DNA of 64,000 nt from an uncultured Bacteroidota bacterium (GTDB lineage: Bacteria; Bacteroidota; Bacteroidia; Chitinophagales; Chitinophagaceae): the NCBI GenBank assembly GCA_903958045.1, contig CAJBRT010000190.1, positions 29,718 through 93,717 on the forward strand, written 5' to 3'. The notes under the pieces were generated by a model. It made no database searches, was not told where the DNA came from, and worked only from the letters and a program-made list of their open reading frames with translations. Both the position numbers and the translations under genes were made by a program. Shown here piece after piece: positions 1 to 64,000 of the stretch. Positions within the stretch are counted from its first letter, which is position 1. Each line of letters begins with the position of its first letter.

Positions 1-175
1 AAATCATATGGATTGTGCCAAACAAATAGGAGGGTTGCTGTAAACCATTACCACTTATTTCCCAAAGAAGGGTATTTGATTTATCTCGCTGTGCAATTGA
101 TTGCATCGAGCAGAGTGTAAAGAAAAAAATAACTACTAGTTTTCGATTACAATGAATCTGATTCGTCCATTTCAT
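1..175 (-). CDS. TraB/GumN family protein, N-terminal fragment truncated by the window edge
   Basis: Not in the ORF track. The reverse complement reads MKWTNQIHCNRKLVVIFFFTLCSMQSIAQRDKSNTLLWEISGNGLQQPSYLFGTIHMI..., a signal peptide followed by the LLWEISGNG..PSYLFGTIH motif typical of TraB/GumN proteins. Confidence 0.75.
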   Translation of the reverse strand, partial: MKWTNQIHCNRKLVVIFFFTLCSMQSIAQRDKSNTLLWEISGNGLQQPSYLFGTIHMI

Positions 176-767
176 AAAGTATATTTTTTAATTTTTGAAT
201 ATGCTTACCATAAAGATTAAATATGTACCAGCGGCTGATATAATAATTTATAATTCCAAGGATAAGGCCAATAGAGAGAAATATAATTAGTTCTAATGCA
301 TTGGGAAATTGAACTATATCGCCTTTTGCTTCAAGATACGATATGGCACCTGCAATCAGATAAACAAAGACTACACCGATATTTCCGATCTTAAAATAAA
401 GGTTAACCAGTGTTTCTAACGAATTCAATTGAAGATTGAGATTTGATTTTACCTCACAAGCCAAACATTCCATTTTATTTAGTAGTTTGTACTTATAGAA
501 TGCATAAATACAAAAAAGCATTCCAACAAGAATAAGAAGTATAATATCAAAGTATAAAAGATTTGAACCAACTTGATTTGAAATCAGCCAAATGATGAGA
601 CCATAAAACAAAATCACAAAAAGTACTTCTAATTTTAGATTTCGTTTAATTAATGCAATTGGGCGACTTGACTCTTGATTCAGAATCTTACTTAATCCCT
701 CTTCATTAATTGGAAATGAAGAATTGCTAGAGTCATCCCATAATTCTTTTAGCTTCTCAAGTTCCAT
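147..767 (-). CDS. Membrane protein encoded just after an ECF sigma factor; possible anti-sigma-type regulator
   Basis: 206-aa ORF with several hydrophobic segments; overlaps the sigma factor gene by 11 bp. Confidence 0.6.
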   Translation of the reverse strand: MELEKLKELWDDSSNSSFPINEEGLSKILNQESSRPIALIKRNLKLEVLFVILFYGLIIWLISNQVGSNLLYFDIILLILVGMLFCIYAFYKYKLLNKMECLACEVKSNLNLQLNSLETLVNLYFKIGNIGVVFVYLIAGAISYLEAKGDIVQFPNALELIIFLSIGLILGIINYYISRWYIFNLYGKHIQKLKNILYEMDESDSL

Positions 768-1266
768 ATTGTCTTGTTTTAGTAATCTGACGTAATTTTT
801 CTTTTATCCGATTCATTTTCACTCTTAAGGTACCCTGACTTATACCTAGTACCTCTTCCATTTCCTCATAAGTTTTGTCATCGAGATAAAGCATAACTAC
901 TGCTTTTTCGACTTCATTAAGATTGCTAATAGCACTATATAAAAGATCTATATTTTCTTGATGGTCACTGCCATCATTTTTATCAATCATTTCCTTGAAT
1001 TCAAAGCCTATAAAACTCAAAGGAACTTTTGATTTGCCTCTTCGATATTGAGTGAGTGCAGTATTAAGCGCAATCCGATACATCCAGGTACTTATTTTGG
1101 ATTCATTTCTAAATCCATTGAATGACTTCCATAGTTGTAATATAATTTCTTGGAAAAGGTCTTGTTTTGCTGATAAATCTGAAGCATATACATGACATAT
1201 TTTATGAAGCATTCGTTCATGCTGACGTATAATATCTAAAAAAGCCTTCTCCGTCAATGAATTCAA
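757..1266 (-). CDS. ECF-type RNA polymerase sigma-70 factor
   Basis: Region 2 (DLFQEIILQLWKSFNGFRNESKISTWMYRIALNTAL) and region 4 (LDDKTYEEMEEVLGISQGTLRVKMNRIKEKL). Confidence 0.93.
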   Translation of the reverse strand: MNSLTEKAFLDIIRQHERMLHKICHVYASDLSAKQDLFQEIILQLWKSFNGFRNESKISTWMYRIALNTALTQYRRGKSKVPLSFIGFEFKEMIDKNDGSDHQENIDLLYSAISNLNEVEKAVVMLYLDDKTYEEMEEVLGISQGTLRVKMNRIKEKLRQITKTRQYGT

Positions 1267-1383
1267 TTAAAAGTGATTTTTCATATAAGTTGCATGAACC
1301 TTTAAAAAGTTACAATATTGAACGAAAATAATATTGAATTTTGGGAATGGGAAAGATGCAAAACTTAACTCTCTGATAGACAA

Positions 1384-1409
1384 AGAAAAAGCCATCATTT
1401 CTGATGGCT
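1384..1409 (-). terminator. Rho-independent terminator downstream of tRNA-Asn
   Basis: Minus strand AGCCATCA-gaaa-TGATGGCT followed by TTTTTC. Confidence 0.8.
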
Positions 1410-1421
1410 TGTCCAGTTGGG

Positions 1422-1495
1422 CTCCCCCTTCTGGACTTGAACCAGAGACCCTCTGATTAACAGTCAGATGCTCTAACCAACTGAGCTAAGGAGGA
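1422..1495 (-). tRNA. tRNA-Asn (anticodon GTT)
   Basis: Minus strand TCCTCCTTAGCTCAGTTGGTTAGAGCATCTGACTGTTAATCAGAGGGTCTCTGGTTCAAGTCCAGAAGGGGGAG folds as a cloverleaf; anticodon loop CTGTTAA. Confidence 0.95.
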
Positions 1496-1589
1496 ATATG
1501 TTCCCCACGGTTGAGTACCACGGGGTTGCAAAAATAGGAAAATTTGCAATCTGGCAAAATCTAGTTGCAAAAATCATCAAAAAACAGTG

Positions 1590-1928
1590 CTAAAAAGCAA
1601 CATAAAGGCCATCTTCCCGCATTTGGGTCGGATAGGTTTTTAAATAGTACCCTTCGCCGCTGGTATTCCGCCCGTTTTGGAGGCTAAACCTGTACCGGTG
1701 TAGTGGACATACCACCATTCCGGCCGCGTCTATAAAGCCGTCCGCCATGATGCCGCTGGCATGGGGGCATTTTTGCGCAAAAGCAAAAATTTGATCTTGA
1801 AATTTTCCGAGGGTTATTTTTTTTCCAGCCACTTCTACAATACACATATTGTTGGACTGCCAACCAAGTGACAATGGCGCATCTGTAATTTTATGCCAAG
1901 TAGGTGGATTGGAAAAAAGAGAAAGCAT
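1590..1928 (-). CDS. Rieske [2Fe-2S] domain protein
   Basis: CPHASG...CPLHRYRF motif. ORF extends to 1979, but the internal Met at 1928 removes the overlap with hflX. Confidence 0.85.
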   Translation of the reverse strand: MLSLFSNPPTWHKITDAPLSLGWQSNNMCIVEVAGKKITLGKFQDQIFAFAQKCPHASGIMADGFIDAAGMVVCPLHRYRFSLQNGRNTSGEGYYLKTYPTQMREDGLYVAF

Positions 1929-1932
1929 GCGG

Positions 1933-3120
1933 TTAAAAATGAACGTCTCTGTAAGGGTAACGTATTTGATAGAGTTCACGCACTTTGGTTAAAATAATTT
2001 CACGCAGTGCGTCAATATTTTTTCTTTCCAGTGCCGAAATAAAAACACAATTATCGTTGGTAGCACGGTCCCACTTTTCTTTTAGTTCTAATAGTAACTC
2101 TTGCTTTACTTCGTCTTCAAGCCACTCATCAAATGTGTTGGATTCGTACAAATCTAATTTATTAAAGATGGTAAGAATGGGTTTATCAAACGCTTTTAAT
2201 TCTTGAAGTGTATGATTTACCACACCAATTTGATCTTCGTATAAAGGATGCGAAACGTCTACAACGTGTAATAAAATATCTGCTTCACGCACTTCATCTA
2301 ATGTGCTTTTAAAACTTTCCACTAAATGGTGTGGAAGTTTTCTAATAAACCCAACGGTATCACTTAATAAAAAAGGTGTGTTTTCGTAAACGATTTTTCG
2401 AGTAGTAGTATCGAGTGTTGCAAATAATTTATTTTCTGCAAACACTTCCGATTTACTCAGCACATTCATGAGGGTGCTTTTACCAACGTTTGTGTAACCC
2501 ACTAAAGCAACGCGAATAAACTCGCCACGTTCTTTACGCTGGGTGATAGATTGTTTATCTATTTCTTTTAAACGTCCACGTAGTAAAGCAATTTTATCTT
2601 TAACAATACGTCTATCTGTTTCAATTTCTGTTTCACCCGGACCACGTGAACCAATACCCGCTCCCTGACGCTCAAGGTGCGTCCACATTCCTTTTAATCG
2701 TGGTAAAATATATTGGTATTGCGCTAATTCTACTTGCACTTTTGCTTGTGCTGTTCTTGCGCGAGAGGCAAATATGTCGAGGATTAAATCGCTTCGATCA
2801 ATAACGCGGCACTTCACTTCTTTTTCAATATTAGAAATTTGTGAGCCCGTTAATTCATCGTCAAATATCACTACGTTAATATCTCTTGATGCAACGTACT
2901 GTTTGATTTCTTCGAGCTTTCCCTTTCCTACAAATGTTCGGCTATCGGGGTGTGGAAGTCGTTGTGTAAATCTTTCGACGGCTATGGCACCAGCGGTTTC
3001 AGCTAAAAACGAAAGTTCATCTAAATATTCTCTTACTTGCTCAGGTGTAACTTCTTTTTGAATGAGACCAACAAGTACCGCTTTCTCCTCTTTTCTAATT
3101 TTGTGTTGCTTCTCAATCAA
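1933..3120 (-). CDS. hflX: GTPase HflX
   Basis: GKGKLEEIK, GPGETEIETDRR, GYTNVGKSTLMN, DTVGFIRKLPHHLVESFKSTLDE, NKLD. Confidence 0.95.
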   Translation of the reverse strand: MIEKQHKIRKEEKAVLVGLIQKEVTPEQVREYLDELSFLAETAGAIAVERFTQRLPHPDSRTFVGKGKLEEIKQYVASRDINVVIFDDELTGSQISNIEKEVKCRVIDRSDLILDIFASRARTAQAKVQVELAQYQYILPRLKGMWTHLERQGAGIGSRGPGETEIETDRRIVKDKIALLRGRLKEIDKQSITQRKERGEFIRVALVGYTNVGKSTLMNVLSKSEVFAENKLFATLDTTTRKIVYENTPFLLSDTVGFIRKLPHHLVESFKSTLDEVREADILLHVVDVSHPLYEDQIGVVNHTLQELKAFDKPILTIFNKLDLYESNTFDEWLEDEVKQELLLELKEKWDRATNDNCVFISALERKNIDALREIILTKVRELYQIRYPYRDVHF

Positions 3121-3131
3121 AATATCAAAAT

Positions 3132-3869
3132 TTATAAACCGCTGAGTGTAATACCTACAGATAAACGGTGCATGGTAGGACCAAATCCTTCTTTAAGTAC
3201 ACCGTTAAATTGATAGCCCGCATGAAGTGATAAACTACCATAACCAACTCTACCAGTAACTGCAAGCATGGTTCCGTTAATATAACGCTTGGTTACATTT
3301 TTTTCGATGTAAGCCGTTCCATACACCGATTCGCCTTGCTTGTTAATTAGGTTTTTACCTTTTGTATATGCTTTTATAAGAGAACCTACTTTAACACCAA
3401 AAGCTGCCTTCCAAGATTTGGAAGGATTTTCGGGATTCGAATAGTATCTGATTTCTGCAGGAATTTCGGCGTAAATGCTAGTGGCTTTATTTTTCTTGAA
3501 ATGATCTACGCTATCTACCGGTGTAAATTGAAGTGTAGGAGCGCCTGATTTAAAATCAACTCTCGTATTGTCAAAAAATATATGGCTTGTTCCTAAACCA
3601 ATACCGTATGCTACGCTATATTTTGGATTTGTTTTTACAGGCTTATCAAACATGAAATAAACATTAAAATGTCTGCTAAAACCATTACCTGTGCGAAGTG
3701 CAGTAGGCTTACCAGTCCATGAGTCAGATCCGTATTGAATAACTAAATGATCGGCAGCACGATTGGTAAAATCAAATTTACTCCAGTCTTTGGTTGGTTT
3801 TTTTGCTGTTTGAGCAGAAGCAAAAAGGGTAGCAGTTAGCGCAAGGCTTAAGAATACTAGTTTTTTCAT
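3132..3869 (-). CDS. Secreted or outer-membrane beta-barrel-like protein of unknown function
   Basis: Signal peptide MKKLVFLSLALTATLFASAQ; beta-rich sequence. Start trimmed from 3929 to the signal-peptide Met. Confidence 0.6.
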   Translation of the reverse strand: MKKLVFLSLALTATLFASAQTAKKPTKDWSKFDFTNRAADHLVIQYGSDSWTGKPTALRTGNGFSRHFNVYFMFDKPVKTNPKYSVAYGIGLGTSHIFFDNTRVDFKSGAPTLQFTPVDSVDHFKKNKATSIYAEIPAEIRYYSNPENPSKSWKAAFGVKVGSLIKAYTKGKNLINKQGESVYGTAYIEKNVTKRYINGTMLAVTGRVGYGSLSLHAGYQFNGVLKEGFGPTMHRLSVGITLSGL

Positions 3870-3983
3870 TTTTTGTTTGGTTCGCTGTATAAATACAATT
3901 GGCCACAAAAATAACTGAATTGACATCAAGGCGGTGGTTAAAAATTAGTCAAAACTGCTTTATTTTGGTTTTTGAGGCCAATT

Positions 3984-4649
3984 TTACGCAATTTGTTGAT
4001 TTTTAGGCAAGTATCCCGCTGCATAGGTGATAATTCCGGCCAGGCTTTTGGCTCCAATTTTGTCCATAATTCTAATGCGGTAGCTCTCAACAGTTCGTTT
4101 TCCAATTTTTAACTGACCGGCAATTTCTTTACTGGTGAGTTCTTTACAAATAAGTCCAATAATTTGTTTTTCAACTTCTGTAAAGCTGATGCTTGCATTG
4201 TGATGTCGGACCGTGGTTTTTTGGGCAATAATTTTTGAAAGCCTTTCGGTAATGCTCTGTGAAAAATAAGCATTGTGCTGATACACCGAATTAATCGCAC
4301 TCACGAGTTCTTCGTGAACAATGTTTTTTGATAAAAAACCCATGGCTCCGGCTTCAATCATTTCAATGATTTGTTGGTCTTCCCCAAAAGAGGTGAGCGC
4401 AATAATTCTGATGCCCGGATATTTGGCGCATAAAATTTTTACCGCCTCTGTACCTGTAAGGTTGGGCATTTTTACATCGGTAATTATTACATCGGGCGCA
4501 GTAGATGCTACAAGCGCAATTAATTGTGCGCCATCGGCGGCTTCACCAAGTATATCGATACTTGAAACGCCTGCTAGCATTAGCTTTAAGCCTTCTCTAA
4601 AAATACGGTGATCATCGGCGATAACGATTTTGATTTTTTTACTTAGCAT
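3984..4649 (-). CDS. NarL/LuxR-type response regulator
   Basis: Receiver domain (IVIADDHRIFREGL...DVIITDVKMPNLTG) plus LuxR HTH (LTSKEIAGQLKIGKRTVESYRIRIMDKIGAKS). Confidence 0.95.
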   Translation of the reverse strand: MLSKKIKIVIADDHRIFREGLKLMLAGVSSIDILGEAADGAQLIALVASTAPDVIITDVKMPNLTGTEAVKILCAKYPGIRIIALTSFGEDQQIIEMIEAGAMGFLSKNIVHEELVSAINSVYQHNAYFSQSITERLSKIIAQKTTVRHHNASISFTEVEKQIIGLICKELTSKEIAGQLKIGKRTVESYRIRIMDKIGAKSLAGIITYAAGYLPKNQQIA

Positions 4650-5397
4650 AATTGAGGGGAGTTTTTATTTGATAACGAACACCTTGCTGTGGCAAAGTGT
4701 CTATAATAATTTGGCCGCGAAGTAGCGCAACACGGTTAAAAATATTTCTGAGTCCAGAACCCGTAGCTGTAAGCGCTACTGCGTCTTTATCAAAACCAAT
4801 GCCATCATCTGTTATGGATAGGAAAAAATATTTATCATCGAGTGATGCATGTATCCAAACATTATTAGCATTCGAATGCTTTAATGCGTTGTTTAAGATT
4901 TCCTGAATAATACGGTAATGATGTAACCAGTGATCTGGTTCCGATTCGGGTAACACGCCACTTAATTCCCAGTATACTTTTATGTTGCCTAATTTATTGA
5001 CAGTGGCTACTAGTTCTTCTACGCCCCAACAAAAGCCAGCTGCTAGTAACTGGTTGGGCACAATGGCTTCACTCATCACACGCATACGTTTTAATACGTC
5101 ATCGATATGCGTGGCCGCTTCTTTAATGAGTTGTCTATCGGCGGTAGATACGGGGTTGATGCTACTTACCTGAAGTCTGATAACAGATAAGAGTTGACCA
5201 AAGTCGTCGTGAAGATCAGCGGCAATTCTTTTACGTTCTTTTTCGGCGGCGGTAATTTCTGTGGTAATGAGTTGATGTAATAAGTTTTTATTTTTTTTGT
5301 GGTAGAAATAAATCACACAAATAAATAAAAGTATAAATACACCGAGCAGCGGTATTGAAAACAAAATAAGCGTGTAAAAGCTAGGCTGTTCCGACAT
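4639..5397 (-). CDS. Sensor histidine kinase (HisKA_3/HATPase)
   Basis: ERKRIAADLHDDFGQLLSVIRL H-box, LNNALKHSNANNV N-box, DDGIGFD G-box; overlaps the response regulator. Confidence 0.93.
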   Translation of the reverse strand: MSEQPSFYTLILFSIPLLGVFILLFICVIYFYHKKNKNLLHQLITTEITAAEKERKRIAADLHDDFGQLLSVIRLQVSSINPVSTADRQLIKEAATHIDDVLKRMRVMSEAIVPNQLLAAGFCWGVEELVATVNKLGNIKVYWELSGVLPESEPDHWLHHYRIIQEILNNALKHSNANNVWIHASLDDKYFFLSITDDGIGFDKDAVALTATGSGLRNIFNRVALLRGQIIIDTLPQQGVRYQIKTPLNYAK

Positions 5398-5552
5398 GCA
5401 ATAATTTTATTATTCAATTTGGAAATAATAAATATCACTTCCTAATTATTGCTGACAACTAGACGCTATTACATTGCCTCAAAAAAATATTACATTAGTG
5501 AAACCCTTGGTAACAATTGGCATTAGGTGTTTATACGTAAATATAAAAAATG

Positions 5553-6332
5553 CTAATCTAATGGACGAATCCAAATATTTCTAAAACTCACTGGACTTCC
5601 ACCATCTAGGTCATGGTCTTGTAAATAAAATGGAAGTTTGGCTGGATGTGCTTCATAAACTGCTGGACCAATCCACTGTATCGTTCCTTTTATATCTACA
5701 TTGTTTTGAACGAGTACGCCATTGTGCAACACGGTAAATCTTCCAGGCACCTGCACTTTACCATCGGCATAAAATTGTGGAGCCGTAAAAATGATATCAT
5801 AGGTTTGCCACTCTCCTGGTTTTTTTGTTGCATTTACAAGTGGAATATGCTGTTTGTATAATGCGCCCGCTTGGCCATTTACATAGGTTTGATTGGTATA
5901 AGAATCTAAAATTTGAATTTCATACTTACCCATAAAAAACACACCACTATTGGCGCGGTACTGACCTGATTGCTTGATTTCTGCGGGAGAGCGCCACTCG
6001 ATATGGAGTTGACAACTACCAAAAGGCTGGTTGGTTTCTATCGAACCAGAACCTTTTACCACCGTTAGGGTGCCGTCTTTTTCTATTTTCCATCCTGCCT
6101 TGCCACCGCCTAATCGGTGCCACGCATCTAAATTTTTACCATTGTATAATATAATAGCATCGGAAGGAGCGTCGGACGGTGTTTTACCTGGCTCTACTTT
6201 TGTAGGCTTTGGTTCCCAAATTTCTGTTTTAGCAGATTCTCTATTTAAACTGTCTTCTCTACTTTGTTGTGCGCTAGCATGTATACCAACAAGTGTTAAA
6301 CCAAGTAATACTACTATACTTTTTTTCATCAA
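5553..6332 (-). CDS. DUF1080 (3-keto-disaccharide hydrolase-type) secreted protein
   Basis: Signal peptide; ILYNGKNLDAWHR...GSIETNQPFGSCQLHIEWRSP...NSGVFFMGKYEIQILDSY. Confidence 0.88.
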   Translation of the reverse strand: MMKKSIVVLLGLTLVGIHASAQQSREDSLNRESAKTEIWEPKPTKVEPGKTPSDAPSDAIILYNGKNLDAWHRLGGGKAGWKIEKDGTLTVVKGSGSIETNQPFGSCQLHIEWRSPAEIKQSGQYRANSGVFFMGKYEIQILDSYTNQTYVNGQAGALYKQHIPLVNATKKPGEWQTYDIIFTAPQFYADGKVQVPGRFTVLHNGVLVQNNVDIKGTIQWIGPAVYEAHPAKLPFYLQDHDLDGGSPVSFRNIWIRPLD

Positions 6333-6333
6333 A

Positions 6334-7662
6334 TTAAATTTTTGGAATGCTGTATCCGTTATGGTACACAGCCGATAAATATTTTGCGTTTACCGCAGCG
6401 TCGGTAAATTGTTTTTTTGCGTGATCCCACTGTAACTGTTTGCCACTGCGGTGTGCAATGTTACCCATCTGACAAATGGTAGCCACTTTTGCACCTTCCT
6501 GAATAGAGCAGTGTAGTTTAGAAAAATCACGAGACTTTACAACTTCTAAAAAGTTAATCCAATGTTTTTCTACACCATTGTCTACCGATCTATTGAGAGG
6601 AACAATAATTTTATTGGCACTTCTAGATTCTTGAAGCACTTCCCAACCTTCTCTATTTAAAACCAGCGTGCCGTTGTCGCCCTGAAACGCAACACCATGG
6701 TCTCTTCCGTAGTTACCATTGGTAATACCCATTGTTTGTTCCCAAGAAACACTAAACTTATCAAAGCCATACAGCACGTTTAACATATCTGGCGTTTCAC
6801 TTGCTGCATTAGGGTCAGCGTATTTACCACCCACCGCAGAGATCGTATTGGGCGCTGTTGCTTTCATACCTAATAAAGCGTAATCCAATAAATGCACACC
6901 CCAATCAGTCATTAAACCACCTGCATAATCCCAGAACCATCTAAATGAATAATGGAAACGGTTGCGGTTATACGGTCTTAACTGAGCGGGACCAAGCCAT
7001 GTTTTATAATCCACCCCTGCTGGGATAGGCGCGTCAGCCCTCGGCTGCATAGGCGTAGACTGAGAATAGCACCACACTTTTACATTTCTGATAGCACCTA
7101 GTTTTCCGGTATGTACAAAGTCAACGGCGTCACCAAAATGTTTTTGGCTGCGCTGCCACTGACCCGCCTGCACGGCTCTACCATATTTTTCTTGAGCAGC
7201 CACCATGGCGTTACACTCCACAATAGAATTACCTACTGGCTTTTCTACATAGATATCTTTTCCGGCCTGACAAGCATGAATCATTTGAAGTGCATGCCAA
7301 TGATCTGGCGTGCCTATAATAACAACGTCGATGTCTTTATTTTCTAATAATTTTCTATAATCGGAATAGATCGCAATTTTAGAAGTATCAATATTTTTTG
7401 ATTTTAATTCGGCAATTCTTCCATCAATAACGGTGGTGTCAATGTCACAAAGTGCAGCAATGACAACGCCTGGAAGGCGCATGGCAGTAGAGGCGTTGGC
7501 CCATCCCATACCATTTAAACCAATCACACCAATGTTAACACGGTCCGATGGCATGATACTATTTTTAAAATAAGCAAAGCTCTCATTACCGAGCGCAGAT
7601 GCAAGTACAGAGCCTCCCGTTAAGAGACCTGCGTTTTGTAAAAAGTTTCGACGTGTAGACAT
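6334..7662 (-). CDS. Gfo/Idh/MocA family oxidoreductase with twin-arginine-like leader
   Basis: STRRNFLQNAGLLTGGSVLASALG leader; VNIGVIGLNGMGWAN; YVEKPVGNSIVEC. Confidence 0.92.
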   Translation of the reverse strand: MSTRRNFLQNAGLLTGGSVLASALGNESFAYFKNSIMPSDRVNIGVIGLNGMGWANASTAMRLPGVVIAALCDIDTTVIDGRIAELKSKNIDTSKIAIYSDYRKLLENKDIDVVIIGTPDHWHALQMIHACQAGKDIYVEKPVGNSIVECNAMVAAQEKYGRAVQAGQWQRSQKHFGDAVDFVHTGKLGAIRNVKVWCYSQSTPMQPRADAPIPAGVDYKTWLGPAQLRPYNRNRFHYSFRWFWDYAGGLMTDWGVHLLDYALLGMKATAPNTISAVGGKYADPNAASETPDMLNVLYGFDKFSVSWEQTMGITNGNYGRDHGVAFQGDNGTLVLNREGWEVLQESRSANKIIVPLNRSVDNGVEKHWINFLEVVKSRDFSKLHCSIQEGAKVATICQMGNIAHRSGKQLQWDHAKKQFTDAAVNAKYLSAVYHNGYSIPKI

Positions 7663-7720
7663 GGCAAGCGTTTTAATTGAAGTATAAATTAAAACGTTTT
7701 TTGCATATCTGCTAAATTAT

Positions 7721-8926
7721 TTAACGCTTTTTGTAACCCGGTCTTTGTTTAAAATTACCTCTACCTCGTTGCTTGGGTGCATATGCCGGTGTATCGCCAA
7801 ATTCGGGAGGGACCGTACCCTTTGTTACGGGGGCGCCCAGTAGCTCTTCGATGGCCAAAAATTTATATTGTTCCTGCTCACTTACAAGCGTGAAAGCCGT
7901 TCCAGTAGTAGCTGCGCGGGCGGTACGGCCAATGCGGTGAATATAATCTTCACCATCGTTAGGGACATCATAATTAATAACAAGGTCAATTTCTTCAATA
8001 TCAATACCCCTGCTTAAAATATCGGTAGCTACTAGTATAGAAAGTTTGTGGTTTCTAAAATCTTGAAGCACCTGCTCTCTTTGCTTTTGATCCAGATCCG
8101 AATGAATTTCTTCGGCAGCAAGTTTAGCACGTTTTAATTCCTGTGTAAGCTGTTTTACGTTTTGTTTTTTAGAACAAAACACAATTACATTTTTATACAC
8201 ATTGCTGCTAAGCATGTCGGTTATGATCGGCACTTTTTGTGGTTCGTACACAATAAATGCTTTTTGTATAATTTGTTCTGGCGGTTTTGAAATCGCAATA
8301 TTTATTTCTACCGGGTTCGTTAATATTTTTCTAGCAAGGTCACGCATTTTTACAGGCATGGTTGCAGAAAATAAAAGGTTTTGTCTTTTCGCCGGTAAAA
8401 AGGAAATTATTTTTTGAATGTCATCGTTGAAACCCATGTCTAGCATACGGTCTGCCTCATCAAGCACTAAATATTTTAAGCCCTTAAGTTTTACATAACC
8501 CATGTTTAAATGCGCAATCATTCGGCCAGGTGTACACACCACAATATCAACACCGGTATTCAATGCTTTTTTTTCTGCGGCAAAAGAACTTCCGTCACCA
8601 CCACCATAAACAGCAATAGAACTTACATCGGTAAAATAAGAAAGGCCTTCTAAGCTTTCTGCAATTTGAATCGCTAACTCACGCGTTGGAACAATAACAA
8701 GTGCATTGATATCGTGTGAGTCGTGCTGTGTAGTGAGTAATCTATGTAAGAGTGGAAGTAAGAACGCTGCTGTTTTACCCGTGCCCGTTTGCGCTGCAGC
8801 TATAATATCTTTTCCTTCTAATATGGGAACCATTACTTGTTGTTGCACCGGTGTTGCCGTCTCGTAACCCATCGCATCAATACCATCCAGTATCCGCTGA
8901 TCCAACCCTAAATCAATAAACTTCAA
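7721..8926 (-). CDS. DEAD-box RNA helicase
   Basis: AAQTGTGKTAAF, PTRELAIQ, DEADRMLDMGF, SATMP, HRIGRTAR; the Q-motif region requires the TTG start at 8926. Confidence 0.95.
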   Translation of the reverse strand: MKFIDLGLDQRILDGIDAMGYETATPVQQQVMVPILEGKDIIAAAQTGTGKTAAFLLPLLHRLLTTQHDSHDINALVIVPTRELAIQIAESLEGLSYFTDVSSIAVYGGGDGSSFAAEKKALNTGVDIVVCTPGRMIAHLNMGYVKLKGLKYLVLDEADRMLDMGFNDDIQKIISFLPAKRQNLLFSATMPVKMRDLARKILTNPVEINIAISKPPEQIIQKAFIVYEPQKVPIITDMLSSNVYKNVIVFCSKKQNVKQLTQELKRAKLAAEEIHSDLDQKQREQVLQDFRNHKLSILVATDILSRGIDIEEIDLVINYDVPNDGEDYIHRIGRTARAATTGTAFTLVSEQEQYKFLAIEELLGAPVTKGTVPPEFGDTPAYAPKQRGRGNFKQRPGYKKR

Positions 8927-8956
8927 AATAAAATATTTAATGTGTCTATAAACAAA

Positions 8957-8980
8957 GATAGGGCTTATTACGGCCCTATC
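8957..8980 (-). terminator. Perfect 8-bp hairpin between kdnB and the helicase gene; probable terminator of the kdsB-kdnB unit
   Basis: Minus strand GATAGGGC-CGTAATAA-GCCCTATC followed by TTTGTTTAT. Confidence 0.5.
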
Positions 8981-9007
8981 TGATAATCTATTACTACAAC
9001 GCTTGCA

Positions 9008-10081
9008 TTACAGCTTTTCGTATAATGCGCGCAGTTTTTGACGCGTCATAATTGTTTCCCAGTCTTTACCAAGTGCGTTTTCCCAAAGTGGTTTTAGACT
9101 TAAAGAAATATCTATCATGGTATTAAAATCTTGATCCGATAATCCCGCACAAATACCTACTGGAATATCGATGTTATTTTTTTCTACCATGAATTTAAAT
9201 TCTTTAACACCTGCTGGGTAATACTCCTCTAAATGATTCATCACAATACAGTTACCAATACCATGTTTGGTGCCTAGTAAATAACTAAGTCCATAACTCA
9301 CTGCATGCGCAACACCTACCTGACTATACGCAATACTCATACCACCTGCAAAAGATGCCATCATTAATTGTTCGTCACATTCATCATCCCAAGTATTTTT
9401 TTCTACAAATACTTTTCTGCAAAGATCTAATGCCTTTTCGCCATAACTCTTACTAAATTCATTAAAGTACGTGCCTTCTAATGATTCGATGCAGTGTATA
9501 TAACAATCCATACCCGTGTAAAAACGCTGATTTGCTGGCGCGTCTTTTGCTAAATCTGGATCAAGTACAATTTGATTAAACGGTGTAAAATCTGAATTCA
9601 TCCCCAACTTACGCACAGGACCTGTTAACACGGTTGTTCTACTCACTTCGGCGCCAGTTCCAGATAATGTTGGAATACCCACTTTATAAACGCCCGCTTG
9701 TTTTACAAGATCCCATCCCTGATAATCGGCCGATGATCCGGGGTTTGTCATCATAAGCGCAACGGCTTTTGCAAGGTCCATGGTAGAGCCGCCGCCTATT
9801 CCAATAATACCACTAACGGTACCAAACTCTTCACGTAGTGATGCCGCCAAAGCGTCTACCTGTCCGGTTTTGGGCTCATGCGTAACATCTGCAAAAACAA
9901 TTTTATCTTTTCCTGTGAGTGGGATTCTTTGTATAAGCGGCTTACCTTCAAAAAAATGATCCACTAAAAATATCATTGGGGCACCGCCCTTTCTATTGGG
10001 TGCTAAAATTTCATCCAGTTGATTAAAACTACCGCGTCCATACACTACATAGTCAACCATTTTAAAATTTCTAAAACTCAT
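9008..10081 (-). CDS. kdnB: Iron-containing alcohol dehydrogenase, KdnB-like (3-deoxy-manno-octulosonate-8-oxidase)
   Basis: GGGSTMDLAKAVALMMTNPGSSADYQGWDLVK...GIPTLSGTGAEVSRTTVLTGP...GMDCYIHCIESLEGTYFN; adjacent to kdsB. Confidence 0.85.
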   Translation of the reverse strand: MSFRNFKMVDYVVYGRGSFNQLDEILAPNRKGGAPMIFLVDHFFEGKPLIQRIPLTGKDKIVFADVTHEPKTGQVDALAASLREEFGTVSGIIGIGGGSTMDLAKAVALMMTNPGSSADYQGWDLVKQAGVYKVGIPTLSGTGAEVSRTTVLTGPVRKLGMNSDFTPFNQIVLDPDLAKDAPANQRFYTGMDCYIHCIESLEGTYFNEFSKSYGEKALDLCRKVFVEKNTWDDECDEQLMMASFAGGMSIAYSQVGVAHAVSYGLSYLLGTKHGIGNCIVMNHLEEYYPAGVKEFKFMVEKNNIDIPVGICAGLSDQDFNTMIDISLSLKPLWENALGKDWETIMTRQKLRALYEKL

Positions 10082-10105
10082 ATCGCTTTGTTTTATTTCA
10101 GGTAA

Positions 10106-10834
10106 TTATTGTTGTAAAAGCTTGGCTGCTTTTTCTAAATCTTGAGGGGTATCAATTTCTACACCCATATAATTTGTTACCACCATTTTTATAGGCACAC
10201 CATTTTCTAAATAACGCAGGCACTCAATTTTTTCTGCGGCTTCCAGTGGTGTCATTTCCCAATTGGTAAACGCAAGTAGCGCTTCTTTTTTAAAAGCATA
10301 CACGCCAATATGTTCGTAATAAACAATCGCTGTTTCCGTACTTCTAGGATAAGGTATCACGCTCCTAGAAAAAAACAAGGCATTGCTTTTTTTATCGATC
10401 GCCACTTTTACATAGTTAGGGTCATCAATATTTTGCTGTGAAGTAAGCACTTGCATCAGCGATGCGACACGAACGTTTTCACTACTATCTTTAAAAACTT
10501 CGAGTAATTTTTGGAGTGGTTCTTTTTTTACAAAAGGTTCGTCACCTTGTACGTTTACCACCACGTCAATATCTAAATTGGCAACCGCTTCTGCAATTCG
10601 GTCGCTACCACTTTCATGCTCTTTGACACTCATGATAGCTTTACCACCATGACTGGTGATTTCATCAAAAATAATAGCACTATCCGTTACCACAAATACA
10701 TCGGTAAATAAACTAGTTGCAAGCGTGTTGTCGTAGGTATGACGAATAACGGTTTTATCTCCTAGCGGCTGCATGAGTTTAGCAGGAAAGCGCGTAGCAG
10801 CATATCTAGCAGGAATAAAAGCACAAATTTTCAT
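10106..10834 (-). CDS. kdsB: 3-deoxy-manno-octulosonate cytidylyltransferase (Kdo or Kdo8N specificity)
   Basis: [29 protein letters not shown]...[14 protein letters not shown]...[16 protein letters not shown]. Confidence 0.93.
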
Positions 10835-10868
10835 GAACATCAAATTGTGATGCAAAGAAACGGCATAT

Positions 10869-11690
10869 TTAATAATCTGTCTTCACCGATTTGTCAAAAG
10901 GCACTTTTAGTTGATACGCCAAACTTTCATCGGTGCGATCATCGAGTACATCGAGGCCGTAACGCAAGTTTTCCATAGGCGTAGCATCAAAAGTTCCAAA
11001 GAGGCGGTCCCAAATAGAAAAGATATTGCCGTAGTTAGAATCGGTTTGAGGACGCATATAATGATGGTGCACTTTGTGCATATTGGGAGACACAATCACA
11101 TAGCTAATGGCCGTATCCAGCCACAAAGGAAGTCTAATATTGGCGTGGTTAAATTGAGAAAACACAGCGCTTAAACTTTGGTAGAGCATTACAAGCCACA
11201 TGGGCGCGCCGCAAACAACCACACCAATCAGGGTAAACACAACCCTAAAAACGCTTTCGCCTGGGTGGTGTCTATTAGCCGTGGTCGTATCTACATGGGT
11301 ATCGGCGTGATGCACCATATGAAATTTCCACAAAATTTTTATTTTATGTTCTATAAAATGAATGAACCAAGCGCCTACTAAATCTAAAAGCATTAACCCA
11401 CCAATCATAAATACCCAGGTAGGCATTTCAACCATTTGTAGTACGCCAAATTTTTGTGCCACGGCCCAATCTGATGCTTTTACAATAACAAGTGCAAAAG
11501 CAAAATTGATAACAATAGTTGTTGCTGTAAAAAAGAAATTTACAACCGCGTGTTTCCACTTGTGGTATGAAAATGAAAATAGAGGAACTGCTCCCTCTAT
11601 AATCCAAAATAAAGTTATACCACCAGCTAAAATAAGTGCGCGGTGCGTACTTGGTATCTGGTTAAAATATTCAATTAAATTTTCTAGCAT
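10869..11690 (-). CDS. Sterol desaturase / fatty acid hydroxylase superfamily membrane protein
   Basis: His-box motifs [20 protein letters not shown]; hydrophobic segments. Confidence 0.9.
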
Positions 11691-11696
11691 CTGCTA

Positions 11697-12812
11697 TTAA
11701 TTATTTAACATGAGCGGCATCACAAGCATCAGTAAATCTTCACCAGCACCTTGTTCGGTTGGTTTGATTAAACCTGCTTTTGTAGAAGTAGATAGTTCCA
11801 TTTTTACATCATCGGTGTCTGCAGCGTTTAACATTTCAATTAAAAACTTTGCATTGAAAGCGATTTGTAAATCTTCACCATCATACATACAGTTCATGCG
11901 CTCATTACCTTCAAAACTAAAATCAACATCTTGCGCAGCCATCTGTAACTCGCTGCCAGTAATGTTTAGCGCCACTTGATTGGTGCTCTTATTACTAAAT
12001 ACATTTACACGACGTAATGCATTTTGGAAATCATGTTTGTTAACAATTAGCTTGTATGGATTGTCTGCAGGAATCACCACTTTATAGTCTGGGAATCTTG
12101 CATCGATTAATCGGCAAATCATTTGTGTAGAACCGTGGTTCACAAATAAATGATTGCTATTATAGCTAATGGTAATTGGATCTTCGTTATCTGGTAACGC
12201 GTTTTTTAATAAGTTAAGTGGCTTGCGCGGCACAATAAACGAATCTGTTTTTGGTGCTTTGGCATCTGTTCTTTTATAACGAACTAGTCTGTGCGCATCG
12301 GTAGCAACAAATTGAACGCCGCTTGTTGACAATTCAAAAAACACACCCGTCATAGCTGGGCGTAAATCATCGTTACTAACAGCAAACAATGTTTTGTTGA
12401 TAGCCGTTAATAAAGCACCACTTGTCATATCAAAACTGCTGGTGTCATCTGCAGATGGTTCTTTAGGAAAATTATCTGGATTTTCACCCATCACTTTATA
12501 CTTACCGTTATCGCTGGTAATTTCTACTGCAAAGTTTTTGTCGATATTAAAAGTGAGTGGTTGATCGGCAATATTTTTTAATGAATCCAACAAGATTTTA
12601 GCAGGAATACAAACACGGCCATTGGCCTTGCTTTCAACATCCATTTCTACACGCATCACTGTTTCTAAATCAGTTGCTACTATGCTTAATTTTTTGTCGG
12701 TAATTTCAAATAAAAAGTCTTCTAAAATAGGCAACACGGTGTTTGCATTAATAACGCCACCAATTTGTTGAAGGTGTTTTAGAAGCGAAGAAGAAGAAAC
12801 AATAAATTTCAT
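11697..12812 (-). CDS. dnaN: DNA polymerase III beta sliding clamp
   Basis: MKFIVSSSSLLKHLQQIGGVIN...TVLPILEDFLFE...ATDAHRLVRYKR...LLMLVMPLMLNN; start trimmed to 12812. Confidence 0.95.
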   Translation of the reverse strand: MKFIVSSSSLLKHLQQIGGVINANTVLPILEDFLFEITDKKLSIVATDLETVMRVEMDVESKANGRVCIPAKILLDSLKNIADQPLTFNIDKNFAVEITSDNGKYKVMGENPDNFPKEPSADDTSSFDMTSGALLTAINKTLFAVSNDDLRPAMTGVFFELSTSGVQFVATDAHRLVRYKRTDAKAPKTDSFIVPRKPLNLLKNALPDNEDPITISYNSNHLFVNHGSTQMICRLIDARFPDYKVVIPADNPYKLIVNKHDFQNALRRVNVFSNKSTNQVALNITGSELQMAAQDVDFSFEGNERMNCMYDGEDLQIAFNAKFLIEMLNAADTDDVKMELSTSTKAGLIKPTEQGAGEDLLMLVMPLMLNN

Positions 12813-12972
12813 GCTACATGAGTTATAGGTACCCTGCAAACCTAATCCAAAATTCCAATACTTTGGCGGTCTAAATAGGGCTATTAGACAACAAAGTGTT
12901 TTATGTGAATCAGTTGTGGATTTGCGGTCTAAAACATGGCATAATTACAGCAAGTCTGTATATTTATCGCTC

Positions 12973-13452
12973 ATGATAAAAAAATACCTCACCCCGGATC
13001 AGGCTTGGCAAAAAATTAAGCACTACTGTGCCTATCAAGAGCGAAGCCACCAAGAAACCAAAGACCGGTTGTATGGGTATGGATTATCTACCAAAGATGT
13101 AGAAGTACTTCTTTCAAAACTCATCGAAGAAGACTATTTAAACGAAACCCGCTTTGCCACTTTATTTGCTGGAGGTCATTTTAGAACCAAAAAATGGGGG
13201 CGCGTAAAAATTGCTTATGAACTCAAGCAAAAAAGAGTAAGCGCCTATAATATTAAAGCCGGACTCGCTACCATCGAAGAGGAGGCTTACGAACAAACCA
13301 TTCATAAACTAGCCCTCGATAAATGGGAAAAATGTAAGGGACAGGTGGGCTATGCAAGACAGGCCAAAGTATTGCAGTACTTAGTGAGCCGTGGCTTTGA
13401 GAGTGGGCCGGTGCAGGCCGCTATTGCCAAAATAAAAGCAGGGCCTCAATAA
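12973..13452 (+). CDS. recX: Regulatory protein RecX
   Basis: ERSHQETKDRLYGYGLSTKDVEVLLSKLIEEDYLNETRFA...GRVKIAYELKQKRV. Confidence 0.9.
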   Translation: MIKKYLTPDQAWQKIKHYCAYQERSHQETKDRLYGYGLSTKDVEVLLSKLIEEDYLNETRFATLFAGGHFRTKKWGRVKIAYELKQKRVSAYNIKAGLATIEEEAYEQTIHKLALDKWEKCKGQVGYARQAKVLQYLVSRGFESGPVQAAIAKIKAGPQ

Positions 13453-13469
13453 AATTATTAAATTGCAGC

Positions 13470-14252
13470 ATGAGTAATTTACACATCAGCCTTATTCAAA
13501 CCGATCTTTTTTGGGAAGACAAGTTTCGCAATATGGAGATGCTCGAAAAAAAAATAGCCGCAGTTGAAGCGGCTACACAAATTGTAGTATTACCCGAAAT
13601 GTTTACCACCGGTTTTAGCATGCAACCAAAACTTTTTGCCGAAACCATGGAAGGCCCTACGGTAGAGTGGATGATTGAGCAGGCGTCCCTTCATAAAATA
13701 ATTTTAACGGGTAGCATTATTATTGAAGAAGACAATAAATTTTACAACCGCTTGTTGTGGGTATTACCTACTGGACAAGTGGCGTATTATAATAAAAGGC
13801 ACTTGTTTGCATATGCAGGCGAAGACAAAGAATATACAGCGGGTAATAAAAGATTAATAGCGCAAGTAAATGGATGGAAAATTTGTTTGCAAATTTGTTA
13901 TGACCTACGTTTTCCAGTATGGGCACGCAAACAATCACCCAACGAATATGACCTTTTACTCTATGTAGCCAACTGGCCTGAAAGGCGCAACCACGCTTGG
14001 AAAACCCTACTGTGCGCGCGCGCCATAGAAAACCAAACCTATGTGGTGGGCGTTAACAGAGTGGGCAAAGATGGACATGAAATAAATCATAGTGGCGATA
14101 GTATGATTGTGGATCCACTCGGTCAAGTACTCTATTACAAAGCGGACGACGAAGACACAGTATACATGGAATTAGAAAAAAATGTAGTGCTAGAGGCAAG
14201 AGAAAAATTCCCGTTTGGAAAAGATGCTGATTCTTTTTCAATTGAGCTTTAA
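13470..14252 (+). CDS. Carbon-nitrogen hydrolase (omega-amidase/YafV-like)
   Basis: LPEMFTTGFSM, YNKRHLFAYAGEDKEYTAG, CLQICYDLRFPVW. Confidence 0.9.
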   Translation: MSNLHISLIQTDLFWEDKFRNMEMLEKKIAAVEAATQIVVLPEMFTTGFSMQPKLFAETMEGPTVEWMIEQASLHKIILTGSIIIEEDNKFYNRLLWVLPTGQVAYYNKRHLFAYAGEDKEYTAGNKRLIAQVNGWKICLQICYDLRFPVWARKQSPNEYDLLLYVANWPERRNHAWKTLLCARAIENQTYVVGVNRVGKDGHEINHSGDSMIVDPLGQVLYYKADDEDTVYMELEKNVVLEAREKFPFGKDADSFSIEL

Positions 14253-14280
14253 TGCTCGTTTTATTACATCAAAACTTTTT

Positions 14281-15363
14281 ATGTCAATATTTATTTCTGC
14301 AAAGTCATTGTTTACCGGGAGCGAATGGATACAAGAAGCTGCAGTAGAAATAAATTATGGTATTATTGTTTCGATTTCAAAAGAGCAGTACAATGCGGGT
14401 GAAGCATTCCCTTGTGTAGTTCCTGCGTTTATTGATTTGCAAATTTATGGTGCAGACCAAAAATTATTATCTGAATTTCCGGACGCTGATTGTATCCAAA
14501 AAATATATGAATACTGTTTAGCTGGCGGTGCCGCCTATTTTCAGCCCACCATTGCTTCACAATCTACCGGCGTAATGTATAAAGCCATTGACGCCGTTAA
14601 AGCTTACAAAACCAGCGGTGGCAAGGGTTGTATAGGATTACATGTAGAGGGCCCTTGGATCAATGCTTCTAAAAAAGGAGCGCATAACGAGGACGTTATT
14701 CACGCACCAACCATAGCCGAAGTCGAAGAATTATTGGCTTACGGTAAAGGGTTTGTTAGCATGATTACGCTTGCGCCAGAAATTTGTGATCCGCGTATTA
14801 TTGATGTGATACAATCACACGGCATTATTGTATCGGCAGGGCATAGCAATGCAAATTATGAAACAGCTACAACCTTTTTTGATAACGGCATTACTGTAGC
14901 CACGCATTTATTTAATGCGATGAGTGGTTTTTTACATAGAGAGCCGGGCATGGTGGGTGCGCTATTTAATCATCCACGCGCTAGTAGCAGCATTATTGTA
15001 GATGGTTATCATGTAAATTATCATGCAGTTAAATCGGCTAAAAAAATAATGGGTGATAGACTGTTTTGTATCACAGACGCGGTAACAGCTACAAATACTG
15101 GTTTTTACAAACACACGCTGGTTGGAGATAAATATGAATCTGGCGGAACCCTTAGTGGGTCTGCACTTACGCAGTTAAAATCGGTTCAAAATTTAGTGGA
15201 GCATGTAGGTATCGATTTTACTGAAGCGCTTAAAATGTGCAGCGTATATCCGGCGCGTGTGATGCAAAAAAAAGAAATCAGCGGCTGTATAAAAATGGGT
15301 GAACCTGCTGCGCTAGTTTGTTTAAACGAAAAGATGGAACTGCTAAAAATAGTAGCCTCCTAA
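14281..15363 (+). CDS. nagA: N-acetylglucosamine-6-phosphate deacetylase
   Basis: GLHVEGPWINASKKGAHN, SAGHSNANYE, THLFNAMSGFLHREPGMVGA, ITDAVTATN, YPARVM; start trimmed. Confidence 0.9.
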   Translation: MSIFISAKSLFTGSEWIQEAAVEINYGIIVSISKEQYNAGEAFPCVVPAFIDLQIYGADQKLLSEFPDADCIQKIYEYCLAGGAAYFQPTIASQSTGVMYKAIDAVKAYKTSGGKGCIGLHVEGPWINASKKGAHNEDVIHAPTIAEVEELLAYGKGFVSMITLAPEICDPRIIDVIQSHGIIVSAGHSNANYETATTFFDNGITVATHLFNAMSGFLHREPGMVGALFNHPRASSSIIVDGYHVNYHAVKSAKKIMGDRLFCITDAVTATNTGFYKHTLVGDKYESGGTLSGSALTQLKSVQNLVEHVGIDFTEALKMCSVYPARVMQKKEISGCIKMGEPAALVCLNEKMELLKIVAS

Positions 15364-16847
15364 TTTTTTTGCTGAATCATTTTTTTTACAGCTTCCAACT
15401 TATTATCAATACCAAGTTTAATGGCATAAGAACTAGGTTCTACGGGTACATCAGGGATAACGCCGCCGCCTTTGGGCCTCGTTTTATCCATCACCATACG
15501 GTATAAAGGAAGTCTAAAAAGCAGTTTTGAATGCGGGAGTTTAATGCTAGGAATTAGAATGGCAGAATTACCATAATAACCACCGCCCGTTTCTTCCCCA
15601 ACAATCGTTACGTTTTTTTGCTTGATCAGTGGGGAAGTAAATAATGTAGACGCCGAAAAAGTATAGCCACCTTGTAAAATATAAACGCTTCCGTCAAAAT
15701 GATTTTTAGTAATCGGTGCATAATAATGTTTTTCATATCTATTAATATGAAACCCACCACCTGATGCTTTTTTTGAAATCATGACCTTAGCAAGCACATA
15801 ACCCATAACATCAAAATAAGATGAGATGGGTATTTTGCGGATGCCCCTATTTTTTGCTACCACACTATCCGCTATTTTAAAAGAATGATCTGAAATGTAC
15901 CTTGTAAGGAGTGTAGAATTTTTAATTTCGCCGCCGCCATTGCTGCGTAAATCAATCACCAAATTTTTCACGCCTCTTGAATGTATAGTTCTAAAACTTT
16001 GGCGTATAAACTTTCTGAACCCCTTACCAGAAAAACTACTAAGGTTCATAAATGCGGTGTTAGCAGTACTATCAACGAGTAGTGTCCACTTTTTAATGGG
16101 AGCCGGCTTGGGTATTGTTGGTTTGCTACTTGCAACCGTTGATTTGGAAAGACTGTCTTTTTTTGTTTTGGGGGGCACATAAGCTGCAATACTTGTTGTT
16201 GCAGCATAACCAGCGCTATCGATATATGAAATCTGATAGAGGCTATCCTGATTACCAAATCTAGCTTTATACCAGCCACCAAAATTATTAGTGAGGACCT
16301 GGCTTTTGAAATTAATACTATTCCCATCGGTACTAATAATACTATACAGGCTATCTACTATGGGTTTGATGGGTAATTGATTGATGGCTGTAACAATGGT
16401 TCCTCTTTTTAAGATGCTATCGTTTGTATATATATTTCCAATCACCACAGCAGAGTCTTTCCATACTTTTAATTGAAGTGGAAACTGTGGGTACTTATAC
16501 GCTGCATATAATTTTGTAAGCTTGGGAGAAAAAAGTACCGATGTATGACCACATTTAATATTCGCTAAATAACTGGCCACCACTGTTCTAAATTCCCACA
16601 CAGACATAGAATCTTTAACAGATGCAAGTGCATTTGAAAAATAGAAATCCATGCTATCCTTGGGTGTATACCAATAAGTGCTTGGATGATTTTGCAGGAT
16701 TGCTTTTTGAAGGGTATGCAAATCTTTGATAAGTAGTGCTGGCGCTATTTTGGGGGCGTCTGCTAATTTTTTTTGCGCTATTACGGATACCCCAAAAAAT
16801 AGGCAACAAAAAACTAAAACGAGTTTGTAACCATTACCGCCGCGCAT
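15360..16847 (-). CDS. S41 family (C-terminal processing-like) peptidase
   Basis: VKNLVIDLRSNGGGEIKNSTLL...YILQGGYTFSASTLFTSPL...GEETGGGYYGNS. Confidence 0.88.
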   Translation of the reverse strand: MRGGNGYKLVLVFCCLFFGVSVIAQKKLADAPKIAPALLIKDLHTLQKAILQNHPSTYWYTPKDSMDFYFSNALASVKDSMSVWEFRTVVASYLANIKCGHTSVLFSPKLTKLYAAYKYPQFPLQLKVWKDSAVVIGNIYTNDSILKRGTIVTAINQLPIKPIVDSLYSIISTDGNSINFKSQVLTNNFGGWYKARFGNQDSLYQISYIDSAGYAATTSIAAYVPPKTKKDSLSKSTVASSKPTIPKPAPIKKWTLLVDSTANTAFMNLSSFSGKGFRKFIRQSFRTIHSRGVKNLVIDLRSNGGGEIKNSTLLTRYISDHSFKIADSVVAKNRGIRKIPISSYFDVMGYVLAKVMISKKASGGGFHINRYEKHYYAPITKNHFDGSVYILQGGYTFSASTLFTSPLIKQKNVTIVGEETGGGYYGNSAILIPSIKLPHSKLLFRLPLYRMVMDKTRPKGGGVIPDVPVEPSSYAIKLGIDNKLEAVKKMIQQKN

Positions 16848-16863
16848 ACTTTTTCAATTGAAA

Positions 16864-17901
16864 TTAGGCTTCTTTAAATGCCGTCCAACCCTGTGCTGTG
16901 ATATCAAATGTATTAGCACCCTTGGTCAATAATTTTGAGCCTTCATTGATATCTACCACATAACCAATCACGCTAATGTCTTCATTGAGTGTAATTTTAT
17001 CGTGGTCTTCTTGTTTAAGCGTAAAGAGTAGTTCATAATCTTCGCCACCATTAAGGGCGCAAACCGTAGGATCTAGTCCAAACTTAAATGCAGCTTTTCT
17101 TGATTCATCCGATATCGGAAGTTTTTCTTCGTAAATTCTACAGCCTACAACGCTTTGCTTACATAAGTGTAAGACATCGCTACTAATGCCATCGCTTACA
17201 TCCATCATAGCAGTAGGTGTAATATTATTTTCTGCAAAAAATGATATGATTTCTTTGCGTGCTTCTGGTTTCAGAAGTCTTCCAACAATATAACTTTCGT
17301 TTTCTAAATCAGGTTGTACCCCTGGGTTTTCGAGATAAATCTTTTTTTCTCTTTCCATGAGTGTTAATCCTAAAAAGGCACCGCCTAAATCACCGGTTAC
17401 ACATATTAAATCACCCACAGCAGCTGTGCTTCTTTTTACAAATTTATCAGGTGCTACTTCACCAATGGCTGTTACCGAAATAACAAATCCTTTTTGTGAA
17501 GAAGAGGTATCGCCACCCACTAAATCTACGCCGTGTTTTTCACAAGCAATATGCACGCCTTCATAAAATTCGGTGATGGCTTCTACACTAAAACGGTTGC
17601 TAATACCAATACTAATGGTGATTTGTGTAGGCTGCGCATTCATGGCGTAAACGTCCGAAAGGTTTACCATCACTGCTTTGTAGCCTAGATGCTTTAATGG
17701 CGTATACATCAAATCAAAATGAATCCCTTCTAATAATAAATCGGTAGTAACCACGGTTTGTTTTCCAAAATGATCGATTACCGCCGCGTCATCGCCCACC
17801 GATAAAACAGTAGAAGCGTTATGCGTTTCAAAATTTTTAGTCAGGTGTTCTATCAATCCAAATTCACCTAGTGTGGTTATTTCTGTTCTTTGTTCGCTCA
17901 T
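16864..17901 (-). CDS. thiL: Thiamine-monophosphate kinase
   Basis: VGDDAAVID, TTDLLLEGIHFDLMYTPLKHLGYKAVMVNLSDVYAMNAQP, GGDTSSSQKG, MDVSDGISSDVLHLC, GGEDYELLFT. Confidence 0.95.
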   Translation of the reverse strand: MSEQRTEITTLGEFGLIEHLTKNFETHNASTVLSVGDDAAVIDHFGKQTVVTTDLLLEGIHFDLMYTPLKHLGYKAVMVNLSDVYAMNAQPTQITISIGISNRFSVEAITEFYEGVHIACEKHGVDLVGGDTSSSQKGFVISVTAIGEVAPDKFVKRSTAAVGDLICVTGDLGGAFLGLTLMEREKKIYLENPGVQPDLENESYIVGRLLKPEARKEIISFFAENNITPTAMMDVSDGISSDVLHLCKQSVVGCRIYEEKLPISDESRKAAFKFGLDPTVCALNGGEDYELLFTLKQEDHDKITLNEDISVIGYVVDINEGSKLLTKGANTFDITAQGWTAFKEA

Positions 17902-17911
17902 GTTTTATTTT

Positions 17912-18691
17912 TTATTGTACGGGTGCGCCATTAATAATAGCTAGTAACTCATCATGAATGAGTCCATTGGTTGCTAATAAATGTGGTTGATATACGGAGT
18001 ATGGTTCGCCTTTATAATCCGTTACTTTTCCACCCGCTTCGGCTACCATTAAAAAACCTGCTGCACTATCCCAGGCCTGTAATTTATGTTCATAAAACCC
18101 ATCAAATTTACCAGCTGCTACCCAGCAGAGGTCAATGGCAGCGCTACCTAGCCTGCGCACAGGTATACCTTTTCTAATTAATTTTTCAAATACTTGTAAC
18201 GGTCCGTTAGGCGTATCTAAATACGTGTACGGAAAGCCCGTTACAAGGCAAGACTCGATGACTTTTGATTTTTTGCTGACGCTAATTTTTTTATCGTTTA
18301 CAAACGCTCCCTTTCCTTTTTCAGCAAAATAAAACTCATTCATAATGGGGTTGTATACTGCGCCCATAATGATTTCGCCTGCTTTTTCCAGTCCCACACT
18401 TACACAACAAATAGGAATGCCATTGGCAAAGTTTACCGTACCGTCGATAGGGTCAATAATCCATTTAAATTCCGATGTGGTAATAATTTCTCCGGTTTCT
18501 TCACTTAATATAAAATGATCCGGATAAGCTGCTTGAATTACACCAATTATAGCGCGCTCTGCTGCGTGATCCGCCTCTGTTACTAGATTATTTACGCCCT
18601 CTTTGTGGCTAATTTCAAATGCGCCATTAAAAAACCGCTGCAACTCGGCAGCGCCCGCTCTTGTAGCCGCAATCAGTGTTTCTGTTAACAT
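17912..18691 (-). CDS. suhB: Inositol monophosphatase family protein
   Basis: LVTEADHAAERAI, ILSEETGE, WIIDPIDGTVNFANGIP, KLQAWDSAAGFLMVAEAGG. Confidence 0.9.
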   Translation of the reverse strand: MLTETLIAATRAGAAELQRFFNGAFEISHKEGVNNLVTEADHAAERAIIGVIQAAYPDHFILSEETGEIITTSEFKWIIDPIDGTVNFANGIPICCVSVGLEKAGEIIMGAVYNPIMNEFYFAEKGKGAFVNDKKISVSKKSKVIESCLVTGFPYTYLDTPNGPLQVFEKLIRKGIPVRRLGSAAIDLCWVAAGKFDGFYEHKLQAWDSAAGFLMVAEAGGKVTDYKGEPYSVYQPHLLATNGLIHDELLAIINGAPVQ

Positions 18692-18695
18692 TACG

Positions 18696-18726
18696 CAAAA
18701 GTAACGAAGATGCAGCCACTATTCAA
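18696..18726 (-). promoter_or_regulatory. Bacteroidota-type promoter for the inositol monophosphatase gene
   Basis: Minus strand TTG-N20-TACTTTTG matches TTG/TAnnTTTG; only 4 nt (CGTA) separate the -7 box from ATG. Confidence 0.6.
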
Positions 18727-18745
18727 GTTTTGTGTCATTTTGCTT

Positions 18746-18753
18746 TAGCTTTG
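18746..18753 (+). promoter_or_regulatory. -7 box upstream of the GH3-like gene
   Basis: TAGCTTTG, 4 nt before ATG at 18758; no clear -33 element found. Confidence 0.45.
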
Positions 18754-18757
18754 TAGC

Positions 18758-20248
18758 ATGGCCCTATTTGACCTCTCCCTTTCCCCCAAAAACACGAAAA
18801 AAGAACAGACCCGTGTTTTAAAAAAATTACTGCGTCGTGCAAAAAACACGGCATTTGGAAATAGATATGGATTTGACGCGCTTTTAAAAAGCAAAACGCC
18901 TGCACAAGATTTTCAAAAAGCGGTTCCCATTTACAATTACAATAAAATATACAAAGAGTGGTGGCACAAATGTATTGAGGGGGAATCAGATGTTTGTTGG
19001 CCTGGTAAAATAAAATATTACGCTTTAAGTAGTGGAACATCCGAAGCGTCTAGTAAATATATTCCGGTTACACGGGAGTTACTATCCGGCAACAAAGCCA
19101 TTATGGTGAAGCAGTTGTTAAGTCTTAGGCACTATAAAAATATTCCATACACCTCTATTGCAAAAGGCTGGCTCGCCATTGGTGGTAGCACAGAACTTCA
19201 AAAGGGAACGGGTTTTTACGCCGGCGATTTAAGTGGCATCACTGCTAAAAAATTACCTTCTTGGTTTCAGCCTTTTTACAAACCAGGAAAAAAAATAGCC
19301 AAAGAAAAAGATTGGAATAAAAAATTAGAGGAGATTGTTGCAGAAGCGCCTAAATGGGATATTGGGTTTTTAGTAGGTGTACCCGCATGGATTCAGCTCT
19401 GTATTGAAATGATTGTAAAAAAATATGAACTCAATAATATTCATGAGCTCTGGCCCAACTTATCTTTTTTTGGTCATGGAGGCGTAAGTTTTGAACCCTA
19501 TAAAAAAGGATTTGAAAAATTATTAGGAAAACCCATTACCTACATCGAAACGTATTTAGCAAGCGAAGGTTTTATTGCCTACCAAGACCATCAAAATGCA
19601 GCAGGGATGCGGCTTGTAACGGGGCAGCACTTATTTTTAGAATTCGTTCCTTTCAATGAAAATAATTTTGACGAAGACGGAGAAATTAAAGATAGCGCTA
19701 CTGCACTGCTTATAGATGAAGTGGAAGAAGGCACCGATTACGCCGTTTTAATTAGTACGGCTGCGGGGGCATGGCGTTATTTAATTGGTGATACCGTAAA
19801 ATTTATTGACAAACAAAATGCACAAATTATTATTACCGGAAGAACCAAACACTTTTTAAGTTTAGTAGGTGAGCATTTAAGTGTCGATAATATGAACAAA
19901 GCGGTTGAAAATGTTAGCCACGCATTTAATATTAGCATTCCAGAATATACAGTTACCGGTGTGCCTCATGGAAATTTATTTGCACACAAATGGTATGTAG
20001 CCTGCAACGACACCGTTAACGAAACCGAATTAGCAGCTGCCATTGATCAGTACCTATGTAGCATTAATGATGATTATGCCACCGAACGAAAAAGTGCTTT
20101 GCAAAATGTTTCTGTTACAGTCCTTAAAGAAGCAGTATTTATGGATTTTATGGAGTCTGAGGGAAAACTAGGCGGACAACACAAGTTTCCGAGGGTATTA
20201 AAAGGGAAGCAGTTAGAGGCTTTTGAAACATTCATTCGTAACAATTAA
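18758..20248 (+). CDS. GH3 auxin-responsive promoter family protein (acyl-adenylating superfamily)
   Basis: YALSSGTSEASSKYIPVTRELL, YLASEGFIAYQ, YLIGDTVKF, ITGRTKHFLSLVGEHLS. Confidence 0.9.
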   Translation: MALFDLSLSPKNTKKEQTRVLKKLLRRAKNTAFGNRYGFDALLKSKTPAQDFQKAVPIYNYNKIYKEWWHKCIEGESDVCWPGKIKYYALSSGTSEASSKYIPVTRELLSGNKAIMVKQLLSLRHYKNIPYTSIAKGWLAIGGSTELQKGTGFYAGDLSGITAKKLPSWFQPFYKPGKKIAKEKDWNKKLEEIVAEAPKWDIGFLVGVPAWIQLCIEMIVKKYELNNIHELWPNLSFFGHGGVSFEPYKKGFEKLLGKPITYIETYLASEGFIAYQDHQNAAGMRLVTGQHLFLEFVPFNENNFDEDGEIKDSATALLIDEVEEGTDYAVLISTAAGAWRYLIGDTVKFIDKQNAQIIITGRTKHFLSLVGEHLSVDNMNKAVENVSHAFNISIPEYTVTGVPHGNLFAHKWYVACNDTVNETELAAAIDQYLCSINDDYATERKSALQNVSVTVLKEAVFMDFMESEGKLGGQHKFPRVLKGKQLEAFETFIRNN

Positions 20249-20251
20249 TAT

Positions 20252-20890
20252 ATGATAGCGCCGCTCATCAAAGGTTTAGTGCTGGGGTTGATATTGAGCA
20301 TTTCGGTGGGGCCTATCATCTTTGCGATCATCAAACATAGCATCAACAGTGGACGTAAAGCGGGACTGAGCTTTGTGGCAGGGGTTTCTACCTCAGATAT
20401 TTCATTGGTTTTATTTTGCAATTTTTTTACCGGACTTTTTGCAACGGCACTTGAACACAAAAATAAAATTGCAATTGCTGGCAGTATTTTTTTAATTGGG
20501 CTGGGTATTTATACACTTCTATTTAAAAAAGTAAGTATTGCTGAAAACGCAAATGGTGCTCAAGAAAAATTAACCTGGCAAAAATATGTGGGTCTTTATT
20601 TGTCGGGTTTTTTTATGAATACATTAAACCCGGGTGTGTTTTTATTTTGGTTTGCTTGGACCGCAGCAATTGTGGCAGATGCAGCAGCAGCAAGTAATCC
20701 AGCCAATTACAAAGCCATTGTATTTATAACCTGCTTACTGTTTGTTCTTGCTTCCGATATTGTTAAAGTTGTTTTATCAGAAAAATTAAGGCCCAAACTC
20801 AATACAAAAAACTTACATTTAATCAATCAAATTGCTGGCGTTATACTCATTGGATTTGGTGTGTTTCTTTTCTATGGCGCATTAAAATAA
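20252..20890 (+). CDS. LysE/RhtB family transporter
   Basis: LVLGLILSISVGPIIFAIIKHSINSGRKAGLSFVAGVSTSD; six hydrophobic segments. Confidence 0.85.
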   Translation: MIAPLIKGLVLGLILSISVGPIIFAIIKHSINSGRKAGLSFVAGVSTSDISLVLFCNFFTGLFATALEHKNKIAIAGSIFLIGLGIYTLLFKKVSIAENANGAQEKLTWQKYVGLYLSGFFMNTLNPGVFLFWFAWTAAIVADAAAASNPANYKAIVFITCLLFVLASDIVKVVLSEKLRPKLNTKNLHLINQIAGVILIGFGVFLFYGALK

Positions 20891-20894
20891 AAAC

Positions 20895-21452
20895 ATGTTA
20901 TTAGTAAAATATGTGGTGGGGATATTTGCAGCAGTTTTATTCACTGTTACAGCATCTACTGCACAAGTTGGCAACACGCTCGTGCTAAAAGAAAAAGGTC
21001 GAACCATTCAAAGTTGGATTGAAAAAGATTGTATCACATTTAGATTTAGCAACACGCAGTGGATTGAAGGAAAAATAAAAACCATTTTAAAAGACTCCTT
21101 ACTCATTAATATGTACCGTGCGCAGCAATCACCTACTGCGTTTGGGGGTTTTAGGGTGGATACGACTTGGCTTGGTTTTTTAAAAATAAGTATCAATGAG
21201 ATTTCGGGACTACCACAGTCGCGTTACAAATCGGGAATGTTCACAAATGGCATACTCTTTAAATTAGCAAGTAGCGCGTATTTGTTTTTAAATATTGTCA
21301 ATAGTATCATAAAAGGGTATCCACTACTCGATGCAGCTAATACCACCAGACTCCTTGTTGCTACTGGATTTTATGGAATTGGGACCCTTCAAAAACAAAA
21401 ACACAAAGACTATTTGCCCATTGGCAAAAAATATACAGTAGCCATTTATTAG
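20895..21452 (+). CDS. Hypothetical secreted protein
   Basis: Signal peptide, 185 aa, no family recognised. Confidence 0.6.
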   Translation: MLLVKYVVGIFAAVLFTVTASTAQVGNTLVLKEKGRTIQSWIEKDCITFRFSNTQWIEGKIKTILKDSLLINMYRAQQSPTAFGGFRVDTTWLGFLKISINEISGLPQSRYKSGMFTNGILFKLASSAYLFLNIVNSIIKGYPLLDAANTTRLLVATGFYGIGTLQKQKHKDYLPIGKKYTVAIY

Positions 21453-22015
21453 CGTGCTAAAACAGCGTCTATAGCAGCCACTGCTTTTTGATTTCGCGCT
21501 TCAAATCCACCACTAATTTCGATCCAAGGCGTTTGTTGATTGATTAAAATATCTTTGTACATCTGAAACAATTCTTGACGAGGTTTTTCGTCGGGGTATT
21601 CTCTTAATGCATCTTTCACCCAGGGTATGTCTGGTTTACAAAGCAAATATAAATCGTAGTGCCGCTTGTTAATTTCATCTAAAATAAACGTTGGACAAGT
21701 ACCAAATACATATTCGGCCCACACTTTCATCACGTACATGTCGGTATCAATAATAAGTGGTTTTATAATTCCCGTTTGATCCGTTTGTGATTGTAACGCG
21801 TCTATGTGTTTTTGCTCTGCGGCTAATTGACCTTTTGCAATGGTGATTAAATCATCAACCGTATAAGCGGTTCCGTTTTCTAATAAATATTCCCTTGCAA
21901 ACTCAGGGCACCAAAGAGTCTTATAATAATCCGCTAGATGCCCGCAAAGTGTAGATTTACCGGTACTTTCAGGACCTATCACAACAATTTTTTTAAGCGC
22001 TACTGTTGTACTCAT
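21449..22015 (-). CDS. AAA family ATPase resembling the NadR ribosylnicotinamide kinase domain
   Basis: KIVVIGPESTGKSTLCGHLADYY...CPEFAREYL...IIDTDMYVMKVWAEYVFG; encoded 4-bp overlapped with pnuC. Confidence 0.85.
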   Translation of the reverse strand: MSTTVALKKIVVIGPESTGKSTLCGHLADYYKTLWCPEFAREYLLENGTAYTVDDLITIAKGQLAAEQKHIDALQSQTDQTGIIKPLIIDTDMYVMKVWAEYVFGTCPTFILDEINKRHYDLYLLCKPDIPWVKDALREYPDEKPRQELFQMYKDILINQQTPWIEISGGFEARNQKAVAAIDAVLAR

Positions 22016-22653
22016 GCTGCTTGTGCTTTTTTACGCCATGCTATTAGTCCTGCAATCGCAAGCGCTAATAAAACAGCAAATTGAACACTCGTAAATACAT
22101 AGCCCTTCACAAAATAGAGTGGGATCGAAAAAATATTTGTAGCAATCCAATAATACCAGCTTTCTACTTTTTTCTTGGCCATCAGCCACATGCCCGTATA
22201 GGCTGCGGCGCTTGACAAAGCGTCGGCCCAAGGAATGGCCCCCTCTGCAAAAGAAGCTTTAGCGTAATAGAGCGCGGCGTATAAGACAATATAAAAACTA
22301 CCAAAGAATAATAGCTGTTGTAAAAGTTCTTTTTGCGTAGAAAACTGAATGTGTAAAACGCTTTCCTGCTGCTCATTTTTGCGCGTCCACAACCACCATC
22401 CATACATACTCATGATAGTGTAATAAATATTGACACTCGCTTCGCCTAGTAAGTGACCTTTAAAACTTAAATAAACAAAAATGGTGGTATTGATCAGACC
22501 CACAGGATACACGAGTACCTGCTCTTTTTTGCTAAACCATACACTTGCAATACCTGCAAGCACAGCAATAAATTCTAATGCGGATGTTTGTAGTAAACCA
22601 TCTATAAAAGATTGGTATAAAGTGGCAGGGCTCATTTTATTCGGCCTCTGCAA
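22012..22653 (-). CDS. pnuC: PnuC family vitamin transporter (probably nicotinamide riboside)
   Basis: EFIAVLAGIASVWFSKKEQVLVYPVGLINTTIFVYLSFKGHLLGEASVNIYYTIMSMYGWWLW...WYYWIATNIFSIPLYFVKGYVFTSVQF. Confidence 0.9.
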   Translation of the reverse strand: MQRPNKMSPATLYQSFIDGLLQTSALEFIAVLAGIASVWFSKKEQVLVYPVGLINTTIFVYLSFKGHLLGEASVNIYYTIMSMYGWWLWTRKNEQQESVLHIQFSTQKELLQQLLFFGSFYIVLYAALYYAKASFAEGAIPWADALSSAAAYTGMWLMAKKKVESWYYWIATNIFSIPLYFVKGYVFTSVQFAVLLALAIAGLIAWRKKAQAA

Positions 22654-23236
22654 CCACTTCTTTCACTTCCGGAATCATGCGTTTCATCATGCCTTCGATA
22701 CCGGCTTTTAAAGTAACCATAGAAGAAGGGCAACCACTACAACTACCTTGTAACATTAAATTTACAACGCCATCATTGTAGCTTTTAAATTGTATCGCAC
22801 CGCCATCCATTTCTACGGCTGGCTTCACGTAATTTTCTAATAATTCTTTAACGCGCTTTACGATGTCATCATCATCGGCGCTAACGGTATTGGTTGCTTC
22901 TTGTTTCATTTTTGCAACCTCTTCTTCATTCACTACTACACCACCATTTTCGAGATACTCTTGTAAAAAAGTTTTGATGGTTGGAATTACATCCTGCCAA
23001 TCATCGGTGTCAGGCGTTTTTGTAAGTGTCACAAAATTAGAAGCAATAAATACCGCTTTGATAAATGGAAAACTAAACAACTCTTTTGCAAGCGGAGAGG
23101 CGGCCGCAAGTGATTCGTCGGCAACGTCTAAACTTTTACCTGGATACAATAATTTGTTTGCCACAAATTTCATGGTTTCCGGATTGGGTGTCATCTCGGT
23201 ATAAATGCTAATGATAGAGTTGCCTGTAGTAATCAT
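22637..23236 (-). CDS. NifU-like Fe-S scaffold protein (Nfu N- and C-terminal domains)
   Basis: YTEMTPNPETMKFVANKLL; KPAVEMDGGAIQFKSYNDGVVNLMLQGSCSGCPSSMVTLKAGIEGMM. Confidence 0.92.
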   Translation of the reverse strand: MITTGNSIISIYTEMTPNPETMKFVANKLLYPGKSLDVADESLAAASPLAKELFSFPFIKAVFIASNFVTLTKTPDTDDWQDVIPTIKTFLQEYLENGGVVVNEEEVAKMKQEATNTVSADDDDIVKRVKELLENYVKPAVEMDGGAIQFKSYNDGVVNLMLQGSCSGCPSSMVTLKAGIEGMMKRMIPEVKEVVAEAE

Positions 23237-23320
23237 AGTATCAAATTGAAGAACAAAAATAAACAATTTTATCGGGGGAGTAGCGGAGACGCCCGATTTT
23301 TCGGATATCGAAAAAGCAGA

Positions 23321-23860
23321 TTATTTTTTTTCGGCAGGTTTGGGTACAAAATCTAACACCACGCCATTGATACAATACCTAAGACCCGTTGGTGGTGGAC
23401 CGTCTTCAAACACATGACCCAGGTGTGATTTACACCTACCGCACTGTACTTCTGTTCTTTTCATCCCAAGCGTATTGTCCTCTAGATAAATGATAGAGGT
23501 TTTAGTTAGGGGCTCAAAAAAACTTGGCCAACCACAACCACTATCAAATTTGGTGTTGCTTTTAAATAGTGCATTTCCACAAACAGCGCAATAATAAGTG
23601 CCGGCTTCTTTAAAGTCTTCAAACTTGCTGGTCCATGGTCTTTCGGTTCCTTTTTGTCTAGCCACATAAAAAACCTCTGGTGATAGGATTTTTTTCCAGG
23701 CGTCTTCTGGTACTTGAATACTTGTGGTATCTGTTCTAGAAAAATGGGGGTTACTGTTTTTTGTAGTGTCTTCCATAGTCGTCGCTTTTTGTTGTAACGC
23801 AGATCCACTGCAGCTTTGCACGGTTATCAAGCATAATAAATAGAGGATGATCTTTTTCAT
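23321..23860 (-). CDS. msrB: Peptide-methionine (R)-S-oxide reductase, lipoprotein-type
   Basis: GTYYCAVCGNALFKSNTKFDSGCGWPSF...RCKSHLGHVFEDGP...RYCINGVVLDF; Cys-containing signal sequence. Confidence 0.95.
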   Translation of the reverse strand: MKKIILYLLCLITVQSCSGSALQQKATTMEDTTKNSNPHFSRTDTTSIQVPEDAWKKILSPEVFYVARQKGTERPWTSKFEDFKEAGTYYCAVCGNALFKSNTKFDSGCGWPSFFEPLTKTSIIYLEDNTLGMKRTEVQCGRCKSHLGHVFEDGPPPTGLRYCINGVVLDFVPKPAEKK

Positions 23861-23965
23861 ATTCTGCCAGGATCTGGTGTTTAAAGATATAACAAAGGCG
23901 CCGGTGGTTTAGTTGTATATAATGTCAAATTCGTATATTTGTTGCAAGCAAGAATCCCAATCAAC

Positions 23966-24544
23966 ATGTTTAATATTATTTTATTTGGACCTCCCGGCAG
24001 TGGCAAAGGAACGCAAAGCGAAAACCTAATTGCATCTTACGGATTAAAACACCTGTCTACCGGCGATTTATTAAGAAGTGAAATAGCCAACCAAACCCCC
24101 CTTGGACTTGAAGCCAAGCGTTTTATGGATCAGGGTCAATTGGTTCCGGATGAAGTAGTCATTGGCATGATTAGCTCGGCACTGGACAACAATCCAGCTG
24201 CAAAAGGCTTTCTATTTGATGGATTTCCGCGTACAGAGGCACAAAGTATTGCCCTAGACAAGCTTTTGGCCCTGAAAGAAACTGAAATTAGCCTCGTGCT
24301 GGCGCTTGAAGTAAGCGAGGAGGAGCTTGTTAAACGCCTATTAAACAGGGGTTTAACCTCAGGCAGGTCGGATGATACCAACGAAACGGTGATTAAAGCC
24401 CGTATTAACGAGTATGAACAAAAAACCACGGTAGTAGCCAACTATTATGCTGGATTTGATAAAGTGGTGAAAATCAAGGGAGAAGGAACCGTAGAAGAAA
24501 TATTTTCATCTCTACGCAGCGAAATTGATAAAAGGTTGTCTTAG
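23966..24544 (+). CDS. adk: Adenylate kinase
   Basis: ILFGPPGSGKGTQSENL...LSTGDLLRSEI...FLFDGFPRTEAQ...RSDDTNETVIKAR; start trimmed. Confidence 0.96.
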   Translation: MFNIILFGPPGSGKGTQSENLIASYGLKHLSTGDLLRSEIANQTPLGLEAKRFMDQGQLVPDEVVIGMISSALDNNPAAKGFLFDGFPRTEAQSIALDKLLALKETEISLVLALEVSEEELVKRLLNRGLTSGRSDDTNETVIKARINEYEQKTTVVANYYAGFDKVVKIKGEGTVEEIFSSLRSEIDKRLS

Positions 24545-24579
24545 TTATATAGCTAGTTTAACCAACAGCTAACTGCTTT

Positions 24580-24614
24580 CCCGCCATAGTTAACCCTAAG
24601 GCGGGATTTTTTTT
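24580..24614 (+). terminator. Rho-independent terminator downstream of adk
   Basis: CCCGCC-atagttaaccctaa-GGCGGG-a-TTTTTTTT. Confidence 0.85.
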
Positions 24615-24657
24615 GTTTTAACAGGTCTTTGGGTATTTAAAGCGGTACCTTTGCAGC

Positions 24658-25344
24658 TTGACCAAGATCCAATACATAGCGTTTATAGTAAAAAACAAGG
24701 CCCTAATGGCGTTTGTATGCCTATTTATGGCCTTATCATCAGCTGCCCTAGCCGAGCCACTTCCCAAAGAACAGCTTTACCAAAAACTGGAGCTTAGGCA
24801 GCGCGGCTTATCCAAAAAAGCTTTTGACCTAGCCCTAAGGGGTTTCGAAAAATTATTGGCACATGGCAAATTAATGAACAGTACCGTTTTATCGATTGTA
24901 GACTTCAGCCTGCCCTCTACACAAAAAAGACTCTTTGTCATTAATATGATTACGCAGGAATTAATTTTTTATGATTATGTAGCGCACGGAAAAAATTCGG
25001 GAGCAGCTATTGCAAAAAGTTTTTCCAATACAATCAATAGTTTTAAAAGTAGTCTTGGTTTTTTTGTTACACAAAACACCTACACTGGACGAAATGGTTT
25101 GTCGTTGGCGCTTGATGGAAAAGAAAAAGGAAGGAATGATCATGCACTAGTAAGATCGATTGTGATTCATGGTGCACCTTATGTAAATGAAAATTTTGCT
25201 TCACACAAAACAGGGATTGGAAGAAGTTGGGGTTGCCCTGCTGTTCCAGAAAAAATCACCAAAGATTTAATTGAAACGATTAAAGATGGTTCTTGTTTTT
25301 TTATTTACGCACCTATCTATAAAAAAGAAAGCGCCTCCTTGTAG
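24658..25344 (+). CDS. Murein L,D-transpeptidase catalytic domain-like secreted protein
   Basis: HGKNSGAAIAKSFSNT...GRNGLSLALDGKEKGRNDHALVRSIVIHGAPYV...GRSWGCPAVP; TTG start at 24658 or ATG at 24706. Confidence 0.85.
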   Translation: MTKIQYIAFIVKNKALMAFVCLFMALSSAALAEPLPKEQLYQKLELRQRGLSKKAFDLALRGFEKLLAHGKLMNSTVLSIVDFSLPSTQKRLFVINMITQELIFYDYVAHGKNSGAAIAKSFSNTINSFKSSLGFFVTQNTYTGRNGLSLALDGKEKGRNDHALVRSIVIHGAPYVNENFASHKTGIGRSWGCPAVPEKITKDLIETIKDGSCFFIYAPIYKKESASL

Positions 25345-25380
25345 GAAGCGCTCTCAAATATAGGATTGGGTTAGTAAAGA

Positions 25381-26286
25381 CTATTTTCTTTCTAATAATT
25401 TAAAGAACTGATCTAATTGAGGTAATACCACAATTCTTGTTCTTCTATTGGTTGCTCTACCTGCCGCAGTGCTATTATCTGTAAGTGGTAGGTATTCGCT
25501 ACGACCCGCTGCTGTCATGCGTTTTGGATCAAGGCCATATGATTTTTGAAGGATACGAACAATGGATGTTGCACGCTTAACACTCAAATCCCAGTTGTCA
25601 TTTAATTCGTCAGTGCTGATCGCAACATTGTCTGTGTGACCTTCTACCATGAATTCAATTTCTGGTTGTGCAGCTAATACTTTTGCAACTTTACCTAACA
25701 CAACTTTTGCACGCTCAGTAACATCGTAGCTTCCTGTTTTAAATAATAACTTATCAGAAATGTCTACATATACAACACCTTTATCAACTTTAACATTGAT
25801 ATCTTGATCTTCTAAATTTCCTAGTGCACCTTTTAAGTTCATAACAAGTGCCATGTTTAAAGAATCTTTACGTGCAATAGAACCTTGTAGGTCTCTGATG
25901 TAAATATCTTTTGCACCAATATTTTCTAAAGATTTTTTAATGCTCTCTGCTTGTGCACCAGTGATAACAGATAAATCTTTTAACTGCTCCATCGCAGTGC
26001 TACTATTTTTACGTAAATATTCTACTTGATCATTAAGGCCAGCAATTTGCTCCTCTAATGCCTTTTTTCTAGCTGTTAATTCAGCATTTGCAGATTTAGA
26101 CTTGTCTAACTGTGCTTGGATGGCTTTAACTTCATCTTGAAGGGCACGGTATTTTTCTTGCATGTCTAAGTAAGAACCACTTAGTTGAACATACTTAGCT
26201 TCACTTTCTTTAAACTTCTTTGTGCTCACACAAGAAACCAGCAATGCAGAAGCGCCGATTACTGTAAATAGTTGTTTTAGTTTCAT
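25381..26286 (-). CDS. OmpA family protein (lipoprotein with coiled coil)
   Basis: Signal sequence ending LLVSC; EFMVEGHTDNVAI...NWDLSVKRATSIVRIL...GRSEYLPLTDN...NRRTRIVVLP. Confidence 0.92.
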   Translation of the reverse strand: MKLKQLFTVIGASALLVSCVSTKKFKESEAKYVQLSGSYLDMQEKYRALQDEVKAIQAQLDKSKSANAELTARKKALEEQIAGLNDQVEYLRKNSSTAMEQLKDLSVITGAQAESIKKSLENIGAKDIYIRDLQGSIARKDSLNMALVMNLKGALGNLEDQDINVKVDKGVVYVDISDKLLFKTGSYDVTERAKVVLGKVAKVLAAQPEIEFMVEGHTDNVAISTDELNDNWDLSVKRATSIVRILQKSYGLDPKRMTAAGRSEYLPLTDNSTAAGRATNRRTRIVVLPQLDQFFKLLERK

Positions 26287-26358
26287 AACAGTATAAATTA
26301 TTGATAGTTAGTCGATGATTAAACGCGTTTTTTGGTAAAAAATTGCGTTTTATGGGTT

Positions 26359-28011
26359 TTACGATACAAAAATAACCTTTTTCTCCTCCTTTAGCCACAG
26401 ATCATAGTTATTTCCATAATAAGATTCTATCGATTTTCGCTTAATTTTTAACGTTGGCGTTAGAAGTCCATTCGGAATACTCCACTCCTCTTTACAAATA
26501 ACCATTTTAGAAAGTCGTTCGTGGTGGTCTAATCTATTATTGATCTGATCTAAAAAACTACTCAATTCCTCGTCGAGTCCCAATGGCTGTTCTGCTGTTG
26601 GCGCAAGGGTACAAAGTACAAATGCCGATGTCATACCAGAACCCACCACACAGGCCTGACTAATAAGGGGATGTTCTAGTAGTTTGGTTTCGATAGGTGC
26701 CGGCATAATATATTTACCCTTGCTGGTTTTAAACTGGTCTTTGATACGTCCGGTAATCGTTAAATACCCATTTGCATCAATAGATCCTTCGTCGCCAGTT
26801 TTTAAGAATCCGTCTTCAAAAGACTCGGCCGTTAACTGCGGCTCTTTATAATATCCGAGCATCGAGGCGTCACTTTTTACTTGCACTTCATTTTCGGCAC
26901 TGAGTCTTACTTCAACATCTTCATAGGTTTGACCAACCGTACCAAATTTGTGGTGCCCCACGCGGTTCGCATGTGATAGTGCCGAGTTTTCGGTCATACC
27001 ATAGGCTTCTAAAATAATGATATCGAGTTTTGCAAACCACTCTTGTAAGGCAACACTTATTGGAGAAGCGCCAGTAAAAATAAACTTGGCATTTGAAAGT
27101 CCTAGTTTCTTTTTAATCGCTTTTTTAATTAGAGAGGAAACAATGGGTATGCTTAATAAAGTACTTAATTTTTTTTGTGGCATTTTAGATAAAACACCTT
27201 CTTGCATTTTTTCCCAAATACGTGGAACTGCTAAAAAAACAGTGGGCTGTGTGTGCACTAAGTTGGCATTAAAAGAATCTAGATTTTCAACAAAATAAAT
27301 TGTGCTTCCGGTAAAAATAGCGCCGCACTTTACAAGCATTTTTTCTGCCACATGACAAAGTGGTAAATAAGAAAAGAATGTTTCTTTTTTAATTTGGGGG
27401 ATGTGATTCAAAAACCTATCCACAGCAAATCCAATAGCATGAAAATTATGCATTACACCTTTGGGTTGACCCGTCGTTCCAGAAGTATATATAATGGTAG
27501 CTAGTGCCATAGAGTCCTTTACTGGATTGCCTTGTACTGGTTCGTGTTGTGAAATTAGATCATCCCAGTTAAGGGTGTTTTTTTCTAGATAAAAAGGAAA
27601 GCCAATGGTAATTAAATGTTCAGGAACTCCTTTTCGCATTTGATCGGCGCCATCAAGTTTTCCAAAAAAAACAGCTTTGGCTTCACTGTGTTCTAAAATT
27701 TGTTGAATAGACTCGGCGGTCATATTTGGATACATAGGCACCGATACACAACCCGCAAACGAAATGGCCAAATCGGCCATTATCCAGTGCGCACAGTTTT
27801 TACTAAGTATCGCCACCTTATCATCTTTGCCAAGACCCATTGCATTTAATGCAGCAGCCATTTTTCTAACTTGCTGACCAGCCTCGGCCCAAGTAAAATT
27901 TTTATACGCACCGGCTACTGGTTCGGATAAAAATAATTGATCCGGTTGCGATGCTTCAAATGCACAAAACTTGTCAATTAAGGTTGGGTATTTACGCGTT
28001 GTTGTTTGCAT
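26359..28011 (-). CDS. AMP-dependent long-chain acyl-CoA synthetase
   Basis: TIIYTSGTTGQPKGVMHNF, YGMTENSALSH, KTGDEGSIDANGYLTITGRIKDQFKTSKGKYI. Confidence 0.95.
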   Translation of the reverse strand: MQTTTRKYPTLIDKFCAFEASQPDQLFLSEPVAGAYKNFTWAEAGQQVRKMAAALNAMGLGKDDKVAILSKNCAHWIMADLAISFAGCVSVPMYPNMTAESIQQILEHSEAKAVFFGKLDGADQMRKGVPEHLITIGFPFYLEKNTLNWDDLISQHEPVQGNPVKDSMALATIIYTSGTTGQPKGVMHNFHAIGFAVDRFLNHIPQIKKETFFSYLPLCHVAEKMLVKCGAIFTGSTIYFVENLDSFNANLVHTQPTVFLAVPRIWEKMQEGVLSKMPQKKLSTLLSIPIVSSLIKKAIKKKLGLSNAKFIFTGASPISVALQEWFAKLDIIILEAYGMTENSALSHANRVGHHKFGTVGQTYEDVEVRLSAENEVQVKSDASMLGYYKEPQLTAESFEDGFLKTGDEGSIDANGYLTITGRIKDQFKTSKGKYIMPAPIETKLLEHPLISQACVVGSGMTSAFVLCTLAPTAEQPLGLDEELSSFLDQINNRLDHHERLSKMVICKEEWSIPNGLLTPTLKIKRKSIESYYGNNYDLWLKEEKKVIFVS

Positions 28012-28579
28012 AGGTATCGGTTAAATGTGACATTCCGTATTCTGGAATTTTTCCTTGTAAGGGTGCAAAAAAGGATATTATTTTTTTGAAATCTTCGGCT
28101 TCGTTATGGGTGGTGTAAAATGGTTCCGCAAACGTGACTTCTTTTTTACCAAAATCAAGTCCAACCATTACAATGGGTACGCCGGCGTTTTTAGCGATAT
28201 GATAAAAGCCTGTTCTGAGCCTTTCCGTTTTTTTTCGGGTGCCTTCGGGCGAAAGAGCAAGCACAAATTTTTCATGGCTATTAAAAAGCTGGACCACTTG
28301 ATCCACCATATTGTGTTTGTTAAACCGGTCTACGGGAAAGCCGCCGGTACTTTTAAAGATAAACGCAAAGGGGCCCTTAAATAAGGAGTCTTTGCCTAGA
28401 TACTTAACATGTTCTAAATGCCTAACACTTCTGATGGCCAGGCCAACTATAAAATCCCAAGCGCTTGTATGAGGCGCCACAATGAGTACACACTTATCTA
28501 AATGATAGGGAAAATTTTTATGGATTTTCCAACCGGTAATCCATACGTATAGTGACCAAAAAAAGCGCATAAGCAGCAT
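27992..28579 (-). CDS. 1-acyl-sn-glycerol-3-phosphate acyltransferase
   Basis: VLIVAPHTSAWDF (HxxxWD variant), GGFPVDR, LSPEGTRKKTE. Confidence 0.88.
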   Translation of the reverse strand: MLLMRFFWSLYVWITGWKIHKNFPYHLDKCVLIVAPHTSAWDFIVGLAIRSVRHLEHVKYLGKDSLFKGPFAFIFKSTGGFPVDRFNKHNMVDQVVQLFNSHEKFVLALSPEGTRKKTERLRTGFYHIAKNAGVPIVMVGLDFGKKEVTFAEPFYTTHNEAEDFKKIISFFAPLQGKIPEYGMSHLTDTYANNNA

Positions 28580-28630
28580 CGTTGGATAACAAGATAAGAA
28601 ATCTATACTTTCTACAAAACCTTGAGCAGG

Positions 28631-30664
28631 TTATTTCATGTCGTCTCTTATTTTTTGTAAACGAAACATTTCGTCGCGGAGGCGGGCTGCTTCTATAAAG
28701 TCCATATCTTTTGCAGCACCTTCCATTTCTTTTTTAGCTTGCTTGATGGCTTTTTCTATTTGAGGAATGGTTGTATACACCACTTGCTCTGCAAAAGTTT
28801 GACTCTCTGTTTTGCTATTGTTTTGGGGTACGGCATTAGATGGGTCATAGCCCTTAATATCAAGTACCGATGTTTGTGCAAACACCTGCTCCTTGCTTTT
28901 TGAAACCGTTGTAGGAGTAATGTTGTGTGCCTCGTTGTAAGCAACTTGCTTGGCCCTACGGCGCGACGTTTCATCGATCGTGCGCTGCATGCTCATCGTC
29001 ATTTTATCGGCATAAAAAATAACAAGCCCATTTACATTTCGCGCAGCACGTCCAGCCGTTTGTGTCAATGATTTTTCGTTACGTAAAAAACCTTCTTTGT
29101 CTGCGTCTAAAATAGCAACGAGGGAAACTTCGGGTAAATCAAGTCCTTCTCTTAAAAGGTTAACGCCCACGAGTACATCAATCACACCAAGTCGGAGATC
29201 TCTTAAAATTTCTACACGCTCCAGGGTATCCACATCACTATGAATGTATTTGGCTTTTATGTTTCGCTTGGCTAAATACTGATTCATCTCTTCGGCCATC
29301 CGTTTGGTAAGCGTTGTAACAAGCACACGGTCGCCACTGGTGATGCGCAGGTCTATTTCGTGTAATAAATCATCAATTTGATGAAGGCTTGGACGCACCT
29401 GAATGGGTGGATCCAATAAGCCGGTAGGCCTTACAACCTGCTCTACCACTACGCCGCCGGTTTTTTCAAGTTCATATTCGGCGGGGGTGGCGCTCACAAA
29501 AATGGTTTGACCAATCATGTTGTCAAACTCATGAAAATTAAGCGGTCTGTTATCAATGGCACTCGGTAAACGAAATCCATAATCTACGAGTGTCATTTTT
29601 CGGGACCTATCGCCACCATACATCCCGGCAATTTGCGGAATGGTTTGATGGCTTTCATCTATGATGCACAAAAAATCTTTAGGGAAATAATCGAGCAAGC
29701 AAAAGGGTCTAGTGCCCGGTTTTCTTCTATCAAAAAAACGTGAATAGTTTTCGATGCCAGAGCAATAACCTAGTTCACGAATCATTTCTAAATCGTATTC
29801 TACTCTTTCTTTAATGCGGTTGGCTTCTTGCTTTTTTCCTACGCGCATAAAATATTCATATTGCGCGCGCATTTCATCTTGTATTTCGTGCATCACTTCT
29901 ACAATCATGTCTTTGGGCGCTAAATATAAATTAGCTGGAAAAATAGCCGCATTGTCCATCGTACCAATGCGTTTGCTGGTTTCGGTTTCAATGCTTTCTA
30001 TCGATTCAATTTCGTCACCAAAAAAAGTAACCCGGTACCCAAAATCGACATAGGGTAAATTAATATCGACGGTATCGCCTTTGACTCTAAATGAACCTCT
30101 TTTAAAATCATCTTGTGTGCGGGAATACAACGAATTAATCAATGCGTGCAAAAATGCTTGGCGTGAAACCACCTGCCCCGTATGAATGCGCACAATACCA
30201 TTTTCATATTCGGTAGGATTACCCATACCATAAATACAACTCACACTCGCCACAATAATTATATCTCTGCGGCCACTTAATAATTGCGCCGTTGCTTGAA
30301 GTCTTAGTTTATCAAGCTCTTCGTTGATGCTTAAATCTTTTTCGATGTATACACCCGTAACCGGCATATACGCTTCGGGCTGATAATAATCGTAATAGCT
30401 AACAAAATATCCAACCGCGTTGTCTGGAAAAAACTGCTTGAACTCGCCATAAAGTTGTGCCACCAGGGTTTTGTTGTGCGTAAGCACCAGCGTAGGTCTT
30501 TGTGTATTTTGAATAACGTTAGCAATAGTAAAGGTTTTACCGCTACCCGTAACCCCTAAAAGTGTTTGGTACTGCTCGTTTTCATGCACGCCCTTTGTGA
30601 GCTGATCAATGGCCGAGGGTTGATCACCTGCTGGACTATAGGGTGCGTGAAGCGTAAAAGGCAT
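28631..30664 (-). CDS. uvrB: Excinuclease ABC subunit B
   Basis: GVTGSGKTFTIANVI, SYYDYYQPEAYMP, IIDESHQTIPQIAGMY, VGVNLLREGLDLPEVSLVAILDADKEGFLR. Confidence 0.97.
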   Translation of the reverse strand: MPFTLHAPYSPAGDQPSAIDQLTKGVHENEQYQTLLGVTGSGKTFTIANVIQNTQRPTLVLTHNKTLVAQLYGEFKQFFPDNAVGYFVSYYDYYQPEAYMPVTGVYIEKDLSINEELDKLRLQATAQLLSGRRDIIIVASVSCIYGMGNPTEYENGIVRIHTGQVVSRQAFLHALINSLYSRTQDDFKRGSFRVKGDTVDINLPYVDFGYRVTFFGDEIESIESIETETSKRIGTMDNAAIFPANLYLAPKDMIVEVMHEIQDEMRAQYEYFMRVGKKQEANRIKERVEYDLEMIRELGYCSGIENYSRFFDRRKPGTRPFCLLDYFPKDFLCIIDESHQTIPQIAGMYGGDRSRKMTLVDYGFRLPSAIDNRPLNFHEFDNMIGQTIFVSATPAEYELEKTGGVVVEQVVRPTGLLDPPIQVRPSLHQIDDLLHEIDLRITSGDRVLVTTLTKRMAEEMNQYLAKRNIKAKYIHSDVDTLERVEILRDLRLGVIDVLVGVNLLREGLDLPEVSLVAILDADKEGFLRNEKSLTQTAGRAARNVNGLVIFYADKMTMSMQRTIDETSRRRAKQVAYNEAHNITPTTVSKSKEQVFAQTSVLDIKGYDPSNAVPQNNSKTESQTFAEQVVYTTIPQIEKAIKQAKKEMEGAAKDMDFIEAARLRDEMFRLQKIRDDMK

Positions 30665-30669
30665 ACCGT

Positions 30670-31272
30670 TTATTTTCTAGTGATATTATAAATAGCAACA
30701 GGTGGCGTAAGCATTTGTTCGTGATCGTTTAACATATATATTTTTCGGACCACCGACATGCCCTTTACTACTTTTCCAAATGCCGCATAGCCAAGTTTAT
30801 CTTCTACGTTTTCGCCGCCTTCGTCGAGACCGGGTTGGTTACCAATACAAATAAAAAATTCGGCGTTGGCGGTACCGGGTACATTACGCGCCAGCGATAA
30901 AACACCATCAGTGTGTTTGAGTCCTGTTGTAGAAGTAGGTTCGTGGGGAATGCCCTTCATCTCATAGAGCTTCATATAATTTGTTTTCCAAAGACCTCCT
31001 TGTAAAATTTCAGTTTTTGGTGCGTTAGACGGCTGGTTGGTTACATTTAATACGCGGTAAAAAGAAGCGTCTTCGTAAAATCCTGAATCTACGTAAGATA
31101 GAATAGCAGCGCAGGTTTGCGGCGCTTTGCTAGGGTATAATTCTGCTTCTATGATGCCATACTTGGTTTCAATTTGTATGCGCGGATTGGCATATTTTTT
31201 TTGTGTGCATGAAAAAAATAATAGCGCTGCGCAAATAGCAGTCATTTTTTTTATGATACCATATGAACCCAT
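30670..31272 (-). CDS. Cyclophilin-type peptidylprolyl isomerase
   Basis: GIIEAELYPSKAPQTCAAILSYVDSGFYEDASFYRV...LSLARNVPGTANAEFFICIG; lipoprotein-like N-terminus. Confidence 0.9.
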   Translation of the reverse strand: MGSYGIIKKMTAICAALLFFSCTQKKYANPRIQIETKYGIIEAELYPSKAPQTCAAILSYVDSGFYEDASFYRVLNVTNQPSNAPKTEILQGGLWKTNYMKLYEMKGIPHEPTSTTGLKHTDGVLSLARNVPGTANAEFFICIGNQPGLDEGGENVEDKLGYAAFGKVVKGMSVVRKIYMLNDHEQMLTPPVAIYNITRK

Positions 31273-31754
31273 ACTTCTTCGTCAGCGATTACGCCGTTTT
31301 TAAAAATTGCTTTTTTTCTAGTGCCTTCTAATACAAAATTATTTTTTTCTAGCACACGCGCCGAGCTTCTGTTGTTTCCAAAAATTTTTGCTTCAATGCG
31401 AACAATTTCTTTATTTTTTTTTATTGCATCCACCATTAGTGCTACAGCTGCTGTTGCAATGCCTTTGCCCCAATAATTTTCACCAATAAAATATCCAATC
31501 TCTACCGTTTTAGCATATACGTCTTTATGCCATGTGCAGCTTATGTTTCCGGCTACGAGGTTTCCAATTTCGATGGCAAAATTAGCTACCGGTTTTTCTT
31601 CATTGGCATGTTTAATCCAAGCTAGCGCATCCATAACGGTGTATGGACTTGGAAACTCATTTCTAATGCTGTTCCAAACGTTTCTATTATTTGCGACTGC
31701 GGCAAGGGCTTGTGCGTCACTCATTTGCCAGTTTCGGATATTGATTTTTTGCAT
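31251..31754 (-). CDS. GNAT family N-acetyltransferase
   Basis: IGYFIGENYWGKGIATAAVALMVD...NNRSSARVLEKNNFVLEGTRKKA. Confidence 0.9.
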   Translation of the reverse strand: MQKINIRNWQMSDAQALAAVANNRNVWNSIRNEFPSPYTVMDALAWIKHANEEKPVANFAIEIGNLVAGNISCTWHKDVYAKTVEIGYFIGENYWGKGIATAAVALMVDAIKKNKEIVRIEAKIFGNNRSSARVLEKNNFVLEGTRKKAIFKNGVIADEEVWVHMVS

Positions 31755-31755
31755 C

Positions 31756-32214
31756 CTATTTTACAATCTTCCTGTTTAAATAATCGCTATAATCAGGAAT
31801 GGTTGCATCGTAGTCGCCGTGCATAAATGGCGATGTGATTACAAAGTCGGCGGTGGCTCTATCACAAGCCATTGGAATATTCCAAAGAACACAAAGTCGT
31901 AAGAGTGCTTTTACGTCACTATCGTGTGGTTGCGCTTCCATAGGATCCCAGAAAAAAAACATCATGTCTATTTCGCCAGCTGCAATCATAGCGCCAATTT
32001 GCTGATCGCCACCCATTGGGCCACTCATTAATTTTTTAACGGGTCTGTCAATTTTTTCTTCGATGATTTTGCCGGTGGTTCCTGTTGCTATGAGTTCGTG
32101 TTTAGACAATACCACTTTATTGTGCTCTACCCAGGCCATTAAATCGGCCTTTTTATTATCGTGTGCCACAAGTGCTATCCTTTTACGTGGGCCTAGTTTT
32201 TTAATGTTTTTCAT
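31756..32214 (-). CDS. mgsA: Methylglyoxal synthase
   Basis: RIALVAHDNKKADL, LIATGTTGKII, LMSGPMGGDQQIGAMIAAGEIDMMFFFWDPMEAQPHDSDVKALLR. Confidence 0.95.
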   Translation of the reverse strand: MKNIKKLGPRKRIALVAHDNKKADLMAWVEHNKVVLSKHELIATGTTGKIIEEKIDRPVKKLMSGPMGGDQQIGAMIAAGEIDMMFFFWDPMEAQPHDSDVKALLRLCVLWNIPMACDRATADFVITSPFMHGDYDATIPDYSDYLNRKIVK

Positions 32215-32247
32215 TGGGGTAGATATTAAAGTAGAAAGGTAGTTAAA

Positions 32248-33177
32248 TTATTTTTTTGAACGGGTGTAAATGATGGCTAGTAGGGGGTGTGCAGCTATTA
32301 TTAAGCTGTTCATAAGAACCGGTATACCAGTGTAGTGTAATAATAAAAACAACAAAACCAAATATAGAGGATACGCAAAAAGTAAGACTGCAAACAAAAC
32401 GGAATCATAAAATACAGTACCCTTTGTCTTATATGCCACAAAGTTTTTGATAATCAAAAAAAGCGGCGCATGCCAAAACCAGGCGATTCCTATAATGGGA
32501 AATAAATAAATGGGGCGTTTATACTTTTTTGAGGGCGGTTCTTTAAAGAGCGAAACCATTTCCTGCATTACGGTATTATTAAAATTATTTCGTTCAAGCG
32601 ACATGCTAGCTGGTGTTGAATCTGCTGAAAAGTAAAGTCCCGCAGAAAAGGATGTTCCGAGCATTAAGTATATTTTTTTTCCAAAGTGTTTAAAACCATT
32701 ATAGGTGATAACCGCTGGAAGTACTGTTGGTATTACACCTGCGGCAACGGCCTGTTGCAAAATTCTAGCAGCGCCTTTTTTAAATGGCTGTATTTCATTT
32801 TTATTTAAACAGGTCCCTTCGATAAAAATTAATAGAATCCCGCCATTTTTTAGAACTTCTACGCTGGCATCAAAACTGTTTTGATTTTTATGTAAGTGCT
32901 CTTTTCCTTCTCTTTGTCTGTAAACCGGCATCATGTTAAGTGCGCGGAGTAAAAAATTATGCCATGGTTTTGTAAACACATCTCCGCGCGCTAAAAAGGA
33001 AACTGGGTAGGTACAATTTGCCGCAATAACAAGCGCATCAAAAAATGAATCGGGATGATTGGCAACAATCAGTAAGGGTCCTTTTTGCTTAAGTGCTGTT
33101 TTGTTGTGTACTTTAATAGACACACAAAATATTTTAAGCGCTACGCGAATCAAGAAAAGTAGTAGGCGATACAGCAA
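32248..33177 (-). CDS. PlsC-type glycerol acyltransferase
   Basis: GPLLIVANHPDSFFDALVI, ILLIFIEGTCLNKN; C-terminal hydrophobic segments. Confidence 0.83.
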   Translation of the reverse strand: MLYRLLLFLIRVALKIFCVSIKVHNKTALKQKGPLLIVANHPDSFFDALVIAANCTYPVSFLARGDVFTKPWHNFLLRALNMMPVYRQREGKEHLHKNQNSFDASVEVLKNGGILLIFIEGTCLNKNEIQPFKKGAARILQQAVAAGVIPTVLPAVITYNGFKHFGKKIYLMLGTSFSAGLYFSADSTPASMSLERNNFNNTVMQEMVSLFKEPPSKKYKRPIYLFPIIGIAWFWHAPLFLIIKNFVAYKTKGTVFYDSVLFAVLLFAYPLYLVLLFLLLHYTGIPVLMNSLIIAAHPLLAIIYTRSKK

Positions 33178-33200
33178 ATGGTTTTTTTTGTAAAATAAAC

Positions 33201-33235
33201 AAAATAGCCGCCCCTTTTTATAGGACGGCTATTTT
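33201..33235 (-). terminator. Hairpin terminator downstream of recA
   Basis: AAAATAGCCGCCCC...GGACGGCTATTTTT stem, T-rich on the minus strand exit side. Confidence 0.7.
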
Positions 33236-33279
33236 TATTATTACTAACCCATCAAATACTATACATTTTAAAGCAAAAT

Positions 33280-34293
33280 TTATGCTTCTGCGGCCGCAGT
33301 TCTTGCTTCTATTACCTTAGCTCTGATTTTAGCTTCAATTTCGTTGGCTAATTCTGGATTGTCGTGTAAAAGTGTTTTTACAGACTCTCTTCCTTGGCCA
33401 AGTTTATTGGTGTCGTAGCTAAACCAGCTTCCACTTTTTTGAACAATACCAAGTTCTACGCCCATATCAATGATTTCGCCAAGTTTACTGATGCCTTCAC
33501 CAAAAATGATATCAAATTCTGCGGCTCTAAATGGTGGTGCTACTTTGTTTTTTACCACTTTTACTTTTACGTGGTTACCAATTGCAGCATCGCCATCTTT
33601 AATTTGTGTCATTCTTCTAATATCTAGACGAACTGACGCATAGAATTTTAATGCATTACCACCCGTTGTTGTTTCAGGATTACCAAACATCACACCAATT
33701 TTTTCACGGAGTTGGTTAATGAAAATACATACAGTTCCTGTTTTATTAATGGTTGCTGTAAGCTTACGAAGCGCTTGGCTCATAAGTCTTGCGTGTAATC
33801 CCATTTTTGAATCACCCATTTCACCTTCTAATTCACTTTTGGGTACAAGTGCTGCTACAGAGTCAATCACCACTACATCTAATGCGCCTGATAAAATTAA
33901 ACGGTCGGCAATTTCTAATGCTTGCTCGCCATAATCGGGTTGAGAAACGAGTAGGCTATCAACGTCGACACCTAATTTTTTTGCATACGCACTATCAAAA
34001 GCGTGCTCCGCATCGATGATCGCACACATACCGCCTTTTTTTTGCGCTTCTGCGATTACATGAATAGCAACCGTTGTTTTACCAGAAGATTCTGGACCAT
34101 ATATTTCAATAATTCTACCTTTTGGTAAGCCACCTATTCCAAGAGCACTATCAAGACCTATCGAACCCGTAGAAATCACTTCCATTGGTTCTTGGCTACG
34201 CTCGTTCATCATCATGACAGAGCCCTTGCCATAGTCTTTATCTATTTTGTCGATTGTTAATTTTAGCGCCTTTAATTTTTCAGTGTTACTCAT
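33280..34293 (-). CDS. recA: Recombinase RecA
   Basis: [38 protein letters not shown]...[35 protein letters not shown]. Confidence 0.98.
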
Positions 34294-34495
34294 ATGGTTA
34301 TTTTTACTTGTTACGTGCTAATGGATAACAAAGATAAGTACCCTTTGTTAAATAAACTAATTTTTTTAGTATTTTTTAGCTAATGGGTTTAGCGGGGCTT
34401 ATTTTGTTACCGATAATTAAATGTAAAACAAGGTTTTGATAAAGCAATCCTGTATTTATGCGCAATCTGTTTTAAAAAACATAAGTGTTTGATTA

Positions 34496-35350
34496 TCAAT
34501 ACGTATTGGTCATATCGGAATCTACGCAAATTATATAATGGGCTTTATTTAAGTTTTCTAAAGCCAGATTTTGGATGTTTTTTTGGCTGACCGTGGTAAT
34601 GGTTTTAATTTTTAGCAAAGGGTTGGTTTTTGCTAAATACCAACCAATGCCCTCATAGTTTTCGGAGTGATATGAGCCGTTGTAATGTATAAATAAGCTC
34701 CCAGGCACCTGTGTGGTTACTATAAAATGTGCCATCGTAGCGTCTTTACTAGCCTGTGCTTTTGGTAGGTTTTCGCCACCATGACCGCCCATCATCGCAA
34801 TCATATTTTTATACCCAGGAAGTTCCGGATCATACGCCATAGGAAGTGGTGCCATCCAAGATTTTTCCTGTGCCGTTAAACTATCAAGTCCTGTAAATCC
34901 TTTTTTAGAAACCAGTGATGCGTATTTGCGTGGAATATTGGTAGCTGTAAAAGGAATATTATTTTCTTTAGCAAAATTTACAAGTGGCGCATAATCGGTA
35001 GGATAATTTTTCCATAAACGCGCTAGTGAATCAAGCCCCTTTGCGTTTATTTTTCCTTGCAAATAATAATCTAGTGCTTGTTGATTATCACGTTCAAACA
35101 TTTCGGCACCCAGCGTTAATTTTCTTTTTTCAAATAAATCTTTGGTTACACTTAGTTGAAGCCAGTGTGCAATAGCGTTGTTGTGGTATTCACCAAAAAG
35201 CAGAATATCATTTTGTGCCAACACGCGAATCATTTTTTGATAGCTTACTTTTTTTCCTTTGCTATCATACAATACAAATGGTGTTTTTGTTTGTGCAAAA
35301 ACGCTAACCGTAAAAAATAAAGCAACAAGGGAAATAATTATTTTTTTCAT
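34496..35350 (-). CDS. ChaN family (haem-binding/Tiki superfamily) protein
   Basis: DILLFGEYHNNAIAHWLQ...LGAEMFERDNQQALDYYL...YNGSYHSENYEGIGWYL. Confidence 0.82.
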   Translation of the reverse strand: MKKIIISLVALFFTVSVFAQTKTPFVLYDSKGKKVSYQKMIRVLAQNDILLFGEYHNNAIAHWLQLSVTKDLFEKRKLTLGAEMFERDNQQALDYYLQGKINAKGLDSLARLWKNYPTDYAPLVNFAKENNIPFTATNIPRKYASLVSKKGFTGLDSLTAQEKSWMAPLPMAYDPELPGYKNMIAMMGGHGGENLPKAQASKDATMAHFIVTTQVPGSLFIHYNGSYHSENYEGIGWYLAKTNPLLKIKTITTVSQKNIQNLALENLNKAHYIICVDSDMTNTY

Positions 35351-35363
35351 TTTATTTTTTTAT

Positions 35364-37271
35364 TTACCAACCAATACCATAATCTTCGCCATTGTTAGAA
35401 CTGCCGCCCCAAAGGCTTCCGTGCTTCCAATCAAAAAATATAGCATTGATAGGACCGCTACTTCTAGGATCAAAACTTAGTTTATAACCCATATTTTTTA
35501 ATTCGGTTCTAACTTTTTCTGGGGTATTTGTGTTGAGTGTAAGATTACCAGGTTTTGGTTTTCTGTCGGCCATTTTATTTCCACCTAATGATAACCAAAG
35601 TTGATTGGAATTAATATTTGCTGCTTCTGCCGCTTGTTGAACCGTCATTCCAAATTCAACCATGTTTAAAAAAAACTGTAATAAATTCTGATCTTGAGTA
35701 TCCCCACCCTGCACCGCAAAAGACAAAAACGGTTTACCATCTTTTAATGCAAGACTTGGTGTTAATGTAACGCGTGGTCTTTTTCCGGGCGCCACCACAT
35801 TAAATGGATTTTGGATAGAATCTAACACGAAGGATTGCATGCGTTGACTCATACCAACACCTGTATTACCCGCTATACATGCTGGAATCCATCCACCACT
35901 TGGTGTGATTGATACTACCCAACCACTCGTGTCAGCAGCTTCTACAGAGGTTGTTCCTCTCCACAAGCGGTCATTGTATAATTCATTATCGATAGCGTCG
36001 TTTTTGGCAATTTCCGAACCGTCATGACTTGGTAATACACCTGTTTTTCTAGTAGCGGTATCGGTATTATACAGGGCAGCTCTTTGTTGCAAAAGGCTCC
36101 TAAAAGGGTTTTCCTTTCCTTCAAAAGGGTAAGGATCTCCGGGGGCTGTATTTGGATTGTTAAAACCAACCGGAATTTCAGAAGCTCTTTTTTTAGCGTA
36201 ATCCTTACTCAGTAAGCCTTTGATAGGAATTTGAGTAGAAAATTTAGGGTCTCCATAATAAAAATCGCGGTCTGCGAAACTTAAATTCATAGCCTGATAC
36301 ACAGTGTGGATATAAGCAGGAGAATTATAACCCATTGATTTTAAGTCATAATTTTCTAAAATATTTAAAGCCTGTAACATACTAGGACCCTGAGTCCAAG
36401 ATTGTAGTTTGTATACATCAATCCCTTTATAATTGATTTGTAAAGGTGTTTCGATTATGGGTTTCCAGTTGGCTAAATCTTGAAGGGTAATAAGACCCCC
36501 TTGTTCCTGTGCACCTCTAACAAATTCCTGTGCTATATCACCTTTGTAAAAACGGTCATAAGCCGCATAAATCGCTTCCTTTCTAGATTTTCCTTTTTTA
36601 AGAGCTTGTTTTTCTGCGTCTACTAATTTTTGTAAAGTAGCTAGTAAATCTTTTTGAATAAATATTTCTCCCGCTTCTGGTGCTTCTCTTTTTTCTCCTA
36701 AGTGTGGTAATAAAATATTTTTACTGTAAGGCCAATCTTTAATTCTTTGTTTACCACGTTCGATACTATTTGCTGTTTGAGCATCAATTGGATAACCTGC
36801 TGCAAGTTGCATCGCAGGTTTTAAAACTTCTTCTAAACGCATCGTTCCATACTCTGCAAGCATCATACAAAGTCCACCGGGTGTGCCAGGTGTTGTTGCA
36901 GCTAATGGACCATATTCGGGCGGATAATTCATCCCTTTATTTTTAAAAAATTCTGGTGTTGCACCCGTAGGAGCCACGCCCATGGCGGATATGGCAATAA
37001 CTTGTTTTGTTTTTGGATTGTAAATTAACGCCTGTGTTTCACCACCCCAACTAAGCACATCCCACATTGTACAAGTGGCTGCTAACATAGCACAGGCTGC
37101 GTCTACCGCGTTTCCGCCTTTGTTAAAAATAATAGAACCAGCCGTTGCAGCAAGTGGTTTACCAGTAATGGCCATCCAATTTTTTCCATGCAATGGAGGT
37201 TTTTGAGTAGGTTGCGTTTTTGCTGTGTAAGACAGGATTAAAAAAGCAAATACAAATTTTAATATTTTCAT
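35364..37271 (-). CDS. Gamma-glutamyltransferase family protein
   Basis: NKGGNAVDAACAMLAATCTMWDVLSWGGETQALIY...GTTSVEAADTSGWVVSITPSGGW...GVGMSQRM...RPRVTLTPSLALKDGKPFLSFAVQGGDTQDQ. Confidence 0.9.
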   Translation of the reverse strand: MKILKFVFAFLILSYTAKTQPTQKPPLHGKNWMAITGKPLAATAGSIIFNKGGNAVDAACAMLAATCTMWDVLSWGGETQALIYNPKTKQVIAISAMGVAPTGATPEFFKNKGMNYPPEYGPLAATTPGTPGGLCMMLAEYGTMRLEEVLKPAMQLAAGYPIDAQTANSIERGKQRIKDWPYSKNILLPHLGEKREAPEAGEIFIQKDLLATLQKLVDAEKQALKKGKSRKEAIYAAYDRFYKGDIAQEFVRGAQEQGGLITLQDLANWKPIIETPLQINYKGIDVYKLQSWTQGPSMLQALNILENYDLKSMGYNSPAYIHTVYQAMNLSFADRDFYYGDPKFSTQIPIKGLLSKDYAKKRASEIPVGFNNPNTAPGDPYPFEGKENPFRSLLQQRAALYNTDTATRKTGVLPSHDGSEIAKNDAIDNELYNDRLWRGTTSVEAADTSGWVVSITPSGGWIPACIAGNTGVGMSQRMQSFVLDSIQNPFNVVAPGKRPRVTLTPSLALKDGKPFLSFAVQGGDTQDQNLLQFFLNMVEFGMTVQQAAEAANINSNQLWLSLGGNKMADRKPKPGNLTLNTNTPEKVRTELKNMGYKLSFDPRSSGPINAIFFDWKHGSLWGGSSNNGEDYGIGW

Positions 37272-37811
37272 AAGATTGAAATTACAAGAAGCAATTGATT
37301 TTTTGTTATCTAATTTTTTTATAAAAATTGTGTGTTAATAATTACCGTAATAATAGATTTAATACTTTTTTATTTAAATAAACTATTACTATTACGGGTG
37401 TTAATACCTTAATAACCTTCTTGTACACATACGTATATTTTTAGTGTTCACTTGTTATACAACTTTATACACAGGTTTATAAACAGTTTTAAACGATGTA
37501 ATATTGATTTATTAACTAATTTTTTAATTTTTTTTTCAGTTTATTAAATGATAATTTTTTTAGTATCCACTAGTTGTATACTGTTAATTAACTGGGTGTA
37601 AAATGAGTTTATTTTAGCCTAATACCCTCTAAAGCCACTAAACCTCCTTACTTGTTCTAGTTCTGTTCACATATTTTTTGTAAAAAAGGGCGGTTTTCCA
37701 CCTAAAATACTACTTATTAACCCCTAGTTTGTGGATAGAAATAAGGCCGCAATACCTTATTTTTGCCCTCCGGCAATTTGCCGCTCATTTTATTTATTAT
37801 AATTCGTTTTT
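37272..37811. other. Candidate chromosomal replication origin (oriC)
   Basis: 540-bp divergent intergenic region; 8 G/C in 60 at 37321-37380 and 5 in 60 at 37501-37560; DnaA-box-like TTGTACACA 37421-37429, TTATACACA 37465-37473, TGTGGATAG (reverse of CTATCCACA) 37730-37738; TAA/TAG runs at 37348-37356 (+) and 37383-37394 (-); gene strand switch; parS-like sites about 3.5 kb away. Confidence 0.6.
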
Positions 37812-39902
37812 ATGTCTGTTATTCAAAGTATTCGTGACAGAGGCACGTGGATCATTTTTACTATTATCGCTGTAGCCTTAATTGCTTTTATATTACAAGA
37901 TGGTGTTGGTAGAGGCGGAAGCGCTTTTTCTAATACAACAACCATTGGTGAAGTAAATGGTCAAAAATTAGAAAGAACAGTTTTTGAAGAAAAGTTAGCG
38001 ATGCAAGAAAAAATGTATGCTAGCCAAGGAGCGCAAAGAGATCAATTGATTGGTTCTATATGGAATCAAGAAGTGGACCGCTTACTCATTGAAGCAGAGT
38101 GTACTAAATTAGGTTTACAAGTAACGGGTAAAGAATTATCAGATATTTTATTCTCTGAAAATTCTCCATTAAAACAAGAGTTTACAGATCCTGCAACGGG
38201 CTTATTCAAAGTTGAAGATGCTAAAAAAGCGTTTGCTCAAATTAAGAAAAGTAAAAATGCGGATCAAATTAAAATGATTAACCAGGTTTATATTCAACCT
38301 ATTTTAGAACAAGCAATCCGTAACAAGTACAGTGTGTTACTTCAAAAATCTGCGTATGTTCCAAAATGGATGCTTGAAAAACAAGCTGCCGATAACAATC
38401 AAATCGCTAGTGCTTCTGTGGTTTTTGTGCCTTACGCAAGTATTGCTGATAGTACTATTAAGGTAACCGATAATGATATTGCTGCTTATGTTAAAGCACA
38501 TGCATCTGCCTATAAAAAAGACGAAGAAACAAGATCTATTGCTTATGTTTCATTTAGTGCTGTTCCAAGTAGTGCGGATAGCGCTTCTGTATTCAATGAA
38601 ATTACTGCCAATAAACAAGATTTTGCGGCTGCAACTGATAACGCTAGTTTCTTAAACAGAGTAGGAAGCGATTTACCTTATTATGATGGTTATTTTAGTA
38701 AGAGTAGAATGCAACAGGTGAATAAAGACACACTTGTTAAAATTCCAACCGGAACTGTTTACGGTCCTTATGTAGATGGCAATGCGTACGTCTTAGCTAA
38801 AATGGTGGGTATTAAAAACTGGCCTGATAGTGCTAAGGTTCGTCATATTTTAATTGCTACCGTAGATCCAAGATCTGGTCAACAAATTAGACCCGATAGC
38901 CTTGCAAAAAAATTAGCAGACTCTATTAAGTATGCTGTTGCTGGTGGCGCAGATTTTAATGCACTCGTTCAAAAATATTCTGATGACCAGGGAAGTAAAG
39001 CTAAGGGCGGTGTGTATGATTATTTTGCACAAGGTCAAATGGTAGGCGCGTTTAATGATTTTTCTTTTGATAAGCCAAAAGGTACCAAAGATGTGGTGAA
39101 GTCTGAATTTGGATATCATTACACCGAGGTATTAGATCAAAAGAATTTCGCCCCTGCTTATAAAATTGCCTATTTATCAAAAGCGATTGTTGCTAGTGGC
39201 GAAACCGTAACAGCTGCGTCTACGGCAGCAGCTTCTTTTGTTGCGAGCAGCAAGTCTCAAAAAGAGTTTGAACAAAATGCGCTTAAAAATAACGTACAAA
39301 TTTTAAACGGCGTAGATATTAAGAAAAACGATTTCACTATTACTGGTTTAGGGAAAAGCAGAGAAACCGTTCGCTGGGTATACGATAATAAAGTAGGTGC
39401 TATTTCTGAGCCAACCGAAATTGGTGACGCGTATATTGTTGCTATGATTACGAATATTGGGGAAAAAGGAACATTGAGTGTTGCTGAAGCAAAACCACTT
39501 GTAGAGGGACTTGTAAGAAATGAGTTAAAAGCAAAACAAATTATAGCGTCTAAATTTAAAGGATCTACTTTGGAAGATTTTGTAAAGAGCTCTGGTTTTC
39601 CTGTGCAACGCGTAGACAGTTTAAGTTTTGCATCTCCATTTGTACCAGGCGTTGGAGCTGAACCAAAAGTAGTGGGTGCTGCATTTAATAAAGCACTCAT
39701 TGGTAAAAGTACTGCTGCTATTGAAGGATCTGCTGGCGTGTTTGCCGTAAAGCCTGAAACCATTGGTGCTGCTGCGGTTATGCAAGATGCTGCTGCTTTA
39801 CAATCGGCGCTTTTACAAGCTGTTCAGTCTAATGTATACAGAGGTTTTGAAGCAATAAAAAAATCTGCAAAAATTAAAGACAACCGCTCTACATTCTATT
39901 AG
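37812..39902 (+). CDS. Periplasmic peptidylprolyl isomerase/chaperone, PpiD/SurA-like
   Basis: N-terminal TM segment then IGEVNGQKLERTVFEEKL; parvulin domain KVRHILIATVDPRSG...AVAGGADFNALVQKYSDDQGSKAKGGVYDYFAQGQMVGAFNDFSF. Confidence 0.92.
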   Translation: MSVIQSIRDRGTWIIFTIIAVALIAFILQDGVGRGGSAFSNTTTIGEVNGQKLERTVFEEKLAMQEKMYASQGAQRDQLIGSIWNQEVDRLLIEAECTKLGLQVTGKELSDILFSENSPLKQEFTDPATGLFKVEDAKKAFAQIKKSKNADQIKMINQVYIQPILEQAIRNKYSVLLQKSAYVPKWMLEKQAADNNQIASASVVFVPYASIADSTIKVTDNDIAAYVKAHASAYKKDEETRSIAYVSFSAVPSSADSASVFNEITANKQDFAAATDNASFLNRVGSDLPYYDGYFSKSRMQQVNKDTLVKIPTGTVYGPYVDGNAYVLAKMVGIKNWPDSAKVRHILIATVDPRSGQQIRPDSLAKKLADSIKYAVAGGADFNALVQKYSDDQGSKAKGGVYDYFAQGQMVGAFNDFSFDKPKGTKDVVKSEFGYHYTEVLDQKNFAPAYKIAYLSKAIVASGETVTAASTAAASFVASSKSQKEFEQNALKNNVQILNGVDIKKNDFTITGLGKSRETVRWVYDNKVGAISEPTEIGDAYIVAMITNIGEKGTLSVAEAKPLVEGLVRNELKAKQIIASKFKGSTLEDFVKSSGFPVQRVDSLSFASPFVPGVGAEPKVVGAAFNKALIGKSTAAIEGSAGVFAVKPETIGAAAVMQDAAALQSALLQAVQSNVYRGFEAIKKSAKIKDNRSTFY

Positions 39903-39921
39903 TAGATGTTTAATTGATATT

Positions 39922-39955
39922 AAAAAGCCTCGCTAATTTTAGCGAGGCTTTTTTT
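39922..39955. terminator. Bidirectional Rho-independent terminator between convergent genes
   Basis: AAAAAGCCTCGCT-aatttt-AGCGAGGCTTTTTTT. Confidence 0.9.
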
Positions 39956-40526
39956 ATTTGTAATAGTTATGATCCTCAATTTCTTTTCTTACATTTTCAG
40001 GAACTAGATAACGAATCGTTTTTTGATCTCTAATATTTTCCCTAATTCCCGTTGCTGAAATATTTAAGAGCGGCGCGTTTAAGATGGTAACATGGGCACC
40101 AATTTTATCAACGTTTTCAAAGCCTGGGCGTATATAAACATAAAAAGCATATTTCTTTAAAAGCACTTCTGCGTTTTTCCAGCGCGCTATATTTTCAAAT
40201 CCATCGCTTCCCATGATGATTGAAAATTCGTGTTGCGGATATTTTTCTTCTAGATAGATAAGTGTATCAATGGTGTAAGAGGGGCGGGGTAATTTAAACT
40301 CAACATCAGAAGCTCTGAGTCTTGCTTCGTCATTTTCTATGGCTAGGTTTACAAGGTGTAACCGGTCATATTCGTTTAAAAGCGATCCGGCTGTTTTAAA
40401 TGGATTTTGTGGTGACACCACAAACCACACCTGCTGTACTTCTGTTCTGTTCACAACGTGACTTGCGATCATCAAATGACCGTGGTGTACCGGATTAAAA
40501 GAACCAAAATATAAACCTATTTTCAT
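39954..40526 (-). CDS. nadD: Nicotinate-nucleotide adenylyltransferase
   Basis: KIGLYFGSFNPVHHGHLMIASHV...FVVSPQNPFK...IMGSDGFENIARWKN...ISATGIRENI. Confidence 0.95.
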   Translation of the reverse strand: MKIGLYFGSFNPVHHGHLMIASHVVNRTEVQQVWFVVSPQNPFKTAGSLLNEYDRLHLVNLAIENDEARLRASDVEFKLPRPSYTIDTLIYLEEKYPQHEFSIIMGSDGFENIARWKNAEVLLKKYAFYVYIRPGFENVDKIGAHVTILNAPLLNISATGIRENIRDQKTIRYLVPENVRKEIEDHNYYK

Positions 40527-40560
40527 CTAAAATATTGATAATCAAGAAGTTGTGTATAAA

Positions 40561-40788
40561 TTAGTTTTCTTGGGCTACAATAATACTGTCTGCTTCGCTT
40601 AAACGAAGGCTTAAATGATAGCCAGAAACTTCAATTGAAATAGGATCTCCAAGTGGGGCGACCTGAACCACCTTTACGGGCTCGCCGGGAACACATCCCA
40701 TTTCCAATAATTTTATGTAGAGCTCGTCTTTTTCAAAAGAGTGAATGATACCTACTTCTCCCGCTTCTAGTTCCGATAATTTTTTCAT
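40561..40788 (-). CDS. FeoA domain protein
   Basis: MKKLSELEAGEVGIIHSFEKDELYIKLLEMGCVPGEPVKVVQVAPLGDPISIEVSGYHLSLRLSEADSIIV; start trimmed from 40875. Confidence 0.88.
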   Translation of the reverse strand: MKKLSELEAGEVGIIHSFEKDELYIKLLEMGCVPGEPVKVVQVAPLGDPISIEVSGYHLSLRLSEADSIIVAQEN

Positions 40789-40877
40789 ACACGCTTTATA
40801 TTTATTGGCTCCCGCAAAGGTACCGCTCGCCGCAAAGAAAATGTTACGAAATTTGGAGTTAAACATAACTTGCACCC

Positions 40878-41306
40878 ATGCAAAAAGTAAACTTCCAAAA
40901 GGCCGACGCCGCCCTTACCCTGCCTGCTAAAACAGAGCTGAAAGCGTTTATTGAAAACCTATTTAAAAAGGAAAAGACCCAGCTTGCTGCTATTAATTAT
41001 ATTTTTTGCTCCGACAAATACCTGTTGTCTATTAACCAGCAGTTTTTGAACCACGATTATTACACTGATATTATCACTTTTGGACTACACGACAAGGGCG
41101 CCCCCGTTGTAGCAGAGGTTTATATTAGTGTAGACAGAGTGAAGGATAACGCAAAAACCCACGGAGTAACGTTTACCAATGAAATGCTCAGGGTTCTTTT
41201 TCATGGAGCCCTACATTTATGTGGTTACAAGGATAAGAGCAAGGCTGACATTTTGAAGATGCGCGCCAAAGAGGATGCTTACCTTGTTCGCTATACAAAA
41301 AAGTAG
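40878..41306 (+). CDS. ybeY: Endoribonuclease YbeY
   Basis: INQQFLNHDYYTDIITFGL...VLFHGALHLCGYKDKSKADILKMRAKEDAYL. Confidence 0.93.
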   Translation: MQKVNFQKADAALTLPAKTELKAFIENLFKKEKTQLAAINYIFCSDKYLLSINQQFLNHDYYTDIITFGLHDKGAPVVAEVYISVDRVKDNAKTHGVTFTNEMLRVLFHGALHLCGYKDKSKADILKMRAKEDAYLVRYTKK

Positions 41307-41321
41307 GTTCCACGTGGAACG
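41306..41321. promoter_or_regulatory. parS-like ParB-binding site, palindromic variant
   Basis: GGTTCCACGTGGAACG; core TTCCACGTGGAA is a perfect palindrome, 3 mismatches to TGTTCCACGTGAAACA. Confidence 0.65.
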
Positions 41322-41344
41322 GGAATCAAATGGTTTTACGGCGA

Positions 41345-41360
41345 TGTTCCACGTGAAACA
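41345..41360. promoter_or_regulatory. parS site (ParB/Spo0J-type)
   Basis: TGTTCCACGTGAAACA, 16/16 match to the B. subtilis-type parS consensus, intergenic, 39 bp from the second copy. Confidence 0.9.
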
Positions 41361-41404
41361 TTCAAATCTAACCACCTAGTACCTTGTTTTCTTTTTGATT
41401 GGAT

Positions 41405-41412
41405 TATCTTTG
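41405..41412 (+). promoter_or_regulatory. -7 box of the mnmG promoter
   Basis: TATCTTTG with TTG 18 nt upstream (41384-41386); ATG only 5 nt downstream. Confidence 0.6.
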
Positions 41413-41417
41413 CACCC

Positions 41418-43286
41418 ATGTTTCCAGATTATGATGTTATTGTTGTAGGTGCCGGACACGCAGGTTGTGAAGCCGCAGCGGCCGCCGCCAACCTAGGTAG
41501 TAAAGTGCTCCTAGTTACTATGAATATGCAAACCATTGCTCAAATGAGTTGCAACCCTGCTATTGGTGGTATTGCCAAGGGACAGATTGTGCGCGAGATA
41601 GATGCAATGGGTGGATATACCGGACTGGTTACAGATGCAAGTACCATTCAATTTCGAATGTTGAATAGGAGCAAGGGTCCAGCTATGTGGAGCCCACGTG
41701 CGCAAAACGACCGTATGTTGTTTGCTGCCAAGTGGAGAGAGATGCTAGAAGAAACCCCCAATGTTGATTTTTACCAAGACACCGTGCAGGGGTTAATTAT
41801 AAAAGACAATAGAGCGGGTGGGGTCATTACCGGACTAGGCCACGAGATTAGATCTAAAACCGTGGTGGTTACTTCGGGAACCTTTTTAAATGGGATCATC
41901 CATATTGGTGAAAAACAATTTGGTGGTGGGCGTGTAGCGGAGAAAGCCGCAACCGGTATCACCGAGCAGTTAGTAGCACTGGGTATGGAAAGTGACCGTC
42001 TAAAAACAGGCACACCACCAAGGGTGGATGGACGTAGTTTAGACTATTCAAAAATGGAAGAACAGGCTGGGGACGAGGAAGTTGTGGGTTTCTCATACAA
42101 AGACACACCTCGCATCAAGGCCGCAGATCAGCGCAGTTGTCATATTACCTATACCAGCCAAAAGGTACACGACCTTTTAAGAAAGGGGTTTGACAGAAGC
42201 CCCATGTTTCAGGGAAGAATTGAAGGCGTAGGTCCTAGATATTGCCCAAGTATTGAAGATAAAATTAACCGCTTCGCGGATAGAGATAGACACCAGTTGT
42301 TTGTAGAACCAGAAGGCTGGAACACCGTAGAAATATACGTAAACGGGTTTTCTACCTCATTACCAGAAGAAGTTCAGTACGAAGCCCTTCGTAGTGTTCC
42401 TGGATTTGAGAATTGTCGCTTTTTTAGACCAGGTTACGCCATTGAATACGATTATTTTCAACCTACACAGTTAAAATATTCCTTAGAAACCAAGCTCATC
42501 GAAAACCTCTTTTTTGCCGGACAAATAAATGGCACAACGGGTTACGAAGAAGCGGCCTGCCAAGGTTTAATGGCCGGCATTAACGCGCACCAAAAGTCGC
42601 GCGAATTAGACCCTATTATTTTAAAAAGAAGCGAAGCTTATATCGGTGTACTCATTGATGATTTAGTAGGCAAAGGAACGGAAGAACCTTACCGTATGTT
42701 TACGTCTCGCGCAGAGTTTAGAACCCTCTTAAGACAAGACAATGCCGATATTCGTTTAACGCCATTAAGTTACCAATTGGGTCTTGCCAAACAAGATAGA
42801 ATGGACGCCGTGGAAGCGAAAAAAAATACGGTCACCGACATTAAAAATATACTCGCATCTTATAGCATTGAACCCGCAGAAATTGAAGGCTATTTCAATC
42901 AAATAAATTCGGCATCTATTACCGAAAAACAAAAAGCTTCAAAAATATTACTACGTCCAAACGTAGACCTGGTGGGCCTTTCAGCAGCTATGCCCCGTTT
43001 AAAAGAAGCCCTAGCAGGGTTTCATCCACAGGTGTTAGAGCAAGCAGAAATTCAAATAAAATACGAGCGCTACATCGAAAAAGAACAAGAAATTGCAACG
43101 CGCATGTTGCAAATGGAAAATCATATTATTCCAGAAAGTTTTAATTACGATGCTATGGCCGCACTCTCCAATGAGGCCCTGCAAAAATTCAAAAAAATTA
43201 GACCATCTACACTCGGCCAGGCCAGCAGAATTAGCGGCGTTAATCCAAGCGATATTCAGATACTCATGGTTTATATGGGCAGATAG
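41418..43286 (+). CDS. mnmG: tRNA uridine-5-carboxymethylaminomethyl synthesis enzyme MnmG/GidA
   Basis: YDVIVVGAGHAGCEAAAAAANLG...CNPAIGGIAKGQIVREIDAMGG...GTPPRVDGRSLDYSKMEEQ...INGTTGYEEAACQGLMAGINAH. Confidence 0.97.
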   Translation: MFPDYDVIVVGAGHAGCEAAAAAANLGSKVLLVTMNMQTIAQMSCNPAIGGIAKGQIVREIDAMGGYTGLVTDASTIQFRMLNRSKGPAMWSPRAQNDRMLFAAKWREMLEETPNVDFYQDTVQGLIIKDNRAGGVITGLGHEIRSKTVVVTSGTFLNGIIHIGEKQFGGGRVAEKAATGITEQLVALGMESDRLKTGTPPRVDGRSLDYSKMEEQAGDEEVVGFSYKDTPRIKAADQRSCHITYTSQKVHDLLRKGFDRSPMFQGRIEGVGPRYCPSIEDKINRFADRDRHQLFVEPEGWNTVEIYVNGFSTSLPEEVQYEALRSVPGFENCRFFRPGYAIEYDYFQPTQLKYSLETKLIENLFFAGQINGTTGYEEAACQGLMAGINAHQKSRELDPIILKRSEAYIGVLIDDLVGKGTEEPYRMFTSRAEFRTLLRQDNADIRLTPLSYQLGLAKQDRMDAVEAKKNTVTDIKNILASYSIEPAEIEGYFNQINSASITEKQKASKILLRPNVDLVGLSAAMPRLKEALAGFHPQVLEQAEIQIKYERYIEKEQEIATRMLQMENHIIPESFNYDAMAALSNEALQKFKKIRPSTLGQASRISGVNPSDIQILMVYMGR

Positions 43287-43354
43287 GCCCGTTCACATAA
43301 ATCCACAAAAAGGGTATAGGATTTTTATGTACATTCATAAGCTAAATCCTACCC

Positions 43355-44383
43355 TTGAAAAAACTAGTACAAACAACCATTGCAGTTGCAGGAATTTTCC
43401 TGTTTACTGCTTGCGCAAATAACAATAGCGCACCAACAATCGCCGAGTTTTTAGGACCTAAAGATTCAGGTGTTCAGGAGGCGGGTATCAAAATGATTCC
43501 GGTTAAAACCCCCGTAGGCACTTTTAAAGTTTGGACCAAAAGCATTGGTAACAGCGACCGCGTAAAAGTATTGTTACTTCACGGCGGACCAGCCATGACG
43601 CACGAATACATGGAGTGCTTTGAAAGTTTTTTACCGGCACAGGGCTATGAAATTATTGAGTACGATCAGTTGGGTTCTTTTTATAGCGACCAACCCAAAG
43701 ATAGTAGCCTATGGACCATCGACCGTTTTGTAGATGAAGTAGAACAAGTGCGCGTGGCACTCAATTTAACCAAAGACAATTTTTACATCATTGGAAATTC
43801 ATGGGGTAGCATGCTTGCCATCGAATACGCATTAAAATACCAACAGCATATTAAAGGCATGGTGATTGGCAACATGATGGCCAGCATTCCTGATTATGCA
43901 AATTATAATAAAGTGCTCCGCAAAGAAATGCGCCCCTCACTAGTAGACTCTTTACAAAACTATGAGGCAAAAGGAATGTATAAAGACCCTACGTATACAT
44001 CGCTTGTATTTAGTGAATTTTATACCAAACACCTGTGCCGTTTACCCGAGTGGCCAAATTCTGTAATGCGCTCACTACAACACGTAAACGAAGAAATTTA
44101 TGTGATGATGCAGGGTCATTCTGAATTTACAGTGAGTGGACGTATTGTAAATTGGGACCGCAAAAAAGACCTCGCTTCTATTAAAGTGCCAACGCTTACA
44201 GTGGGGGCAAAGTATGACACGATGGATCCAGAACACATGAAATGGATGAGTACACAATTTCCAAATGGTCAATATTTATATTGTCCAAACGGAAGCCACC
44301 TTGCTATGTGGGATGATCAAAAAGTTTATATGGATGGCGTTATTAATTTTATAAAATCTGTAGACCAAGGAAAAACAAAATAA
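43355..44383 (+). CDS. Proline iminopeptidase-family alpha/beta hydrolase, lipoprotein-like
   Basis: VLLLHGGPAMTHEYMECFESFLPAQGYEIIEYDQLGS...IIGNSWGSMLAIEYALKY; TTG start; Cys-containing signal sequence. Confidence 0.87.
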   Translation: MKKLVQTTIAVAGIFLFTACANNNSAPTIAEFLGPKDSGVQEAGIKMIPVKTPVGTFKVWTKSIGNSDRVKVLLLHGGPAMTHEYMECFESFLPAQGYEIIEYDQLGSFYSDQPKDSSLWTIDRFVDEVEQVRVALNLTKDNFYIIGNSWGSMLAIEYALKYQQHIKGMVIGNMMASIPDYANYNKVLRKEMRPSLVDSLQNYEAKGMYKDPTYTSLVFSEFYTKHLCRLPEWPNSVMRSLQHVNEEIYVMMQGHSEFTVSGRIVNWDRKKDLASIKVPTLTVGAKYDTMDPEHMKWMSTQFPNGQYLYCPNGSHLAMWDDQKVYMDGVINFIKSVDQGKTK

Positions 44384-44393
44384 AACAACAAGT

Positions 44394-47300
44394 ATGAAAA
44401 AAATCTGCCTGATGTTTGTTGGGTTACTGCTATTAAATTTTGTGCAGGCTCAAGAAACCTTTCAAGTAAACGGCGTTGGCGATAAGCGCGACGGCTGTTA
44501 CGCATTTACAAATGCAACCATTGTAAAAGATGCGCAAACCACCATTAAAAATGCAACGCTCGTTATTAGAGACGGAAAAATTGTTGCAGTAGGCGAAGGT
44601 GTTGCCGTTCCAGCAGACGCTGTGGTGGTAGACTGTAAAGACAAGTTTATTTATCCATCATTTATTGATGCCTACACCGATTATGGTATGCCACAACAAC
44701 AGCGTGCACAAGCAGCTTTTAGTTTTGGCGGACCTAGTCAATTAACCAACAACCAAAAAGGTGCGTATGGTTGGAACCAAGCTTTAAAATCTGATGTAGA
44801 AGGGCACAAGCTTTTTTCGGTAGATGATGCGAGAGCAAAATCATTTAGAGAAACAGGATTTGGTACCGTACTTACCCACCAAAAAGATGGTATTGTGAGA
44901 GGAACCGGAGCAGTAGTAGCGCTTGCAAACAACAAAGATAATTTTGTGGTTGTTAAAGAAAAAGCAGCTTCATTACTTTCATTCAATAAAGGTACTTCAA
45001 CACAAACCTATCCAAGTTCATTAATGGGTTCTATCGCTTTACTGCGTCAAACCTATTTAGACGCGGCTTGGTATAAGAACAATCCTGCTGCTACGGGCTT
45101 ACAAGGCGATGGCGTAAATATTACGCTTCAGTCATTTAATGCAAATGCGGGTCTTCCTCAAATTTTTGATCCTGCCGATAGAGGTGCTGGTGATGTTTGG
45201 GGTGTAATGCGCGCAGACCGCATTGGGGATGAGTTTGGTGTACAATATATTATTAAAGCAACCGGTAAAGAATACCAAAGAATTAAAGAAGTGGCTGCAA
45301 CAAAAGCACCACTGATTGTAAACTTAAATTTCCCAGTGGCTATGGATGTGGAAGATCCTGCTGATGCAAGACTTGTTTCTTTACAAGACATGAAGCACTG
45401 GGAACTAGCACCAACCAACCCAGGTGCAATTGAAAAAGCAGGTATTCCGTTTTGCTTAACAAGCTCAGATTTAAGAGATGCTAAATCATTTTTATCGAGC
45501 GTAAGAAAAGCAATTGAAAATGGTTTATCAGAAAAAGCAGCGATGGACGCACTTACAAAAACACCAGCCACTTGGTTTGGTGTATATGATAAAGTAGGTA
45601 GCATCGAAACTGGTAAATTAGCCAACTTTATAATCACAACAGGTCCTGTTTTTGCAGAAAAAACAACCTTATTACAAAACTGGGTATTAGGTGAAAAGCA
45701 CGCTGTTAACGAATCTGCATGGACAAGCGTGAACGGTAACTATACCCTCACATTACACTCAGCAACACCACAAACATTTGCTTTCGAAATTAAAAGTAAC
45801 AACAGCGCAACCGTTATTGCAAAAGATACGGTAGCTGCTACATTTAGTTACGATGGTAAAGTGGTGAAGTTTTCTTTTGCTCCAGAAAAACGTTCTCGTA
45901 ACAATATTAGATTTACCGGTTTTAACGCAGGTAACACTTTTAATGGTACAGCACAAGACGCCGAAGGAAATAATTTTACTTGGACTGCTGTATATGCTTC
46001 TGCATCTAAGCCTGACACTGCTTCAAATGCAGGTGGCCGTGGACGTATGGGTGCAGGTGGATTTGGCGGTGGCGCTGGTGCTCCTGGCAAAATGGGAAAA
46101 GTGACTTTTCCTATGATGGGCTTTGGTGTAGATTCTTTACAAACCAACGCACAAGTTTATTTAATTAAAAACGCTACCGTTTGGACTTCAGAAAAAGAAG
46201 GCATTTTACAACAAACAGACGTGCTCGTTAAAAACGGTAAGATTGCGAAAGTGGGCAAAAACTTATCGGATGCAAGCGCAAAAATTATTGATGCTACCGG
46301 CAAACACGTAACAGCGGGTATTATTGATGAGCACTCGCATATTGCTTCTGCTTCTACCAACGAAGGTGGACAAAGCGTAACATCAGAAGTGCGTATTCAG
46401 GATAATATCAACCCAGACGATATTGATATTTACCGTCAATTAAGTGGTGGTGTTACAACCTCTCATATTTTACACGGTTCTGCAAATACCATTGGTGGTC
46501 AAACGCAGTTAATTAAATTAAGATGGGGCGCAGATGACGCGGGCTTATTGTTTAAAGGCGCTGATCCATTTATCAAATTTGCACTTGGTGAAAACGTAAA
46601 ACGTACGTCTTCTACTCAAGGAAACAACCGTTACCCAGACACTAGAATGGGCGTAGAACAAGTGTTAAACGATGCGTTTGCAAGAGCAAAAGCCTATGAA
46701 GCAGCCCTTGCACAAAACCCGGCTACTAGACGTGATTTAGAATTAGACGCGCTGGTAGAAATCATGAATAAAAAACGTTTTATCACTTGTCACTCTTATG
46801 TGCAAAGTGAAATTACAGCAACTATGCGTGTTGCAGAAAAGTATGGTTTTAAAATCAACACCTTCACACATATTTTAGAAGGCTATAAAGTAGCGGATAA
46901 AATGAAAGCACATGGTGTAGCTGCATCAACGTTTTCTGATTGGTGGGCGTACAAAGTGGAGGTTACAGATGCCATCCCTTACAACGCTGCTATCATGACA
47001 AAAGTTGGTTTAAATGTTGCGATCAATTCTGATGATGCAGAAATGGCGCGCCGATTAAATCAAGAAGCTGCAAAGAGTGTAAAATATGGTGGTCTCACCG
47101 AAGAAGAGGCGCTTAAAATGGTGACGATTAATCCTGCTAAAATGTTACACGTTGACAGCAAAGTAGGAAGTATCAAAGCTGGTAAAGACGCTGATCTTGT
47201 GGTATGGAGCGATAACCCACTTAGTATTTATGCGAAAGCAGAAAAAACAATGGTAGATGGTATCGTTTATTTTGACCGCGAAAAAGATGCGCAAATGCGT

Positions 47301-47486
47301 AAGCAAGTACAAGCAGAACGCAGCCGCTTAATTGCAAAAATGGCCGGCGAAAAAAGAGCGGGAAGACCAACCATACCAGCGGCTCCAAGCTATAAAGAAG
47401 TGCATATTTGCAACGACCACTCTCATAAATTAGGTATGCTTGAAATAGAAGGTGAAGAAGTGGCAAACCAAAACGATAACAAATAA
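44394..47486 (+). CDS. Secreted two-domain amidohydrolase (N-terminal domain degenerate)
   Basis: Signal peptide; two amidohydrolase-type repeats (FIYPSFIDAYTDYG... and VTAGIIDEHSHIAS...ITCHSY...THILEGY...INSDDAEM...GSIKAGKDADLVVWSDNPL). Confidence 0.9.
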   Translation: MKKICLMFVGLLLLNFVQAQETFQVNGVGDKRDGCYAFTNATIVKDAQTTIKNATLVIRDGKIVAVGEGVAVPADAVVVDCKDKFIYPSFIDAYTDYGMPQQQRAQAAFSFGGPSQLTNNQKGAYGWNQALKSDVEGHKLFSVDDARAKSFRETGFGTVLTHQKDGIVRGTGAVVALANNKDNFVVVKEKAASLLSFNKGTSTQTYPSSLMGSIALLRQTYLDAAWYKNNPAATGLQGDGVNITLQSFNANAGLPQIFDPADRGAGDVWGVMRADRIGDEFGVQYIIKATGKEYQRIKEVAATKAPLIVNLNFPVAMDVEDPADARLVSLQDMKHWELAPTNPGAIEKAGIPFCLTSSDLRDAKSFLSSVRKAIENGLSEKAAMDALTKTPATWFGVYDKVGSIETGKLANFIITTGPVFAEKTTLLQNWVLGEKHAVNESAWTSVNGNYTLTLHSATPQTFAFEIKSNNSATVIAKDTVAATFSYDGKVVKFSFAPEKRSRNNIRFTGFNAGNTFNGTAQDAEGNNFTWTAVYASASKPDTASNAGGRGRMGAGGFGGGAGAPGKMGKVTFPMMGFGVDSLQTNAQVYLIKNATVWTSEKEGILQQTDVLVKNGKIAKVGKNLSDASAKIIDATGKHVTAGIIDEHSHIASASTNEGGQSVTSEVRIQDNINPDDIDIYRQLSGGVTTSHILHGSANTIGGQTQLIKLRWGADDAGLLFKGADPFIKFALGENVKRTSSTQGNNRYPDTRMGVEQVLNDAFARAKAYEAALAQNPATRRDLELDALVEIMNKKRFITCHSYVQSEITATMRVAEKYGFKINTFTHILEGYKVADKMKAHGVAASTFSDWWAYKVEVTDAIPYNAAIMTKVGLNVAINSDDAEMARRLNQEAAKSVKYGGLTEEEALKMVTINPAKMLHVDSKVGSIKAGKDADLVVWSDNPLSIYAKAEKTMVDGIVYFDREKDAQMRKQVQAERSRLIAKMAGEKRAGRPTIPAAPSYKEVHICNDHSHKLGMLEIEGEEVANQNDNK

Positions 47487-47497
47487 ACTGTAGCGAC

Positions 47498-48808
47498 ATG
47501 AAAAAAATAATAGTTACACTTAGCGCGCTCGTATCATTCACTGCTGCAGTATTTGCACAAGATGATGTTTACCCAGCCGCAAAACAAAATAAAAAAACAG
47601 CCATTGTGGGTGCTACCGTGCACGTAGGTAATGGTCAGGTTATAGAAAACGGTACCGTTGTTTTTGACAATGGAAAAATCGTGTATGCTGGCGACGCAGC
47701 AGCTGCGCCAAAAGCAGAAAACACCATTGATGCAAAAGGCAAACAGGTATATCCAGGTTTAATTTTACCCTCTTCTAATTTAGGTTTACAAGAAATTACT
47801 GGCGTTAGAGGTAGCACCGATATCAATGAAATTGGTGAGTTTAACCCAAGTGTACGTAGCATCGCAGCGTATAAAGCAGAGTCTGTTATTATCAATACTT
47901 TACGGTTAAATGGTATTTTACTTGCACACACCATTCCTGGCGGCCAACTTATTGCTGGTCAATCATCGGTGGTGCAATTAGATGCATGGAACTTCGAAGA
48001 CGCAGCGTACAAAACAGATATGGGTATGCATTTTTACATGCCTAGCTTATTATCTAGAGGCGGAGGACGCGGTTTTGGCCGTGGCTTTGGCGGTGCCCCA
48101 GCAGGAGATCCTATCAAAGAAGCACTAGATAAAATTGAAAGCGTAAAAGCTATTTTTAGAGAAGCGAAAGCGTATCACCAAAAAGGAGCTGACAAACAAA
48201 TCAATTTGAAACTAGAAGCAACCAAAGGTTTATTTAACCGCACACAAAAATTATTTGTGCACTGCGATCAAATAAAACAAATGATTGTAGCGATTGATTT
48301 TGTAAAAGAATTTGGTTTTGATGTAGTGTTAGTAGGTGCAAGCGAAAGCTGGCAAATTGCGGATTTGTTAAAAGCCAACAATATTGCTGTTATCTTAACA
48401 CAAGAACATAGTTTACCCACTACCGATGATGATGATATCGATCAACCGTATAAAGCAGCAAGCGTTCTACAAAAAGCTGGCGTTTTATTTTGCTTAAACG
48501 ATGACGATCCTCAAAACCGCGGTAGAAATCTGATGTTTAACGCTGGAACCGCTGCTGCATATGGGTTAGGTAAAGAAGGCGCTCTTCAAGCCATTACCTT
48601 AAATGCTGCGAAAATTTTAGGGGTAGCTGATAAAACAGGTACCCTAGAAGTGGGGAAAGACGCTAATATCGTAATCAGCGAAGGCGATATTTTAGACATG
48701 AAGTCTAGTATTATTACCGATGCATTTATACAAGGCCGCGCGGTTGCAATAACAAGCAAGCACAAGCAGTTGTATGACCGTTACAAGCATAAGTACGAGA
48801 TTAAATAA
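47498..48808 (+). CDS. Secreted amidohydrolase-family protein, HxH motif absent
   Basis: VYPGLILPSSNLGL...LNAAKILGVADKTGTLEVGKDANIVISEGD. Confidence 0.85.
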   Translation: MKKIIVTLSALVSFTAAVFAQDDVYPAAKQNKKTAIVGATVHVGNGQVIENGTVVFDNGKIVYAGDAAAAPKAENTIDAKGKQVYPGLILPSSNLGLQEITGVRGSTDINEIGEFNPSVRSIAAYKAESVIINTLRLNGILLAHTIPGGQLIAGQSSVVQLDAWNFEDAAYKTDMGMHFYMPSLLSRGGGRGFGRGFGGAPAGDPIKEALDKIESVKAIFREAKAYHQKGADKQINLKLEATKGLFNRTQKLFVHCDQIKQMIVAIDFVKEFGFDVVLVGASESWQIADLLKANNIAVILTQEHSLPTTDDDDIDQPYKAASVLQKAGVLFCLNDDDPQNRGRNLMFNAGTAAAYGLGKEGALQAITLNAAKILGVADKTGTLEVGKDANIVISEGDILDMKSSIITDAFIQGRAVAITSKHKQLYDRYKHKYEIK

Positions 48809-48826
48809 AGAGTTCAATCCCTTATC

Positions 48827-48855
48827 AAAACCCCGGCAAAACGCCGGGGTTTTTT
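48827..48855 (+). terminator. Rho-independent terminator after the amidohydrolase genes
   Basis: AAAA-CCCCGGC-aaaac-GCCGGGG-TTTTTT. Confidence 0.9.
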
Positions 48856-48868
48856 GTAACTTTACGCC

Positions 48869-51772
48869 ATGGCTAAAAAACTTTTTTTGTTGGATGCGCT
48901 CGCACTTATTTATAGAGCGTATTATGGACTGATTAGAAATCCACGCATTACCTCTAAAGGAAAAAACACCAATGCGCAATTTGGATTTACCAACACATTA
49001 ATTGATTTAATCAACAAAGAAAAGCCAACGCATATTGCCGTTTGTTTTGATACACACGCCCCTACCGAACGTCACACTGACTTTACTGAATACAAAGCCA
49101 ATAGACAAGAAGCCCCCGAAGATTTAATTGATTCTATTCCTGAAATTCAGCGAATTATTAGGGCTTTTAATATTCCAGTAATGGAACTCGATGGCTATGA
49201 AGCTGATGACGTAATTGGGACCCTTGCTTGGCAGGCCGCTGACAAAGGCTACGAAGTGTACATGGTAACCCCCGACAAAGATTATGGCCAGTTACTGATT
49301 CATCCGGGCGTATATATGTATAAGCCTCCATTTATGGGTAACGCCGCAGAAATTTTAGACGCACAAAAAATATGTGAGAAGTGGGATATCGCCCGCGTAG
49401 AGCAGGTGGTAGACATGCTAGGTTTAATGGGCGACGCCGTAGATAATATTCCGGGTATTATGGGTGTGGGTGAAAAAACCGCAGCTAAACTTTTAAAAGA
49501 ATACGATACCCTCGAAAACGTATTAGCCAATGCGCACAATATTAAAGGCGCCATGGGTGAAAAAATTAGAAAAGGTGTAGACGACGCGATTATGAGTAAA
49601 AAGCTCGCTAAAATTATCACCGACGTTCCGGTAAGTTTTCATGAAGAAGATTTTGCACTCTCTCCTATTAATAAAGAAGCCCTCGCTGAAATTTTTGTTG
49701 AGCTTGAATTTAAAACACTCGGTAAAAGAATTTTAGGTGATGATTTTAACGCCTATATGCCTGCACCAGAAGGCGTACAAACAGATTTGTTTGGCAACGA
49801 AGTGGTAGCTGCTCCTTCTAAAAAATCAAGCGCAGCAAATACGGGCGCTAACCCTGGCGCACAAGGCGCCTCGGCGAGTGCGGGTTCTATGGAAGCCGCC
49901 GAAGCCGTGGGGAACGCCGGTGAAGAAGCAGAACAGCGCGGAATGATTGCTGATAAAAATATTACCAATACACCGCACCAATATATTTGTGTTGAAACAG
50001 AAGCTGCATTAAAATCACTTGCGGAGCAGTTACTAATTGCCACCGAAATTTGTTTTGATACAGAAACCACTGGAACCGATGCCAACAATGTAGAACTGGT
50101 AGGATTTAGTTTTTCAGAAAAACCAGGACAGGGTTATTATATTCCTTGCCCACCAGATGAGGCGGGTGCTAAAAAAATGCTTTCTTATTTTGACAAAGTA
50201 TTTGCAAAACAAGACCTCGTACTAATTGGACAAAACATAAAATACGATTTACTGGTACTAAAATGGTATGGCGTAGTTCCTGCAAATAAACTTTTTGATA
50301 CCATGCTGGCGCACTATGTAATTGAGCCAGAAGGCAGGCGCAGTATGGATTTACTCAGTGCTCAATATTTAGGATACGAGCCCGTACATATAGAAGCCCT
50401 CATTGGAAAAAAGGGAAAAAATCAGGGCAGTATGCGTGATGTGGCTGTAGAACAAATTACCGAATATGCTGCTGAAGACGCCGATATAACACTTCAATTA
50501 AAACAAGTTTTTGTTCCTTTATTAAAAGAAAAAGAAGTAGAGCGCGTTTTTGAAAATGTAGAAAATCCACTCGTGCGCGTACTTGCCGACATGGAATTTG
50601 AAGGCGTTAAAATTGATAACAACTTTTTAAACGAATACAGCAAATTATTAGAAGTAGACGCCAAGCAGTTTGAAGAAAATGTGTATGCAGCAGCAGGTGT
50701 TCGTTTTAATTTAGCATCACCCAAACAATTGGGTGAAGTTTTATTTGATAAATTAAAACTAGACCCTAAAGCAAAAAAAACAAAAACGGGTCAGTACGCT
50801 ACCGGCGAAGACGTGCTTCTAAAATTATCCAACCAGCATAAAATTGTAGATGACATTTTAGGATTTAGAGAGCTTACTAAATTAAAATCTACGTATGTAG
50901 ATGCGCTTCCGCTCATGATCAATCCAAAAACTGGACGCGTGCATACCAGTTATGCGCAGGCAGTGGCGGTAACGGGTCGTTTAAGTAGCACGAATCCCAA
51001 TTTGCAAAACATTCCTATCCGAACGGCGCGCGGTAGAGAAATTAGAAAAGCCTTTATTCCGCGTGAGCCGGGTCGTATACTCATGAGTGCCGACTATTCT
51101 CAAATAGAACTGCGTATTGTAGCAGCTATTAGTGGTGACCCTAACATGTGCGCGGCTTTTAAAGCCGGTATTGACATCCATACCGCTACTGCTGCCAAGG
51201 TATATGGCGTAGAAGTAGCAGATGTAACCAAAGAAATGCGTTACAAAGCCAAGAGTGTCAACTTTGGAATCATTTATGGACAGGGCGCTTTTGGGCTTGC
51301 CGATAATTTGGGCATCTCCAGAACCGAGGCCAAAGAAATCATTGACAACTACAAAAAGGAGTTTCCAAATATCCAGGGTTATATGGACGAGCAAGTGGCT
51401 CTCGCCAAAGAAAAGGGTTATGTAGAAACCCTGATGGGCCGTAAACGCTGGTTAAAAGATATCAATAGTAGCAACTTTACCGTTCGGGGTTTTGCGGAAA
51501 GAAACGCCATCAATTCACCTATACAGGGTACGGCTGCAGATATGATTAAGTTAGCCATGATTAAAGTGCACGCTCAAATGGGTGCCGGCAACTGGGGGTC
51601 TAAAATGATTTTACAAGTACACGATGAACTTGTGTTTGACGCGGTCCCAGCAGAGGCGGATGCACTTGAAAAATTGATTATTGAATGTATGACTACCGCT
51701 TTACCTTTGCCAAACGGTGTTCCAGTAGAAGCAGAAGTGGGAAAAGGCAACAACTGGTTAGAAGCACATTAA
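48869..51772 (+). CDS. polA: DNA polymerase I
   Basis: 5'-3' exo domain (LLDALALIYRAYYGL...DNIPGIMGVGEKTAAKLL), 3'-5' exo motif CFDTETTGTD, polymerase motifs SADYSQIELRIVAAISGD and LQVHDELVFD. Confidence 0.97.
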   Translation: MAKKLFLLDALALIYRAYYGLIRNPRITSKGKNTNAQFGFTNTLIDLINKEKPTHIAVCFDTHAPTERHTDFTEYKANRQEAPEDLIDSIPEIQRIIRAFNIPVMELDGYEADDVIGTLAWQAADKGYEVYMVTPDKDYGQLLIHPGVYMYKPPFMGNAAEILDAQKICEKWDIARVEQVVDMLGLMGDAVDNIPGIMGVGEKTAAKLLKEYDTLENVLANAHNIKGAMGEKIRKGVDDAIMSKKLAKIITDVPVSFHEEDFALSPINKEALAEIFVELEFKTLGKRILGDDFNAYMPAPEGVQTDLFGNEVVAAPSKKSSAANTGANPGAQGASASAGSMEAAEAVGNAGEEAEQRGMIADKNITNTPHQYICVETEAALKSLAEQLLIATEICFDTETTGTDANNVELVGFSFSEKPGQGYYIPCPPDEAGAKKMLSYFDKVFAKQDLVLIGQNIKYDLLVLKWYGVVPANKLFDTMLAHYVIEPEGRRSMDLLSAQYLGYEPVHIEALIGKKGKNQGSMRDVAVEQITEYAAEDADITLQLKQVFVPLLKEKEVERVFENVENPLVRVLADMEFEGVKIDNNFLNEYSKLLEVDAKQFEENVYAAAGVRFNLASPKQLGEVLFDKLKLDPKAKKTKTGQYATGEDVLLKLSNQHKIVDDILGFRELTKLKSTYVDALPLMINPKTGRVHTSYAQAVAVTGRLSSTNPNLQNIPIRTARGREIRKAFIPREPGRILMSADYSQIELRIVAAISGDPNMCAAFKAGIDIHTATAAKVYGVEVADVTKEMRYKAKSVNFGIIYGQGAFGLADNLGISRTEAKEIIDNYKKEFPNIQGYMDEQVALAKEKGYVETLMGRKRWLKDINSSNFTVRGFAERNAINSPIQGTAADMIKLAMIKVHAQMGAGNWGSKMILQVHDELVFDAVPAEADALEKLIIECMTTALPLPNGVPVEAEVGKGNNWLEAH

Positions 51773-51784
51773 TATAAGGTAGTT

Positions 51785-52561
51785 ATGGTGGCACAACTTT
51801 TATCATTTCGCTGGGATATTATGCCAGAAGCTTTTTTAAAAATTGGCTCTCGTTATTTTTTAGCGGCCGCCATTGCTTTTATTATTTTCTATGTTGTTTT
51901 TAAGCAACAGTTTTTCTATAAAAAAATTCAAAAGCGTTTTCCAAAAGTTCCAGACTATTTGCGTGAAGCAGGCTTTTCATTAAGCACTATGCTCATCTTT
52001 AGTTTTCTAATCATGCTATTAAATTCGTCACCGGTAGCAGAGCATACAACGCGTTATAAAGATATTAGTGAATATGGATGGGGCTATTATTTTTTAGCAT
52101 TTCCCATCATGTTTATACTGCATGATTTTTATTTTTATTGGGTACACCGACTCATGCACCACAAAACACTTTTCAAATATGTGCACCTCGTGCACCACCG
52201 CTCAACCAACCCCTCTCCTTGGGCTGCGTATGCGTTTCATCCGATAGAATCGGTATTAGAACACGGCATTGTGGTACTGTTTTATTTTATCATGCCCATT
52301 CATATTACACAACTAGCGATTTTCTTTTTATTCTCGATTGTATATAATGTATACGGACACCTGGGCTACGAATTATATCCGACTGGATTTCATAAAACTA
52401 AAATTGGCAGATGGATTAACACGTCTACCAACCACAATCAGCACCATCAATATTTTACAGGTAATTACGGGCTCTATACACTTGTGTGGGACCGCCTCTT
52501 CAATACAATTCGCGCAGATTACGATGATCGTTTTGTAGACGCTACTACGCGCAGTAAATAA
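51785..52561 (+). CDS. Sterol desaturase / fatty acid hydroxylase superfamily protein
   Basis: His boxes HRLMHH, HLVHHRS, NHNQHHQYF; hydrophobic segments. Confidence 0.9.
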   Translation: MVAQLLSFRWDIMPEAFLKIGSRYFLAAAIAFIIFYVVFKQQFFYKKIQKRFPKVPDYLREAGFSLSTMLIFSFLIMLLNSSPVAEHTTRYKDISEYGWGYYFLAFPIMFILHDFYFYWVHRLMHHKTLFKYVHLVHHRSTNPSPWAAYAFHPIESVLEHGIVVLFYFIMPIHITQLAIFFLFSIVYNVYGHLGYELYPTGFHKTKIGRWINTSTNHNQHHQYFTGNYGLYTLVWDRLFNTIRADYDDRFVDATTRSK

Positions 52562-52562
52562 A

Positions 52563-53069
52563 TTATTTTTTCTTGTAGATAGGAACCGTGCTACATGGTT
52601 CGCCAAACATAATAGACTTTGTAACAGGCCTTAGTTTGTTGGTAATGCTTACATACGCAGCTGCCGGAATTTTAATATCACCACAGCCTTTTACCACCAC
52701 TCTTTTATCGGTGTAGTCTTCTGCGCTAATGGCTTCAATATTTTGAAGTAGTATCTTCTCTTGCAATGCCGCTTCTGTACCAAAAAACACCGTGTTGGCA
52801 TAAGGTGCAAGCGCAGACGCTATAAGCATATACGCCCACATAGGAATGATTGCATCGGCAGAGCAGGTGATCGCAACATCCGCATTTTGATACTGCGTCC
52901 AATCGGTGGCTGTTAGCGCTGCTCTAAAATCTTTTTCTTTTAAAATGAGGCCCATAAATAAATGATCCTTCACGTCAAAAACCATGATAGGCCCAGCCGG
53001 ATAATATTTTTCTAGGTCTAATGAAATTAAACCGCTCTCTTCTACTTTATTGATAATGGGTTCTGCCAT
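52563..53069 (-). CDS. DUF2480 family protein
   Basis: SGLISLDLEKYYPAGPIMVFDVKDHLFMGLILKEKDFRAAL...VVVKGCGDIKIPAAAYVSITNKLRPVTKSIMFGEPCSTVPIYK. Confidence 0.75.
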   Translation of the reverse strand: MAEPIINKVEESGLISLDLEKYYPAGPIMVFDVKDHLFMGLILKEKDFRAALTATDWTQYQNADVAITCSADAIIPMWAYMLIASALAPYANTVFFGTEAALQEKILLQNIEAISAEDYTDKRVVVKGCGDIKIPAAAYVSITNKLRPVTKSIMFGEPCSTVPIYKKK

Positions 53070-53078
53070 AACAAAAAA

Positions 53079-54668
53079 TTATCTGTTCATGCTCGCTAAA
53101 AACTCTTCGTTGTCTTTGGTACCACGCATGCGTTTTAATAGTTCGTTCATGGCTTCATCGGTATTCATATCGTTGATGAACAAACGTAAAATATTCATGC
53201 GGCCTAGCACTTCTTTATCAAGTAATAAATCATCTCTACGTGTAGAAGAACCCACTAAATCAATAGCAGGGAAGATACGCTTGTTGGCTAGTTTGCGATC
53301 AAGCTGTAATTCCATATTACCCGTACCTTTAAATTCTTCAAAGATTACTTCGTCCATTTTAGAACCGGTTTCAATTAACGCAGTTGCTAAAATAGTTAAG
53401 GAACCACCGTGCTCAATTTTACGCGCGGCACCAAAAAATTGTTTTGGTTTTAGAAGGGCATTCGCTTCCACACCACCACTTAAAACTTTACCACTACTTG
53501 GCGCTACGGTATTATGCGCACGTGCTAAACGTGTAATAGAATCTAATAAGATAACAACGTCATGACCGCACTCTACAAGTCGTTTTGCTTTTTGTAGTGC
53601 GATACTAGAAACCTTCACGTGTTTTTCTGCGGGCTCATCAAAAGTAGAAGCAATCACTTCTGCTCTTACGCTGCGCTCCATATCGGTTACTTCCTCTGGT
53701 CTTTCATCAATTAAAACCACCATCAAATAAACCTCTGGATGGTTTGCTGCGATTGCGTTTGCCACTTCTTTAAGAAGCATGGTTTTACCCACTTTTGGTT
53801 GCGCCACAATCAGTCCACGCTGACCTTTACCTATGGGGGTAAAGAGGTCAATAATACGCGTACTATAATTTGTTGGAGACGTAAACAGGTTTAGTTTTTC
53901 GTTGGGGAATAACGGCGTTAAATAATCAAATGGCACACGGTCACGCACTTCGTCCGGTCTTTTACCATTGATAAAATCAACTTTAATGAGTGCAAAATAT
54001 TTCTCACCTTCTTTAGGAGGGCGAACAGCACCTTGTACGGTATCACCCGTTTTTAATCCAAATAATTTTATTTGTGAAGGAGAAACATACACATCATCTG
54101 GTGATGATAAATAATTGTAATCAGAAGAACGTAAAAAACCATACCCATCAGGCATCATTTCTAAAACGCCTTCGCCTTCAATCATTCCTTCAAACTCAAT
54201 ATTAAATACCGGTTCTTTTTTGTGTGGTCTTGGCGGGTGTTGACTAGGTGTTGTATTTTCTGGTGCCTGTGCTGCCTCTGCGTTTTCTGGTGCTTGAGCC
54301 GCGTCAGCATTTTCTGTTGCTGCTGCTAATACAGGTGCTTCTGTTTTTTCTGGACGCTCAGGTCTTGGATTTGCTTTTTTAATTGGTCTCGCCTTTTGCA
54401 TTGGTGCAGCAGCTGGCACTTCTTCACTCATCACTTCTGCTTCTTCGGTACCATTACTCGTTTTTACGGTAACAGGCTTACGACCTTTTACGGGTGGCTT
54501 TTTCTTACCATCGTCTTTTGCAGACGCTTCACTTACCGCTTGGCTGTCTAGTATTTTATAGATGAGCGCTTGCTTGTCTAATTTTTTAAAACCTGTAATT
54601 TTTAAACCTTGTGCGATGTCTTGTAACACTGGTAACAAAAGATCGTTTAATTGTAAGATGTCGTACAT
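53079..54668 (-). CDS. rho: Transcription termination factor Rho with long low-complexity N-terminal insertion
   Basis: [26 protein letters not shown]...[29 protein letters not shown]...[18 protein letters not shown]...[15 protein letters not shown]. Confidence 0.97.
54255..54330. repeat. In-frame 27-nt tandem repeat in rho (about 2.5-3 units)
   Basis: Units 54255-54281 and 54282-54308 plus a partial third; encode [18 protein letters not shown]. Confidence 0.75.
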
Positions 54669-54866
54669 AAATAATTTGAAAATGAAATACTCTAGAATTG
54701 AGTTTTGGAATAACTAAGAAAGGGTGATTTTTAAAATAATGGAAAGAAGATAACCTGATTTAAGCAACTGATGGCTCTTTTGGCTTTGTTTCCATTGCAA
54801 TGTTAACACAAAAATCTCTAACACCCATAAAAATTGGCGTAAAAGTCATTTTTTAGCAGTACGGAA

Positions 54867-55310
54867 CTATTCGTAAATTCTTAATAATGAACCCGATAAG
54901 GCTGTTTTGAAGGATTTAAGTGGTGCAGTAGCCGGTCCGTTTAAAACGGTACCAGCGGTATTAAAATTGGATCCGTGACCCGGGCAATAAAAGCGGTTGT
55001 TGTTGCCCTGGAACTCTAAGGTAACCGATTGGTGCGTGCACAAAGAACTCACCGCAATGAGCATGCCCGAAGTGGTTTTGGCAATAATCACATTATTTGC
55101 GGTATCTACATAAAAACCACCATTATTTTGGAGCACATTAAATGGAGAATTAGAAATGTTGATGGTAAAATCCACCGGTTTAGTGGGGTTGCTTGGATTG
55201 GGCGAACTTCCGCCACCTCCATCAGATTTTGTGCAAGACCCAAAACATCCCATTACAAGTAGCGCTGCGCCACTCATGCCCACTTGTTCGATAAAGTCTT
55301 TTCTTTCCAT
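54867..55310 (-). CDS. Rieske [2Fe-2S] protein with exported N-terminus
   Basis: CTHQSVTLEF...FYCPGHGSNFNTAGTVLNGPATAPLKSF; start trimmed. Confidence 0.88.
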   Translation of the reverse strand: MERKDFIEQVGMSGAALLVMGCFGSCTKSDGGGGSSPNPSNPTKPVDFTINISNSPFNVLQNNGGFYVDTANNVIIAKTTSGMLIAVSSLCTHQSVTLEFQGNNNRFYCPGHGSNFNTAGTVLNGPATAPLKSFKTALSGSLLRIYE

Positions 55311-55380
55311 GGTGTGATTGTTTCGTGTATTCAATTTAACAAACTTTGGGATAGAATGTTTGCTTGTTCTTTAAACAAAT

Positions 55381-55388
55381 TATCTTTG
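55381..55388 (+). promoter_or_regulatory. -7 box of the asnS promoter
   Basis: TATCTTTG with TTTG 18 nt upstream (55359-55362); ATG 8 nt downstream. Confidence 0.6.
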
Positions 55389-55396
55389 CAGCCACT

Positions 55397-56848
55397 ATGT
55401 TTAATAAAAGAACAAAAATTAAGGCCCTTTTAACAGGCAGCCTTACTGGACAAAAAGTAACCGCCATGGGTTGGGTGCGCAGCTTTCGTAACAACCAGTT
55501 TATTGCCCTAAATGACGGTAGTACCAACCATAATATACAGGTAGTTGCCGAACTAGGTTTACTAGACGACGCTACTTTAAAGCGCATAACCACGGGTGCT
55601 TCCTTAAAAGTAGAAGGAACGCTGATTGAATCCTTGGGCAAGGGACAGTCGGTAGAAATAAAAGCAATTAGCGTAGAAATACTAGGTGATAGTGACGCGG
55701 AACAATATCCATTGCAACCTAAAAAACACAGCCTCGAGTTTTTAAGAGAGATTGCACACCTTCGTTTTAGAACCAACACATTCAGTGCTGTTTTTAGAAT
55801 CAGACACGCACTCGCATTTGCAGTGCATCAATTTTTCAATGAAAAAGGTTTTGTGTATTTGCACACACCTATCATTACAGCAAGTGATGCAGAAGGTGCG
55901 GGTGAAATGTTTAGAGTTACCACGCTACCAATGGATGGCTCGGCACCAAAAACAGAAAATGGCGATATCGATTTTACCCAAGACTTTTTTGGCAAAAGCA
56001 CTAACCTAACCGTGAGTGGTCAACTCGAAGGAGAGCTAGGCGCCATGGCGTTTTCAGAGATTTATACTTTTGGCCCAACCTTTAGAGCCGAAAATTCTAA
56101 TACCACAAGACACCTCGCCGAGTTTTGGATGATTGAACCCGAGATGGCTTTTTGTGATATTGAAGACAATCAAAATTTAGCCGAAGAATTTATTCAGTAT
56201 CTGATAAAATACGCAATGGAAAATTGCGCCGATGATTTGGCGTTTTTAGATCAACGTTTAGCAGAAGAAGAAAAACAAAAACCAACGAACGAAAGACAAG
56301 AGTTTGGTTTAATTGAAAAATTAAAATTTGTAACGGATAGTAAATTTGAGCGCATCACTTACACCGAAGCGATTGCAATTTTATTAGACTCACCGGCGTA
56401 CAAGAAAAAGAAATTTAAATACGACGTAAGTTGGGGTATTGATATGCAAAGTGAGCACGAGCGTTACCTCGTGGAAAAACATTTTAAAAAGCCCGTAATT
56501 GTTACTGGATATCCAGCTGCTATTAAAGCGTTTTATATGCGCCTCAATGATGGTTGTGAGCCAGGCAAACAAACCGTTGCAGCCATGGATATTTTAGCGC
56601 CAGGTATTGGCGAAATTGTGGGTGGTTCACAAAGAGAAGAGCGCCTCGATAAATTAGTAGCGCGCATGGAAGAGATGCATATTCCTACACATGAAATGAG
56701 TTGGTATTTAGATACGCGCCGTTTTGGTACTGTTCCACACGCGGGTTTTGGTTTAGGATTTGAACGAATGGTGCAATTTGTTACCGGCATGGGTAATATC
56801 AGAGACGTGATCGCTTTTGCAAGAACGCCGAAGAATTGCGAATTTTAA
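55397..56848 (+). CDS. asnS: Asparaginyl-tRNA synthetase
   Basis: [18 protein letters not shown]...[22 protein letters not shown]...[28 protein letters not shown]...[29 protein letters not shown]. Confidence 0.96.
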
Positions 56849-56913
56849 AAAATATGGATTGAACTGTGGATTATATGTGAAATCCCCCTATTTTTGCTGC
56901 CCCGAATGGGAAT

Positions 56914-56986
56914 GGTGCGGTAGCTCAGTCGGTAGAGCAAAGGACTGAAAATCCTTGTGTCGCCGGTTCGATCCCGGCCCACACCA
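56914..56986 (+). tRNA. tRNA-Phe (anticodon GAA)
   Basis: GGTGCGGTAGCTCAGTCGGTAGAGCAAAGGACTGAAAATCCTTGTGTCGCCGGTTCGATCCCGGCCCACACCA; one C5-A68 acceptor mismatch. Confidence 0.93.
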
Positions 56987-56987
56987 C

Positions 56988-57019
56988 AAAGCCTCAGTTT
57001 TAATTACTGGGGCTTTTTA
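56988..57019 (+). terminator. Rho-independent terminator after tRNA-Phe
   Basis: GCCTCAG-ttttaatta-CTGGGGC-TTTTT. Confidence 0.8.
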
Positions 57020-57051
57020 ATGCCCGGTTGTTTCCAAAATCACAATTTTCT

Positions 57052-57846
57052 TTACCGAATTGTAATTGTTTTACGCTGCACCGAATGGGCTGAAAAAATC
57101 CCAAGCGCGCCACCTTCTATATTGGACGGTGGATTAGACGGCGCTGTGCCACCACCGGGTCCTGCGCCAGATTGAAGGTTTAAACTATAATAATACGTAT
57201 AGCTAGTGTTTGAAATGCATTGCATTTCTACAAAAACATTGTCACGTGGTTTGATTTTTAAATTATCGTCACCACCGCGTAATGGTCGTTGATTTACTTT
57301 TCCATTATTAAGGTTGTCATTGAACACATGAAAAGTAGGATCGATGGTGTCGTTGATTTTTTGAATAAATCGGTAACTGTTACCTAGTGTTACAGGATCA
57401 GCATATACTGGAATAACACTGTATCTAATTTCGCCATTAAAAGGGAAAGTATTAATACGCAAACTATCAAAATTAACTTTTAGTGGCATGGTAGCAGAAG
57501 CGGTATATTTTTTTTGATCTACCTCTACTTCAAGGTTGTAGGTGCCGCCTTCCATACCTTTTATTTTTTGTGTTTTATAAAGGCCGTTACTTACAAGTTG
57601 TAAACTGTCTTTAACACCGGCTTGATCCGTAATGATGACGCGGGCATTATTTACACCATTTATACGAGTTGGATTGTTAATGGTCGTAGATAAAGAGAGC
57701 TGCACAAAATAAGGCCCAGCCTGATCTGTAATGCTACCATCAATAACGAGCACGGGTTTGTTATCATCTAGTACTAAGGTAATTTCTTTGTCACAACCAA
57801 TAAATATTATAGTAAAAAACACTACAATAAATAATATTTTTTTCAT
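57052..57846 (-). CDS. DUF4249 family lipoprotein
   Basis: Lipoprotein signal (FIGCDKEITL); VLVIDGSITDQAGPYFVQLSLST; position directly after a TonB receptor gene. Confidence 0.82.
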   Translation of the reverse strand: MKKILFIVVFFTIIFIGCDKEITLVLDDNKPVLVIDGSITDQAGPYFVQLSLSTTINNPTRINGVNNARVIITDQAGVKDSLQLVSNGLYKTQKIKGMEGGTYNLEVEVDQKKYTASATMPLKVNFDSLRINTFPFNGEIRYSVIPVYADPVTLGNSYRFIQKINDTIDPTFHVFNDNLNNGKVNQRPLRGGDDNLKIKPRDNVFVEMQCISNTSYTYYYSLNLQSGAGPGGGTAPSNPPSNIEGGALGIFSAHSVQRKTITIR

Positions 57847-57848
57847 GC

Positions 57849-60161
57849 CTAAAATTTAAATTGATAGGTTACACTTGGCACCCATTTAAAAAGCGCGGTT
57901 CTGATAATTTGTGTTCTAGTAGGATCATTGGGATCGTCTTTAAAACTAATGCGGTACGCATTTTCTCTACCATAAACATTGTACAAACTAAAATTCCAAG
58001 AGCCGTGCATTCTTTTGGTTTTGTTTTTTTCATAGGTAGCACTAAAATCTAGACGGTGGTAGGCCGGCATACGATTTGCGTTTCTAGCCGCGTATTGATA
58101 GAGGGTTTGACCCTGTACATTATATTTTCCGGTAGGATATGTTACCGCATCGCCGGTATTGTACACAAACACACCAGATATAGACCAGCGCGCGTTAAGA
58201 TCATAAATCCCTACTACCGATATATCATGTGTTCGATCCTGACGGGCATTGTACCAATTGTTCTCATTGATCCCTTCAATTTTTCTTTCTGTTTTAGAAA
58301 GCGTATAACCAATCCACCCAGTTAAGCGACCTTCTTTTTTCTTTAACAACAATTCAAGACCATAGGCTCTTCCAATACCATACAATAAAACACTTTCAAC
58401 ATCCGAAACCGTATTGATTTCGGCACCATCTTTATAGTCTATTTGATTTTGTAAGTGTTTGTAGTAGGCCTCTGTGGTAAATTCAAAATTGCTTTTAAAT
58501 ACTTTTGTTACATAGCCCACACTAATTTGATCTGCAATTTCTGGTTTAATATTATAAGAGTTGCCAATCCACTGATCGGAAGGGCTTGACGCCACCGAGT
58601 TACTTAATAAGTGTAAGTGTTGCACATTTCTGGCGTAGCCCGCTTTTATACTTTTTTCATCATCGATACGGAAGTTGGTGGTAATGCGGGGCTCTAGATT
58701 TGCATATGTTTTTCCAAAACTAGAAGGCGCAAGTTTTATAGACGAACTCACTACTCCATTTTGATAAATATTATACACATCACCGCCCATTAAAGTATAC
58801 ATCGATAAGCGCATACCATAATCAATGGTAAGTTGATTGGTGGCTTTATAATTGTTGGTGAGGTAAACTGCGTTTTCGAGACCATTTCTGCCTGTTTTAG
58901 CTACACTATTAATAACGGTACCTGTAAATGTACTAGGCCTAATGTTATGTAGTATAGTATTAAAACCAAAGCGGAGTGTGTTTTGGGTGTTGGTATATAA
59001 AGTATAATCTTGTTTAAGGTTAACGTCCTTAATTTCTGAATTGATATTAAAATTGGTTTCGCCATTTTTTAATTTCACATTGTAATTGTAGTCGCTGTAA
59101 ATGAAAGAAGTATTTAAAAAGAGTTTATTGCTAATAATTTTGTTCCATCTGATGGTGCCGGTTTTATTGCCCCAGTCAATACCAAAGTCTTGCCCTAGGC
59201 CCAACTCATCTCTTCCAAAATAACCCGATACGTAAATTTTATTTTTTGCGTTGATTTGATAATTTGCTTTTGCATTTAAATCATAGAAATATAAAATGTT
59301 GTCTTTAAATTTTTCGGTCGCTTTTAAAAACACATCGGCATAGGTTCTTCTACCAGAAAGTATAAAAGAAGATTTATTTTTTTGAAGGGGCCCTTCAATA
59401 CTCACTTTACTACTAATAAGTCCAATACCACCATTCACCGTATAGTCTTGGTTATTGCCTTCTTTCATTTTAACATCGAGTACCGATGAAAGCCTACCGC
59501 CGTATTGACTGGGGCTATTGCCTTTGATAATAGTCGCATCTTTAATGGCGTCACTATTAAAAGTGCTAAAAAATCCAAGTAGGTGCGTGGCATTGTAAAC
59601 GGGCGCTTCGTCTAGTAAAATTAAATTTTGATCAGCACCACCACCACGTACAAAAAAACCGCTGTTGCCTTCGCCCGCCGATTTTACACCCGGTAACAAT
59701 TGAATGGTTTTTAAAAGATCCTTTTCTCCAAAAATAACAGGCACTTTACTGATAGCCGCCATATTAATGGTTTCGGTACCCATTTGTGCCTTGGTTAAAT
59801 TGTCGTTTTTTCGAGACGACTCCACCACCACTTCTTTTAGTACATTTTTTGTTTGTAAAGAAAAGTTGATGGTTATACTGCTGTCGAGTTTTATTTTTTG
59901 AACCAGTGTCTCATACCCCACTTGCGATACCATAACGGAGTAATTGCCCTTTGGTAGTGACAGTGAATAAAACCCGTACTCATTGGAGATAATACCAGCA
60001 TTTGGTAATTCCTGGATACGAACCACGGCCTTAATTAAGGATTCGCCCGTTTGTTTGTCGCGTACACTTCCGCTAAGTACAAGGGTTGATTGTGCGCTTA
60101 CCGAAGAGATCAATGAAAAAACCCCAATAATCAGGTTGAAAAAGCCTATTTTTTTTGCCAT
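57849..60161 (-). CDS. TonB-dependent receptor with carboxypeptidase-regulatory-like N-terminal domain
   Basis: VLSGSVRDKQTGESLIKAVVRI...; plug LLPGVKSAGEGNSGFFVRGGGADQNLILLDEAPVYNATHLLGFFSTFNSDAI; C-terminal aromatic VTYQFKF. Confidence 0.93.
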   Translation of the reverse strand: MAKKIGFFNLIIGVFSLISSVSAQSTLVLSGSVRDKQTGESLIKAVVRIQELPNAGIISNEYGFYSLSLPKGNYSVMVSQVGYETLVQKIKLDSSITINFSLQTKNVLKEVVVESSRKNDNLTKAQMGTETINMAAISKVPVIFGEKDLLKTIQLLPGVKSAGEGNSGFFVRGGGADQNLILLDEAPVYNATHLLGFFSTFNSDAIKDATIIKGNSPSQYGGRLSSVLDVKMKEGNNQDYTVNGGIGLISSKVSIEGPLQKNKSSFILSGRRTYADVFLKATEKFKDNILYFYDLNAKANYQINAKNKIYVSGYFGRDELGLGQDFGIDWGNKTGTIRWNKIISNKLFLNTSFIYSDYNYNVKLKNGETNFNINSEIKDVNLKQDYTLYTNTQNTLRFGFNTILHNIRPSTFTGTVINSVAKTGRNGLENAVYLTNNYKATNQLTIDYGMRLSMYTLMGGDVYNIYQNGVVSSSIKLAPSSFGKTYANLEPRITTNFRIDDEKSIKAGYARNVQHLHLLSNSVASSPSDQWIGNSYNIKPEIADQISVGYVTKVFKSNFEFTTEAYYKHLQNQIDYKDGAEINTVSDVESVLLYGIGRAYGLELLLKKKEGRLTGWIGYTLSKTERKIEGINENNWYNARQDRTHDISVVGIYDLNARWSISGVFVYNTGDAVTYPTGKYNVQGQTLYQYAARNANRMPAYHRLDFSATYEKNKTKRMHGSWNFSLYNVYGRENAYRISFKDDPNDPTRTQIIRTALFKWVPSVTYQFKF

Positions 60162-60283
60162 ATACGATTGTTAAACAATAGAATCTCTAATTGGTTGAAT
60201 AGTACAACAAATTTAAGATTGCTGCAAAACTAACTTCCGCATTACAAAGTATTGTAAAACAAACTGTTAAAAAAGCCAATACA

Positions 60284-60808
60284 CTACCAGCCCTTTAATT
60301 CTCTAAGCGTAGTAACATGGGCTACATGATGTTTGCCATGCCATGTGTAAACGGCAAAGAAATCCCATAAACTTATTTCTACGTTATGGGTGGGATGGAA
60401 AAATTTTCTTTGCCACTGTTCATCTGTAAAACTATGGAGTAGGTCTGTCCATCTCTGGTGCAAGGCATTTAATAAGATGATTGAAACCGGGATGGGCGTA
60501 TCTAATACATCTGATGTAAATGACCAATCGTTTTCACTGTAATCTTTAATGGTTGGTAGATCTTCTGTTATTGCCAATTTAAACACTATAAAAGCATTCA
60601 TATGGCTATCCGCTAAATGGTGAACTAGTTGACGCACTGTCCATCCACCATCTCTATAAGGTGTATCTAGTTGTTCTTTATTTAAATCATTGACTGCTGC
60701 GTCTAGGTTTGTAGGAAATACTTTCATTTCTTGTAACCAACCATTTTTAGTGTCTTGGCTAAAAGGCTTGAATTCAAAATTTCCAATAGGATAACGAGGG
60801 TCTTTCAT
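60284..60808 (-). CDS. DinB-like / YfiT family (bacillithiol transferase-like) protein
   Basis: DGGWTVRQLVHHLADSHMNAF...WHGKHHVAHVTTLRE. Confidence 0.88.
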   Translation of the reverse strand: MKDPRYPIGNFEFKPFSQDTKNGWLQEMKVFPTNLDAAVNDLNKEQLDTPYRDGGWTVRQLVHHLADSHMNAFIVFKLAITEDLPTIKDYSENDWSFTSDVLDTPIPVSIILLNALHQRWTDLLHSFTDEQWQRKFFHPTHNVEISLWDFFAVYTWHGKHHVAHVTTLRELKGW

Positions 60809-60908
60809 GTTAGAATAGATTTAAATAATCGATGCATTATCAATTGAGATAAAAATATGAATATTTAATTATAAAATATTCATTTAAATATCTTTTGATA
60901 ACGATAAA

Positions 60909-61502
60909 TTATTCTTTCCATTCTATAGGGATGGCAATTTCATTGGTTCTTGCAATCATTTGATAAGGTGCGTTGTACCCTAAAAACGTGTACTCGCCTG
61001 TTACTTTTATATTACGCTTCGAGAGTATTTGTAATATTTTGTTTTTGTACATCGTTATTTTTTCGTCGTTGGCGTAGCCGCCAAATGAAATTATTGCGGC
61101 GTATTGCGGAGCTGACTCATGAATGCGAATGCTCTCGTCATTGGGTTTAGGTAAATTACTTTCATTGTATTTTGTGGGCATTACAAAGCTCATTTCTGCG
61201 CCCTTTTCTGACATATTCATTCGAACAGGAGCTGTCATGGCAATGCTCTCGTTTTCTTTGTTGCCGCCAAATATAAATCGGGCTAGTTTTCCAAAACCGC
61301 TATTAGCCACTGATTTGTAGTTTGTGGCACTCGAATAAACGGTGGCCATGGTTGCGGCGGGATAATATCTTATTTCAAGCTCGTCATCCTTTAATACGGT
61401 CCTATATTTTTGCTTTTCTGTTTTAACTGCATTATTGGTTATAAAAGATTGCAAAATAATATAAATGGCGCCCAGTCCTAAAAAAATGTATAAAGCTTTC
61501 AT
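60909..61502 (-). CDS. SOUL heme-binding family protein
   Basis: ELEIRYYPAATMATV...FGKLARFIFGGNKENESIAMTAPVRM. Confidence 0.88.
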   Translation of the reverse strand: MKALYIFLGLGAIYIILQSFITNNAVKTEKQKYRTVLKDDELEIRYYPAATMATVYSSATNYKSVANSGFGKLARFIFGGNKENESIAMTAPVRMNMSEKGAEMSFVMPTKYNESNLPKPNDESIRIHESAPQYAAIISFGGYANDEKITMYKNKILQILSKRNIKVTGEYTFLGYNAPYQMIARTNEIAIPIEWKE

Positions 61503-61628
61503 GTTCTTGTTTAATAGTATAACAATACATACTTGAATAGGTTCAAAAAGGGCAAAATCACATATGTCAATAGGTTATTAACCCATTTAATTTAATACTA
61601 TATTTAGGGCAGATCTTGTGTAACTAGT

Positions 61629-62855
61629 GTGAAGATGATAAAAAAAATTGTAACCAACTTAACCTTTTGGGTATTATTTGCTATCACATCTGGGATACTC
61701 GTAGGACATTTTTTTCCTGCAACAGGTGTGGCCATGCAACCCTTAGGTAAATATTTTATTGACGTTATTAAACTTTTTATCAATCCTATTATTTTACTGA
61801 CCATTGTAACCGGTATTTGTGGGATGGGGGATTTAAAAAAAGTAGGAAAAGTGGGCGGCAAGGCCCTCTTATATTTCGAAATCATTACCACTATTGCTTT
61901 ATTAATTGGCATTGGCGTTGGCTATTTGTTAGAGCCAGGTGCATCTGTTAATACCAGTATTGTAGCCAAAGGAGATATTTCTAAATACAGTAGTGGTAAT
62001 GTTTCTATTTCATGGGTTCAGTTTTTTAAAGATAATTTGACGATTCAAGTTTTACTTTTTGCAATCATAGCCGGTATAATCATTAGTAAATTAAAATACA
62101 AGGAAGCTATTTTACCTAAGGTGTACTGGATGTCAAAATATGTTTTTAGGGGACTGCACTTGGTTATGAAACTAGCGCCCATTGGGGCTTTTGGCGGTAT
62201 GGCGTACACGATTGGTAAATATGGTGTAGCAACATTACTGCCCTTAGGAAAACTCATGGCATGTGTTTATATCACCATGGCATTGTTTATTTTTCTGATG
62301 CTTGGCGCCGTGCTTCGTTATTATAAAATAAGTATTTGGAAATATTTAGGATTCATTAAAAATGAATTACTCATTGTGTTAGGTACTTCTTCTTCCGAAG
62401 CTGCCATGCCATCACTTATGGAAAAATTAGAACATATGGGTTGCCACAAATCTGTGGTGGGACTTGTGGTTCCTGCTGGCTATTCATTTAATTTAGACGG
62501 CACGTCTATTTATTTATCTATGGCCATTATATTTTTGGCTCAGGTTTTTCATATTCAACTCAGTTTGGAGCAAATCATTACCATCATTGGTATTTTAATG
62601 GTAACTTCTAAGGGTGCTGCTGGCGTAACGGGCAGTGGGTTTATTATTCTGGCTTCTACCTTAACCGCCACAAAAGTAATTCCAATAGAAGGGCTGGCCT
62701 TACTGCTAGGTGTAGACCGCTTTATGTCTGAGGCAAGGGCCATTACTAATTTTATTGGCAACGGCGTTGCTGCTATTTTTATTTCTAATAACGAAAAAAT
62801 GTTTGATCGATCAAGGATGTATAAGGCCTTTGGTATGCATAAAAACGAACATTAG
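61629..62855 (+). CDS. Dicarboxylate/amino acid:cation symporter
   Basis: LGTSSSEAAMPSLMEKLEHMGCHKSVVGLVVPAGYSFNLDGTSIYLSMA...SKGAAGVTGSGFIILASTL...DRFMSEARAITNFIGNGVA. Confidence 0.95.
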   Translation: MKMIKKIVTNLTFWVLFAITSGILVGHFFPATGVAMQPLGKYFIDVIKLFINPIILLTIVTGICGMGDLKKVGKVGGKALLYFEIITTIALLIGIGVGYLLEPGASVNTSIVAKGDISKYSSGNVSISWVQFFKDNLTIQVLLFAIIAGIIISKLKYKEAILPKVYWMSKYVFRGLHLVMKLAPIGAFGGMAYTIGKYGVATLLPLGKLMACVYITMALFIFLMLGAVLRYYKISIWKYLGFIKNELLIVLGTSSSEAAMPSLMEKLEHMGCHKSVVGLVVPAGYSFNLDGTSIYLSMAIIFLAQVFHIQLSLEQIITIIGILMVTSKGAAGVTGSGFIILASTLTATKVIPIEGLALLLGVDRFMSEARAITNFIGNGVAAIFISNNEKMFDRSRMYKAFGMHKNEH

Positions 62856-62883
62856 TGCCTACTATTTGTTACTTTACATACCT

Positions 62884-63981
62884 ATGATTGGACACCGTTT
62901 TATCAATTTTGTACCTGGCGAAAACTCAAAATCTAAATTTGAGCAGATGCTTGACATCTTTACCCAGCTATTAAATTACACGAGTGGCGATGCCACAGAG
63001 GCGCTAGACTGGCTCAATCAACTTGACCGCACCCATAAATTTACAGATGACGAATACGGTGTGGGCGATTTTATTGAAGACCTCAAGCAAAACGGATACT
63101 TAAAAGAAAACCCACAAGACGGTAAGTTTGCCATCACTGCAAAAACAGAACAAACCATTCGTCAAAAAAGTTTAGAGGAAATTTTTGGGAAGTTAAAAAA
63201 AGGCAAACAAGGAAACCATAGCACCACCAAAGCTGGACCTACCGGTGATATCAATTCAGACACCCGCTCTTTTCAGTTTGGTGATCTAATGGAACAAATA
63301 GATTTTACGGAGAGCATTAAAAACGCACAAATAAATAGAGGTGTCGATTCTTTTTCGATGCACGAAGATGATTTAGTAATTAGAGAAGCGGATTTTAAAA
63401 CGCAAACGTCTACGGTGCTCATGATTGATATTTCGCACTCGATGATTTTGTATGGTGAGGATAGAATTACGCCAGCAAAAAAAGTGGCCATGGCGCTTTG
63501 CGAACTGATCACCAAAAAATATCCAAAAGACACCATCGATATTGTAGTATTTGGTAATGATGCTTGGCAGGTAGAAATTAAAGATCTGCCCTATTTACAA
63601 GTAGGACCCTACCATACCAATACTGTTGCTGGGCTTGAGTTAGCGATGGATATACTACGCAAACGCAAAACGTCTAACAAGCAAATATTTATGATTACGG
63701 ATGGTAAACCAACATGTTTAAAAATTGGTGGCCGCTATTATAAAAACAGTTTTGGACTAGACCGTAAAGTGGTGAACCGTTGTATTAACCTTGCAGCACA
63801 GTGTAAGAAATTAAAAATTCCGATTACAACATTTATGATTGCATCGGATCCGTATTTACAAAAGTTTGTAGAAGAGTTTACAGAAATGAATAATGGTAAA
63901 GCCTATTTTGCGTCACTTGACAATTTGGGAAGTTTTATTTTTAATGATTTTGAAAGTGGCAAAAGAAAAACATTGTATTAA
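62884..63981 (+). CDS. VWA (von Willebrand factor A) domain protein
   Basis: MIDISHSMILYGEDRITPAKKVAMAL (MIDAS DxSxS), MITDGKPT; start trimmed from 62755 to ATG at 62884. Confidence 0.85.
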   Translation: MIGHRFINFVPGENSKSKFEQMLDIFTQLLNYTSGDATEALDWLNQLDRTHKFTDDEYGVGDFIEDLKQNGYLKENPQDGKFAITAKTEQTIRQKSLEEIFGKLKKGKQGNHSTTKAGPTGDINSDTRSFQFGDLMEQIDFTESIKNAQINRGVDSFSMHEDDLVIREADFKTQTSTVLMIDISHSMILYGEDRITPAKKVAMALCELITKKYPKDTIDIVVFGNDAWQVEIKDLPYLQVGPYHTNTVAGLELAMDILRKRKTSNKQIFMITDGKPTCLKIGGRYYKNSFGLDRKVVNRCINLAAQCKKLKIPITTFMIASDPYLQKFVEEFTEMNNGKAYFASLDNLGSFIFNDFESGKRKTLY

Positions 63982-63983
63982 TT

Positions 63984-64000
63984 ATGAGTAAGAAAATCGA
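63984..64000 (+). CDS. Start of a further co-directional CDS cut by the window end
   Basis: ATGAGTAAGAAAATCGA directly after the VWA stop codon; only 5 codons visible. Confidence 0.4.

Follow-up and report, generated by a model that had tools for sequence, protein, structure and literature searches.

A parS pair upstream of mnmG, close to a candidate replication origin, in an uncultured Chitinophagaceae bacterium

In the window, i.e., the whole stretch of 64,000 nucleotides analysed here, the genes ybeY (an rRNA maturation RNase) and mnmG (tRNA uridine-34 modification) flank a slot that holds two parS palindromes (Table 1). The profile matches bear out the two gene names given in the earlier note. 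The neighboring nadD and feoA-domain genes are members of a conserved nadD-feoA-ybeY-(parS)-mnmG order.

Table 1. Features of the parS slot and the candidate origin in the window, and positions of the HNH-endonuclease-like gene at the loci of relatives.
Feature	Position	Strand	Remarks
gamma-glutamyltranspeptidase gene	35364..37271	-	left of candidate oriC; PF01019
candidate oriC	37272..37811		AT-rich gap, divergent genes, GC-skew minimum, two 8/9 DnaA-box matches
SurA-like PPIase gene	37812..39902	+	right of candidate oriC; PF13616/PF13623
nadD	39954..40526	-	
feoA-domain gene	40561..40875	-	PF04023
ybeY	40878..41306	+	TIGR00043, 8.6e-25
parS site 1	41306..41321	none	GGTTCCACGTGGAACG; perfect 14-bp core, outer bases off consensus
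parS site 2	41345..41360	none	TGTTCCACGTGAAACA; exact match to TGTTNCACGTGNAACA
probable -7 element of mnmG	41405..41412	+	TATCTTTG; read against TAnnTTTG
mnmG	41418..43286	+	TIGR00136, 3e-253
HNH-endonuclease-like gene, between ybeY and mnmG	L158:854-1474, L142:144-779, L143:894-1475		relatives
HNH-endonuclease-like gene, between ybeY and mnmG	L009:9358-9972, L011:9358-9972, L012:9348-9974		relatives; also L256-L259

Site 2 matches the consensus TGTTNCACGTGNAACA without a mismatch, at the coordinates and with the 16/16 score reported previously. Site 1 deviates from it at two positions, both of them outermost bases, and its palindromic 14-bp core, GTTCCACGTGGAAC, which starts at 41307, is perfect. 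The earlier note placed this second copy immediately after the ybeY stop codon; its palindromic character and its coordinates hold, but its first base is the final G of that codon (41304-41306), so that the site overlaps the stop by one base instead of following it. Similarly, the spacing of 39 bp given there is right as a start-to-start distance, while the gap proper between the two sites is 23 bp.

According to an order-3 Markov model built from the contig, an exact parS is expected 0.004 times in the 2.43-Mb genome, and in the ybeY-mnmG gap of ca. 111 bp the expectation is 1.7e-7 for an exact match and 2.9e-4 for one with at most two mismatches. At up to three mismatches the window contains 8 matches, compared to 3.5 expected, and site 1 is not significant window-wide when taken alone; it becomes so because it lies beside the exact site 2. 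The unremarkable standing of a two-mismatch site on its own is what can be said for the view that the matches are chance palindromes, which is however refuted by the recurrence of parS at the same mnmG slot throughout the phylum (see below) and has, with the above expectation for an exact match in the gap, a vanishingly small probability. Genome-wide, the exact core GTTNCACGTGNAAC is present at sites 1 and 2 only, in an assembly of 220 contigs where an extra parS could lie in a gap. A third match, with two mismatches on contig C104, falls within a coding sequence that we identified by reading as rpoC and was rejected as most likely due to chance. The parS matches are thus not scattered over the genome, a distribution that had been named beforehand as an argument against the assignment, and the two palindromes are confirmed as its only good parS copies.

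The genome encodes one ParB, on contig C72 (TIGR00180, 3.8e-50), and the sequence upstream of the gene reads as the end of parA. The best PDB relatives of the protein are ParB and Spo0J chains, it has the GERRFRA and GHARA motifs, and the alignment assigns to it R173, Y179, K184, and G201 (Caulobacter numbering). The RxxG class of ParB has been described as parS-specific (PMC7383237), and as judged from R173 and G201 the protein is a canonical ParB of this class; the lack of a ParB gene, which the earlier note considered incompatible with parS sites, is therefore not what is found. A full-length SMC is also encoded in the genome. These residues bear in addition on whether the pair could be Noc-binding (NBS) sites of nucleoid occlusion instead of parS, a reading that draws on the paralogy of Noc and ParB and the similarity of their sites. 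An NBS would have A for G at position 1 and C for A at position 6, and its Noc would carry Q173 and R201. At both discriminating positions, however, the present sites have the parS bases, G and A, and the only ParB/Noc homologue found is of the parS class at residues 173 and 201, making this assignment extremely unlikely.

The cumulative GC-skew minimum of the whole 93.7-kb contig is located at position 37805 of the window, and the AT-skew minimum at 37931. The former lies inside a switch from the minus to the plus strand, the large genes running leftward on the left side and rightward on the right side, and at the edge of an intergenic gap of 540 bp that contains the AT-richest stretch nearby (81%). 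We consider this gap as a candidate oriC on the basis of the skew, the amplitude of which is modest in this contig; the DnaA-box matches in it are few and reach 8/9 at best. The parS pair is ca. 3.5 kb away from it. In two complete genomes of the same genus the local skew minimum precedes mnmG by 8.0 kb in G032 and by 1.9 kb in G039, and together with the minimum in the window this supports the origin-proximal location that the earlier note had deduced from the pair. Among sampled long contigs of the Flavobacteriia type, the sign of the skew switches close to mnmG in G014 and roughly 200-300 kb from it in G016. The complete genome LGM1 has a broad switch, which includes parS at 154 kb and places the origin only roughly. 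The use of dnaA as an origin marker was discarded: the single dnaA of the present genome is on a different contig from the parS pair, and in LGM1 it is at 742 kb, compared to 154 kb for parS.

The placement of parS at mnmG was examined at 79 usable mnmG loci of Bacteroidota, a site being counted at no more than one mismatch. A parS is found within 250 bp upstream of mnmG in 48 of the 79 loci, against 0.10 expected from the flank rate, just after the gene in 22, and inside it in 5. At least one site in any of these three places is present in 52 loci; the other 27, which include all Saprospiraceae-like ones, have no such site there. When ybeY is upstream of mnmG, the fraction is 41/49. Pairs across the loci are usually spaced by 36-49 bp start-to-start, like that of the window. 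In the family, clustered canonical parS sites occur at mnmG in 16/16 genomes, which were chosen via their parS matches, and within 1 kb upstream of the gene in 15 of them; in G199 the sites are spread over 2.2 kb upstream, with one more inside mnmG. In G041, the closest relative, whose MnmG is 99% identical, there are three sites compared to two in the window, indicating that the position is retained while the number of copies changes rapidly. Origin-linked placement of parS at mnmG is old in Bacteroidota. Our search of the literature on parS in this phylum, leaving aside the parS-distribution survey of Livny et al. 2007, turned up no mention of the mnmG slot. It can be mentioned here that several Chitinophagales-type genomes (L014, L015, L017, L021, and L031) have a parS in the mnmG coding sequence, in the same codons, at +380 from the start, and that Flavobacterium sp. 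MC2016-06 (L084) has five CACATG-centred parS-like sites with a spacing of ca. 117 bp, from -675 to -207 relative to mnmG, beside canonical-type ones.

The consensus of the Bacteroidota -7 promoter element is TAnnTTTG. The element TATCTTTG in front of mnmG is a probable promoter element by this comparison, and TATCTTTGC precedes mnmG in many relatives as well. The parS pair is ca. 45 bp upstream of this element, and we have therefore also considered that the palindromes are operators through which ParB or another regulator controls mnmG or read-through from ybeY, segregation being secondary. In Pseudomonas, a promoter can indeed be repressed by chromosomal ParB that is bound close to it (PMC7022226). 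However, the sites of relatives may also lie after mnmG, inside it at +380, or several hundred base pairs upstream, where up to nine form an array, and their number differs even between the window and the relative with 99%-identical MnmG. Loading near the origin fits such varied placement better than a fixed operator does, and we regard the operator function as improbable; an effect of the pair on mnmG transcription, as suggested in the earlier note, is possible, but with sites placed so variably it is unlikely to be their main role.

The best reading of the pair, with the sequence, rarity, ParB class, skew-based origin proximity, and conservation observed here, is an ordinary chromosomal ParABS centromere of known kind. 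The palindromes very probably constitute the chromosomal parS locus, near oriC, where one ParB would load and spread and ParA would segregate the origin region. On the basis of known ParABS biology, the single ParB, encoded with ParA elsewhere, would bind both palindromes as a CTP-dependent clamp, the clamps would spread from the pair across the neighboring DNA, ParA would then separate the sister origin regions, and SMC would probably be recruited at the pair. We propose that the pair is beside mnmG because this slot is close to oriC.

The locus resembles the parS of the type Ia ParABS systems of Bacillus subtilis and Caulobacter crescentus in the 16-bp palindrome, the few copies, the position near the origin, the one cognate ParB, and the presence of SMC in the genome. 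It differs from them in that parS is at ybeY-mnmG while parAB and dnaA are on contigs other than that of the pair, and in LGM1 parB, at 1.015 Mb, and dnaA are both far from parS. In the part considered here of a study on 12 gut strains (PMC10197239), parS clusters mark ori in gut bacteria including Bacteroidetes and ori is not always at dnaA, similarly to the present case, where the origin is marked by parS and not reliably by dnaA; a report of the mnmG slot was not found in that part. For Bacteroidota, in which dnaA is often a misleading guide, the region upstream of mnmG can accordingly serve as a practical marker of the replication origin and the centromere, and its variants (site number, drifted sites, split sites, and altered ParB contacts) provide natural comparisons for what a centromere needs.

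The genome of the window has an intact parS pair and no HNH-like gene at the slot. In four close relatives with a normal ParB (G032, G033, G039, and G025), a gene for an HNH-motif protein of ca. 200 aa is situated between ybeY and mnmG, and no canonical parS was found in these genomes. Strong matches to this gene occur in 5/199 genomes of the order, all of them between ybeY and mnmG. With G172, G239, G187, G117, G244 (L009), and G245 (L012), ten carriers were counted; a genome-wide search found canonical parS in none of the ten, and it is present in 17/20 non-carriers of the family (raw counts, kinship ignored). The association of the gene with the absence of canonical parS is well supported. 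Three exceptions (G094, G182, and G208) have neither canonical parS nor a detected HNH gene, so the absence also arises without it. In the MnmG tree the carriers appear in several places, the non-carrier G035 being nested among them and G203 adjoining carriers of its own genus, which suggests repeated gain or loss, as far as a single-protein tree and counts that ignore kinship can tell. The profile scores of the protein are weak (Pfam HNH_4, E=0.16; PHROG HNH, E=0.007), and its HNH-like assignment comes mainly from the conserved FDHIIP...CWNFxNxR motif.

Just upstream of the HNH-like gene the carriers have clustered repeats of split half-parS, for example two copies of GGTTCCACGAATCCCAGTTTCACCCCGGAACA that are 46 bp apart, and the parS-contact residues of ParB are kept in the five carriers examined. 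A hidden replacement palindrome was sought in G032 and G039 and rejected, as no perfect 14-bp palindrome is repeated in 120 and 340 kb, respectively, near the origin. The half-sites GTTCCAC and GTTTCAC are also those of Pseudomonas aeruginosa ParB (PMC7022226), where they are dispersed and accompanied by full parS, whereas those of the carriers are clustered at the slot and a full canonical parS was not found. The association suggests an element that targets the centromere or has rebuilt it. One tentative scenario, to which we give a minor share of the probability, is that the mnmG centromere slot of Chitinophagaceae is the target of a selfish element, whose putative HNH-like enzyme, in this hypothesis a homing endonuclease, may cut canonical parS; carriers would then have to maintain a modified centromere that remains usable by ParB. 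Alternatively, the gene may merely use the rebuilt centromere as a promoter region. A causal association would mean that in the carriers the centromere is home to an endonuclease.

Within the same genus, the ParB of a sister clade is altered, SLAK replacing GHAR in the parS-contact helix (G201S, H202L, and R204K; L182-L194, i.e., G027, G028, G037, G042, G046, G038, G026, G034, G040, G020, G044, G036, and G023). At mnmG, some members of this clade have parS sites with CACATG and CATATG centres, and canonical ones occur too. In G038 (L149), the slot is occupied from -414 to -69 relative to mnmG by the gene of a phage-type endonuclease (PHROG 2340, E 7e-15) that is unrelated to the HNH-like one, and the sites are broken, two degenerate GGTTCCACATA repeats being located upstream of that gene. 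Finally, G054 and G060 (L162 and L161) show no TIGR00180 ParB match and have pairs or triplets of parS or parS-like sites at mnmG, those of G060 being three copies of TGTTCCACGGGGAACA with a spacing of 74 bp.
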